Source: Pleurotus ostreatus/Saccharomyces cerevisiae fusant (taxonomy: Eukaryota > Opisthokonta). From it: a stretch of DNA of 64,000 nucleotides. The translations under genes were made by a program, and so were the position numbers. Of this stretch, positions 1-64,000 are shown one piece after another (the first letter of the stretch is position 1; every line of letters begins with the position of its first letter). The DNA lies in contig JAMQCK010000073.1 in NCBI GenBank assembly GCA_024196135.1, forward strand, positions 1-64,000, written 5' to 3'. The notes under the pieces were generated by a model. The model did no database searches, was not told where the DNA came from, and saw only the letters and a program-made list of their open reading frames with translations.

Positions 1-83
1 GCGCGGGGGGCCCGGAAAAGGAGGGGAGGGCGCTAAACACCTATCGATTCTTGCTGCCAGTCCACCGCGCGACACCGCACCGT

Positions 84-1350
84 TCAGACCAAATCGCGAA
101 GATGAGCAGAAGCCGAGCTCTCGAGGTTGTTCGCCGAGACGCGCTCCGTTGAGAAGATCATAGTGCGCACGAGCTGGCCCTGCGCAGTACCGAAGCCGGT
201 ACGGAGGACGACCCCGAGGCAACCACCGTCTGGCGTTTTGATCGGGGATGGGATCTGGACGGAGGGCGATGCCTGGAGGACCTTGGTGCCGCTGAACAAA
301 ACCTCGTTCTTGTGCTGGCCATCGACATCGAGGGGCTCGTGAGCCTCCAGGAGTTGAATAGACTCCTTCAATAGCGGGGTCGACTCGCCCGAGAGCATGG
401 CCTCGTTGACGATGCAGGTGCCGTTCACGAGGAGAATGTCCGCGGGGACCGTTGTCTCGTGCTGTCCACGCACAATGCTGACGACGTCGCCGGGGAGCAG
501 CTTGTCCGTCTGCATCTCCACCCACTTCCCGTCGCGGAACACCTGGATCGGGAACGGCTGCACGCTCATGGTGCGGAACTCGGTGAGCGTGCGCACGCGC
601 TGCCAAACGACCGTGCACTCGAACACGACGAGCATGAAGAGTGTGAAGAGGGAGTAGTACCAGTACTCGTCGAGGCACCACAGCGCGACGCAGAAGATCT
701 GGAAGACGAAGAAGGGCGCGGTGGCGTGCTCGACGAAGAGCTCGCTGAACGTGGGGATCGGGATGTCAAAGTCGTTGCCGCCGTACAGCGTCATGAGGCC
801 CGGCACGTCCTGCTCCTTCAGACCCTTGGGCGTCAGGAAGGTGGAGAGGGGCGGGTGCGCGCTGCTCGGGTACGGGAGCCGGCCGAAGGTGAGGGGGGAC
901 GTGGAGAGGGCTGTGTACGTGTCGCGCTGGTAGTTGAACGTGTAGGTGCCGTTCTTCTTCTCCAGGGGGACGATGTCGCCGTGGCCTCGGTGTTGCTTGG
1001 GGATGATCCGGATGCAGTCCGCCTCCTCCACCGAGCGCGCCCGCCGTGTGGTTATCCACGCTCTTGCTGCCGCGCTCCACTTCGTGAAGAGAAAACTAAG
1101 CGCATGTGTCGTCCCGAGGGCGACGCAGTAGATGAACGTCCACTCTTCGCTGACGATCCACTCGTCGTACTTGACGTAGTATGCATACGCGAGGAGGGGG
1201 TAGAGGGTGAGGAAGGGGACGCCGTATATGTGGTTGTACCAGGGGACCGCGATGTGCAGGCTCGCGGCCTCGATTTCCGGCGACTCTATCGCCACGGACG
1301 CCCTAAGCAGTGTCAGAAAACGTTTTTCGCTGCACATCGAGGACTTACAT
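84..1350 (-). CDS. spf1: P5A-type (Spf1-like) ER ATPase, N-terminal part, frame broken near the window edge
   Basis: P5A ATPases of the ER extract mis-inserted transmembrane helices and maintain ER ion homeostasis. The visible part has the N-terminal membrane hairpin, a cytosolic A-domain with the family motifs PADILLVNG and LSGESTPL, and the conserved FSTERVSANN stretch before the next membrane span. The proposed start is ATG split by a 46-nt intron (AT at 1350-1349, intron 1348-1303, G at 1302), giving MASVAIESPEI; an unspliced ATG at 1337 is the alternative. Only about 400 of the family's roughly 1200 residues are present. After NNLE (about position 121) the reading frame runs into a stop at 84, while a hydrophobic LLLIFAI stretch typical of the next membrane helix continues in the +1 frame, so this copy looks truncated or frameshifted. 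It faces the site-2 protease gene across an inverted-repeat element. Confidence 0.85.
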
Positions 1351-1411
1351 CTTCGAAAAGTACGAAGCCAAGGTGCGCGCGTCTTCCTGTGACTGACGCC
1401 GCCGTCCTGCC

Positions 1412-1682
1412 GTCGGCGGGAAGGACCAATTTCGGATTTTGCGTTTCGCTGTTCTGACGCGTGAGGTCGGCAGTTCGAATCAGGGCCGATGGGAGGTACT
1501 TATACATTCTTTGCCTCTGCTCGTTGCTTGAGGACCGTCTTTGCGCGTAGATTCGGTGATGTGTTAGCAGATCTATGTTTCCGCGCTGGGAGAGACCCAA
1601 AAGCCATGAAACCGGGCTCGCAAGAAACACCGGCACTTGCCGGGCCCCGGCATACGCCGACATTCGTTTCTCACGGTTGAAC
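1412..1682 (-). repeat. Left arm of 271-bp inverted repeat
   Basis: Reverse complement of 2122-2392 with two mismatches. It begins after the 5' exon of the Spf1-like gene. Confidence 0.9.
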
Positions 1683-2121
1683 CTCACCGCTTGCTCTCCA
1701 TTCTCCCTAAGACACGTCTTCCAGCAGCAGACAAACCGCGGAATATAAGAATGAAACCCTGTATAAGACTATGTACGACAGCCTCGAGGGGATATCATTC
1801 AAGAAAACACCTTCAAAGGTATGAAGTCGGGGATGAGAACGTCAAGGCCCCTGAAATGGAACATGGTCTGCCGGTATACTACTGCGCTACTCCAGCTACA
1901 GATAAGCATGGAAACTGGATTGATCTTGAATAAAGAGGTAGCAGCGTTGCACTTGGCAGGGTCAAGCCCGATTATGAAGATCAGAAGAAAAGTATGAAAC
2001 CGAGCAGATGAGCTGCCATATAGGGTCCGCCTACTCAGCAGGTAGTAGATAGGTTATGTTCGTACTACAAAAGGGGACGTGGGACCGCCTTTTTGGCCGC
2101 GGGCGAGGCAAAGGAACGGAA

Positions 2122-2392
2122 GTTCAACCGTGAGAAACGAATGTCGGCGTATGCCGAGGCCCGGCAAGTGCCGGTGTTTCTTGCGAGCCCGGTTTCATGG
2201 CTTTTGGGTCTCTCCCAGCGCGGAAACATAGATCTGCTAACACATCACCGAATCTACGCGCAAAGACGGTCCTCAAGCAACGAGCAGATGCAAAGAATGT
2301 ATAAGTACCTCCCATCGGCCCTGATTCGAACTGCCGACCTCACGCGTCAGAACAGCGAAACGCAAAATCCGAAATTGGTCCTTCCCGCCGAC
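2122..2392 (+). repeat. Right arm of 271-bp inverted repeat
   Basis: Near-identical inverted copy of 1412-1682. It ends 42 bp before the start codon of the site-2 protease. Confidence 0.9.
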
Positions 2393-2433
2393 TTTGGTTT
2401 TGACTGCCACCGCGCCTACCGCTGGTCGGCACG

Positions 2434-4728
2434 ATGCCATTTGGATCTCTTTTCCTTGGGACCTCAGCCTTTTGGGCCTTGGTACACACAGCAAACAAGA
2501 TCTATCTCTCCCGCAGCGACGGCCCAACTCTGCCGGCTTTCGTTCCCCGACGACGAAGAGCAGGAAGAACAGGAAACGCATATGTTACTGTCGACCGACT
2601 TCACCTCCGTATACAGACGACACACCTAAATGATGTGCATGATCTCTTTGCGCAATGGTCTTTGAAGAATCCTCGACTGCGACGAGCTCTGGCTGGTTTC
2701 TACGACTTGGGTACAGCCGCTTGTTGTTTGGGCGCGTTGACTGCGCTAGGTCTGCTTCTATGGACGACATGGGGCTTGCTTGTCGCTACCTTTGCTTCGC
2801 CTACTAGTACTGGTGCTTCCCCCCCTACTCCTTCAATAGCGAAGCGCGACTATATACCTCCCGAGCCGCCCAGCTCGACAGCTTCCAGCTTCGGCGTCCG
2901 ACCTCTTGTTCGTAAAACGTACGATTTTGTCATGATTAATGTCTGACTTGCAAACCCAAGATCCCAGGCGTCACTGTACCCATGAGTCACCTGCCTCTCA
3001 TGCTCCTCGCCGTTCTCTTCGGCCAAATTGTGCACGAACTGGGACATGCCGCCGGCTCTGCACTGTGCGTTTTTCACCTCCTATCAAGGTCCATCATAAT
3101 TTAGATCTCATTGTCACGTACATATTTGTAGCGAGCAAATTCACATAACCTCCGCCGGCTTATCCATTCTCGTCCTCTTTCCCTCCGCCTTCGTCGCCCT
3201 CCCATCCACCGCTATCGACGCGCTTGGCCCCCTCGCCCGCCTACGTATAATCGCAGGCGGACCCTACCACAATCTGTGCTACTTTGTCGCCCTTTGGACC
3301 GCGCGGTGGATGGGACTATTAGCCTTTCTTGCGCCGATTGTTGCAACTTTAGCGGGGTACGAGGATATCAGCAGGCAAGGAAGGGTGGTTGTGGACGTTG
3401 ATGCGGTGAGAATTCTTTTTCTTCTGGCATTGTGGGTTTTTCCCTGGCATCAGTCTCAGATGTCGTGGGTTTCCTGGACTTCAGTGCTCACGTGGGAACC
3501 CAGGGCTCGAACTTGCACGCCTACATCCCTCGAGGGGCCATCCTGACACGCCTCAACGACGTCAAGCTAGACCACGCGGCAGCCTGGGATGAGTTTTTCG
3601 CAGGACCCTACTCGGGCAAAAGTACTGCAGGCTGGTGTGCTCCGCGTAGCCAAGTTGCAGGTGAGCCATGTCCGCCCTCTTTCTTCCAAAGCACAGGATT
3701 CAGTCTCCTTCTTCAGCCGCTCCCACCGACTGTTGCGACCCCACTCTTTCCGGCGTGCCATCGACCCTCACCTGCTTTGTCGAGGGCAGCCCTACTACAC
3801 AAGCATGTCTGGACCCAGTCTCCCTCCTCGGCAATCCGCGCAGCCCTCGATGCGACACGACAACGCCATGTGCGGAAGGCGTGACGTGCGTCAGGCCCAG
3901 CGACGGCGCTCACCTTGTGCGAATCTGGTTGGAGACAGAGGATGGTGCTAGGCAAGAAGCGGAAGGTGCAGGCCGATGGATGAAGACGGCGGTGGGTGCA
4001 GGCGAAGGGTTGAAGATGGCGGACGGTACAGGGGAAGGAATGATGTCAGCGGAGGGCGCAGGCGAAGAAATTGTCATCTGGAACGGCGACCGGGAGGAGG
4101 TGCGGGAGGCGGGTGAGTGCGAGGATTGCCAAGCTATCTGTTGCGAAACTCCGCTTAAGATCGCCGTCTCGTAGTGCAAACCTCCACCTGGCGTCCCCGA
4201 TTTTTCTTCTTGCCTCTCGGTCTGCCGAGTGCGATGGAGGCCTTTTTGCAGTACGTCTTTTATTTTCTTATCATATTTTCACCTTACATTACCTCATTTC
4301 CTTCTTACCTCCACCCCCCATCCCAACACTACCCTCAATCCCACCGCAATACTCACACCTCGAGCAGATACCTCGAACTCGCCACCCTCTCCCTCTTCCT
4401 CTTCAACCTCCTGCCCCTGCCAATGCTCGACGGGGAGCAGTTCCTGCGCACGATGTTGGATCTGGCGCTGGGTGATGCGTCACCGTACGATGAGTACGAC
4501 GTGGGGGCGCTGGAGGATGCGGAAGCGGGGATGGGCGCGGGACGACATTCGGGTATGGGGACGAGAGGAACTACGAGGGCGGGCAGGAGAGGACTGTCGC
4601 GATGGCTGCCTCGAAACACGCAAGACGCGGAGAGGTGGAAAGAGCGGGTGTGCAAGGGCGCGACGATGGTCACGACCGGGTCGCTGGGGACGTGTGTGGT
4701 GCTAGGGTTGGTGCAGAGCGTGCGGTGA
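2434..4728 (+). CDS. Site-2 protease (S2P, M50 intramembrane metalloprotease)
   Basis: S2P cleaves membrane-tethered regulators such as SREBP-type factors inside the Golgi/ER membrane. Proposed CDS: join(2434..2907,2961..3064,3132..3405,3504..3660,3717..4112,4175..4250,4368..4728), 613 residues. The zinc motif HELGH lies at residues 183-187 in a hydrophobic segment. The third zinc ligand is in FNLLPLPMLDG (Asp about 515), again hydrophobic. Between them are a PDZ-like loop (IPRGAILTRLND) and a cysteine-rich luminal region (TDCC, then three further Cys before VRP). The start is the first ATG of an ORF that opens with a hydrophobic helix, as in fungal homologues. The third intron has alternative in-frame acceptors between 3453 and 3503. 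Residues 419-458 are an unusual run of four 10-residue Gly-rich repeats. It converges on the hydrolase at 4939. Confidence 0.9.
3962..4081 (+). repeat. 30-bp coding tandem repeat inside S2P
   Basis: Four consecutive 30-bp units (3962, 3992, 4022, 4052) each encode ten residues of the form x-Gly-(Ala/Thr)-Gly-(Glu/Arg)-x-x-x-x-x, for example VGAGEGLKMA and DGTGEGMMSA. The last unit runs into conserved S2P sequence (IVIWNGDREEV). The copies are diverged, so this is an older in-frame expansion. Confidence 0.75.
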
Positions 4729-4938
4729 TTATGATAGAGACTTGCCATCCCATTCACAGCTCGAGACGATGATGATTTGGGTTGCGTCGATGAAGCTCCC
4801 AACACTGGAGACAAACAAGACATACAAGTCTAAAGTCTATGTTCCGGATCCGAAAGGTCCTTCCCGAAGCAAGTATTATGTCGAAATCTATGCTCGCCAC
4901 CTCTATCCGAACAGCTCCACGCTCAAGAGCCCTTCTCC

Positions 4939-6224
4939 TCACGCAGCTGCCCTCCTCGCAATCCCCTCCGCCACCCCCCTCTCAATCAGCGCGCTAAACC
5001 GCTTGCGCCTCTGCACGTGAATTCCATGCCCCGTCTGCTCCCACTCCTCGAAGTCCGCGATATCGTCGTCCGTGGACCTCAGCCCCGCGACGATGCGGTG
5101 CGAGTTCGAGGTCGCCACCAGGTGGTCTTCGTCGCCACAGACGACACCGATCCACCCCGCGCCTGGCGCGCCGATGCGCCGCCCGATCTCGGAGAGCCGC
5201 ACGACGTCGACGTGGTGCGAGAGCGCGGCGAGCATCTGCGAGATGTGGCCCATGAGCTGCTGCGGGCGCGTGTTCTTGACGCGGAAGTGGAATTCCTGAG
5301 TGGGGGTTAGCGTTTGGTGGCACATCAGAGTGGGTAGCAACGGTGAGGTCTCTGAGATGGTAGCAAGGAGTTAAAACGCACCTCGATCTGCACCTCCCTG
5401 TTCGTGCGGCCCTGCGGGTCGTCCGGGTCGCGCTCGTCCAGCCACGACTTCGGGAACAGCATGTCCATGGCCAGCGGCGCGCGCTGTTCTGGTGGGGTGA
5501 AGGTGAGGCGCGCGAGGGTCTTTAAGCCGTACCACTGCGATATGCGCGTGTCAGCTGAATTCAGAAAGAGATGGGCATCGAGGAATGCGTACCGGCGCCA
5601 TATTCTGCCACCAGTGCGGATTACCAGGCGTGGTGACAGCGAGCAGGAGGGACGAGATGCGGTCGGGTATGAGGTATGCAAGCTCTGATACGACGTTCAA
5701 TCTAGTCCATCAAAAATAGGAAGAAAGAACCCACCCTGCGATATCATTCCGCCAAGGCTGACACCGATGATGTTCAAGTCGCGTTCCTTCTTCCAGTCAA
5801 GATAGTCAAGAAGCGCGACGGCGTCCGCCGCCATCCCTGACGTGCTGAAAGCGCAGTTAGTAAAGCCCAACGCGCTCGATAACGCCGAATACACTCACGT
5901 ATACGGTCCCCTCGGCGTACCCGAGTTCCCCACACCCCGGTTATCGAATATGAGCACCGTGTACTTCGCGCGCAACTCGGGCGTGCTCGTAAAGTACTCC
6001 ACCTGCGGCTTCCAGGCAAAGCTCGACGAGTTCAAGCCCATGATGAACACGAGCTTGTGCGACTCCCCGCGCGCGAGCGCGTCCGCATCGCCGTGGACCT
6101 CGAAGTAGATGGAGTGCGACTCGATGGGGTTCGACTCCTGGTGGCGGAGCACCGTCACGGGGCAGAGGCCCTTGCGAATGCAGTAGTTATCAGGGAATAT
6201 GGTGTGGGGTGTCTCCTCGCTCAT
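4939..6224 (-). CDS. Alpha/beta-hydrolase fold protein
   Basis: Proposed CDS: complement(join(4939..5295,5382..5534,5593..5684,5735..5844,5899..6224)), 345 residues, opening MSEETPHTIFPDN. The fold is shown by VFIMGLNSSSFAW (oxyanion strand region), FDNRGVGNS, and the nucleophile elbow GVSLGG with Ser138. The acid is probably in GDEDHLV and the His in GHGIHV near the C-terminus. There is no signal peptide or membrane segment, so it is probably cytosolic. The substrate cannot be read from sequence; relatives are annotated as generic hydrolases or acyltransferases. Introns are 50-86 nt with canonical borders. Confidence 0.85.
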
Positions 6225-7708
6225 GGTTGTAGAGGATCAAGGTGTGTCGCAGTCGCGCAGCTTGATCGCCTGTTCCCGGTAAGCGCCCGACTCGGATCGG
6301 CTACTCGTCCGGGCCGGGATGACGTCGCTTGATGAGGTCCTCAACTCTCGACGTGAGGAGAGACACAGAGAGGGGAACTCTGAGGTCAACGATTGACTTT
6401 TTTATCCTAGTTATGAGCAGCAACCAATGACACCGGCAGCCATTGAACTTCTCTCACTCGTGTCTCGCGAAGCCGAAGTGATGCATCGATGATTGATTTG
6501 AGCACGGCCATTTATACACCCTCTTGCAAGCGCTAAGAGAACAGATGTAGGGCGAGCCAAAATTGATGGCTCTAGTGGTTACAGTGGTAGTCACAAGTCG
6601 GCCCTGAATGCCACTTACGGGGGGCACGCGCTGCGCTGGTGCGGCTCTTTCTACACTGAAAGTCAGGCATACCGGGGTACAGAGATATGCAGATAATCTT
6701 CTGTGTTCCGTGACTATCGATGAAAGCGATTATATTGAAGCCAACAACACTCTGGGACCGGGTGAGCAAAGTTCAACATTGGTCACGTGTCGTCGGGTTT
6801 CCCCGACGCGCCACGAGAATCGGGCCGCGCCGCCATCCCAAGAAATTGAACTTGTCCACAACCGCCACCTCTCTTGCTCTGTATGGCTTGAGGCTGCAAA
6901 GGATTCCTGACAGTCCGCCTTGAAGAGAGTCACAAGCTTCTGCGAATCTGGCAGAGCCATCCCGATATCCGAACGACAACGTGCCTTCTCAATGGTGCAC
7001 GCGCGCGCGTCTTCTGTCGCAATTGACGAGGAATGTCTCGATGGCCAATATATTCCCCACACTTTGACATCAAATCCAAGCTTCATATTCTTGCTTTGAC
7101 GGAGCCACCGTTGCATCTTGAGAGCGAGACAGCTATCGTCTTGCGCAGGCCAACAGGTCCCCGAAGTTGCTCTAGTTAGTGAGCCCGTTGGTCTCATACC
7201 CTACCGGACCTCCCCACCTTCATGGTCCACCATCTTCCCGTCCCTTTTCATTGATACATACTCCCCACATGGAGGTGACCAGCGCTTGTTCTTCTTTCGA
7301 ACAGACATCGCGAGCGGTGTCACCGCGTGAGGACATACATCGGCGGTTATTCGGTGCCATCCCACTCACCCACGGCTCACCTCCTCGTCTATACGCAAGG
7401 TCCATCCATGATTGCAGCGTCCGATCTCCCTTCTGACGCTCAACCAATGCGGCCCAATCACAGCGACTCAATTGCCACGACGACGCATTTTTCCGCCTCA
7501 TAACGCGCACCCCAGCCGAAGTGTGTCCGCGCAGGCTATTCCACCTCCGCAGGAGGGACGCAAGGCACGGGTCCCGCATCTATCATCAGTGCTCTATCGT
7601 CAAGCGACCATGAAACGGAACTTCTTCGCGTCTGGACGCGCTTTAAAGCTGCAGATCATGTAGAATGGATCACCTTCTCTTCGTCGCTCTTCCGGAGGTG
7701 CTTGCAGG
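6225..7708. other. Intergenic region upstream of cellobiose dehydrogenase
   Basis: No convincing gene. A 155-codon minus ORF (7197-6730) has no recognisable motif and biased composition. CTCCCCAC/CTCCCCACC-like sequences near 7207 and 7261 could be carbon-catabolite-repressor (CreA-type) sites, which would suit a cellulose-induced gene, but such short matches arise by chance. Confidence 0.4.
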
Positions 7709-10619
<2,911 letters not shown>

Positions 10620-11391
10620 TACCTTGGACAAGGGCAGACTTCTGGGCATAGTCGTGTATAGTATTTGGTATTTATTCGCATGCTGATGCAATGCAGAAGT
10701 TGGTTCCGTGTACAGTTCTCCTGCGTGATTACCCTCGTCTACCGAGGGTTCGAAACTGGCATGGCGGGCGCAGTCGAGCTCAGTCTAAGCCAAGGGAGGG
10801 GGGAGGCGCTGGCTTGGAAAGAGCGCAAAATCTCTTGGATAGGCTGTAGCCAACCTTACATAGACGATATGCTATGGGCGCCAAGCTGTATTTTTTGCGC
10901 CGAGCGTGGGCGGGCGGAGCTGCTCATCCTCCGGAACGTATCATTGGCAGCCAAGCAACTGTGAGATACTTCAGGTGTAGGCATGCCTCAGTCGTGGAGC
11001 GATGTATTGAGTGCGGTATCCTAAGCGCTGGAGATTTATGGTACTGCTTGTCGGCACTTGCAACCAGCGGTGTAAGAAGACACAATACGCTGATTGTTCC
11101 AAATACCTCTGCAAAGCCAGTGAACAAAGTCCGAGTCCACTGAATTTTTTCTACCTTCCTACCGCCTTTTGCACTCCTTTCGGAAGCTTTCATGCCCAGG
11201 AAATGCTTGGTGCCTGGCTAGGGCCGAATTCAGGGCCGAGGCAAAGTTGAACTGTGACATGTGACCCGCCAAGGGGTCGGCATGTGCCGAGCTCCGCGGC
11301 GACTTTGCCGCAGCGCGCCAAAATAGGGACATCGTTCCTCTTATTCCCAACGGTCATCTCCAGCTCCCCCATACCCCGGCTGGCCGTCGCC
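10620..11391. other. Intergenic region
   Basis: Presumed 3' UTR of the cellobiose dehydrogenase and promoter of the next secreted hydrolase, both transcribed rightwards. No other gene or repeat recognised. Confidence 0.4.
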
Positions 11392-13816
11392 ATGCGCATC
11401 TCTGCGTTCCCCGTCGTTCTTTCCCTCGCCCTCTATGCCTCGGCTCGCCATAACCACTTCGCGGCAGCGCGCAACGTCCGGCGGGACGACCCAGACCCTA
11501 GCGGCTACGCTTCACAACCGATCTCGCAGGGAGACGCGGACAATGGATATGCGGGATTGCCAGCAGTAGCGAACGCAGACACGATCATGGAGTTCCCGTT
11601 GTCGGTCACGGACGGTGCCACTATAGTACGCGTGCAGCGAGTTCAGTGAAAGCAGTAGCTTATTGTTCCTCAGCCCGTGTACGTTTCCTCAGGGAAGGAC
11701 GACGCAAACATCACGCGAGCCATTATCGTACCTCCGGGGAAGGTGAGCACAACGGTTGCTTTCTCGCGCTTGCTGCTGATCGCGCGTTCAGCTACGAGAC
11801 AACTGGTATTGTGAGTAGCGGAGGCCGGCACATGCGCAGTACTCTCACCCCTCCCCCAGACTTCTGGGTCATGGACAAGGCCTTGTACCAGGCTGCGGCA
11901 ACGTACGAGGACGTTGACTACCAGTCCATTGCCATCATGGCTCCAGCGTGCGTTGTACTTTCATCAACGCGATCAATATAGCTGACAATGCGCAGTCTCT
12001 TCAACGAGAAGGACATCAAGGCCGGCGCGGGCACGAATACCACCCTCATCTTCAACGGAACAACATGGATGTCCGGGCACACCAGCATCGGCCCTGGTTC
12101 CAATACGAACGTCAGCTCTTACGACGTGGTTGACGACCTCCTCGATTACTACCTGGACAAGAAGCGCTTCCCTAAGCTCGATGTATGCGCGCTCGCCCTT
12201 CTTCCCACCTCTCCGCTCACCCCCTACAGAAAGTCGTCCTCGCAGGCCACTCCGCCGGCGCGCAATTCGGCCAGCGCTACGCCGCGCTCCGCAAGAGCCG
12301 CAGCCACAACGCGCGCATCGCGTACTGGCTCGCCAACCCCGGCTCCCTGCTCTGGCTCACCGCGGACCGCCCGCTGCCCGACGACAACTGCACGAACGTC
12401 GACCGCTGGAAGTACGGCCTCACGGACGGCCTCCCGGCGTATGGCGCGTACGCGCAGAAGCACTACGGGCGCGACGGCATCGTCGAGCGCTACAGCTCGC
12501 ACTACATCCACTATGCGTGGGGCACCGCCGACGACGGCCCCGGTGACACGCGCTGTCAGGCGAAGGTGCGTTGGTGTGCCTGTTCTATTCGTTATACTGC
12601 CCGTCACGCCCCTGTTCTGCCTCGACACGCTCCCACTCTACCTCGACATGCTCCCACTCTACCTCGACACCCTCCTGTTCCATTCCGTCACTCCCCTGTT
12701 CCATCTCGTCACACAATCCTTCTACTTCGTCACGATCCCTCCTCCGTGTTCGCTGGCAATTCATTCTCGGGCCTTCATCTCGCGCTTGCTATATTTGCGC
12801 GCGTCCTAGGCGCCACCCCCTGTTATACTTGCCGCTCTATCGATTCTGGGCTGTGCCCTTTCCCTTCACCGTCCATTGACTGTGTACTGCCCTTCCCTCA
12901 TTGGCGTGCTTCCCATCCCATCGTCTGTATACTTCCCATCCCATCGGCGGCACCCTTTCCGTCCCTTCGGCTGTGTCGTGGGCGGTGGACCCGTGTCGCC
13001 GGCGCTAGTCCTCAGCGGCAGACTGAAAACCAGCGATACACTGAATGCCAGCGATACACTGAAGGCCAGCGCTCCCCTGAACCTCGTGCTACACCACACG
13101 CTCGCAGTCCACTGCATGCCCATCATGAACATCATACTCACCAACCCTACAGACCCAGGGCCTCACGCACTACCAGCGCGGCCTCAACTTCATCAACATG
13201 CTGCAGGGCTTGAACGGCGGGAAGCTGCCGGAGAACCAGACGGTGGACTGGGTGGAGGGCGTCTCGCACGATGGCGAGGGCATGACGAGGAGTGAGCAGG
13301 GGATGACTAGGGTGAGTTGGGTTTGGTTTTGCGGTGATTTGGTGTTCGGTGTTTGGTGTTTGAGTTCGTCGTGGGGCGACTGGACTTCGTCATGCGGGGG
13401 TCTTCGACTTCGTCGTGCAGGCTCTTCGATTTCATATTGTCGGGCTCTGCACCTCGCCTTGTCGGGCTTTGCGTAGCTGCGAGCTCTCTGCGCTTTCGTA
13501 TGTGCGATTGGGGGTGGCTCTCACGGTCGGACGGGCTGCAACGCGGAGCGCCCCTCCCGTGCAGGCGCCTACTGCTTGTCTGCTTGGCGAGGTTACTTGA
13601 TCGTCTTTCTCTCGTCTTATCTCCTCCTTCTCTACCCGCCTGATATTCGTCCTTAAGTTGCACTTTGCTTACCACCCACCCCAGCTCTTCCGCAACGCCA
13701 CATACCAACACCAACTGGACGGCGGCAACAATGGCGCGTCCGTGTCCGTGTCCTCAGCTCACGGGCTTCTGCTTGGCGCCGCGGCGACCTTGTTCTCGCT
13801 ATCCTTTGCGTTATAA
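11392..13816 (+). CDS. Secreted, probably GPI-anchored alpha/beta hydrolase
   Basis: Proposed CDS: join(11392..11625,11674..11742,11792..11810,11860..11947,11996..12182,12230..12565,13153..13311,13685..13816), 407 residues. It begins with a signal peptide (MRISAFPVVLSLALYASA). The nucleophile elbow is GHSAG with Ser207, and C-terminal sequence of small residues followed by a hydrophobic tail ending in SLSFAL suggests a GPI anchor. Several Asn-X-Ser/Thr sites fit an extracellular protein. The substrate is unknown; it could be a cell-wall or plant-cell-wall esterase, and it lies beside cellobiose dehydrogenase on the same strand. Exon 3 is a 19-nt micro-exon (11792-11810). Introns 6 (587 nt) and 7 (373 nt) are several times longer than any neighbour's and hold tandem repeats. 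The acceptor of intron 6 may be 13152 or 13158. Confidence 0.8.
12621..12674 (+). repeat. 21-bp tandem repeat inside an intron
   Basis: Two adjacent copies of CTCGACA(C/T)GCTCCCACTCTAC (12621-12641 and 12642-12662) and a partial third copy, within intron 6 of the GPI-anchored hydrolase. Confidence 0.7.
13030..13083 (+). repeat. 18-bp tandem repeat inside an intron
   Basis: Three adjacent units starting CCAGCG (13030, 13048, 13066); the first two are nearly identical (CCAGCGATACACTGAA..) and the third is diverged. It lies in intron 6 of the GPI-anchored hydrolase. Confidence 0.7.
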
Positions 13817-14672
13817 GGGACTGCGCGCGCCCTGAGGCGAGGGCATGGCATGGCATGTTCAAGCATACATGCCTTGGCCTTCGCGCTCCACGGAGGCCGG
13901 TGCTCTGATATGCACACTGGCGAGGAGGAAGATGCGGACACGACTGTGGACGCAAGCCCGAGAGAAAAGTAGACGCGGACCTCCTAGGAGGCTCGCTGCT
14001 CACGGATCGACCCTCACGAAACCTATTCACCGTCGCTGGTGACCCTCGACATACTGTTTGGTGCTACCAACACCCTGCTGGTGACACCAACACCTTGCGA
14101 CACTCACCAACGACGCGCGCACCTGGCATGACCCTAATACCTGCATTCCCCGGCTTCATGACACTGCTTCACCTGTCCTATGACACCCCATACTCATTCA
14201 CCCATCCATATGCCATGTCCATCCTCCCATTACCCTTCATGCTGCACGCATCCTTTCTCTCGCACGCCACCGTACCATCTACCCCACTCTCCATACGGAC
14301 CTCCCCCACACCGTCCACCCTCCGCGTCCTCCACCCTACCCCGCCTAATACCTCGTCTACCGTTGCCCTGCGCACACTGGTGCCCTTCGCGCATCGGCGT
14401 GCCGACGCCAGCCATCATTTATGTCGATATCTAATGCTCGCATCCACCGGCCTCGCGATTCGTCAGACTTTCTTTTCTACTTGCTTATTCGTAGCTGCCA
14501 CTTTGTAATGGAATCTGGAATCAGGACTCGGGCGTGATAAAATGTGATTTATTCCCAGGCATTGTACAACGTGCTAGTAGATGGATGACTGACCCGGTTC
14601 GAATTTTTAGTTGGCCACGCGAGCAACAAAGACAAAAACACGAAAATAATGAATATCTGGGGGCCATAGCAT
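13817..14672. other. Intergenic region with pyrimidine-rich stretch
   Basis: No gene recognised. 14160-14400 is C/T-rich on the + strand, which produces long open frames without coding character. Confidence 0.4.
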
Positions 14673-14770
14673 TGCATCAGCCGGGAGTCGAACCCGAGGC
14701 TAGAGCAGTTAACCCCATTTGGGGCCCACCTCGGTGGGAAGCTCCAATGTTACCGTTACACCACTGATGC
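14673..14770 (-). tRNA. tRNA-Gly(TCC) with an intron
   Basis: On the minus strand the acceptor strands GCATCAG (14770-14764) and CTGATGC pair perfectly with discriminator A at 14673. The D arm is GTGT/ACAT. The anticodon stem TGGAG/CTCTA (14746-14742 with 14705-14701) encloses anticodon TCC at 14739-14737. The T arm is TCGGG-TTCGACT-CCCGG. The space between anticodon and 3' anticodon strand implies an intron of about 27-30 nt at the usual position. A T4 tract (14646-14643) just downstream would serve as the pol III terminator. Confidence 0.88.
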
Positions 14771-14868
14771 TTGTTATAGAGCTTCTGAGCAGGGTTGCCA
14801 GAGTAAACCCTGCAATGTCGAGCAGTTTTCCAGGAGTTCTCCACTCCCCACTACACCACCACCACTTA

Positions 14869-15252
14869 CAGCGGCGGCCAGATCAATTGCGCGCTGCCTT
14901 TTTCGGAAAATTCGCCGAGGCGGGCGTTGGGTGAGGTCGAAAAATTCCGACTCTGTCAGAGAACGGTAGAGCGTAGCTAATAACCCCCAGATACGAAGTT
15001 TCATGCAAAACGTTGCATGTAGTCCGTGAGATATGTTAGGTACAGTACATTAGGCCATGTAGTGCCATTTGATGCATCCTGGCACGTTCCATGAAGATCA
15101 AGAGCGCACCCAGGAAAAGTTGGTATGCGGATGGGGGGTTTCAATGGCGCTCTACCGTTCTGTGTAGGTCCCGAGACTCACCTACCTCACCCAATGCCCG
15201 CCTCGGCGAATTTTCCGAAAAAGGCAGCGCGCAATTGATCTGGCCGCCGCTG
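14869..15252. mobile_element. 384-bp MITE with 68-bp terminal inverted repeats and TA target duplication
   Basis: Arms 14869-14936 and 15185-15252 are inverted copies with one mismatch, ending CAGCGGCGG...CCGCCGCTG. TA flanks each end (14867-14868 and 15253-15254), as expected for Tc1/mariner-type (pogo-like) insertion. The 248-bp interior has no ORF, so it is non-autonomous. It lies about 100 bp from the tRNA-Gly gene. Confidence 0.8.
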
Positions 15253-15627
15253 TAAGCCCTACAATCTCCAGTATAACCGCCACTCTACTGACTCCTCCAA
15301 CATCCTGTGCTCATTGACATCCGCTGTCTCGAGGACAGCTTACTTAGTCACTGCTCCTACCAATGGCGGGCACAATCAAATGATGCAAAAGTATAACCTA
15401 TCAAGTTTGGCGGCTTTCTTATTCACCTGAGGTACAGCAAAAAAATCCCTAGGTTCGTCCATGGGTGCTCGACCCGGATGTTGGACTTCGACGGCGTTTG
15501 CCGAATCCGTCGCCCGGGCGGCAGGAACCGACGTCAGCGCGCGTGCCTCACTGCATACTTACTGGCTTGCTCTCCTCCCTCATCCTCACCCTCATCTAGA
15601 CCTCCTTCCCCACATCTCCCGCCCACC
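15253..15627. other. Promoter region of ykt6
   Basis: About 370 bp between the MITE and the YKT6 start codon. No further gene or repeat seen. Confidence 0.4.
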
Positions 15628-16438
15628 ATGAAGATCTACATGATCTCCGTCATCCTCGCGCCGCCCTCCGGCCCGTGCACGACGCTCGCGAGCGCGAACG
15701 ACCTCTCGAGCTTCTCCTTCTACCAGCGCGGCAGCGTCTCCGAGTTCATGAACTTCATGAGCAAGACCGTCGCCGAGCGCACGCCGCAGGGGCAGCGGCA
15801 GAGCGTGCAGGAGAACCAGTACACGGCGCACATATACAATCGCGGCGGCGCGGAGCAGCTTGCGGGTGCGTGGGGGTGTATGGCTGCGCGCGGGGAAGCG
15901 TGTTGCTCATGATATCCCTTCTCCAGCTGTTATCATCACCGACCAGGAGTACCCCGTGCGGCCCGCGTTCTCCCTCCTTACGAAAGTCCTGGACGACTTT
16001 ACGGCCAAGGTGCGCGTCCTGCAGCCACCTAGAATACACCTGCTAATCCCACCTTAGGTCCCGCAATCCTCCTTCTCCAATCCCTCCGCGATCAGCTTCC
16101 CCGAGCTGCAAGCATATGTCTCCAAGTACCAGGACCCGCGCCAGGCAGACACGATCATGCGCGTGCAGCAGGAACTGGACGAGACGAAGATCGTTCTCGT
16201 ATGTTCGCCGTATCCTGCATTCACTACCTGTACTCACAGTATCACCAGCACAAAACGATCGAGTCCGTCCTCCAGCGCGGCGAGAAGCTCGACAACCTTG
16301 TCGACCGGTCCAACCAGCTCTCTATGCAGAGCAAGGCCTTCTACAAGACTGCGAAGAAGGCGCGTTGCAACACATCCATCCACACCTTGCCCATACTAAT
16401 CAGACCTTCAGCAAAACTCCTGCTGCGTTGTCATGTAA
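15628..16438 (+). CDS. ykt6: YKT6 R-SNARE (prenylated longin SNARE)
   Basis: YKT6 acts in Golgi, endosomal and vacuolar membrane fusion and cycles on and off membranes by prenylation and palmitoylation. CDS: join(15628..15865,15927..16009,16058..16198,16249..16359,16412..16438), 199 residues, the usual length. An N-terminal longin domain (MKIYMISV..., [12 protein letters not shown]) is followed by the SNARE motif around [19 protein letters not shown] with the zero-layer Arg in VLQRGEKLD. It ends CCVVM, with the upstream Cys for palmitoylation and a CAAX box for farnesylation. The last intron (16360-16411) must use a GC donor (AAG|GCGCGT) to reach the conserved C-terminus. Confidence 0.97.
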
Positions 16439-16650
16439 ACAGCTTTCACCCGTCTACTCTTCATATACCCTCCATACCCCCACGGACCCGGATATGCGGG
16501 GGCATATACTAGATGTTCAAGCCCTAGCGGTTCCATCTCATAATTGTGTATCTATCTGTACGTGCGTTGCGGATTACAGGATAACCATTACCTTCCACCG
16601 ACGCTATGCATCTGATCGCGCTTCAACATCACTCTCTCCAACGCAGCTTC

Positions 16651-19600
16651 TCAAAAGTCGTACTGGAGGTGTGCGTCAGTGTACGCAAGGCAAACCGCGG
16701 CGTACAGTGCTCTCACCTCGACGAAGAGCGACTCCGGGATTGGCGTAACGTTCCCGTCAAAGTCGAAGAACAACTTCTCGGGGGCGCCGTGCAACGACTG
16801 CGTGAAGCTGCGCGGTTTCCTCTCAGTCTTCTTCATGATGACCATGAAGATCGCAGGACGAACCTGCTCGTGACTCCCGACTGGCCTGGCGCGCGACGAA
16901 GGTTCTTCAAACCGAAGATCACGCCGAGTACTCGCGGCAGTATCCGGTCGAATAGCTGTGGAATCAACAGCCTGTAAAACTCGCTCAGCTGAGTTCGCGG
17001 CTGGTAGCAGCATGCAACGCACCCAGACTCCGGCATCCCCAGACGCGTCGAAGACGGTGCACTTCTCTTAAAGTCAGCGGAGCTCGCCTCTGCGCCGAAG
17101 ACGGATGGCTATGGAGGAGTTAGCAACGTCTCGCAAGCCTCAAGATAAAGTTACCAACATCTTGCTTCGCCGCCGATAGCGCGACATACACGCGCTGACC
17201 AGCTTCAATGCGCTGATTCCCAACGACCGCCGCAGCAGACGCAGTCCTGTACACCCCCGACACCGCCGGCTCAAGACCTATAGTTGCACGTCAGCCGACC
17301 ATACATGAACGACAAACAAGCACACTCACGCAGCGCCTCGTCCACATACTTCATCACCTGCTTATCCGCCTCCGCCGTGCACTGCGACGCCAAAGCCACG
17401 ATAGCCTCCCTCGCCTGCTTCATCTCGTCGTTCCCGCCATCCTCGTTCTTGCCCAGGAAGAAGTCCACGACCTGGATGACGATGCGCGAAAAGTGCGCCG
17501 CAGTCGGGACTACCTCCGCGAAGAGGTGTGCAGCGAGGGTGTCAGCGTCCGCGCCATCGCTTCCTTCGAGAAGGGCGCGGAGGAAGGGCGTGCTGTCGTC
17601 CTCCTTTAGGATGAAGCGCGATAGGGTCTGCGTGATCTTCATGACGACGTCAATATTGGGAAGGCAACAAACCGGCTGCAAAACGCACGCCCTGCACGGA
17701 TATCCTCGAGCCGGTCATCGCACGCAGCTTGCGGGACGTGAACGACGTGAGGTGCCCGAATGCCTTCACGGCCTCCGTCTGCAGTCGGAAGTGGTTGTAG
17801 GTATCGTTGTCGAGGTAGACATATCTATGGATTGTCAGACCTTTTTCTATCGACCTTGTTTCGGCAGCGCCTGACCTGCACACATTCTCGAACATGTCGC
17901 ACACATCGCTCTCGTACTCCGTGCCCAATGGGTTGCTCTCCGTCTTCAGCGCAACGCACGCCTAAGCTCAGTTCAGTACAAGACAATCGTCGTCGCGGAG
18001 CAACGTACAAGCTGCTGCGAGATCCAATGCACCGGCAACAAATTGATAACATGGCGTCCAATGTCGACCGTCTTCGTATCCGCGTCGACATACGTTACCG
18101 GACTCGCATTGATCAACTCCATGGTCTTTGACGCGAAGTAGGCGGGCAAGCGAGGGGCAAGCCGCAACAGCGTCTTTCTTGCGAGCTGTTCGAGCGTCAG
18201 CCTCTCCTATCCTCTGTCGGGGACGAACGAAACTTACCATCTTCGTATCCGCATTCAAACCCGTAACGTCCTTCAGCCGCTGCGCGTACGACGACACGAA
18301 GCGCGCCTTCTGCGTCTCCAGCACCTCAACCGCCTCCGCCCACGTTGAGATGACCGTCAAGGGCGCAGGCACGGCTGGACGATCCCATGTATACCTATCA
18401 GAAACGTTAATCAGCGGCCAATTCACCACTTCCATCGGCAGGAGATGTACCTGTCGAAGTTCTTGTCTCCCCGCTTGCGCATCTCGTCTCGAATATAGGC
18501 TGGCTCGAGGAACGGGAAGTGGGTATATGCGCTGCTGGAGGGGTAGTGGTCCGGCAGCGTTGCAAGCAGCATGCGCGGAAGGATGCCACCGACGGAGCCT
18601 ACACGATGTCGTGAGTTCTTCCCTCAGGAACGGTGTATAAGCCCCAGTTACCATCCTCGGGGTCGACATGACTGTACTTGAAGCCCCAGCGCGTCAGGTT
18701 GTTCGCTACATCACGCTTCGTCAGACAGATTCGCGGCGAATACAGTCCTTCACTCACGAGTATACTCCGTAGTCAAGAACCTATCACCTCGCGTCAAGGC
18801 GACCGCGTCGCCCAGGATCGCGCGAGAGATTGTGTATCCAGGACAAAGACCCGCCCCGGGTCCGGGCGTCTTGATGGCTTCGGCTTGCATACCGACCTGA
18901 GCAAGCACAGTAAGCAAACTGAACGGCTGTTACATCGAAGTGAGGTAGGATTACATGCAACTCAAGGTTGTTGATATCCTTGTAGAGCGTCTCCGCCTGC
19001 TTATGAATGACAGGATCCGGGTTCCAGTCCTTGAAGCTGTCGTACTTCTTCAGGCCCATGAAGTGGCGGAATTCGTTAAGCTAAGAAGGGACGGGAGAGC
19101 GTCAGTCCCTGGTCATAGTCGCAAATTTACGACGACCACGCACCGAACACGTTCCCCACTCTCGACTCTGCTCGATGCCCATGACTTCGATGACACGGAG
19201 CGCCGCCGGAATAGCGCGAGCACCGTACGAACCCGCTCTGCCGCGTGCATCAGCATTTCTTCTGTTTGACTGAAAAGGGCGGGTATAACTCACCGCCAAC
19301 TCGTCGCATCCTGCAACACCCGCGCCAGATCCGCGTCCGCAAAGCGACCGGCCCCATTCGGACTAGCTGCCCCATCTTCCGGATGTCTTTGCAGGCGCTG
19401 ACCGGCGTAGTCGGTGAACGACGCCGTGCGCGGATCTTGAGGCTGGCCGAACATGCGCCCGACGACCCGTTTGAAGTCGGCGGGTTTGACCTGGCGACGG
19501 GGTGGAATAATGAGCATGACGAGCGCAGGCGAGATCAACATGGGTACAGTTGCTACAAATGGTCGAGAGGCTCACCTTATCGAAGTTGACATCCTCGCCG

Positions 19601-21447
19601 AACACGCTCTTGAATAAAGTCTCGGTCCACTTTGTGTCCTGAGCGGAGAGTGCGGCGTGCCATCGGTATAACACTGGGTAGCAATGTCAGCTGCGTTCGG
19701 GGCACTCTAGGTCCGCAAAACCCACAATTGAACTCGATAGACACCACATTACCCTCACCCTGCGGCGAGAATTCGTGGCTCTCCCTCCGCATCGTCATGA
19801 GTGGATCGAGGCGCCATGGCAGTCCGTCGCGGACGAGACCGAGAATCGCGCCGACGTAGTCTGTGAAGTATGGCGCAAGTTAGCATGGATTGTGACGTCC
19901 ATGAAAATCCGGAGAGACAATGTTGTAGGTCTGAGGTCGAGGGAGAGCAGATCGTCATAGAAAAATACGCACCAGCCAGAATAACCTGCATAAAGAACCC
20001 GCAATTCACCAGTCGCGCTCGGTGGAAGATCTCGTCGTCCTGCGCCTTGCGAGCGTCGTCGTCGTTAGCGAGGCCGTCGACGGCCTGATACTTCCCCTTC
20101 TCGTTGATGTCGAGGATGCGTTGGGCGATATGCTGGAAGGGTCGTCGTCAGCTCTGAGCCTCAAAAGGGTGTATATATGCGCATCGTTTCCCGTGCATGT
20201 GCGCTGCAGAACAGCATATATGCGCGCCATGAGTGCGAATAATAACTCACATTATGGTTTCGACAGAAAAGGACGAGCAGCGCACAGGCACTAGGCGGCA
20301 TGAGGAGCAGTCTACGGTCCGCGAAGACGTCGTCCCAGAGGCGACCTGAGCCATCATGCCGGCGGACCTATGGGTGGTATTGAGTATATGCAGAAATATA
20401 CAGTAGACACGGTACGGAAGAACTCACGCCATTTAGCTGCTCTTCAGAATTTCCATAGAGGATACTAAGGTCGAGGTAGCTGCTGGTATTATTCTTGGTG
20501 ATATCCTGCGATGATTTCAGTGTTGAACTGGCATTTTCAATGAGAGCTCGCGTACGCACTTTATGATCGGTGTCAAATATACAGTGGATGATGAGATCGG
20601 CCATAGCGAAGAAGAGGCTTGACATCCCGCCCTCGTGCTCTTTGAAGGTACCTTCTTTTCGGCGGAGTAGGGTATCGAACACAAGGCCAGCGTCAGGTAG
20701 ATTATTGAGCGGCGTGCAGTTCGCTGAGGGCACGGAGCGGGCATATGGCGTGCCTGTATCCGTGTATCCATGCGTCAGACTTTCTGGCAACCCTTGTAAC
20801 ATGAATGGGCGCACCAGCCATGCCCAAAGTAGGGAACAGAGGGTTGTAGTAAGAGCCGTCCGCGGTGCGGTACGCGTAATTCACGTTTGCGAGCGGGGCG
20901 TTGAGATTGAGGCCGGCCTGGTGGAGTACAGAGAGGTAGCATGCCGGAGGGTGAGGCAAGTCCTTGTAGACTGGAAGCACGGTCAGCACCCGTCCTGGAG
21001 GGGATTTGAGGCGCATATATGCTGTTGTTTACTCACGTAAATCGATGACCGCCTCTTGGACCCTGCTTGAGAAGTCATTGCCGCTGCCGAGGCGCGCCAT
21101 GAGGGTGAGCAGGTGCTCCAACTGCGCAGGCTAAGCGAGGATCGCGTCGTAAGTGGACGTATGCTCACCAGCAGTTTGCGATCGTCGAGACCAGAGTGCA
21201 GGTGCTTGACAGCGTCGAGGTAAGCGGGCTTGAGAACTTTCGTCAGCGTTGCGTCCGGAGTGTGGGGGATGTGGGCACTGACCAGACTGTCGAGCTGCGC
21301 GGGCGGGTTTTGCAGATACTGGACGAGCTCGTCGAGCTTCTGTCCAACGACATATCGCGGTCGTGGCTTGCCACCATCGGTGTCGACGGGCGCGGTGCTC
21401 GCGAGCACGAAGTCGGCGCCGCCAGCAAGGCGCTGGATGATGGACAT
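16651..21447 (-). CDS. ppo: Ppo-type fatty-acid dioxygenase (haem peroxidase/P450-like fusion)
   Basis: Psi-factor-producing oxygenases convert linoleate to hydroperoxides and often diols that signal sporulation and host interaction. Exons: complement(join(16651..16662,16717..16819,16864..17108,17159..17277,17330..17636,17689..17824,17876..17961,18009..18185,18238..18394,18451..18598,18652..18705,18758..18896,18955..19080,19144..19237,19294..19490,19576..19673,19726..19860,19973..20132,20251..20367,20428..20505,20560..20753,20815..20970,21037..21121,21169..21447)), 1133 residues. The peroxidase domain has distal His about 230 (IIHCIF), the NTSSYLDLSILYG motif, and Tyr404/His407 in LLYRWH, as required for dioxygenase activity. 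The C-terminal P450-like part has a K-helix-like EALRLEP and VIFGLKNLRRAPG, but the canonical FxxGxxxCxG haem-thiolate loop is not seen; GCVACC (about 1043-1048) sits there. Exon 22-23 borders are the least certain. Confidence 0.9.
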
Positions 21448-21495
21448 GGCGGAGAGAGGCAAGGAGCGTCAGGATCTGGAGCTTGGTCGAGCCTT

Positions 21496-21570
21496 TCAAG
21501 AAGAAGAGTCTGGCAGGAAGGATGTGATGACGAAGTTCTGAAGCGTATTCAGGAAACGCGCGTTAGCCAT
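21496..21570 (-). promoter_or_regulatory. Upstream ORF before the Ppo start codon
   Basis: A 24-codon ATG ORF (MANARFLNTL...) followed by TGA lies 49 bp upstream of, and in frame with, the Ppo start at 21447. If the transcript starts above 21570 it would be a uORF and could lower translation. Transcript start is unknown. Confidence 0.4.
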
Positions 21571-22301
21571 CAGAAGCCAACTTGACAGGTCCCGTGCTTA
21601 CCTCGACGGTTGGAATCCGCGACAGGCCGTGGATAGCGATGGGAAAGGCGCGTCGAGGGAAGATCGACCGTCGAGCTCGGTGAGTATATGTACGAGACCG
21701 CACATAAGCGCTAAGCGCCCGTGATGCTGTGCCGCTGGCCGAAGTATCATTCAAACGTACGTACTATATCACGGCGGTGGAGAACACCGAGCTCAACAAT
21801 GACGGATTTCGCACAGGTTGTTTGATGGTGGGCTGACAATAGACCAGGGGACGGACGCGCGCAGCGACACTGCGGCTATCCTACCTATTGAAGGACCACT
21901 AGGTGGCGCCCGACTTTGACGGGCCGCTCGTTGAGGACCACATGAGTTCCCTGAGAGAAGCAGTACACGGCACCGTTGAAGTTCTCCAGGCCAGAGATGC
22001 AATCGAAGTACGGACGTGCGTGGTCCCTCCGACTCCCGATACCATTGAGCCGTGTATATGGTAGAGCACGTCTAGTGCTGTTCCGCTGATGCTCTCCGCT
22101 GGTCCAAGCGAAGAAGAGCAAGACCCGGGGCAGAGATTCCTGGGCGCATTGTTGTCATAGGCTGCGTTTTATATTTTAGACGCAAGCTATACTTCGTGTA
22201 GGTGAAGATAGCATGAAGGTCGAGGAGGAAGAATGATGTTCGAAATTCGGCACGACGCCGGTTCGGCATTTGCCGACAAGGTACACAACTCCTTCCACAA
22301 C

Positions 22302-22461
22302 CGGCAAAAGTCGACGCAGGGATATCTACCTGCGTTAGACGCAGCTAGCCTGTGGGGAGATCTCATCGAAGCCGACAGCGAGGCTGCAACGAGGCGAGAT
22401 GCGTGTCGAACTCGCTGGACCGGCGCCGGCGCGCATGTCATGTCACAGCAATGTCACAGTT
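22302..22461 (+). repeat. Dispersed repeat, copy 1
   Basis: Homologous in inverted orientation to 24587-24704. Shared parts include GTCGACG, CGCAGCTAGCC, CGAGATGCGTGTCGAACTCG and GGACCGGCGCCGGCGCGCAT, ending GTCACAGCAATGTCACAGTT. This copy has about 42 extra bases in the middle. Confidence 0.75.
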
Positions 22462-23746
22462 TAACTTGTCCCACCGAAGCTCCATGTCGCGGCTCGCCAC
22501 GGTGGTAGCGCCTTTCCAAATATGATTAGAAAGCAAAAGCACGCCTATAGATACGAGTATATTAGGCTGATGCGTACACAAAGGCTGACACGGCCAGGTG
22601 ACGGCATGAGAAAAACAGCAGTGGAATCACTAGATACATCGACCAAACGAAGAGTAAAGCGATAGAGATTTGATGCAATGGAGGGAAGATTGAGTAGCCA
22701 TTGATCTTTCGTCTTATTGTTTCATGAAGTGCGAAAATCGGGGCTGGAGCAAGGGAGAAAGTGCAGGCAGGGTGCGAGAGGCGCGCGAAGAGAGAATTAT
22801 GAAGGCGAAACGCATCGATGCAGGGCGCGGGTGCATTGTGGAGGAAAGTGTTGAAAAGAAATGACCGAGCTGGCGGGACAGAGTAGCGGGGCGCTGTAGT
22901 GCTCCTACGCTCCTACCACTGTTCCGCCGCTAAGTCGAAATCGGTCCGTTGTAGTCTTTGTCGAAAGCACACCTGCACGTGACTCCTAAAGGGGGAAGTC
23001 TGCCACGCGCCGGGACGGAAACCCAGAAACCTGTTTGCCGGCCATATTTTCCTTCGAAAAACCGGTGATTACTTCCCTCCGCGTCAACAAAGTCTCGTGA
23101 CGTTCCTTGTTCTCGACCACCACCCTGTCGCGCCCCGTCGCGCCCCCTCGCAGACGTCCCCGCCCCGCCACCGTCTCCACCGCATCGTGCGCCGCGCACG
23201 ATGCGCTTGAGGGGCGCGTAGACGCGTCGCTTCGACGGCGCGCACAAGTCGAGTTCGACAACGCCGCTGCTGATGTCGGTGCGCATCAGCAGCCCCTGCG
23301 CGCCGGACCCGCACCGAAAGCACGGACGAGAACCGTCCCGAGGAGCGCGCCCCGGCGACGCGTGCGGAAGAGGGCTACGCAGCGTCGCGTCCGACAACGG
23401 GGCTGCCCTTCTTGTTGATCGGAGTGCGAACGCGTGCTGGCAAGCTTGCGTACCGCGCCTCCACTTTCCCCTCCCCTTCCCCACCCTCTCCTGCTGCCAC
23501 CCCTCGTCGCAGTCGCAGCGGCGCGTACAGCCGTTGCGACTCAATGCGCCCCCTTCCTCTTAGTCATATATAGTCATCTATACGTAGTTTCTGTACTCAA
23601 CGTAGATAGTTACAATGAATATATTTCAACAAAATCACGACGTGAAGGGACTGCCCATAACAGAGAAGTCCGGTTGAAGTTCACAGCTGGACTTCGCGTC
23701 GACTTCGCTCGAAGTCGCGCGTGCTACTTGTTCGTATTTCTGGGTC

Positions 23747-24151
23747 TTATAATTCGCTATTTTCTTGTGGAAATGGTGTTGCCGGAACTGATGCCGTGAC
23801 GCTTTGACACTTAACTCCGTTTGGGGTCACGTGCAGGTGTGCTTTCGACGGCATCTGTCCGTTGTTGTTCAACTTCCCAGAGAGCGCCCGAGTGAACTTT
23901 GCAGGGTGTGGGTAGATGCGCTGAAGCTGTCGCGTATTGTGAGCTTGTAACAATTGGGAAGGTGCTGCCATCAGAGCCTCGAGATACGACGGCGAGAACC
24001 CAAATGCCTCTAGGGGTAGTGGGGATTCCTCTGCTCCTCGCTTCCGGGGTGGGGTCCGAGGTGCAGTGAAAGGACGGGTGGGATGTGTCGAAGGCGTGCC
24101 GGAATGTGGGGGTAGGGTGAAGCATCCGAAGATGTCAAAGTCGCTGGACAT
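23747..24151 (-). CDS. Hypothetical protein
   Basis: Single-exon ORF of 134 residues starting MSSDFDIFGCFTLPP. It is rich in Pro, Thr and Ser, with a short basic TPPRKRG motif near residue 35 and no membrane segment. Composition is more protein-like than nearby frames, but I recognise no family and see no supporting exon. It lies between the two inverted dispersed repeats, so it may belong to a degraded element. Confidence 0.3.
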   Translation of the reverse strand: MSSDFDIFGCFTLPPHSGTPSTHPTRPFTAPRTPPRKRGAEESPLPLEAFGFSPSYLEALMAAPSQLLQAHNTRQLQRIYPHPAKFTRALSGKLNNNGQMPSKAHLHVTPNGVKCQSVTASVPATPFPQENSEL

Positions 24152-24586
24152 GTATGCATGGTCTGATGCAAATATCGCTACGCCGCTCTAATTGATGCTG
24201 ATGGTGTGGCTCGCGCGTCAGCTAGTCAGACATTGAGATCCCCTTGCCAAGTAGCCCCAAGCGCATCAGGCAAACACGTATTCCATTCTTAACAATTGTC
24301 TTCGCTCGTGTACTGCCAATAAGATCGCGTCGAGCACGATGAAGAGAAAGACCGAGGGTGCCAGAGATGCCCTATCCGCAAGAGGCAAAAACGTCTGAGA
24401 AACAGTGTTGTACTTCCCAGCAATGAAAGGTGTAGCCATGCTATGTGCTATGCGCCAGCGCGTGTCCCGCTACAAAGAGGAGCGAGTCGCAGCAGGAGGG
24501 GTGGAGCGACAATCCGATTTGTATTATACAGCCTTTGCAGGGGAGATAGTAACGGCCAGAGATCGAGGTTGGAGGGAAAGGCGTAG

Positions 24587-24704
24587 AACTGTGACATTGC
24601 TGTGACCTGTCATGCGCGCCGGCGCCGGTCCGGCGAGTTCGACACGCATCTCGCGGGCTAGCTGCGCCTAACGCAATTCGATAGCCCTTCGTCGACTCTT
24701 GCCG
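24587..24704 (-). repeat. Dispersed repeat, copy 2
   Basis: Inverted copy of 22302-22461, roughly 90% identical over the shared parts and lacking the central 42 bases. Confidence 0.75.
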
Positions 24705-24886
24705 ATTATGTTCATCAATCCAAGGCACCAGAAATGAGCATACTAACATCAGTAAGTACCCAAAACCATTACACTACCTTACAGTACATCCCAAGGTATC
24801 AACCATCGTCAGAAGTTGAGCACCTATGCCTCTGAGTCCATGAAAGGGAAAAAATGACTAGCATATCTGAATCCCTGTAAACTCCT

Positions 24887-26794
24887 TCACAGGTTCTCCT
24901 TGAATTTACTCTCGCTGCGCTCAACGTGAGCAGGCTCTTGGAACTGCACATGCGGTTCTTGCCCCTCGGGTGCCTTCTCCGCCCGACGCTGGCTCACCTT
25001 CCGCGAGACGCCCCCCTCCGATGTGGTATCCGGCCCCGCCGCCTCGCTCGAAGAGCGATCGTGGCGTGTGGCCTCCTCGTGGTGCGCAACACCATCTTGG
25101 TGCGCAACCTCGGCCTGGACTTGGTGTCAAAGATGCTTCCACTTACATGAGGGAGGGATACGCACCTGATGATCCTTCAAAGCCTTTGCATCGGCCCCGA
25201 CGACGCGCTCGCCCTTCTCCGTATAGCTCGGCGGCTTCGTAGAGGTGGTCTCATGCCCGTCACTCAGCGCCCCCGCCTCGTCCGCGCTCACATACATTTC
25301 CTCATCGCTCTCACTGCTCTGATACCCCGCCCCACGCACCGCCGCGACCACCGGGCCCGCATGGTCCTGCCCCTCCTCCACCTCGAGCGCCCTCGCCGCA
25401 CACGCGCGCATACCCTCCCACCACGCCTCCATATCCGCGCGCGTCCGCGCCTTGAACGTCCACGCGTACGTGCTGCGCTTGATGTGCAGCGAGCCCGCTA
25501 GGGTCCCGTTGCTGTCCTTCCGCCCCTCGACGTTGAACTTGAAGGACTTGGACGACGCGTCGGATGGAGGCCCCAGCGTGCACGCAGGGAGGAAGAGCGA
25601 AAATATGGGCGTTTTGTCCTCGATGAGGCCCGGGTCCGTCGTGTCGTACTCGTGCAGGAAGCCCGCGGGCGTGAGTACGTAGAGCGACTCGGAGTAGCGG
25701 CGCGTGTAGCGCTTCTTGCGCTCAAGGACGCCGACGCGGACGGGCTGGACCACTTTGTCGTCCTGCAGCGGGTAGCTCAGCTTTGTCGGGTCGCGCAGCG
25801 GCGTCTTGGGATCGAGGTGGCCCTCTGCGCGACGCTTGAAGGCCTCCCACTCTGCGCTCGGTGCAAGACCGCCAATCTGTGCGGCGAGCGCCGTCTGCAC
25901 TTGCTGCACCGCGCCGACCATTTGCGCGTGCAGCTGCGCGTAGCGCGACCACGCCGAGTTGATCCCGCGCACGATGCCACCCTCGAAATCAGCCGACTGA
26001 GCCTGCGCAGCAAGGATCGCGTTATGCAGCATGTTCTCGCTTTCAATCTGCTTGCGCATCTGCTTCCGCACGGTCTGGTTCACAACGTATCTGCCGACAG
26101 GTCAGCTTCTCGTCGTACCATAGAAATGCTCAGAACATACGGGTCGTTCTTCGGGGTCACATTCATGGGCATCTGCTGCATGTTCGTGACGCTGCTGCCC
26201 AACTCAGCCATGATCTTCGTGGAAAGTTCGCGCTCCTTTGCGACCGCCGTGGCGAGCTTGCCCGCGTTGCTCTGGATGCTCTTGATGTGCGACTTTATAT
26301 CACCGTGCGTGCGCTGCAGGTCTTGAACGATCGTCGCCTCGATATTCTTCGCGAGGCTGGTGTGGTGGTCGGCGATCACGCGCGTCTTGTCGCGGATGCT
26401 AGCGTAGATATCCTGAAGGTTGTCAGCTGAAACAAACTGGCTGAAGTAGGACGAGGGCGCACCTGGATTCCTCCCTCCTCACTGAACTGGTTGCCCGGCT
26501 TGAAGGGGAGCTGGATGACGGCGCTCAACTTGGCGAGTTCCTTCGCATTGTCATGCTCCGCCTCTGCTACGCCCTGTCATGATCATCAGCTCTCGAGCTC
26601 TCAACCCAGAGACCACCACGCACCTCAAAGTACGCAGTGAGCTGCTTGATGGCATGCTTCCACGCCGTGAACCGCTCGACGAGCACATCCGAGGGCTGCG
26701 TCTCTTGTGGATTGACGTTCCGTCTAACCAAGGTCGTGTTGCGAGACAAGCCAGAGAACTTGCCCGACGCCGACCGCGATAGGGAGTCTGACAT
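24887..26794 (-). CDS. slm1: Slm1/Slm2-like PH-domain protein (eisosome/TORC2 effector)
   Basis: Slm proteins bind PI(4,5)P2 at the plasma membrane and link TORC2 and calcineurin signalling. CDS: complement(join(24887..25114,25166..26090,26141..26412,26463..26573,26624..26794)), 568 residues. After MSDSLSRSASGKFSG comes a helical, F-BAR-like region (about residues 40-270, e.g. FTAWKHAIKQLTAYFE and IEATIVQDLQRTHGDIKSH). A PH domain lies at about 297-410 (VGVLERKKRYTRRYSESLYVL; AWTFKARTRADMEAWWEGM). The acidic Ser-rich tail continues into a final 75-residue exon ending HVERSESKFKENL. All five exons join in frame with canonical introns of about 50 nt. Confidence 0.88.
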
Positions 26795-27290
26795 TGTTGT
26801 TGAATTCGTGTGGGAAAGGGAGATGGTGGTGGTACTAAGAGAGGGAAAAGTGAGGAAGTAGCGGGAGCAGGTCGGTACTTGAGCGTCATTCGCCACAGGC
26901 GCTGGGTGATGATGTCATCGAAGGAAGTTCCTCATGTCGTGTGCCGGGATCGAAGCTAGTCGCGATTCGGAAGTTCCGAGCCGGGAGCGGCAAGAATAAG
27001 GGCCGTCATCTTGTCAGTGAGGAGCAGGGGGAGAATGCAGTGCATGAGGGGGAGGGCAAGCACAGACGGGACAGCATAGTTTTGCGCCCGATTTGGTGGG
27101 GTTGTTGAGCGGTACTTGCAAGGCGTATGGTCGTCTGCTTGCGGCCCGTTGTAATACCTTGGAAGAGAGGAGATGGGTAGGAATTTTCATTGAACACCTA
27201 TCGCTAAAGGTACATAGAGAACTCTGCGCGCTTGTAAGCTTCAGAATGGTGTGGGGAGATAGGGATACGCACTACAGCTAACGCCCAAAA
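26795..27290. other. Intergenic region
   Basis: Promoter of the Slm1-like gene and 3' flank of the methyltransferase gene. No other gene or repeat seen. Confidence 0.4.
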
Positions 27291-28234
27291 TCACTCTGGC
27301 AGTAGGCCAAACTCGCTACCGGTGACTGGTGTAGGCTCATCGCCACCCTTGAACCCCATGCACAGGAAGTAGGTCTCGCGTGAGTCCGAGCGACTTGCCG
27401 GAGGCTTCACCAGATGCACCTTGCGGAAGTTGGGTTGCAGATTCTCGCGACTGAACTCTTCGAGGAGGGGATGGGCGAAGTACTTGATCCTGAAGAGCAT
27501 GCTCGCGTAAGTGAATCTTGTTCGAGCGTAACGATGACCACGCACAATAGCACCCCTCCCCACGGATCCCCCGTTTCTTCCATCGACCGCAGGTTGCGAG
27601 CGGCGAAGCTGTATACGCTCTCGCAGATGTCCAAGCTCGACTGGATGTCGCGTACACCCGTGCCAGACGCGTTCGCTGCCATGTCGGATAGGATGATGTC
27701 GGCCTTTCCTCCAGGGTTCTCGGATGTCGCGAGCAGCGAGCGAACCTTCTGCACCGTGGATGGCGCGAGGAAGTCGCCCTTCAGTGTCCGTACGCCCGGA
27801 ATCGGCACCATAGGCAGCAAGTCGACTGCAACGATCGTCCCGCGGCCCTTGAGCGTATGAAGCTCATCATCGATATTGAGGGGATTGTAGTCGTCGTCCA
27901 GGGTCTCCACCCGAGCCTTGCGGGTGCCCTTCTGCGATCCGGACTTCAGGTCCTTCCCGCTCGGCGCGCGCATCGGTGCAGACCGTTCCCTCGACCAACC
28001 CAGCTTGCGCGAGACTATTTGGCTCCAGCCGCCGGGGGCCGCGCCAAGGTCTACGACGCCCTTAACATGAGGCTTGTCGATGAAGTTGTGCTGCGCTTCA
28101 ATTTCAAGGAGCTTGAAGGCAGAGCGCGAGCGGAGGTCGAGCCGGTGCTTGACATACGGGTCGCGAAGCTGGCGGCTAACCCATGCTTTGCTGCTCGGAG
28201 TACTGCCTAGGGCGACGCGCGTCGCCTTGAGCAT
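27291..28234 (-). CDS. mrm2: FtsJ-family 2'-O-ribose rRNA methyltransferase (Mrm2-like)
   Basis: FtsJ/RrmJ enzymes methylate a universally conserved uridine of large-subunit rRNA; the Mrm2 branch acts in mitochondria. CDS: complement(join(27291..27501,27546..28234)), 299 residues. The SAM motif VDLGAAPGGWSQ is at residues 61-72. The K-D-K-E catalytic set is represented by Lys41 (RSAFKLLEI), the Asp of LSDMAANASG, the Lys of RIKYFAHP and a Glu in RETYF. A linker of about 50 residues is inserted between motifs I and II. The ATG at 28234 gives a basic N-terminus that may be a mitochondrial presequence; an in-frame non-ATG extension upstream was not used. The single intron is 44 nt. Confidence 0.92.
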
Positions 28235-29809
28235 CCAGGTTTGCAGGGACTCAAGGTAGTCGGAAACCAAGGTCCTTGTCAATCGTCGAAGGGAACAAGT
28301 TCAATGAGGGCAGGGCCCGCGGAATTATTTCCACGTGTCAATCGGCAAACACCGAGGGTGGCGCAACAGCGCAAGACTTAAAGATTGACTGTACCTCAAC
28401 GCGACCCTTAGCATGGCTTAGATAGAGTACTCCGGCTCCTAATATTGCATCCCTTTACAAGTCACCAAAGTCACCATTAACGAGAAGGTCCTGGATCGCG
28501 ATGGCAAGAAGGACTGAGTCAACAACTGAAACCCGCCTTGACTGCCGCAGCTCAAGGACAATGCTCTCATGTGCAATGCCGCAACCGTCAAGGTCATGTT
28601 CGACAAGTGTCGATAGTTTCTCCTTGGAGCACTCTTGGTCCTGCGATGCCAATCGAGGCAAACATCTGAAATCGGAGTATCACATCCTATTCTCGTTGCC
28701 GGACTAGCATGAGTTCTCCTACCCAAAGGTGGCGACGATCAAGCAGGATGCGAACATCGAGGAGATAGGGCGAGACCTGTGGATCATGAAGAGTCACGAT
28801 GGATTACTGCCAATGCCATTTCACGCAACATGTGTACGGTTGCAGGCGAGGGCATAGACCGATTGTTTTCAGGTGACTAGGGTCAAATCTCCGCTTCGTG
28901 CAGCAATACAGACCACCGCGCCTCTTGCTATCATGACGAAGTAGACAAGACGGATAAACACAGGTGGCTGCAGTAGCGGCGTCCCACGCAGAATGGCCGG
29001 GCACCACAGAGGCCAGGTGCTACTTACTGCGCAGGTTCCAGGTGCTCGTCCTGCTGGACAACCAGATATCAGCGGGTAGCAACGCCGCGCAGATGAGCAC
29101 CGTGGACTCAATGGCATCGGATATTTCAGGTCGAAGAAACGAGCTAGAAGACGCGATCGCCGAGGCCAGTCTACGCCCTCGCACGGTCGCGCTTCACGGC
29201 AAGCGAGGCCAATTTGGGCACTTGTGGAACCCCATGGGCCGTGCTAGCAGTCGGGTCAAAGGCACTGGGTTGAGAGCTGCTGGGAGCAAAGTACGTATGC
29301 GAGTGGGAAGCGTGCCGGTAGCCTGAGGTCGATATGAGGGAAGCCGAAGTCGAGTGCGCCTTGTGAGCGATGGCGAAGGCCGCCACTGATTCCGCGAGTG
29401 GGTACTTGGAGCTTGGGAGGGAGATGGGCGCGGGCTATTGAATCGATCGCAGATTCCTTCGTCATATCGCTCCAGAGTCCTTGGCGGAGGCGTTACGAGG
29501 TCGCGTCCCAAGCTTTGTCCACAGTTCAGGGGGGGCAGAAAGCTGAGAGAAAGCAAGCTAGCGTCTGCACGCGCGAGATGGCGAGATCAAGGAGATGGTG
29601 GTTCGGGACGAAGAGCGATTGTGGGAAGTTCGGTACAATTCTCGAAGCGCGGCCTGAGAAGGTTATTTGACAGGTTCCGCCAGGTAATAAATATACGGCG
29701 CGCGCGCAATCGGGGTTCCTTCCCTCCCCCCACGACGCGATCCAAATTGACTGCAAACTCAACGCCGCCACCGCCGTCGACGGCGCCGACGTCCCCCGCC
29801 ATCACCACG
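28235..29809. other. Intergenic region of 1.6 kb
   Basis: No gene I can support. A short minus frame at 28661-28455 reads plausibly (ESIVLELRQSRRVSVVDSV) but has no clear start, splice partner or family. Confidence 0.4.
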
Positions 29810-30545
29810 ATGCCGTCCGTGGCGACGCCACCGCTTTCTCTCGGCCATGATCACCCCGCAATTTCCCCAGGCTTTCGCGCGGCGATCCAGGCGACCCTCG
29901 GCACGCTCCCCATGCCTCGCCTGCCCGACCGCGCGATGCTCTCGCCGCTGCCTGATCCCCCGATGACGAGCCCGCCACTGCAGCTCCTGTCCCTCCTCGA
30001 GCCCGGCCTCTTGTACGGGCTACTCTACTACCGCGGCGAGACGACAGCATGGCACTGGGCCTTCTACGTTCCCGATCCCGACGTGCTTCCCATCGGCACG
30101 CGCGGCACCGCCTTCTCCGTTGAGCGCGACGCGTCCACCGGCAGGTGGGTCTTCAGGGTCGACAGCAAGCGCGGCGTGCTCGCCGAACCGATGCTGGTGG
30201 CGATTGTCGCATTGGGGGACCTTGCGCCGCTGGGAAACTATGAAGAGGTCGTCGGGCAGGATGCGTTGCTCGCGATGCTGCGTAACGTTACAATCCCACG
30301 CCCCGGCGAGCGCCCGTTCTCGAGCAAAGCCTGGTTCATGGACGCGGTGGGCATACTGCACGACTGCGGCGTCATCGTGTGTGAGGACGTGTGGCTGCTC
30401 GAGCGGGAGATGAGTCGATGTGCATTCTCGGCGATGGACAAATATATGGATAACCGAGGTGCGTTGTCTGGCTTGGGCTCAAACTACAGTTTGACTGATT
30501 CATCCCGCAGGGTGGACTGCATATCGCAGCATGCACTGCGCATAG
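29810..30545 (+). CDS. Uncharacterised basidiomycete protein (possibly DUF6914-type)
   Basis: CDS: join(29810..30458,30511..30545), 227 residues; intron 52 nt. A Pro-rich N-terminus (MPSVATPPLSLGH) precedes a compact domain that opens LLYGLLYYRGETTAWHWAF and includes GILHDCGVIVCEDVWLLE. The layout (short beta-rich domain with a WHW motif, then a helical part) resembles a family of unknown-function proteins common in Agaricomycetes; that assignment is from memory and tentative. No signal peptide or membrane segment. The last exon adds only 11 residues. Confidence 0.65.
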
Positions 30546-31528
30546 TGGTGGGCGCATTGGAACCTGGCCAATGTTGGCCCACCTTCTTCCTTCGCGCAAC
30601 GTCTACATCGTGCGCCTCCCACCGGCCTCCCACACCATCGAAGCCGCACCCGCCGCGCGAGAATACGCGGATTCACCCACGGCCGCTGCCATACCGCGGC
30701 CCTTCGAACCCACGGGCAACGATATACGCCCTTCGAAAACGAGGCATCTCCACACGCTGCCCTTCGCATAACACAGCCGACCATCGAACGACGTCGGCAC
30801 CACACTCGGTGTACAGGATACAGAATAGCACTCTGGTGTACGGGATACGAGATATATGGGTTCCCGGTCGTATTTATTACGCATTATGGGCATATGGGGT
30901 CTGGTCTTATAAGGGGCTGCTGCACATGTCGCTTTGGGTACGGATACAGATACATATACACACATGCATATCATATCTACCTTCGCATCGTCCTTACCGT
31001 ATGCACACCTATAGTATGTAGAGCACTGTCGAAGCATTGGTTGGTTGGTATAAGAGAACGATTTGCACGAGACGCATTCTTCGACGTTCCAAGACGATGT
31101 CCAGTACCTGAGCTGACTCTTCTTCGATCGGACGCGCGGGTACTCGAAGTAATATCGGCTTATGCTATGATATTAGTTGTTCTGTCATGCGCGCGGGAAA
31201 ACGTGCTTCGAAGACGCGCCTCGAAGGTACCGCATGCAGCGAAGCTAGGTAGACTGAGGTGGCGAGCCCTACTAGTATGCACTAGGTCCTTCAGCAGCTC
31301 ATTCAGCTGCATCAGCTCCAACTGTGTTGTACTTGTAGGTCCACCGTCCACCGCCGCCATCATATTGTGTGCCTGTGAACTGCCTGATTTGGAATATTCT
31401 GTCCTTGGGCTTTCCGCTGGGCTCGCAGTCAGCTTGTTCAGAACCATCATCGCCGTCGTAGAGCTCGCGCGCGCTCCCCAGCTGTTAGAAGTCGACGGGA
31501 GTAGCCTTGTGCGATCTTCCACCTTATC
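30546..31528. other. Intergenic region
   Basis: No gene recognised. Long open frames near 30900-31500 on both strands have no motif and vary in composition; the + frame runs into the next gene in another phase. Confidence 0.4.
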
Positions 31529-33281
31529 ATGGAGCCCAATCCACACAGCACAACCACAGACTCGCCGCCCACGCGGTCCAACATCTTGGGTAATTTTCTG
31601 CGTGGCCGCCCGCGGAATTCATCCCAGTCGCACATCAACGTCGAGGCCGCCGCGCGCGAGCTCTCGCCCTCCCCTACCGGCCAGGCCGCGCAACCGCCGT
31701 CTCCGGGCATCCCGATCCCGGGGCACCGGCGCCGCACTGCGCCATCACCAAGCGGTGGCATACAACAGACCTCCTCCTCCCACCAAGGCTCAGCGCCATC
31801 GGGCACCCAAGGCCTCGGAATTTCGCACATGCTGCGACGCAGACGCTCGGCGGGCGCCCTCAACCCCCCGGCCGCACCCGCGGCCCCGCCAGGCCCGACT
31901 GGCGCAACCACGGCCCCATCGACGCCCGCCGTCGCCAATCCGCCAAACGGCCCCTCCCACCGTATCCGCCTCGTCCCTCACCTCGAGTCGCGCCGCTCGC
32001 TGCGCTTCGATGCCATCTCCCGCGATCTGAAAGAGGGCGATCCGCCCCTGCGCATCGGACGGTTCACGGACAGGTCGGGCATGGGCCTCGCCGCCGTCAA
32101 TGCGCTCGGCTCGAACAAGCTCGCGTTCAAATCGAAGGTCGTATCGCGCGCGCACGCCGAGGTCTGGGTGGAGCCAGGAGGTCGCTTCTATATCCGCGAC
32201 ACAAAGTCGTCCTCTGGTACCTTCCTCAATCACGTCCGCCTTTCGCCCGCCAATACCGACTCGCGGCCACACCAGATCAAGGACGGCGATATACTTCAGC
32301 TCGGCGTAGACTACCAGGGCGGCACGGAGGACATCTACAAGTCTGTCAAAATCCGTATCGAGTTGGGCAGGGAGTGGCAGGCGGCAGCCAATGCCTTCAA
32401 GTGCGTTACATCATCTATCTTTGTGTGGCGTGGCGCTCATCGACCGTAGTACGAACGCGCTCAAGAACCTTAAGACGTTAGCCGTGTCCACTGATCCTGC
32501 AAAGACGGGCAATGGCAAGGTTGCGCCGAAGTCGTCGATCCCAGATTGCTGTATATGTAAGTGTCTGTGCCAGACGCGCCGTTCAGGTCGGAGTGCGCTG
32601 TACTAGGGACTCACCCTGATATGGCGGCCTCCTGACGTGCTGGATGGCCTGCGCTGCTTTGTTTCATGATTTCATGATGTACTCACCCCGTGCCCAGGTC
32701 TATTCGCCGTCACCATCCGGCAAGCACTCTTCATCGCCCCCTGTTCCCACACCTTCCACTACAAGTGCATCCGACCGCTCCTTGAGAGCCACCACCCAGC
32801 GTTTTCCTGCCCCTTATGTCGTACCTTCGCTGATCTCGAAGAGGACGTCGAGGTGGAGCTCATGGAGGACCCGGAAGACTCGGCTCAAGAGGAAGCTAGC
32901 ACTGAGGTGCATCCGGCCGTCGTTGCGGCCAGCGCAGAGCGCGAACGTGAGGCCGGTGCGGAGACGGAGGTCGAGCCCGATGCGCTGCCCGCTCGCGGCC
33001 GCCGCACGTTGACCACCGCCCAGCTCGTCGATTTGGGCGGTAGCCATCTAGAGGAGGCCGATGAGCGGATGAGCATCGTCGACCCCGAGGACATCGATAT
33101 GGTAGATGCTGAGCATGTGATGCACGCGGACGCGGGGCGGACAGACAGCGAGGCGTCGGGTAGTGGGGAGGGTCGTGAGTTTGGTGTCTTTGCGGATCCT
33201 GCGGACGGCGCGGAGGGCCACGACGGGATGTCGGTGCTCCCCGCTGACGCGACGCTCGCGGCTGGCAAGAGGAAGCGTTGA
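31529..33281 (+). CDS. dma1: FHA-RING E3 ubiquitin ligase (Dma1/Chfr-like)
   Basis: Dma1/Chfr ligases bind phosphothreonine partners through FHA and ubiquitinate them through RING to control mitotic checkpoints and septation. CDS: join(31529..32400,32450..32556,32698..33281), 520 residues. A low-complexity Pro/Ser N-terminus (about 1-140) is followed by an FHA domain (about 145-275) with IGRFTD, SKVVSRAHAEVW and SSSGTFLNHVRLSP. The RING begins DCCICLF at about 324 and has PCSHTFHYKCI and CPLCR, so the zinc ligands are complete. The tail is acidic and disordered and ends in the basic GKRKR, a possible nuclear signal. The start is the first ATG of the frame. The second intron (141 nt) is longer than usual here. 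Confidence 0.93.
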
Positions 33282-34439
33282 GATGGCATCTGCTCGGTAG
33301 AGACGACTGGATCGTACGCAGACCGACGTTCTAGACATTGGACTGCTACCCATCGTTGACATCCACTCCTGACTGTCCGCGTCTTACTGTTCAAACGCTC
33401 ATATCGTGCGGACGTCCGCCTCCTCGCCCGTGCACGAAACTACTATTCTCACGTCCTTACGCCTTCACGCATCCTTACATTCATGTTCATGTCCCATCGC
33501 AGGGCGGTAGCCTTCTAGATGCGCTCTAGCGCCCTAATTATCCCTCCATCCTTTTCTGCCCAAAGTAGTCATACTGGCTCGCTCATGTATGTGTATATAA
33601 TGGATTCAGTCTGTTGCCACCCTGTACGCTATCGCTCGACATTCCTTATTCTGCTTCCGCTATATATTCGCTTTCGAGAAAGACAGACAGTGAAAGAGCG
33701 ATAGGGAAATTATGAGGGCGATTCCGTCAGAGGAGCACCGCTCGTATAAGGCGAGCGGAAATGTTCTCCCCGTGAATGGCCTTCCGCGCTCGTTAATCTT
33801 GCCATATTGTTGCATGTCACCGCTGCGAGCGTATTCACCTGACAACAGTACTTGCATATCCTCGACTGACACTGGTGAAGGTCGGCGTAAGGGAGTCGGC
33901 GGTGCCCTACCGAAGCTGAGATCACATGGGCCCCTTTATCTCTATCATTGGGTTACATGTTGTGAGTATAGATGTTGACTGTACTTTGTGGACCGATTAT
34001 GAGCTCTTTCCTTCCAGTACACGTCTGCGGTCAGCAATCAAGAATACATTGTGGGTCCAATAGCGGTGATTGCCGATTCTGGCCACGCGGGAATATTTGT
34101 CCGCGGTCAAGCCAGCCCTTTCCCTCCTCCTACCAACAGGAACGGCAAGGTTTCCGTAATAAAGGGCCAGCCGAACGACTTCCACACTCCTAGCCGACAA
34201 TACTTCGCGCACTCGATTATAAATGGGTAAGCTTGGGTAATGGGTATCGTCTTCGAACGTCGGACACTTCGTCTCGTATACCAATGCTTCGACAACAACG
34301 GTGCGCTCAATCAACTGGCATTGTAGACAATATATTGCAACAGATCATACATTTACGTGCCTCCAAGAAATTTTCTCGAACCATTCATTGACTAAGGATA
34401 GGTGAGCATGGTGTAGGTGGAGAGCATGCACGACTCACT
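33282..34439. other. Intergenic region
   Basis: Between two convergent genes. No gene or repeat recognised. Confidence 0.4.
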
Positions 34440-35152
34440 TTAGAGGGGGTTGCGGAAGCCCTTCTGAACGACGAGCTCCATGGCGTCGATGGTCGCCGAG
34501 AAGTTCTTCGACGAGCTGCTCACGAGGCCCCACCAGGACGACTCCTCCGTGATATCCGCCTCCAGCTTGATCGTCGTGACGAGCGAGTAGAAGAAGTCCT
34601 CCAGCTCCGCGTTCGGCACCGCGAACAGAATGCGGTACTCCCACGACGAGTTGCTCGACGCGCTCGACTTGCTGAAGTCCGCCCAGCCGTTCGACTTGGC
34701 GCTCTTCAGGTTCGTGAACGTCGCCTCGATCGTCGCCGCGAGCTCGCCGGCGTCGATGACGACGGAGAGCGCCTCGAGGAGGAACTTGACGATCTTGTCG
34801 ACCATGACCTTGACGGTGGCGTCGCTGCGCGCGATGGTGTTCTCCTTGAACTTGTCGAAGGTGAGGTCGTCGCCCTTGTAGCCGTTGACGGCGTTCTTGA
34901 AGCCGCCCCAGTCGAAGGCCTTCTTGTCGTTGCTGACCTTGACGAAGTTGCCGCTGAACTTCATGACCTGGAGGCTCGTCGGGACGAGCGGCGAGGGCAG
35001 CTTGGAGAAGGGCTGGAAGTCTGTGAAACGCGTCAGCACAGCGGCGGGCAGCGATGTATGGACCTAGCTGACACTTGGAGTCCCTTGAATGGTAACAGGT
35101 GAGTTCGACGCTACCAGATTGTCGCGGAAGGTACTCACTCGTCGGTAGACAT
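34440..35152 (-). CDS. Cyt-like pore-forming cytolysin (volvatoxin-type)
   Basis: Member of the Cyt delta-endotoxin-like family, which in mushrooms includes membrane-permeabilising cytolysins thought to deter animals. Proposed CDS: complement(join(34440..35020,35064..35083,35139..35152)), 204 residues, the usual length of the family. The order of features fits: a short N-terminal strand, two helical segments in the middle (MVDKIVKFLLEALSVV), then a Ser/Trp-rich strand region (SNGWADFSKSS) and an FFYSLVTTIKLEADI strand. No signal peptide, as in mushroom relatives. No break is visible. The first two exons are only 14 and 20 nt, so the N-terminus depends on correct micro-exon splicing. It is divergent from the lectin-domain gene about 1 kb away. 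Confidence 0.87.
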
Positions 35153-36138
35153 GTTGTCGAGTATGCGATGGATGAGGCGGGAAGTGCTTTGTAGAGCGCT
35201 CTGGATGAAGCTGCTGGGGGAAGGTGAGCGAGCATTGCAGGCTTTTATACTCTTGAGGGCTGAAGACTTAGCGCAGAAATCAACTGGACACTGTGTCTGC
35301 TACACCGAGTGCAGCGACTCGCATAGTCAACTCTGCATGCACCCCGTCATTTCCGTTGCCGCTGGGTCATGCTTTTACGTGGAGGGCACCGGCGTTGAAG
35401 GTGAGCCTTCGGTGAGCCCCTTCAGAGATGCGTACTTGATAGTCGCTAACCATGTTTGACGAGTAACCGATGAATGCTCTGGGAGCCCGTGCTGAGCAGA
35501 AATACGTCCCAGTGTCATTTTGATTGCGCATTTGGCGAGTTCTCTAGACGGCGTAGTCGCTACACGACCTCTTCCACGTTTGCTATGCTCTTCCATGCTT
35601 GTCATTCCCCACAAAGCGACCATTATCAACCACCCTTGGACGTCGGAAGTAGGAACTTTCCGGTCAACCACCTATCAGAAAGGGTGTGACCGAACTGTGA
35701 CAGCCCTTTGTGGCCGTCCTGTCTCTTGCGTCCGTCCCCGCCACCTCCATACATGACTCAGGTGCTCATGGATTTTCTGGGCTCCGATCCTTCAACCTGT
35801 CAGCCTGCACTGCTCCAGTCTTCGTGCAAGTCCGGACCCGTCAAGCGGTGGCCATCGTTGACGTCCTTGGCTGGTTATTTAGCCCACCTTCAGGGTCCCG
35901 TTCTCTCCATCTCTCGGACAGCGTCTGTCCTGTCGTTCTATATTCCCGATTTAATCCGGTGAGCCGAATTGCTTCTCTTCAGAAATGAGACTGGCCACAT
36001 CTGACCACGCCCATCCTGGTCCATCGCAGCCTGCGCGTCTTCCGGGAAGAACTTCATCCATATACCTTTTGAACGACAGCCTAAGGTGCGTTGCTTCTCC
36101 GCCTTAATGTAATTCCCCACGCTGACGCCCGCACAGAG
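35153..36138. other. Intergenic region between cytolysin and lectin-domain genes
   Basis: Shared upstream region of two divergently transcribed genes. Splice-like signals near 36001-36138 (an AG acceptor before the ATG at 36139) hint at a non-coding first exon for the lectin-domain gene. No other gene seen. Confidence 0.4.
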
Positions 36139-37029
36139 ATGGATTTGACCTTTGCGGGCGGTAACATCTTCAATCGCGACCAGTACCCGCGCGACATCAT
36201 GCTACAGGCCATGCCCGTCATGAAGAAGATGGGCAACAACCTCGACATCAACTACGCGACCGTCGACTCTGCCGGCGCCAAGCGCGACCTTGCCGCCGTC
36301 GGTTATGGCCTGCGCGAGACCTCCCACACCGAGACCATGGGCACGGTAGACTCAAGCGCCGTCGACGACAAGATCCGCGATCTCCTGCGCGCCCTCTTCG
36401 AAGAGGACATTCGCGTCGAGCGTGGAAGCGACCGCATCCTCGTGCTCATGTCCTGCGCCATCGACGGGCTCGTCGCGGAGACGAAGGACAACTTCTTCGG
36501 CTCGACGACGCGCAGCGAGGGCAAGTACTTCTCGTACCAGATGGCGTTCTATTCGATGCGCCGCGCGTCGTACTGTTTCCTGGTGCTCTCGCTCATCGCG
36601 TTCAAGGACCAGACCAGCGTGTTCGGAATCCCGACGGGCATACGGAGCGGCATCAGCTACAGCGCGCAGGTGTTCGAGTGCAAGCGGGTGCGCCCGACAG
36701 TGTTATACAACTTCGGTCGGTTGCACTCTGGGGAGAGCATGGAGTCGCCGGATGGGAGGCGGGTTGCTACGCTCGGGAACGACGGCAATTTCGTCGTCGA
36801 CGGGCGTTGGGAGACGCACAGCGGTGGCAAGGGTGTTGGCCCCTGGTATCTCGTGCTGCAGGATGACGCGAACCTCGTCATCTACGACAGCCGCGACGAG
36901 CCGACATGGGCATCTGCGTCTCATCCCGGTAGATTCACGGTGCGGCCGTGGCGGCTGGATATGCAGAATGATGGTAATCTGGTCATCTACGACAAGAACG
37001 ACAGAGTCCTCTGGGCTGTCGGTATCTGA
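36139..37029 (+). CDS. Protein with C-terminal bulb-type (B-) lectin domain and novel N-terminal domain
   Basis: Single-exon ORF of 296 residues from the ATG at 36139. The C-terminal third is a bulb-type mannose-lectin fold with two near-perfect QxDxNxVxY-type sites, LQDDANLVIYD and MQNDGNLVIYD, and a degenerate third (LGNDGNFVVDG). The first 185 residues (MDLTFAGGNIFNRDQYPRD...) match no family I know; they are mixed alpha/beta with a helical stretch around FFGSTT-EGKYFSYQM and no signal peptide or clear membrane span. Bulb-type lectins bind mannose or related sugars; many fungal cytosolic lectins serve in defence. A role here is inference. A spliced upstream exon cannot be excluded. Confidence 0.75.
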   Translation: MDLTFAGGNIFNRDQYPRDIMLQAMPVMKKMGNNLDINYATVDSAGAKRDLAAVGYGLRETSHTETMGTVDSSAVDDKIRDLLRALFEEDIRVERGSDRILVLMSCAIDGLVAETKDNFFGSTTRSEGKYFSYQMAFYSMRRASYCFLVLSLIAFKDQTSVFGIPTGIRSGISYSAQVFECKRVRPTVLYNFGRLHSGESMESPDGRRVATLGNDGNFVVDGRWETHSGGKGVGPWYLVLQDDANLVIYDSRDEPTWASASHPGRFTVRPWRLDMQNDGNLVIYDKNDRVLWAVGI

Positions 37030-38267
37030 TCTAGGTAGTGACATCTGTATTTCGAAGCGTTCGACTGTGGGGTCAATATAGCTAGGAACCAGATACCTTC
37101 GATTCTTGCTTTGTTGGTGCGACCGCCATGCCTCATGCTGCTTTCGAATGAGCTTACCATGCAGATCGAGATTCGTGCTAGACCTGATGAATTCTGCCCT
37201 TTGCATATACACATAGCTTTCCGAGCCGATAAAGCATACTGATTTCTGAGAGAGAGAGGGCTGTTAGTCGATTAACATGGCCCGAGGAACTCTGCTCACT
37301 GGCACCGGCGCAGGACCCCCCCCCCGTGGCGTGGACAGAAGTGTTCCCCGAGGCTGAGAGCTCATAGAGACAGAGATAGCGTAAGGCTTGAGAACAATTT
37401 CTAAGCTTAGAATGCCCTTCAATTTTTCTTTGCAGTACACCACGCACGACGCAGGTTGGCCATAAAAGCGGTCGTCACCGTCACAATTTCAGTCACGCTG
37501 GGCTTCATGACCTGGGCTATCTGGCGACCGTGGCCCATCCAGCGTGGGCTTCGTCGCCGGTAATCTTCCTTGCATGCTCTATATGTCTAACCCTTTCCTT
37601 GAACATGATTGTGTAAGACCTGTTCATTGATTCACATGGTCCTGCGCGACAAATTGTGCTGCAAAGCCGGGTGCCAATGGGCGACCGACATTCTGCAACG
37701 AGAGATTCCTCACAGAGCTATCTTCCATACTGCAAAGCCAAGTTTCCGCACAATGGCCACGTAGAGTTCTCAGAGGACTCCATAATTGTCCGTAAATGAA
37801 TTCATGAAAGTATAATGAAGGTGCGAGTTTGTTGAACCCAATTAGGTGCCGGTTCACGTGTCTTCGCTTCACTTGTCCTCACCATCTTACACGACGCCGA
37901 CGCGCGTCGCAAGTCGTCCCCCGAACGTCACGAATAACATCTTGTCTCTGACTTCCATTACGAGGGATTGCTCTTCTTTCTGCTGGGCTGCGCCGAGGCA
38001 GTAGGTTTGGGACAGCGCGCAAGTTGCTTCCTCACGCGGCGAGCATCGCGACTCTGGGCATCCATCGCTCAGCGGGCTGTTGCAGTGCGTGTCTGCTGCA
38101 GTGCGGTCGACATATGACTAAGGGTTTTGCGGTTGCAGGAGCCTGCACACGTGTCGTCAGACTAACCCGCCCGCGACCCGCGTACTGCCAGGCGCAGCCA
38201 TCGACGCATTGAAGAGATCGACAACCAGACCTCAACTTTCCTTTCCCTAGAGCACTCAAGCAAAGAG
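37030..38267. other. Intergenic region
   Basis: No gene recognised. A 13-base C run lies near 37317-37329. The final part is the promoter of the F-box/WD40 gene. Confidence 0.4.
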
Positions 38268-41200
38268 ATGGCGGCTGGAGACAGAAGGTCGCTCGCGCTT
38301 CCCCCGACATCCTTCAGAGGGACGCCGTCGACCCCCTCCGAGACCTCCACACGCTTCTCACAGTCCTCCACTCGCGTCTCCTCGACCAATTCGCTGAGAG
38401 GACTGAGCACCAAGTCAACGAGCGCGTCTCCGTCCGTGTCCTCCATTCGCAAGCCCCGTGGCCACTCGCTGTCCAGCACTGCGAGCGGCGGTACGACTGT
38501 GCGCAACAATGGCTCGCTTTCCACCGCGTCAAGCGCACGGGATCCCAACGCAACACCCATCCCATCGCCCTCACGCTCCCACCGCCCATCCTCCTCCATT
38601 CCCGCGCCTAATCGCCGCCTCTCAGTGCCAATCAAGCCCTCGAGCGCGACCAATTCATTCAATCCGAACAAGTCCACCTCATCTGCTTCCGCGATGTCCA
38701 AGTCGCGCACAGCACCCTCCATCGCGTCCTCACGCCGTGTATCAGCGGTGAAGGAGCAGCCGCGGCCCGTCTCCATGTTCGAGGCGCCGCCGCCTGCGCC
38801 GAAGTCAGACACGGACGAGTCGGACATCACTAAGTCGCCGCCGCGCCAGCGCACGACGTCGCTGCTCTCGTCCGCGTCGTCGGTCATGACATCGGCGTCG
38901 CGCAAGCCCGTTCTCAAGGAAGCCTTCACGCCGAGCCCGAAGCAGACAGTCCGCTCGCCCCCCGCGAAGACGCCTCCGCACCGTGGCACAGCGCAGGCGA
39001 AGGGCACGCCAGGATCCCCGCAGACTAATGGCGGTCCGCGCACGCCGCAGCGGACGCCGAACAAGTCACCCCTGCTGCCGAAGCTGAGCCTGCCGGGCGG
39101 TACGCCGGGGAGCAAGCACTCGACGCCGCGCTCGAGCAGGGAGCAGAAGCCGCGAGGGGGCTCGGGAATGTCACAGCTGACGCTCTCGGCGGCACAGCGA
39201 GCGGGCAATGCGCTGTCGCCGCCTAGCGTGCGGCACGACTCGCTGGGATCGTCGCCGTTCGATGCGAGCACAGATATGATGACGGCGAGCGAGCTTGGGT
39301 TTGAGAGCTCGAACCCGGCGCTGTCGGTGTGGGATGGGGATGATATGACCCTCGACATGATCACTGATGTCAATGACGGGGATGTCGATGAGGACGTGCG
39401 TATCAATAGGCTTTTTGTGGCCGAACAGTCGCTGATGGTCCTGCTTGTAGATGGATTCCGCGCTGAGGTCCATTATGACCATGCACACGCGCAAGATCCT
39501 GCACTACAAGCGTTTGCTCGAGCGTGCGCAGGCGGCCACGGCGGCCCAACTGCATGCGCTACAGGCTGAGGTACGCCAGCTTCGAAACAATCCACAAGGA
39601 GGCGGTGCAGCACAGATAGCTTGGGACGAGGACAAGTACTGTGTGTGCGGAGGTAAGAAACGGCGCGGGTATTGGGCTGGGTATCGGGAAGACGATGAGG
39701 ATGAGGAAGAGGACGTCGATCTGGTCGCGGCACTGAAGGGCGACGGTGCGGGTGGGTTTAACGAGAGGGCGGTCAGGAAGGCTCTACGGAAGCTGTCGAG
39801 GGACGATAGGATGCGGTTGTATGTCTTCATATCTCCTAGTCCGAAGGGTACGTCGTACTGACCGCATCTCCAGGATCGCAATCATCCTAGAGTGTGAGTT
39901 GTTGCGTCGACGCCCACACTTCATCGCACTAACAATGTCATAGCCTGCATGCCCGGTGACATCCGCCTACAAATTCTGCTACTCGAGAAGTACATGAAGT
40001 CCACTTTCGACATCCTTGGCAGTCTTTCGCCAGACCTGTCGTTCCGCGTCCTCAAGTGGCTTAGTGTGAAGGAGTTGCTTGCTGTAGAGTCGGTCAGTGC
40101 TGATCCTACGCTCCGTCATTCCCTCGTTACTGATGCATCTTTATGCAGGTCTCGAAGAAATGGCAGGCCATGGTGCACCACCCTGCTATTTGGCGACACC
40201 ACACCCTGCGTATCACCGCGGCGGATCCGGTACCAGTCAAGCCGCCTGCGCAGCCCGAAGGATGGTGTGTGCTCCAATCGGCATCAGACTTGCGAAGTCC
40301 AGAGTTACTGACTTATTACCCAGGGAACCGTTGTACAAGTCGCTTCATCACCGCGAGTCGAACTTCTACAATGCATTGCCGCAGACTCTCCGCTTCCTGA
40401 ACGTGCGTGCCCTTGGTTCTGCATTTGACATACTTTGCTGACCTGTACTAGGGTCACACCACCTTCTGCACGACCTTGCTATTGCGTGGCAAGCGCCTGA
40501 TCAGTGGCTCGTACGACGAGACCATCCGCTTCTGGGATATCGAGACCGGCGAGATGAAGAAGTGCCTCCCGGTCAAGAAGCCCGTCAGCTGCGTGGACTT
40601 CCTCGCAGAGGAAGAGGTCTTCGTAGTTGGCTTCCACGACGTTGGGTACGTTCCCGGTCAGCTTCTCCTATCGATAGAAGGCTAATATCCACTATCAGTC
40701 GCGTGCACCTCTTCTCTTCCATCACCTTCTCTCCCTTGCAACAGCTCGCTGGACACCTGAACGGTATCCGTGCGGTCGCACTGTCGTCCAAGAACCTTGT
40801 CTCGGCCGGTGCGGATAAGGCACTGGTGTGCTGGGACTGGCGCGCAGGGACGAAGATCGTGCGCTTTGGGCAACAGACGACGGTGAACATTGGTGTGCAG
40901 CTTGTCGCTGGAACACCCGAGGAGGGCGAGCGGGTTGTCAGCGTGACCATCGATGGCATTGTGCGCGTCTTCAGTATCAGTGCGTCTATGTTCATCAGTG
41001 GCTATGAGGGCACGCTAACGAGAATTGCAGAGCGACGTGAGATGATTTCTCAGTTCAAGCTGTCTGAGCTTGCTGCTGGTGATCCGTTCTTGCAGCCCAA
41101 GCTGTTCAATGTGGGCTCGGCGCCGAACAACATGCTCCAGTGGTTCGCTGCGAAGGGCAACCAGATGACCGTATGTACTCTCTCTATACTTGCACAGCAA

Positions 41201-42291
41201 CAAATTAGCTTACGCCTCGACAGTGTGCTACCAAGTCGATTATCATGCACTTGCAGTGGCAGGAGGGTGACGAGAAGCAGGCTGCGGAACACAAGGCACC
41301 TGGTACATCGACCTCCCCCGCATCTCTGTCGCCTCCGCCGAGCGCAGACCGCCCACGCACGGTCTCGACCCTCAACCGTTCGACGTCGTCTGCGCTCGGC
41401 CGCTCTACCTCCTCGGCAGTGTCCAGTGCTCGCCGCCAGTCCATCCTCAATAGTTCCAGCAACTCGCCGACCAGTCCTTTGGCGACGAGTCAGGGACCGA
41501 TGTCGAAGGCGCGCCTGAGCGTCAGCGGGATCAATCCCTTCAACCCGCGCGCTAGCACGCCTGGGATGCCGGCGTCTCCTCGTGGCTCCACGCCGGTGTC
41601 ATTCCCGGTTCGCTTTGGGCGTGCGACGATCTTGACGGCGCCGCCGAAGCTCGTGAGCATCGTCGTGACGCCGGATGTGGCCGTGGGTGCGGTGGACCCG
41701 CTCAAGCGGCGCGTCGTAACCGCTACGCGGTTCAGCTCGCGCGCGGGTGCGGATAGGCGGGTGAGAGGCATTGCTTCCCTCATCGCACCATTTCCTTTCT
41801 AACATGGTTGTTTGTCTAGATCTTCGTCTCGACGCACGTCGACAAGGACCACGAGCAAGGAAACGAAAGCCGGGAGGAGGAAGCGGACGGCGAGGAGCCC
41901 AACCCGCTGCGAGACCACCTGCCGCCCATGCCTACGGTCGACATCGACACGGAGATCTCGCCGCTCACGGGCGTCTGGGGCGATCTCGCTCAGGGCGGCT
42001 CCGCGCGGGGCCTGCTCGGTAATCTCCCGCCCAAGTTTGCCGGCCTAGCGACACCGGAGAAGAATCCCATGTCAATGCAGCTGAGCCACGAGGAGGTCGT
42101 CGTCGGTTGCGCGGATGGGACGATCTAGTGCGCTTCTACTGTTCGTCGAGCAACCGTGCACCGTGCTGACAAACCTTTGCAGCGTCATGAATTTCGTTGG
42201 GTACCAGTATCAGAAGGAACGCACGACGCCGCTGGTGTCGATGCAGTTCTCGCCGCCCGTGCAGGAGGAGGACGAGGATTCGAGTGATTAG
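38268..42291 (+). CDS. F-box/WD40-repeat protein (SCF substrate receptor type)
   Basis: CDS: join(38268..39395,39451..39818,39874..39893,39944..40092,40149..40264,40324..40402,40452..40645,40699..40979,41031..41170,41224..41760,41820..42127,42183..42291), 1142 residues. About 375 residues of Ser/Pro/Thr-rich disordered sequence come first, then a basic/coiled segment ([19 protein letters not shown]). The F-box lies at about 534-575 ([28 protein letters not shown] split by an intron). WD40 blades follow from about 620 ([51 protein letters not shown]), interrupted by a long Ser-rich insert, and a last blade reads [14 protein letters not shown]. Such proteins recruit phosphorylated substrates to SCF ligases. 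Exon 3 is 20 nt. The substrate is unknown. Confidence 0.88.
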
Positions 42292-43219
42292 ACGCATTGC
42301 CTCTCGAGCCACCGAAGTCATTGCTTCACACTTCGACCGCGACGCGCTCCTTTCGCGCGCGCGATCACTCTCGTTCACATTGTTCGTTCGTGTTCATGTT
42401 TGGAAATCATGTCCATAGTCTTCGCAGCCTTGTTTATGCCCGCTGACTCAGGTAGACACTTTTTCGAGGTGCAATCCCGTTACTTAGGTGCAGTCCTGCT
42501 ACTCAACATACGTATGCCGCTCAGGTATAGGTCTGCTACTCAGGCGCACGTCTGCTACCTCGGGGCGCACGCCTTTTCCCTTGTTCCCTGTACAGACGCG
42601 GAAGGCTATTTATGCTCATACGGACACGCAGGTATTGCAGTATCTCCCCTAATGACCGCTGTGGATATGTCGCGCTCTTCGATACGTTTGCTGTCTATAA
42701 AATCGAAACTTTTTGCTGTCTATAAAGTTGAAAGTACATGTACATACATATGGCTGCTGTTTCATTGTCGTTGGATCGTTTACCTGACTGCGTGTGCATT
42801 GTTTTGCGACCCCAGCTTGGAATTTTACGCCGTTTGATGAAGGACTCTGGGCTTTGACAGTCAGAAAAGTCATCCCTTGATCCTAGTACGGGTACGCACA
42901 CGAGCGTATCAACTCACTTGGGCTTGTCATGACGTTTCTTCTTGAGTAGATAGCGGGCTGGGATTCATGAACAATGAACATGAACTTTGGCCGTGCTTTG
43001 CTGGTCAGGTGAATGTCACGTGTCATGGTTCAACTTCCGGGTCATGACGTCAGCACTTCCTCCTGATTAGCCACCACTATCACCACCACCGAGCTGTTTC
43101 CTGTGTCTTCTGCTCTGTACTTGATTGCCATCCTGAGCATCCATCCATTCAATTGCTCTGTCAATCCCTCACGACTCTCCGGATTCCTCGATTCGTCACC
43201 GTATTCCCCCACTTCTACC
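42292..43219. other. Intergenic region with short direct repeats
   Basis: No gene seen. TTTGCTGTCTATAAA occurs twice in tandem (42687 and 42712), each followed by a similar seven bases, and short copies of GTCTGCTACTCAGG-like sequence lie near 42490-42560. Confidence 0.5.
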
Positions 43220-43762
43220 ATGTCCGCCCAAGCCCGCGAAATCGCCAACACCCTCCTCGCTCGTCCATTACCTTCACTGTCACCCAAAGCGCCATGGGAT
43301 CCGTCCTTGACACCCGTAATAAACGCGCTACCAGACCCCGTCCCTGTTAGGGCGATCTTGCACTTGCTCAACGACGACACGCACAACGCGCACGAGCTGG
43401 CGCAGGGGGACGAGGGGAATGCGACGAGCGACTATGTGCATCAGCAGTTGCATAGGAGGGAGGGGGATTATTGGAATTCGAAGGTGAGTGAAGGGGAGGT
43501 TGGGTGAAAGGAGACAGACAACCGCGTTGTATCACTTATATAGATGTCCGGCTCACTTTACTTGCAGTGGTGGGCCAGCACGGGCATGCGGCGCCCGCAT
43601 AAGGTCCTCAACCAGGTGCACGGAAGTGTATCCGGGGCGAAGAAGTTTGTGGATGATTGTGAGAGGGTAGGCAAGGGCCGGTCGAAGGACGATGCGCTCG
43701 AGCGGAAGCAGTGGGAGGAGCTGGTGGCGACGCTGGAGTATGCGTTGGAGAATGAGGTGTAG
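43220..43762 (+). CDS. Small hypothetical protein
   Basis: CDS: join(43220..43483,43568..43762), 152 residues; intron 84 nt with GTGAGT donor and TTGCAG acceptor. It opens MSAQAREIANTLLARPLPS and contains an acidic DDTHNAHELAQGDEG stretch, then DYWNSKWWAST, RRPHKVLNQVHG and GAKKFVDDCERV. No signal peptide or membrane span. The aromatic YWNSK-WW core and the clean splice suggest a conserved cytosolic protein. I do not recognise a named family and infer no function. Confidence 0.7.
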
Positions 43763-44913
43763 ATTAGGGGTGGCAGGGTGTTAGCGAGAGGTACTTGAAT
43801 CAACACGAAGAATTAGAAAGGAAAAACCGGCGAGAGCGTGCGATGGATAGGCACGTATCTGGGGTTGGTCCCTATTGTTTACGAGTTCAGGGCAGGATAA
43901 TAGCCGACCGTATTCGAGCATGTTCGTGCCCTCCTCTGTCTCCAGGGGATCTGTGGCAAGAAAATATCAGCTCTGGATGAATGTCGTTGAGTCGACAAGG
44001 CGGGAAAGCCGTTGCTTTTTACGAAGAAAATATCACGCCCATTCCGAAGGTGCAAGGTGCATCAGTTACTCGTCAGCGTCAGCGGGCCGCGGTACAATAC
44101 CGTTGCGGACGTTCCCAGAGAAGAACTGCCGTGAAAGATTTCCTTGATGGTGTTGTACGTATAAGCAGGGTTGGCCATAAAGGGGCATGGAGTTATCAAC
44201 GTCGAGCGTAGAGAGTAGGGAATCTATTCCTCTGCCCACTGACTGGATAAAAAAGTAGATCAGCAGCGGGACGATTTATGCTACAAGCAGAAGACGATGG
44301 CGACCGCCGCCAAATTTGTTCCATCGCCAATCGGTGTCAGTGGCGAGCTTTAAGGCAAGTCTGAGGTACGAAAAGGCCGGATTTGGAGTAAAATGCCTCC
44401 GTCAGCGGAGAAGGGCATTGAGACGGGGGCTAATACAGGGAAGGTCTCAGGTATGGACCTGAGACGCGAGACGTGCGCGCAGCATTGTGTCGCCTATCTT
44501 TCGACGAAAGCAGGGTGAAAGGGAGTGAGCTTTCGGGGGAGGGCATGATATCATGTCAACCGTGACAGTGGGTGGAGCTAAGCGTGACGCCCGAGGCCAC
44601 CGCGCAGATATGCGATAGTGAGGGCTTGGCGGGTGCTGGAAGGACACAGAGGCCTGGATGTTAGTCTTCAGGTGGTCTTCTGAGCGTCGAGAAGAAGGAG
44701 GAGAAGGTCTTGTTTTACCCAATTTTTGATTGCGAAGTTCAACGATCAAATGAATTTGCGAGCGTGGGAAAGGAAGGGAGGGCGGGGACCATTTGGCGAC
44801 GCGGCGTTCGCTCTTGCCTTCATCTTTCGCCGTCGTTTCCGTCGCTCGACGACCAAGGGTCCCGGTAAAGGTGTCGCCATAGTCGAATCCCGGTCAGACC
44901 AGAGCTGCTCGCT
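43763..44913. other. Intergenic region
   Basis: No gene or repeat recognised in about 1.1 kb. Confidence 0.4.
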
Positions 44914-45785
44914 ATGAAGCTCGATATCCTCGACACCGACTATCTGTCGTCGGCAGACGCCCCCGCGGGAGGGCCGCTCAGGGCGGCGTACGACTCCGCC
45001 ATGTCCCTCGCCCCGCTCTCCCGCTGCGTCCTCGTCTCCTTTACGGCCGCCATCGTGCTCCTGCTCCTCGCGCGCGCGGCGATCTGGGCGCTCAGGACCC
45101 GCGGACGGACCCCCAGCGACAACGGCATGGAGAAGCGGCAGCAGGGACTCGAGCAGCCCCGCCGCTGGCCTCGTTACCCTGGCCTCAAATGGGATGCGCT
45201 CCCGCCGCTGAACCTCCCGGTGTCGCTCACCATGCCGCGGCGCCCAGCGCGCGGCGTGGGTATCGGTCTTGCAAGCACTACTCCCGCGCCCCAGATGGCT
45301 GAAGCGCCGCTACCTGCCCGTTCCGCGTCGGCCACGCAGCCGAAGCGCAAAGGCTCTCCCAATCCATCAGGTGCGTTCATCTCGCATCCTGAAGCCCATT
45401 ATAGACGCTGATGATACGCGCCACTCAAGGTCTACACGTATACCAGTCTGAAGTCCCGGTGTCGATGGCTAAGATCATCATGTCAAGACATGTACGTGAC
45501 TGCCTCCCTCGTTCCTTCCTGTCGCCTCCGCCACCATTCCTTGCGCCATTCCCTTCTCCTTCCCGACCAGCGTGTGATTTTTTGCTGACCTGCGCCTAGA
45601 CCTATCGGAGACCAGGCACCCCTCGGCCCACCAAGCGCCCCGTTGCGCCGGCGTCCGCTCCTTCATCCCAAGCGACACCTGCACCTGCACCCACAAATCC
45701 CCAACAAATATCATCTCAATCCCAGCCCTCCGCCGCGCCTCAGCAGGACTCTCCCGCGGATGGCCCGCAGGACTGCATGGTGTGA
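44914..45785 (+). CDS. Hypothetical single-pass membrane protein
   Basis: CDS: join(44914..45370,45430..45491,45600..45785), 234 residues. A hydrophobic segment at about 36-60 (CVLVSFTAAIVLLLLARAA) followed by positive charges (ALRTRGR) predicts one membrane helix with a cytosolic C-terminus. The rest is Pro/Ser/Gln-rich and disordered, with a short conserved-looking block YQSEVPVSMAKIIMSRH encoded by exon 2. No family recognised. Introns are 59 and 108 nt. ATG at 44914 is the first in frame. Confidence 0.65.
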
Positions 45786-47626
45786 GCCACGCACCAGCGA
45801 GGCTCGCAATTCATGGGTCCCCCGACGCGGGCCTTCCACGTATGCGCGCGTCATCTGCGGCGCAAGCGTGCGGCCTCCCTGATATCGCCCATGATATCAC
45901 CCCCCATGTCGCCCATCCGAGCCTCCATGATATCGCCGACGATGTATATATTCGCATGAAAGCCTATTTATGACCGCACGCGCCCCCACGTCTTCTCTTT
46001 CGCGCGGCCCGACGTCGTTCCCCATTCAACGCCCTAATGGCCGGGGTTCGCAGTCACCGTCCTCCTATTCGAAGTCCTTACCCTGTCCTCTCGAACCTTC
46101 GCGATGGCTTCCCACAAGTCATTGTCCTCACGTTCGAAGTCACCGTCCTCAGTTACCTCTTCTTCCTGCCCTACCGAATGTTCTCCGCTGGACTCGCCAA
46201 TTTGCCGCAGGATCCTCCGCGCGAATGCAGCCCGGCACCGACGCGGTGTACGCAATAGCAGTCGTGCCTGCCACGTACCCGCGTAGGTGTCGCCCGCCTT
46301 GTAGCCGCGCAAGGCCCGCCCATTGCGTGCTGCGAGCTGGACGCCACCCTACCGCCCGCGGCGCGCCCCGAGCCGGTCGCCACCTCACCGGGATGCTCTG
46401 CCGCCCCGCCCCGCAGATTGTGGCCCGCCTATCACCCTGGCGGCGTCGAGCGAAGCTCGGGCCTTCCGACCCTCGGGCGGCAGGACTGCCAGCACCGCGG
46501 GGTGTTAACCAAGGACTGCATGACACGCTGGAGGGTTGCAGACTCGACGGGCAGACGAACTCCGCTCGAGGAACGTCGGACCGTACCCATTCTCGAGGAC
46601 CGCACCCATGCTCGAGGACGACAGTACCCACTCGAGGACCACAGTACCCGACTCGCGGACCACAGGGCCCGACTCACGGACCTCAGGACCCGACTCACGG
46701 ACCGCACTGGAGACGGCGGTGGCGCGCGAGGTCCCCTAGACCCACGTCGCCAGGACGCGGGCCGCACAGACTTCCTTTCTTTTCCCCTTCGAACTGTAAG
46801 ATGTACGCGCTTCGCCTCATACGGGACTTTACCGATCTGCCTCATCGGGGCTTTACCGATCTGCCTCACATCGGGACTTTCTTCCTTACTCTCTGCTTCT
46901 CTCCCGTATGCTTCTTGCCTGGGGGCATATCTCTCTGGTTCCCGCTCGTATGCTCTCGGACTTTGTGCTTTGCTCGCGCCGCCGCGGAGGGGCGGCGCGG
47001 GATGATAGCGGGTGGTTGTCTCGTACGCAACGTGTCGCCGTACCCGTACGCTACGTGTCGTCGTGCCGGGGCTCCATAGAACTCCCTGCGCTATCTTTCG
47101 TCCTCTTTTGCTTTCGCTTGTACCCCCCACGACAGTCACCTGCTACGCTACGACGAACATCTATTGAACACCCTCTACCTACCACAACTATCTACCACCG
47201 GATAACGTACACTCGCATAAACTAGAATTTGCACGGCTAGAACGGGTGCGCGATCCCCTTTTCATCGTCTTTGTTGCTGGAGGAGCATGTCGACGACATC
47301 CAACTGGATGCATAATGCAAGTCCTGAAGAGAAAGGGGTGATACTGGCCGAATGGTGACTGCGCCATAGCATATTCATGTGGTTCTCGTTGCCCATTCTG
47401 GCTTGTCGCTATCGAAAGAGATACCGGTCTCCACACTCGTAGGCCTGTCCTTGAAGCGACGCCTTAGAGGAGAATGCCGAGGGGACACCTACTAAATTAG
47501 ATACTGCCGTAGTGCTGATGGTGGCCTCCAACACCAGCGAAGGACGACATTGTACAACAAGGAGTTGATATGCGGTACATACAGTACAGTATCCTAGCCT
47601 CCGAATACGTCTCACAGATTCTCAGC
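45786..47626. other. Intergenic region with minisatellite-like repeats
   Basis: No gene. A 20-21-bp degenerate tandem repeat runs 46582-46703, and near 46830-46870 GGGCTTTACCGATCTGCCTCA-like sequence occurs twice. Long open frames on both strands follow these repeats and are not coding. Confidence 0.5.
46582..46703 (+). repeat. 20-21-bp minisatellite
   Basis: About six degenerate units of the type CACAGTACCCGACTCGAGGAC, each ending in (CGAGGAC or CACGGAC). Unit length alternates between 20 and 21 bases. Confidence 0.65.
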
Positions 47627-49695
47627 TCAACCCCACAGAATATTGAGCTTATGCCACCCCTTCAACGGCTTCTCCGGCGGCTCCGGGTTCTCCTGCGCAA
47701 TGCGGATGAAGTGGCGGATGGGCATCTCCTCCAACGACACGATCCGCGTGCGCTTCACGATCTTGAAGCCGAAGTACAGCACCAAGATCAGCGGGATGTT
47801 AAAGTACGCGGAGAAGAACGTCTCGGTGTCCCAGAGGCCGTGGATGAAGACGGTGTAGCCTTGGGTGAGGAGGATGATGATGAAGGCGAAGAGGCCGGTC
47901 CAGGCGGCGTAGGGCTGGAAGGGGCCGCGCCAGGGAAGCTCGGAGCGAGAGATGCCCTGGCGCTTGCAACCGTAAAAGAAGCGGAGGTAAACGAGGCAGA
48001 TGACGATCCTGGGTGTTGTTAGTTGGGGGGGGGGAAGGTGGGGTAGGCGGCGTGCGTACCAGTAGACCAGGATTGAGCTGGCAATCAGATCTTGGAACCA
48101 TCCGAAAACGACAGAGGCAGACTTGTCCAACGTCATGTATCCGAGCGCCTGAGGCGTGTCAGTCGTCAGACAAAATGTGAAGGGTGGCCACAAACCATGA
48201 ACGCGCCGATGGAGCACACAGCGACATATGGGATGCCATAGCGATTACACCGTGTGAATATCTTGGGAGCGTGCCCTTCGCGCGCGATGCCATAAAGCGC
48301 GCGAGAGCCGTTCAGCATGCCGCTGTTCCCCGAAGACCAAGCAGAGGTCAACACGACCGCGTTGATGATGTGCGGGACGACCTTAATTCCAGCCAGATTC
48401 GCTGCAATGACTGTGCGCGTATCAGTTACCCTCCCTTCCGATCCATAAGAAGACAATAGTGCTCACCGAAAGGAGACTGAGTGGCCGTCCCTGTCGACGA
48501 GAGCAGATTCTCATTATTTGAGGGCACAATCATGGTCACGACCAAAATCGCGAGCACATAGAAGATGAGAATGCGCCAAAAGATACGCTTAGCGGCCTTG
48601 GGAATATTGCGGCGCGGATTCTTCGTCTCTGCGGCAGCGTTCGTGATGCTCTCGATGCCGGAGTAGGAGTATGCGGCGCTCGTGAGGGTCGCCCAGAAGC
48701 CGGCGAAGCGCCCGAGGGGGCCGGGGATGTCGAGGTATTGCACGAAGGGGCCCTGGGGAAGGTTGTGAGTTGACGAGCAGGTGTTGAGTGGCCAAATGGA
48801 AACGCACGGGATCTCTCCAGTAGCGGAACCCGATCCGCTCTTGTCCCTCGACACCGCCCAAGTCGATTACGAGGCCCATTATGATGACGCCGATGATCTG
48901 CTTCGAGATTTAGGTCAGTCATACCGAACATAGAAAGCGGGCACTCACGAGCATGATCTTCAGCATCGCAAGGGAGAACTCTATCTCGCCATAGATGCGG
49001 ACGAAGAACAGGTTCGATGCGAGTAGCAAGATGCCGAATACGGTGATCCAAACTGCATTGCTGACTGGCGTCCAGAATTGCATCAGGACCGCGACGGCAG
49101 ACATCTCTGCGGGGGTCCCGACGCAGCACGCGTAGACCGAGTTCCACCCTTCGGCGAAGGAAAGAGCGGGGTCGCTAGGTTTTTTGTTTTAGCACATGAA
49201 GGGAGCGGAGGTAGCGGAAGGTTGCAAAGCTCACAAGAAGTACTCTGCGTGGCGAATGGCTGCACCGCTCAAGGGCACTAATGCACTCATCTCGGCGACG
49301 GAGATGACGGCGCACGCTGCCAGGCAGCCAGTGATAAGATAGCCGAGAAAAGCACCGAGGGGGCCTCCCTGAACGATTGCCTGGCCAGAGCTGAGGAACA
49401 AGCCCTGAAGGTAATTCCTCAGCAAACAAAGTTAATAAGAGAAAATGGTATCTCGTATTTACCGTGCCTATTGTCCCTGCCAAAGCAATCATCTGAATAT
49501 GTCTCTGGTGTAAGCCCCGCCTATCCCGTAGTCAGAGCAATGCGGCCCATTGACATTCATAGAGACTCACTTGAGATCCTTTTTCTCATCAAACTCAACG
49601 ATGTCCTCCTCCGGGCCGTCCAAAGCCTCCGCCACCGCCTCGACATCCCCCGACCGCTTGTCATCGCCCAGCACAAACTTCTCGTCCGACGACAT
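47627..49695 (-). CDS. Amino-acid permease (APC superfamily), copy 1
   Basis: Plasma-membrane amino-acid/proton symporter. CDS: complement(join(47627..48008,48060..48148,48196..48410,48467..48752,48808..48897,48949..49174,49235..49404,49463..49520,49571..49695)), 546 residues. A cytosolic N-terminus (MSSDEKFVLGDDKRSGDVE) leads to the family signature RGLHQRHIQMIALAGTIGTG, then about twelve hydrophobic segments, including QGGPLGAFLGYLITG, MSALVPLSGAAIRHAEYF, SGIESITNAAAETKNPRRN and VVPHIINAVVLTSAWSSGNS. Substrate range is not predictable. All eight introns match those of the neighbouring copy at 50320-52390 in position and phase, and exons 2-9 have identical lengths, so the two arose by tandem duplication. 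Intron 8 has a 10-base homopolymer run (C10 on the coding strand). Confidence 0.94.
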
Positions 49696-50319
49696 CGCGA
49701 CGTTGAGGACAATGGAAGCAGCCGAAGCGGAACCGCGTCAAGCGCTAACCTCGCCCTTATAACCACCATTGCTACATCGCACGTGCCGCTCGCGCATTTC
49801 GTCGAGGCCCAATGCGCCGCAGGCGCAGAGGGCTACAGAGGCCTATCCATCAGCGGAAAGCTCCCACCACCGGGCTGCCGATGTGCTGATACAGTGGAGG
49901 AAGGCAATCCAGGGGAGTAGATCCGCGTGGACGTGATGGTGCGGGCGAAGCCGCGGATGGTGTGCTGCTCCTGCGCAGACCCAGGATGGGCCTTTCAGAA
50001 GGTGAAGGAGCATCGGAGAGCAAGGAATCAGGGGGTAGGAAGAGCGACGGCGCCTACGGCCAATGGCGCCATTCAGACATTGCGAGAGCAGCGCGCGAAC
50101 GGCTGTGAACGAGGGAGAGAAACCGTGGGACATCTCTTCGACATTTTATGGCCGGATGAGTCTAAGCGCCCAATCACCTGATTGGGAATGCTAAGGTTGA
50201 ACTTTGCTCAACAAGCCTTGAAGCTTGAAGAAGATAGGAAAGCCTAAAGTCAATCAATACAAGCCAGTTCGTGAAGGAGGTAAATCGTAATACAAGGTAG
50301 GTATAAGGTCGTGCGGTCA
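49696..50319. other. Spacer between tandem permeases
   Basis: Promoter of copy 1 and 3' flank of copy 2. No gene seen. Confidence 0.4.
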
Positions 50320-52390
50320 TCAACTCCAGAGAATCTCGAGCTTGTGCCAACCCTTCAACGGCTTCTCGGGAGGCTCGGGATTCTCCTGGGCGATACGGAT
50401 GAAGTCGCGTATGGGCATCTCGTCGAGAGGTACCATCTTCGTGCGCTTGATGACCTTGAAGCCGAAATACAGGACCAAGATCAGCGGGATGTTGAAGTAG
50501 GCCGAGAAGAATTTCTCGGTGTCCCAGAGGCCGTGGATGAAGACTGAGTAGCCCTGCGTGAGGATGATGATGGAGAAGGCGACGAGGCCGATCCATGCCG
50601 CGTATGGCTGGAAGGGTGCCGCCCAGGGGAGCTCGCTACGGTCGATGCCTTGGCGCTTGCAGCCGTAGTAGAAGCGCAGGTAGACCATGCAGATGACGAT
50701 CCTGAGATGAGTTAGCGATAGGGACAAGCAAAAACGTCAACGGATACTGACCAGAGCACAAGCGCCGCGCTTGCAACAAGGTCCTGGAACCAACCGAACA
50801 CCGAGGCCGCGGAGCTGTCCAGGGTCATATATCCGAGAGACTGGGGCGTGCGTTAGCTTCATACAAGACGGGCAAAGCGGACGACCACGTACGATGAACA
50901 TGCCGATGAACACCACGGCGACATACGGAATGCCCCATCTGTTGCAGCGCAAGAAGATCTTGGGAGCGTGGCCCTCACGCGCAATACCGTAGAGGGTACG
51001 TGAGCCGATAAGCAAGCCGCTGTTGCCCGACGACCATGCTGAAGTCAACACGACAGCGTTGATGATATGTGGCACGACCTTGATGCCAGCCAGGTTCGCG
51101 GCAATAACTGAAAGGGTGTAAGCGATATACACGGCAACATTGTCGAAGCAGACTCACCGAAAGGCGACTGGGTCGCGTCGCCAGTCGAGGCGAGAAGGTT
51201 CGGGTTATTCGACGGGACGATCATCGTCACGATCAGGATGGCGACAATGTAGAAAATCAGGATGCGCCAGAAGATGCGCCTTGCCGCCTTCGGAATGTTA
51301 CGACGCGGGGAGCGCGTCTCAGCTGCCGCGCTCGCGATGCTCTCGATGCCGGAGTACGCGTACGCCGCATTCGCTAGCGTCGTCCAGAAGCCAGCGAACC
51401 TCCCGAGCGCGCCCGGGAGATCAAGATATTGCACGAAAGGACCCTCGAGGGACAGTGTCAGGGGTTTTGAGAATGATTGCGGCAGAGGTGACTAACCGGA
51501 TCGTTCCAGTAGCGGAAGCCAATGCGCTCCTGTCCGGCGACGCCTCCAAGGTCGATCACGAGCCCCATGATGATGAGCCCAATGATCTTTATGTAGGTCA
51601 GCAGCGCCAAAGAGGGAGGTAATATGGCGACGCACCAGCATGATCTTGAGCATAGCAAAGGTAAACTCGAGCTCTCCGTACACGCGAACGAGGCATAAGT
51701 TGGACACGAGCAGGAGAATACCGAATACCGTTATCCACACGCCGTTGCTGACGTCCGTCCAGAAGCGCACGAGGACCGCGGTAGCGGTGATCTCAGCAGG
51801 GAGTCCCACGCAGTTGGAATAGACCTGGTTCCATCCTTGCGCAAACGAGAGCGCAGGATCGCTGGCATAGAATGTGTGAGTCTAAACGCGGCGATGGATA
51901 GGTGATAGTGTTTGGTCACGCACAAGAAGTATTCGGCATGACGGACGATGGAACCGCTTAGCGGCACAAGCGCGCTGAGCTCGGCGATGGAGATGACAGC
52001 GCAGGACACTAGAACGCCAGTAATGAGGTACCCGAGGAATGCACCTAGTGGTCCGCCTTGCACGATGGCCTCGCCAGAGCCTAGGAATAAGCCCTGTCCA
52101 AAGTTGTCAGGTGCTGTAGTCTAGCTGCCAGACAGGATGAAGAGCACGTACAGTGCCAATTGTTCCGGCTAAGGCGATCATCTGGATGTGTCGCTGATGT
52201 AGACCCCGCCTGCAGACATGGTGTGTGTGGGCGTAGCCCCCGACGCTGAAGATACGCACTTGAGGTCCTTCTTCTCGTCGAACTCCACAATGTCGTCCTC
52301 CTCGTTCCCCGCAGAGATAACCTGCGCGACGGCCTCCACATCGTGGCCCTGCTTCTCATCGCCAAACGCGACCTTGTCCTCCGCAGACAT
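50320..52390 (-). CDS. Amino-acid permease (APC superfamily), copy 2
   Basis: CDS: complement(join(50320..50701,50752..50840,50893..51107,51158..51443,51497..51586,51636..51861,51924..52093,52152..52209,52260..52390)), 548 residues. The architecture is the same as copy 1: MSAEDKVAFGDEKQGHDVE, the RGLHQRHIQMIALAGTIGTG signature, SGIESIASAAAETRSPRRN and the C-terminal KPLKGWHKLEIL. It differs in scattered membrane-segment residues (for example SALVPLSGSIVRHAEYF) and by two extra residues in exon 1, and it keeps full-length open frames, so both copies look functional. Transcribed in the same direction as copy 1, head to tail. Confidence 0.94.
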
Positions 52391-52917
52391 CCTGAGCTGT
52401 TCGTGGCGGGGGAGGAAGAGACACCGAACAGAGGCGCTATCTCTACAACTGAATACTTATACCATGGGTGCCACATCGCGCGTGTGTTGATATCAATGTT
52501 GGTGCCAAGTGTTATCGAAGCCCCGCGCCGCCGCAGCGATAGACCACGCTCATCAGCTGGGTGGCGGGGGCTGATTCAGATAAGTTTGGCGTAGACGGTG
52601 TAGCTCAGGGCAAGTTTCGGGAAGCTCTTGTTGCCCACGCACTGCGGCGATATGGCGCGGTTGAACTCGGTCTAGTGGCGACGACGGGCATTACTTCTGT
52701 CCTGATGGTCGGTGACGCTCCTTTGGTACTGCCGTTCGCTCTCTCAATAGCATCTGTACGCTTACCGCTCACAGGAAGACCGAGAGTTGCTACAGGATAG
52801 CCCCGCATACATATCCATTTTGGTCGAAGGTCGAAAGCAAGATACAACTGCATTGATAGCGTGCGATAACTGTCGATGTCGAAGTCCGTGAGAGACTGAA
52901 TGTATAGCGCGAGGCCG
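52391..52917. other. Intergenic region
   Basis: Promoter of permease copy 2 and 3' flank of the BEACH gene. Nothing else seen. Confidence 0.4.
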
Positions 52918-55900
52918 CTATTCCGGAAATGTCCACATATAAGATTGCCCTGACGCCTCTCCATGACATAGGCTTTCCCTGTGTGGAAGATAAGTTCAGG
53001 GCGAAGAATCGAAGCGCAAAGCTTACCCCAAGAACTTCAGAGCCGTGACTGCGGGAAGTCGACCCTCCCTGGGATCTGTGCCCCTGATTTTCATTGACCG
53101 AACCTCTAAGAACTCCCACTGCGCCTTCTCGCCTGCGGGTGTTCCATCTGCTGTCCAAGTACGCAAGGTGATCATGCCGTCGGCGCTGCCCGTAGCCAGT
53201 ATCCCTAGATGCGAGTACTCCCTCTCGTGGAAAGCCAGGGAGGTTATCGGCGAGAAATCTCTGAGGTCAAGCTGTGCTATCGGTCGCCCATTTATTGTGT
53301 CAAGGCGAAGCAACATGTTGGAGCATGACGCGACATGACCCTACGGTGAGGTGACCGTGTGAGCGCAAGGACGACGGCGTATAGCAAGAGACGCACCGTG
53401 GACTCATTGATTGCAACTAGGTGTACACTGGAACCCTCCGGATGCCAGACCGAGCGCACGTATGGTCCCCGATTCAGATCCCAGAAAGCGACGCTACTGT
53501 CGCTCGAAGCACTGGCGATGATGGACCACGCCTTTGACGCAGCCACGGCCACGACCATCTCGGTGTGCATTCGCATCACATGGGTCACCCTCAGGCGCGT
53601 GGGAGTACCGTCGTGGTTGGTGTCGCGCGTGAGCTTCCATAGGCGAACAGCGAAATCGAAGCCGCCCGTTACGAGAGTGTTCGAGTCCACCCAGGTCGCG
53701 CACGTACACGATGCGGACTCAATGGTCTGAACGATCTGCAATGGAAGCTTCAGTCTTCGCTTCGTCGTACATTCGCCGGAAGGCTGACCTTGTTGTCTAT
53801 CCGAAGGTGAAGATCCCCTCCAGTATTGTACGGTCCCCAGTGTATCTGTTCACTCGTATGCGACGGGACGTACAGCCAGCCGTCGGGACATGGTAAGACG
53901 TTCTCGTTGATCATATCGATGCAAAGGTCCCGGACAGCGACGTTGGCGGGCAGAGCTAGCAAAGATATATTCGAGCACGACGTCGAATGCATGACAGAAT
54001 CCCGCATACCTTTGAGAGGTCGCGTTTCTTGCACAAGAAGGTATGGATCCTCTTCTATTCCATGTAGCGTGCCAATTGGTAAGGTCGAGAAACCGTGCGT
54101 GTAACGCTCTGGGTGCGGCGTATGGAATAGCTTCCTCGGCGTTTGACCGACTATACAGCGTGAGATGTTGTTCATCACCCGGAAAGAAAATCTGCTCACA
54201 GTTGTGGATGATGCCCACGGTCGCTTGTTGCTCCAACTCGTCGGTGATAGCATCAAGGTCTCGACAAACCGTTAGAGGCGCACACAATGGGCATAGAAGA
54301 GCAGACCTACCTATCGAGCCTTCATACGACAACGGATGGAAGCAGTTCAGCGAGTCGCGATCCCGTTGCTTGCAACCCCAGATAAGGTCGATCCATCCTG
54401 GCAAGTGTTCGCTAACGACAGGACTTTCCAGAGCCTGAGGGCGCGTGAATATGGGGCGTATGCACGCAACGATAATGCACTCACTCGTCTGTTAAGGGTG
54501 ATGAACAGGAGAGGGTCTTCGTGTGCCCAAGGTGGCAACTTCACATGGTGTACGCGCTCGCCTGTGCTGGAGTGTACACCGAAGTCATGGTTGTCCGCGT
54601 TCTCCAAGAACCTGATAGCCACGTGGTTCAGCAAAAGCACAACCAGCAGACACTTGACGCACTCAGGACAAACGAAGAATTCCGGTATTAGCTCACGGAC
54701 ATCGCCTCTGACGTCGATAGCGGCGGAGTGGTAGGCTCGAGCGATGTCACAGAACAGACGGTCAGGCAAGTCCCAATCGCCGCCTTGCAGCGTCTTGAAC
54801 ATGCTGGTGAAAGGCGCGAGTCGGATGAGGAAGTGACAGACGATCATCGAGCTAGAGAAGTGGGTGCCGTAGTGGAACGGTGGCTCGCCTACACTCATGA
54901 GACTAGAATATCGCGACTCGGCAGCTTCTCTCCGTGCTTCTGTAAGCGCACCCATAGGCTTCGTCAGACTGTTGACAGTGTTTAGTGGGTTGTTGCCAAA
55001 GGGCTCAGAATACATACTCTCTGAAGGACGCCGGTGAAGACAAGTCGAGGGTTTCCGATGTATAATCTTGCAACACCCAAGCTAGGAGAGGCTTTAGACG
55101 ACGTCGCGGTGAGAAACAGAGATACACAAACGGAAGACAGGGTACTGCGTAGCATCGCTCGGCGTTCGACCCGAGATCTGATTGAGTATGCTGAGGTAGG
55201 TGAACTGGGATGTCGTGAGATAGGACACTACTCCAAAATGTGGATGCATACGTTGCTGATCTCTCTGGCTTGCCATCTTCGCTGCGCAGTGGCCAATTCA
55301 TCCGCTCGGAAGCCCGAAAAAGCCCTGCTCAGACCATACAACGGCGTTCGCAGAAGCGCCGGTGTGGAGGGTGCATTCGCAACGCCGCTCGTTCCAGTGA
55401 TATGCGAAAGGCGGCCATGTATGTCCGTTCGACGTCGCTTATCAACGAAGACAATGAGGAGAGAGCGGTTGTCCTTGAAATACAGCTCTAACCTAACCGA
55501 GGCCCTGGTTAGCCTTCATGCGACATGCGAAATCGCGAGCGTACTCACGCCACGTCTCTGAAGAGAAACATCTTGTTGCTGAACGTCGCGATCTGATCGT
55601 GGGGCCTGCGGGATTAACCTGGTGAGGGACCAATAGATATGCGCTGAATGCTGGCTATCTCACCATCTCTGTGCCTTCTGAGGTCCGTCCAACTCAACTG
55701 TGGTGCCAGGGACGAACAGCAAGCGCTTGGGTGCATCCCGCGCGTCGATGATCTCGCCATCATCGTTCTCAACGATACCGTCGAGCATATAGATATGCGT
55801 TCGGCCCAATATGATGAGACCGGCTATAAAGACAGTCAGCGGTATGCTCGGCAGTTGAAGGATGGTCCCACGTGAAGAGTCCACGCCAGCCACGCGCGCT

Positions 55901-58900
55901 ACAGTAGCGACAGCCTCGATAACATCTCCGGGCTCGAGCTCATGGCGCACGCGACGATGTTTGTCGTCGGAGATGTCTTCTGCGAGCTGGTCCTCTAAGG
56001 GCATCTGTCAGCCCAGTACGAACATGAGACGAAGTAATCTGACCTGACATCTCAGTAGCGGATATCTCGTACTGGTCTGCCCATGGCGGAGCCTCTGTTA
56101 CAGCGAGCTCGCTATCGCCGTCGGGAATGTGCACGTCCCTGACATCCGTAGTGTACTCGACCCGTGACAAGTTCTTCTCCGCTTGTGGCTCGAGCTTTTT
56201 CCTACACAGCACATCAGTGAGTAGTAGGAAGACGAAGGTGAACATGGATACACACCTCACTCGATGCGGACCTTCCGTCTCGTCTAGTCTCCAATGTCGC
56301 GTTCTGTGTTCTGGCCATAGGCCACGCTCGGAGGTCAGAATATGCACCCAATCATACAGCGATGCTGCTTGTCGACGGTCTTCGCGCCTGTCCAAGGTGT
56401 CAGTTCAGTGGTACTGGGCGAGAGAGTAAGACCTACAGATCCAGCAATCCTTTCCGCAGTCGCTTCGTCTCCGACGTCTGAATCGTCCTCCGCCACTCGG
56501 CAATGCGCAACATCGTCTTGATGACTGTGCGCTCGCCGACCTGCATGCTGAACCTCGCGGAAGCGATACGCTGCCTCACGCTACGCTGGTCGACAATGAG
56601 TTGCGGGTCGATACTAGTCGTCTCTTGCGACGGGTTGACGATCAACTCGGCCTTCTGCAAGGTCTCCAAGATCTCCTGCTTCTGCACGCCGGACACAAGA
56701 TTGTCGAGCGCGAGCGCCATGCCAAAGTGCGCCATCTTCTCTAACACACGAATGGTGACCGGTGCAATTGTAGACGCAGTGCTGAGCTTCTCGACGAAGC
56801 GCTTGTACGCGTCGACAACGATCTGCGTGGACTGCTGGGACTTGAAGATCTGGCAGAATGTGGCGCTTTGCGAATGCAGTTCGATCAGCTTCTCGACAAG
56901 CGTTTCCATCTCCTTCTCTGGCGAGCCGGAGATCGCGGCTGGCTCTCAAGCGTCAGTGAGCGCCCAAGCAAAGGGGTATCGTCGCACCTTCAGAGTTATC
57001 AGGTGAGAGCTGCGCCCCGCCTGCCATGTTTACCAAGCCGGTTTGCAAGGCAGACAGGATCGCGGGTACGATATTCGGGCACACCACCTGCTGCTCCGCC
57101 TTCGCCTTCGCATCCGCCACTCTCCAGTCCCGACCCAAAGCCACATCAAAAGCCGCATTCGCCACCTCCGCGTCCCACGCGACCGGCAGCACCGTCTTTA
57201 ATACACTCCAGCCGCTGATCAGCTCGAACTTGCGGATGAATGTGATCGACTTCTTCAAGCTGAGGCTGATCATGCGGAGCACATTGGTAGCCGTGCGCGG
57301 TGTCGGTCGTTCGCCCAGCAATAAGAGGCATATTCGAGTGATTGGTAGCGCGGAGGTAAATTGGGTGTAGCACTGCGGGTCGGACAGGATTTCGACGAGT
57401 GCATCGAAGACGAGCTCGGCCTTCCACCGGCGGTCCTTGTAGTCTATGCGCGAGGACATCGACATGGGGGAAGCGGCACCCTGAGCTAAGATGGCGGTCA
57501 ATATTGAGATGTAGAGCAACGGGTACTCGGTAATCTTACATTCATGCAGACTGACCGCTAGATAAGACACGATTGGCTTGATGGCGTCTTCCTTGCTGAA
57601 GTGATTGCGCGCGGTGACGCGCAGTGCGTCGACGAGTGACGGGATGATGTCGGGGGAGAACCAGTCCAACTGAAGTACGAACAGCATGCGGCGTACGAGG
57701 CCGAGTTTCGACAGCCGGTGGCGGGCGTTGAAGCGATGATAGCGACTTATGTCGAGGAGGGTGACAAAGTGCTCGAGGTAGGCGCGCTGGATCTCGATAC
57801 GGGTGTGCGCCCAGAGCTCGAAGTCGAGCGCGATGGCCCGATAGGCCGTCGTGTTCGTGACCGTAGACTGTTCGGGAACACGGAAGTTGAGACCCATTGC
57901 CTCGAAGACGATCTCGAAGCCGGTGAGGTTGATGAGCTGGGTCTTGTGGCGAAGTACGTCGGCGAGGACTTCGTAGCCTCCTGCACGGTATGTGAGAAGG
58001 TCGTTGACAGGTAGAGGAGAAGAATGAGTTACGGAGACGTTCCATGTCCTCCGAGTTGCCCCAGTGATTGCGAAGAATATCGGCGGTAATTGACAGGCTG
58101 CGCGATAGCTCATGGGATGTCTGCAAAGGAATCACAATCGCGTCAGCGGGGATGTTCGGAAGTAATTCGACGATCGCCTCGACGAAATTCTCACTTTCGC
58201 CAACTGCAACAACCTCAGCGCAACCGCCGCCCCGCCCAAACTCCACACCGCCGAATCCAACGTCGTCGCCTTCACCAAAAACACATCACCCTCAACCTCG
58301 TACCCATGCGCCGCGATGCTCCCCGACGAATACAACTGGTGGTCCGCGGCGATATGGAAGACGAATGCCGAGAGCGGGATCTCGAGCCCGCTCTTCAGGA
58401 GCTTGACCATCTCGGTGCCGGACGCGGGCGTGTTGAAGATGTGCACGTTGAGGGAGGTGGAGGCCTCGTAGGTGAGGAAGCGGGCGAGGGCTGAGTCTTG
58501 GAATTTGCCGGCGTAGCGGGGGCCGAGGCTGCGGATGAGGCGAGGGATGTCGTCGCCTGTGCGGGAAGTGAGTTCGACATGTGGAAAGGTATGGAGGGGA
58601 AGCGTACTTAGAGGTTGCGAAAGCAGGGTTGCAGACGCCAGACACCAGTTGAGCTTCGATTCCTTGCCCTTGCTGCCAATGCAGTACTTGAACGTTCGGG
58701 CGCCGCTTTCGGGTCGCGGATACATGTTGCTCGCGGAGTCGGTCATAACGCCGTCGATGAAGAGACCTGGCAAGACTGAGTGTTTGCTACACTCACAACC
58801 TCAAGCAACTCACGTATGGAGGGCACTGTTTTCCTGTGCGGGTAGTGCACAAGAGCAACGTGCACCCATCGTGCCTTGGGCAGCTTCGACTTGCCCAATA

Positions 58901-60246
58901 TCGTGTTGTTCCCATCGCAGTCGACCTGCAACCTACCGTCGGGGCGGAGGCGCAAAGCAAGCGGCTTGCGGGAACCCAAGGTGACGCTGAAGAGCGTGTG
59001 CATCGTGCCGTCCGGATATCGCTCGAACCAAAGCCATGCCTGCATATTCGGTTAGTCACAAAAAGTCGCAGGCTCTCATTGTAGGCGTACCATGAAGGTT
59101 ACCCCATTTGGAGGAAGTCCCCTTGCATCAGGCTGAGGAACTAGCAGTCGCGAGAACGCCGCCATCGAGAAGTGCTGGGGCCACTTCGACCGCGCACCAG
59201 CTCGAAGGATCTCCAGCATGTCACTATCCAGCACTCCCTCTTCCTTCACCACCCTCTGCATAATACTCCGCGCCACATGTGCCGTCGCGCCCATGTCCAG
59301 CAGCCGCCTCAGCAGCTTCTGCAAGACCGCCTTCTCCACACTCGAAGGCTCGGCCGCAGCGAAGTATTCCAGCGCATCACCTGCGAGCTCGAGACTGCAC
59401 AGTATGGCGTGGTTCCGATGCGTGACGTGCAGGAGGCGCTCGATGTAGGAGAAGAGCTCGCAGCGCACTTCGGGGTTGCCGTCTGCGAAGTAGGGGATGA
59501 AGTCCCAGAAGACGCGAAGGGCGCCGGGGCGGCGGATAGCGGAGAGGCTGGGATCGGCGTCCTTGGTGTCGGACTTGTCGAAGGCGGAGACGTAGGAGAA
59601 GTCCTCGAGGGCGAGGGCGAAGAGGCATCCCATGCATGTTCGCGAGGTCTTGGGGTCCAGCACCAGGGGATGGATGGCATCGGTCAGAGCGCTGTATGTG
59701 ACGCTCTCCTACTTAGAAGTGAGTGATGTGCACGAGTCCTCTGAAATGGGGGACGTACCTCGAAGAACCTGACATTGTCCGGATAGTTCGCTTGCGCCTC
59801 TGATAGCACGGTAAACACGCGACGCAGCGCCTCGTTCGTCTCGTCTGTGACTTGTTCCTCTGGTTCTACCACCAGGCTCTCCTCCGGCGCGCTCAGCGTG
59901 GCCAGCACGTTGACAAGCATGAGGAAGCCGTCCAGCTCGCGGAACACCTCCTTCGTGACATCGTTCTGGCGCATCATTTGCAGAATTTCGGATAGGATCT
60001 GCGTATCCAAGTTCATTTTATGCTTCCCATCTCAAGAACGAGAGAGCGCACCTTTAGCCTCGTCTTCCTATCCTCCGCCAGCTTCAGGTCCTCCACAGCG
60101 TTACGCATCAGCTCTATCATGACCTCCCTCGCGAACTCCTCCGGGTTTTGTTCATCGGGTCGCGGACTCGGAGGCACAGGATGCATATCCACACGCGGAG
60201 AGAGATTGAACGAAGTGCGCAGCGGCGTGAGGATAGCGTTCAGCAT
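52918..60246 (-). CDS. BEACH/WD40 protein (Bph1/neurobeachin-like)
   Basis: Large scaffold of vesicle traffic and lysosome-related organelles. CDS: complement(join(52918..52978,53027..53340,53397..53747,53789..53955,54010..54150,54200..54259,54311..54434,54485..54611,54663..54968,55018..55081,55132..55204,55252..55492,55549..55605,55664..55823,55872..55994,56044..56201,56256..56387,56437..56938,56988..57980,58033..58120,58195..58556,58608..58766,58814..59039,59091..59708,59759..59998,60052..60246)), 2013 residues, 26 exons. Helical repeats come first, with a concanavalin-like domain at about 352-600 ([11 protein letters not shown]). The PH-like BEACH-associated domain (about 1225-1415; [16 protein letters not shown]) precedes the BEACH core (about 1418-1700; [25 protein letters not shown]). 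C-terminal WD40 blades ([16 protein letters not shown]) end SYMWTFPE. The acceptor at 56939 has an alternative eight bases upstream. Confidence 0.93.
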
Positions 60247-60571
60247 CTCGTTCCCCGACTTCGCTCGGCTAGCAGTAGTTTAGGTGATTTAGACCCTTGC
60301 CATGGGCCGCGCCCGTGGGTTTCTGAGATAGTACAACAGAGCACAAAGATGTTGAGATGAGAGTTAAGAACAGGGAGAACGAATAAAATGCTGCCAAGTG
60401 CGCGCCGTCCCGCTGCAAGCGCCGCCCCCGACTCGCCGACGCGCTGCGCGAGCCACGCGACGCGTTCTGATGTCAGTGTCACGTCCCTCGTGATGTGTGA
60501 CGGTTCGAATCTTGTCCGAAGCCGCCACCAGACAGAATCAGACCTCCGTTACGAGCTGATATCGCCTCGAA
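60247..60571. promoter_or_regulatory. Divergent promoter of the BEACH and coiled-coil genes
   Basis: A 325-bp region between two start codons on opposite strands. No clear motif picked out. Confidence 0.5.
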
Positions 60572-62523
60572 ATGAAGCCCAGTACCTCCAAGGAAGATGG
60601 CTTGAAGTATACTACGGAAGAAGCGCTTCATGCACTTCAACTACTGGGCGCTCCGGAAATATCGCTTGAGGACTTCGAGCGCCTGCATCGCGGTGCAATG
60701 GGGAAACTCCTCGACTCTGTCATCTCTCATATGCAAGGAAGGCAACGTGTATCTGCAGTCCGAACGAATATACAGAAGAGGTACTTGCTTGGTCTCGATC
60801 TGGGTCTTATTCGCGACTTACCCTTCTCATTCGTAGGCGAGATCAGGTAGCAGCAGATCCACGCTCTGTGAAAAAATTACCCAAGGACGAACCGCTTGAG
60901 AATCTCAGGCGCGCTACTTCTCGCCTGAACGCCGCGCAGAAGAGTGTCGAAGTCTACCAAGACGAGCTGAACGCGCGGCAAGGCGCTCTGGCGAAGTCTC
61001 GTGGGTATCCTACCTCATTGCTCCTGATTGACAGACTGAGAGACTGACATAGAACGCGAGATCTACCAAGTCACCGCCGAACTAGACTCGAAGCAACAGA
61101 GCCTCTACCTCCTGACTTCGCTGCATGAGCTCGAGAGCGAGCGAATGGACCGCCTCAAACGAGCGAAGGAGAGTTGCGATGAATTACGTGCCCGAATAGC
61201 AAGAATACCCAAGGTCTGCTTCACAACCTCTTCCTGTGTGTCGTAAGTCATGTCAATTACTCTCCAGTATAAGCTCTTGCATGCAGAGCAACCCGCGCCC
61301 TCAAAGGCGATAATCCGGACGCGCAAAAGTCATACTGCGCTCATACTTCATGTGCGTCTTTACCATATCCCTTTCTTACCATTCTTGATGCTCACGCTCA
61401 TTATCTACTTCAGAACCTGCATGCCTATCACGTACACCTCAACAGCCTATTGAAAGGCCCTGCGAACGCTGTGACCGTGCAAAGGTATCTGTATTTTCTA
61501 TATCGTGATATCCTCGCTCGTCCTTACCGCTTCTTACTCAGCACGCGCTACAAGTCCCTTCTTCCTGCCAACTCTAACGCCCAACTGCTTGCTGATATCG
61601 CTCAGGTGCACGAGAATGTGGTGCGTAGCTTTCTCTCACTTTGGTCGTTTAAAATATCTGCCATTTCGTCTGCTCACCCACCCACCAGACCATCAAACAA
61701 GCTCACCTCCAGCGCCTTTCCGACAAGTCGCTGTCCTACCTCGTCGCATGTCAGAAGTTATCCGCTGTGGTGCGTATGGTGCCTTTTTTTTCTAGCTTTT
61801 TTACTGTCCTTCTGCCCACTCTCGTGAACTAATTTTCGACGCTCACCTTCCTCGCGTCAGACCTCCGACTTCACCACCCTCGCCGCGCCCGCCCTCTCCG
61901 CGTCCCTCAAGGCCCAAGTCGCCGACGCGATGGGGCGGGTGGAGGGAGGAAAAGAGCAGATAACTTCCGCCAGCGCGATGAATGGAAAAGTCACAGAAGA
62001 CGACGAATTCACTCGCAAAGTCAAAGCGCTGTTGGAGATTCACGGTCGCGTCGGGGTGGAGGCGATTCTGAAGGAGTTGAGCCTGGCCACCCAGCCCCCC
62101 CCCCCCGTCGCTGTCTTTCCATCTCTTCCTCTGCAATCTGACGCCTCGGCTGTCTTATCCGGTAAGTCTCTTCCCTCTACCCTCCCTCACACACTCTCCT
62201 CCTTCTCGTCCGCTCATTAAAAAGCATGTTTGAACTCACCCCTCCCCCAAGCCCACCAAACCGCCACCTCCGCCCACGAAGCCCGCGCGCTCAAGCTCCT
62301 CACTCGCAAAGCTGACAAGGCCGACTATGGTATTCGCATCTTGGAAGATATGCAGCAGGGTATAATTGAGGATGTAAGGAGGGCGGAGGCGGCGAGTCAT
62401 AGTAAGAGTAGGTCGGAGACGAGGGAGAAGGGGAGTGGGAGAGAGAAGGGTGGGACGGCGGCGAGGGAGAAGGGTGGCTTGGCGGTAGGACATAAGAGTA
62501 GCCGTCATGGTGGGAGGAAGTAG
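60572..62523 (+). CDS. Coiled-coil protein of unknown function
   Basis: CDS: join(60572..60780,60837..61000,61053..61213,61268..61351,61414..61484,61542..61620,61689..61769,61861..62161,62252..62523), 473 residues. Heptad-rich helices run from about residue 70 to 190 (LENLRRATSRLNAAQKSVEVY; LHELESERMDRLKRAKESCDELRARI, shown here in part) and again near 380-410. The N-terminal part (TTEEALHALQLLGAPEISLED) could be a small helical domain, and the C-terminus is a basic Ser/Lys/Gly tail (GHKSSRHGGRK). The general build is that of cytoskeletal or spindle subunits such as augmin (HAUS) proteins, but I see no diagnostic motif. All nine exons join in frame. Confidence 0.78.
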
Positions 62524-62573
62524 CGCGTACGGGATACATATTTCTCCGTGGAGTGGCCCCCGTGTCATAGGTG

Positions 62574-64000
62574 ATGTGCACCGAAACGCAGGAGCACCAC
62601 AGCGTGAATTTCTATGGCACGTGCCACGCGCGCGTCTCACCGGTAAATGCCGATTGTCCCTTTGCTTCAACCGCCATCTCGCCCAGCACGGGCTTGCGAA
62701 TGCGCCGCCCTTTCCTACGGCCTTATTACCTCTTCTCACGCCGCCACTCTGCAGCTTATTTGCGCAAGTTCAGGATGTCCACCTTACCTTCGCCTCTAGA
62801 ACAGGACGACTTCCACTTCGACTCGATGGGTACGACAGAGGACATGACCCGCTACTGTCCGGGTGGGTACCACCCCGTCACTATAGGCAACATCTTCCAC
62901 GGAAATAATGGAGCGTACCGCATCATGCACAAGCTGGGCTTCGGCTCGTACGCGACGGTGTGGTTGGCGCAGAAGACGGGCGCATCCGAGTCCGAAGGAT
63001 TCGTGGCACTGAAGATCACGACATCCGAGAACCAGGGAAGCACGGAGGCGGAGATGTTGGCCGAGGTCGTAAGAACGCCGCGTAGGTTGGAGCGCTCGCA
63101 TGTTCTGACTTTGCTGGATACATTCGAGCATCGCGGGCCCAATGGGGTCCATTCGGTGCTTGTCACGGATGTGGTCGTGCCCTTGCTCTCGTTGAACCCC
63201 TTCAAGAGGTCACGTGTATGGCGAAAAAGCGCCGCATATGGCCTGGCTCAGGCAGTCGCGCAGCTGCATGCCGCAGGCATCGTTCATGGAGGTGGGCTTA
63301 TTGTTTGGGTCTCTTTTTATCGCCTTTTGAGTACGCTCGTAGACCTGCACTTGGGAAACACCGGCATCGCCATACCACAGCTCTCGGCGCAGGACCCTTG
63401 CGATGTCATGCAGGACCTTCCGGCATACGAGCTCACTGTCGTTCTGCCTGTCAACGCCGTCCACCAGACGCCTTTTTTGCCGCCATACGTCGTCGCGCCG
63501 TGCGATCTGGCTGCGTACTATGACAGGGTCGCCGGTGATGCTGAACCGGAGACGAAGCTCTTCGACTTTGGTAACGGTAAGGGCCCGTCTCCTCCCGCGA
63601 CTTCACTGATTGACGCTCCCACGTCCAGCACACAAAGCCGGAACCCTGCCATCGCGCTTCCAGTGCGCGCAAGAGGCATGTGCACCCGAGGTCGCCTTCG
63701 CGCTGGTCGTGGAGCAGATCGACAACCCGCCTGTCGAGCCTCCTGCGGACGTCTGGGCGCTCGGCGCATCCGTACGTTTACGCTTCTCTACCGCTCTGAC
63801 GTGCAGAATGACTGACGCACGCATAGATATACGAGATCTTCACGGGGTCTCTCCTCTTCCGCGGCGTGGGTCTGGGTGGCCTGCCAAAAACCATGGCAAG
63901 CATGTCCGCGACTCTGCCTTTGGCATGGAAGGCGTGGTGGGATAGTGCGCCACGCCCGAGCCCGTCTCCTGACGCGTGGTGGACAGAGCGGCGGGAAAGG
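62574..64000 (+). CDS. Protein kinase (SRPK-like), partial at the window end
   Basis: Proposed exons 62574..63291, 63343..63576, 63629..63771 and 63827 to beyond 64000. The start could instead be 62700 or 62775; the stretch MRRPFLRPYYLFSRR before the kinase domain is basic and could be a targeting peptide. Kinase landmarks are present: glycine loop LGFGSYATVWLA, the Lys of VALKI, catalytic loop VHGDLHLGN (Gly in place of Arg in HRD; this HGDLHxGN form is common in fungal SRPK-like kinases), DFG in KLFDFGN, APEVAF, and DVWALGAS of helix F. All catalytic residues appear intact, so it is probably active. The C-terminal end of the kinase lobe and the stop codon lie outside the window. Confidence 0.85.

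What the first reader, a model, noticed from the sequence alone, without database searches (positions are those of the whole stretch)
1412..2392. A 99%-identical 271-bp inverted repeat is the divergent promoter of spf1 and S2P
Two arms differing at 2 of 271 positions flank an asymmetric 439-bp spacer with TATA-like tracts, and leave only 62 and 42 bp to the two start codons. Recombination between such arms would invert the spacer and swap promoter halves between an ER ATPase and an intramembrane protease, both ER-homeostasis genes. It could equally be a recent foldback-type insertion that now supplies promoter sequence. Near identity means recent origin or ongoing gene conversion.
Basis: partly seen in the sequence, partly recalled or inferred. 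Interest (0 to 1): 0.75.

Follow-up and report, generated by a model that had tools for sequence, protein, structure and literature searches.

The report
Old palindromic transposon between two genes
The near-perfect inverted repeat between two fungal ER genes is most likely one old copy of a small hairpin-shaped jumping element whose two halves keep correcting each other, and it now fills the space where both genes' promoters should lie.

Summary
The inverted repeat is real: 271 bp with 2 differences (274 with 3), leaving 61 and 41 bp to the split start codon of spf1 (P5A-ATPase) and the inferred start of S2P. It is not unique: the 40-Mb basidiomycete assembly holds at least ten places with its arm or end, four with both arms (window included). 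The three other complete copies end TACGG...CCGTA (one of six ends TACAG) and carry perfect 7-bp target-site duplications: a non-autonomous DNA transposon with long terminal inverted repeats. Arms within a copy differ at 2-3 positions, yet the window's arms differ from those of other copies at 26-29% of positions, and the spacers at 43%. A tree pairs arms by copy, and grouping them by side is rejected, so arms evolve in concert, most simply by arm-to-arm gene conversion. The window copy looks old (no duplication left, end bases decayed, no close spacer kin found), so near identity does not show recent origin. The ends resemble fungal IS3EU transposons, but those usually have 6-bp duplications; membership is not claimed. 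Promoter use is plausible by position but untested. Spacer inversion is untested, and would leave the identical proximal arms unchanged.

The parts
1412..1685 (+). Left arm (terminal inverted repeat) of the element
2119..2392 (-). Right arm (terminal inverted repeat), 3 of 274 differences from the left
1686..2118 (+). Spacer, alignable end to end with spacers of the copies on C943, C409 and C847 but about 43% different
1408..1411 (+). Decayed left end bases (TGCC where kin have TACG), if no indel occurred
   Evidence: inference
2393..2396 (-). Decayed right end bases (CAAA read from the end, where kin have TACG), if no indel occurred
   Evidence: inference
1401..1407 (.). Where the left target-site duplication would lie; matches 2397-2403 at 2 of 7, so none is recognisable
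2397..2403 (.). Where the right target-site duplication would lie; not recognisable
1500..1504 (-). TATAA in the left arm facing spf1, 149 bp before the start codon
   Evidence: a five-base match only
2300..2304 (+). TATAA in the right arm facing S2P, 129 bp before the start codon; mirror image of the left one
   Evidence: a five-base match only
84..1350 (-). 5' part of spf1 (P5A-type ATPase); start codon split AT|G by an inferred intron; the gene continues past the window edge
2434..3404 (+). First three inferred exons of an S2P-like M50 protease (2434-2907, 2961-3064, 3132-3404)

Best explanation
The 981-bp unit is an old copy of a non-autonomous DNA transposon of about 1 kb with long terminal inverted repeats (about 291 bp in its relatives, 274 bp here) and a spacer of about 433 bp. 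Shown: it belongs to a dispersed family in this genome; three other complete copies have 7-bp target-site duplications; within each of the four complete copies the two arms are nearly identical although arms of different copies differ by 4 to 29%. Inferred: the arms of each copy are repeatedly homogenised by gene conversion between them (hairpin-guided or break-repair copying of one arm onto the other), and for the window copy this went on in place, because its insertion scars have decayed. Inferred, weaker: it entered or came to fill a short divergent intergenic region and now holds much of the promoter sequence of spf1 and S2P, so that both genes share one nearly identical proximal 274 bp.
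For: Dispersed family: places. Alignment of the four complete copies, spacer included. Perfect 7-bp duplications CCCCGCG, ATGCGCA, AGCGGGG in 3 of 3 other complete copies. Arm core, inner boundary columns left out: within a copy, window 3 substitutions, C943 2, C409 one of 289 plus one indel, C847 one of 291 plus one indel; between copies, window against C943, C409, C847, C1156 70-76 of 265-267 and against C807 65-67 of 236; C943 against C409 and C847 30-31 of 289-291; C409 against C847 13-15 of 289-290. Tree of ten arms: window pair 100/100, C847 100/98, C409 98/96, C943 68/67; grouping arms by side of the spacer is rejected (p-AU 7.5e-52 with all four copies; 8e-7 with three against the rest). 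Of 9 within-copy differences, 8 are private to one arm, as fresh uncorrected mutations would be. The window spacer finds only itself in the genome at E up to 1.
Against: No transposase is tied to these ends: no autonomous copy was found. C943's arm pair has weak support (68/67), and at one column (207) one C943 arm agrees with C807 rather than with its partner. Conversion during transposition rather than in place cannot be excluded, above all for the copies with intact duplications. One assembly is the only source, and two contigs end inside copies; read-level mistakes could favour identical arms, although each complete copy keeps 2-3 arm differences. No expression data.
Confidence: 0.75

Rival explanations
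1. The window copy is a recent insertion of a diverged, otherwise unsampled subfamily; its arms are alike only because it is young.
For: Arms 99% identical; the assembly is fragmented and may miss kin (1277 contigs).
Against: No recognisable duplication: 2 of 7 at the expected place, and no abutting match of 1 to 15 bases whether or not the four decayed bases are dropped; end bases differ between the two sides; no close copy found. It also does not explain why C943, C409 and C847 show the same within-copy identity with 4-11% between them.
Confidence: 0.15
2. Arm identity is kept by selection for a hairpin RNA (a small-RNA source) rather than by DNA conversion.
For: Both arms in one transcript could form a long duplex (inference).
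Against: Of the 7 within-copy substitutions, 3 are A/C-type changes that no G-U pair tolerates (hand count; small number, and no test of compensatory change was run). Rfam found nothing at E up to 1 in window 1300-2500 and one chance-level match (gut-2, E 3.8) in the C943 arm.
Confidence: 0.05
3. A dedicated invertible promoter switch: recombination between the arms flips the spacer to alter expression of spf1 and S2P.
For: Geometry; long identical arms; TIR-TIR inversions are documented for ISWpi1 in Wolbachia, 2 of 22 loci (PMC3004938, passages).
Against: The same structure exists at three other loci; identical arms mean the proximal 274 bp is unchanged by a flip. A dedicated recombinase was not searched for.
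Confidence: 0.05
4. Assembly artefact (mirrored or collapsed copy).
For: Contigs C1156 and C1229 end inside copies of this element.
Against: Arms keep differences; the spacer is asymmetric; four separate loci show the same anatomy.
Confidence: 0.03

Closest known systems
IS3EU (IS3EU/GingerRoot) DNA transposons, fungal members
   Same: Ends TACGG..CCGTA fit the TAYGG..CCRTA ends with TIRs over 30 bp reported for rust-fungus IS3EU (PMC12730594, passages); complete IS3EU families always have TA..TA ends (PMC10045372, passages). This genome also has a 7-kb element on C40 with TA..TA ends, a 6-bp duplication CAGGTA, 376-bp arms with 4 differences, and rva_4 integrase-core matches inside.
   Different: Duplications are 7 bp here (3 of 3), 6 bp in the rust IS3EU and usually 6 bp in IS3EU at large; no transposase found in the element; its arms share no significant similarity with the C40 arms (best E 1.5).
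Galileo (P superfamily, Drosophila)
   Same: Long TIRs, usually 7-bp duplications, and the authors' proposal that long TIRs attract recombination and conversion (PMC3573991 and PMC4168063, passages).
   Different: Fungal host; a P-type transposase was not searched for; reported Galileo duplications favour GTANTAC, which the three here do not fit.
Foldback-type / long-TIR MITE elements
   Same: Two long arms around a short middle with no Pfam family in five frames tested.
   Different: A structural label, not a lineage; one search lists no tandem repeats inside these arms, whereas Galileo-type foldback TIRs are internally repetitive (start of the abstract of PMC3573991).
Arm-to-arm conversion and inversion in ISWpi1 (Wolbachia)
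   Same: Recombination between the two TIRs of one copy with conversion of one TIR (PMC3004938, passages).
   Different: 23-bp TIRs in a bacterium; there two orientations were seen, here none could be compared.

Membership tests
IS3EU | TA..TA ends (rust fungi: TAYGG..CCRTA) | tested here: met
   TACGG at 5 of 6 ends of the three other complete copies, TACAG at the sixth; window ends decayed
IS3EU | TIRs longer than 30 bp (rust fungi) | tested here: met
   about 291 bp (274 in the window)
IS3EU | 6-bp target-site duplication | tested here: not met
   7 bp in 3 of 3 complete copies with a recognisable duplication; the window copy has none
IS3EU | IS3-like DDE transposase in the family | tested here: inconclusive
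   No Pfam family in five frames of the window element. rva_4 matches on 3 contigs of the genome, none bounded by these ends in the stretches read
Galileo / P superfamily | 7-bp (sometimes 8-bp) target-site duplication | tested here: met
   3 of 3
Galileo / P superfamily | P-type transposase | not tested
   No search with a P transposase model was made
Kyakuja (7-bp duplications in Agaricomycotina) | CA..TG ends without TIRs | tested here: not met
   Ends TACGG..CCGTA with long TIRs; feature from PMC12730594 passages
Foldback-type long-TIR element | Long inverted arms around a short spacer, dispersed copies with duplications | tested here: met

The most novel reading that the evidence does not exclude
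The window copy is a domesticated transposon that acts as a self-correcting mirror promoter: in-place gene conversion keeps the proximal 274 bp of two divergent ER-homeostasis genes nearly identical, so that a regulatory change arising in front of one gene is copied in front of the other and the pair stays co-regulated. The outward-facing TATAA in both window arms, absent from all 8 arms of other copies compared, would be one such shared change.
Probability: 0.15. Interest if true: 0.75.

Novelty: new member of a known kind. Interest (0 to 1): 0.4.

Why it matters
Near identity of inverted arms is easily read as a sign of youth. This family shows the opposite: copies whose middles differ by up to 43% each keep arms that are about 99% alike, so arm identity does not date the insertion. 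It is a compact natural case for measuring arm-to-arm conversion in a fungus. If the promoter reading holds, it is also a way by which a transposon could keep two neighbouring genes under one evolving control sequence.

Tried and rejected
tRNA or SINE origin: the outer arm holds a box-B-like string (GGTTCGAATC in the kin; box B recalled), but ARAGORN found no tRNA in the window, Rfam gave no tRNA match, and BLAST of one outer arm against 30 of the 63 scored tRNA places (all that were fetched; 921 candidates in the first look) gave only 15-25-bp matches at E 0.25 or worse. Most of these lie where the tRNA's 3' half should be. Kept as a lead only.

Autonomous partner: the 93-bp end query and the 32-base end pattern with up to 3 mismatches found only the places listed, among them a bare end on C832. 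In the 16 kb of C832 read, no opposite end was seen, and the one other exact copy of its flanking 7-mer has no end beside it. The stretches read around the rva_4 matches on C606, C517 and C40 gave only chance-like matches to the first dozen bases of the ends.

Coding role: five frames of the window element, some of them running into its flanks, gave no Pfam family at E up to 0.1.

Context of other copies: six open frames near the copies on L009, L011 and L013 gave no Pfam family; of two near C802 (L045) one gave a PCI domain. So I cannot say whether other copies sit in promoters.

Hairpin of one arm alone: not more stable than shuffles (z -0.29).

Literature searches bearing on earlier description: (several lists were cut at 20 or 30 titles). 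No listed title describes this family; of the papers cited I saw passages only, and most subscription papers are not held. I also saw passages on Styx, an IS3EU-related element of Zymoseptoria with 6-bp duplications (PMC10853768).

Full report
Observation. The repeat is as described: arms 1412-1685 and 2119-2392, 274 nt, 433 nt apart. Homology ends abruptly on both sides. The neighbours are spf1, a P5A-type ATPase, whose start codon is split AT|G by an inferred intron and whose N-terminus MASVAIESPEI resembles that of homologues, and an S2P-like protease with HELGH, for which the Pfam M50 match is below that family's cut-off. Between element and start codons lie 61 and 41 bp. The four named proteins among the ten best matches of spf1 come from basidiomycetes (names; that these genera are basidiomycetes is recalled).

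It is a family. The whole element finds copies elsewhere in the 40.05-Mb, 1277-contig assembly. Queries with a second copy and with a 93-bp end, and a pattern search, give in all ten places: four with both arms (window C980; C943:10268-11293; C409:10468-11492; C847:8345-9371, to within two bases) and six partial. C1156 and C1229 are cut by contig ends; C807 stops matching after about 247 bp of arm; C1230 stops at another repeat; C802 has one diverged arm; C832 has only a bare end. Counts of repeats are lower bounds by the tool's own statement.

It is a DNA transposon. The three other complete copies begin TACGG and end CCGTA, except one end reading CTGTA, and are flanked by CCCCGCG, ATGCGCA and AGCGGGG on both sides: 7-bp duplications in 3 of 3. 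The four complete copies align end to end, spacer included, with the arm-spacer boundary at about the same place. Five frames of the window element gave no Pfam family; frames inside the other copies were not tested.

The arms evolve in concert. In the arm core the two arms of one copy differ by 3 substitutions (window), 2 (C943), or one substitution plus one indel (C409, C847). Between copies they differ at 13-15 of 289-290 (C409 against C847), 30-31 of 289-291 (C943 against these two), 70-76 of 265-267 (window against C943, C409, C847, C1156) and 65-67 of 236 (window against C807). Other pairs with C1156 or C807 lie between 5 and 12%. Had the arms evolved separately since the copies split, arms within a copy should differ about as much as arms between copies. 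A tree of ten arms pairs them by copy (100/100, 100/98, 98/96; C943 only 68/67), and trees that group arms by side are rejected (p-AU 7.5e-52 and 8e-7). Eight of the nine within-copy differences are private to one arm; in the ninth one C943 arm agrees with C807.

The window copy looks old. Its spacer differs from the other three at 181-182 of 421-423 positions, against 23 of 431 between C409 and C847 and 94-98 of 430-433 between C943 and these, and finds no other match in the genome at E up to 1, a sensitivity that also misses the three diverged spacers. The 7 bases on either side where a duplication should lie agree at 2 of 7; if no indel is assumed, 5 of the 8 outermost end bases differ from TACG. 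Yet the arms beside them differ at 3 of 274. Decay outside and identity inside is what conversion bounded by the unlike flanks would leave. This last step is inference: a young insertion of an unsampled subfamily without a duplication is not excluded.

Function. Position makes the element the likely site of much of both promoters. The window arms each carry an outward TATAA, mirror images, at 1504 and 2300, 149 and 129 bp before the start codons; none of the 8 arms of other copies has one. But a TATAA is expected by chance in roughly one such arm in five or six (my estimate, no call), and the spacer holds two more on the + strand (1744, 1762). An inversion between the arms would flip the spacer only; both genes would keep the same proximal 274 bp. 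Conversion therefore predicts locked co-regulation better than switching. None of this was tested.

Class. The ends fit those given for rust-fungus IS3EU elements, TAYGG..CCRTA with TIRs over 30 bp and 6-bp duplications (PMC12730594, passages); IS3EU at large ends TA..TA with usually 6-bp duplications (PMC10045372, passages). The 7-bp duplications here do not meet that. The genome holds rva_4 integrase-core matches on three contigs; I chose that Pfam family from memory as likely for fungal IS3EU. Those on C40 (three pieces, one with stop codons in its path) lie inside a 7,029-bp element with TA..TA ends, a 6-bp duplication and 376-bp arms with 4 differences, so long near-identical arms also occur in an element with a transposase-like core. 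Eight other frames there gave no family of note. Its arms do not match the present family. So the family works like an IS3EU- or Galileo-type long-TIR non-autonomous element, without being filed in either.

Limits. One assembly, no reads, no related fungal genomes, no expression data.

Noticed in passing
L065 458-7486 (G000:C40): A 7,029-bp element with 376-bp inverted arms (4 differences), TA..TA ends, 6-bp duplication CAGGTA and rva_4 integrase-core matches inside: an IS3EU-like candidate. Its outer 43 bp recurs on C955, C1112 and C480.
   Followed up: partly
L009 2969-3060 and the matching outer arms; window 1412-1487: The outer arm contains a string like a Pol III box B / tRNA T-arm (GGTTCGAATC in kin, CAGTTCGAATC in the window) that is conserved across copies; no Rfam tRNA match.
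   Followed up: partly
L014 and L047 (G000:C1230), joined positions 901-1161, 3281-3540, 8523-8780: A different repeat of about 258 bp in three copies on one contig, one of them abutting the truncated copy of the present family.
   Followed up: no
window 3959-4067: Three overlapping 49-nt matches at 30-bp spacing, 76-78% alike, i.e. a degenerate 30-bp tandem repeat in what is probably S2P coding sequence.
   Followed up: no
L049 3047-3078 (G000:C832): A 32-bp end very like this family's end with no other arm sequence, perhaps the end of a different element moved by the same transposase.
   Followed up: partly
G000:C1156 end, C1229 start: Contigs end inside copies of this element, so copy number in the assembly is probably an undercount.
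   Followed up: no
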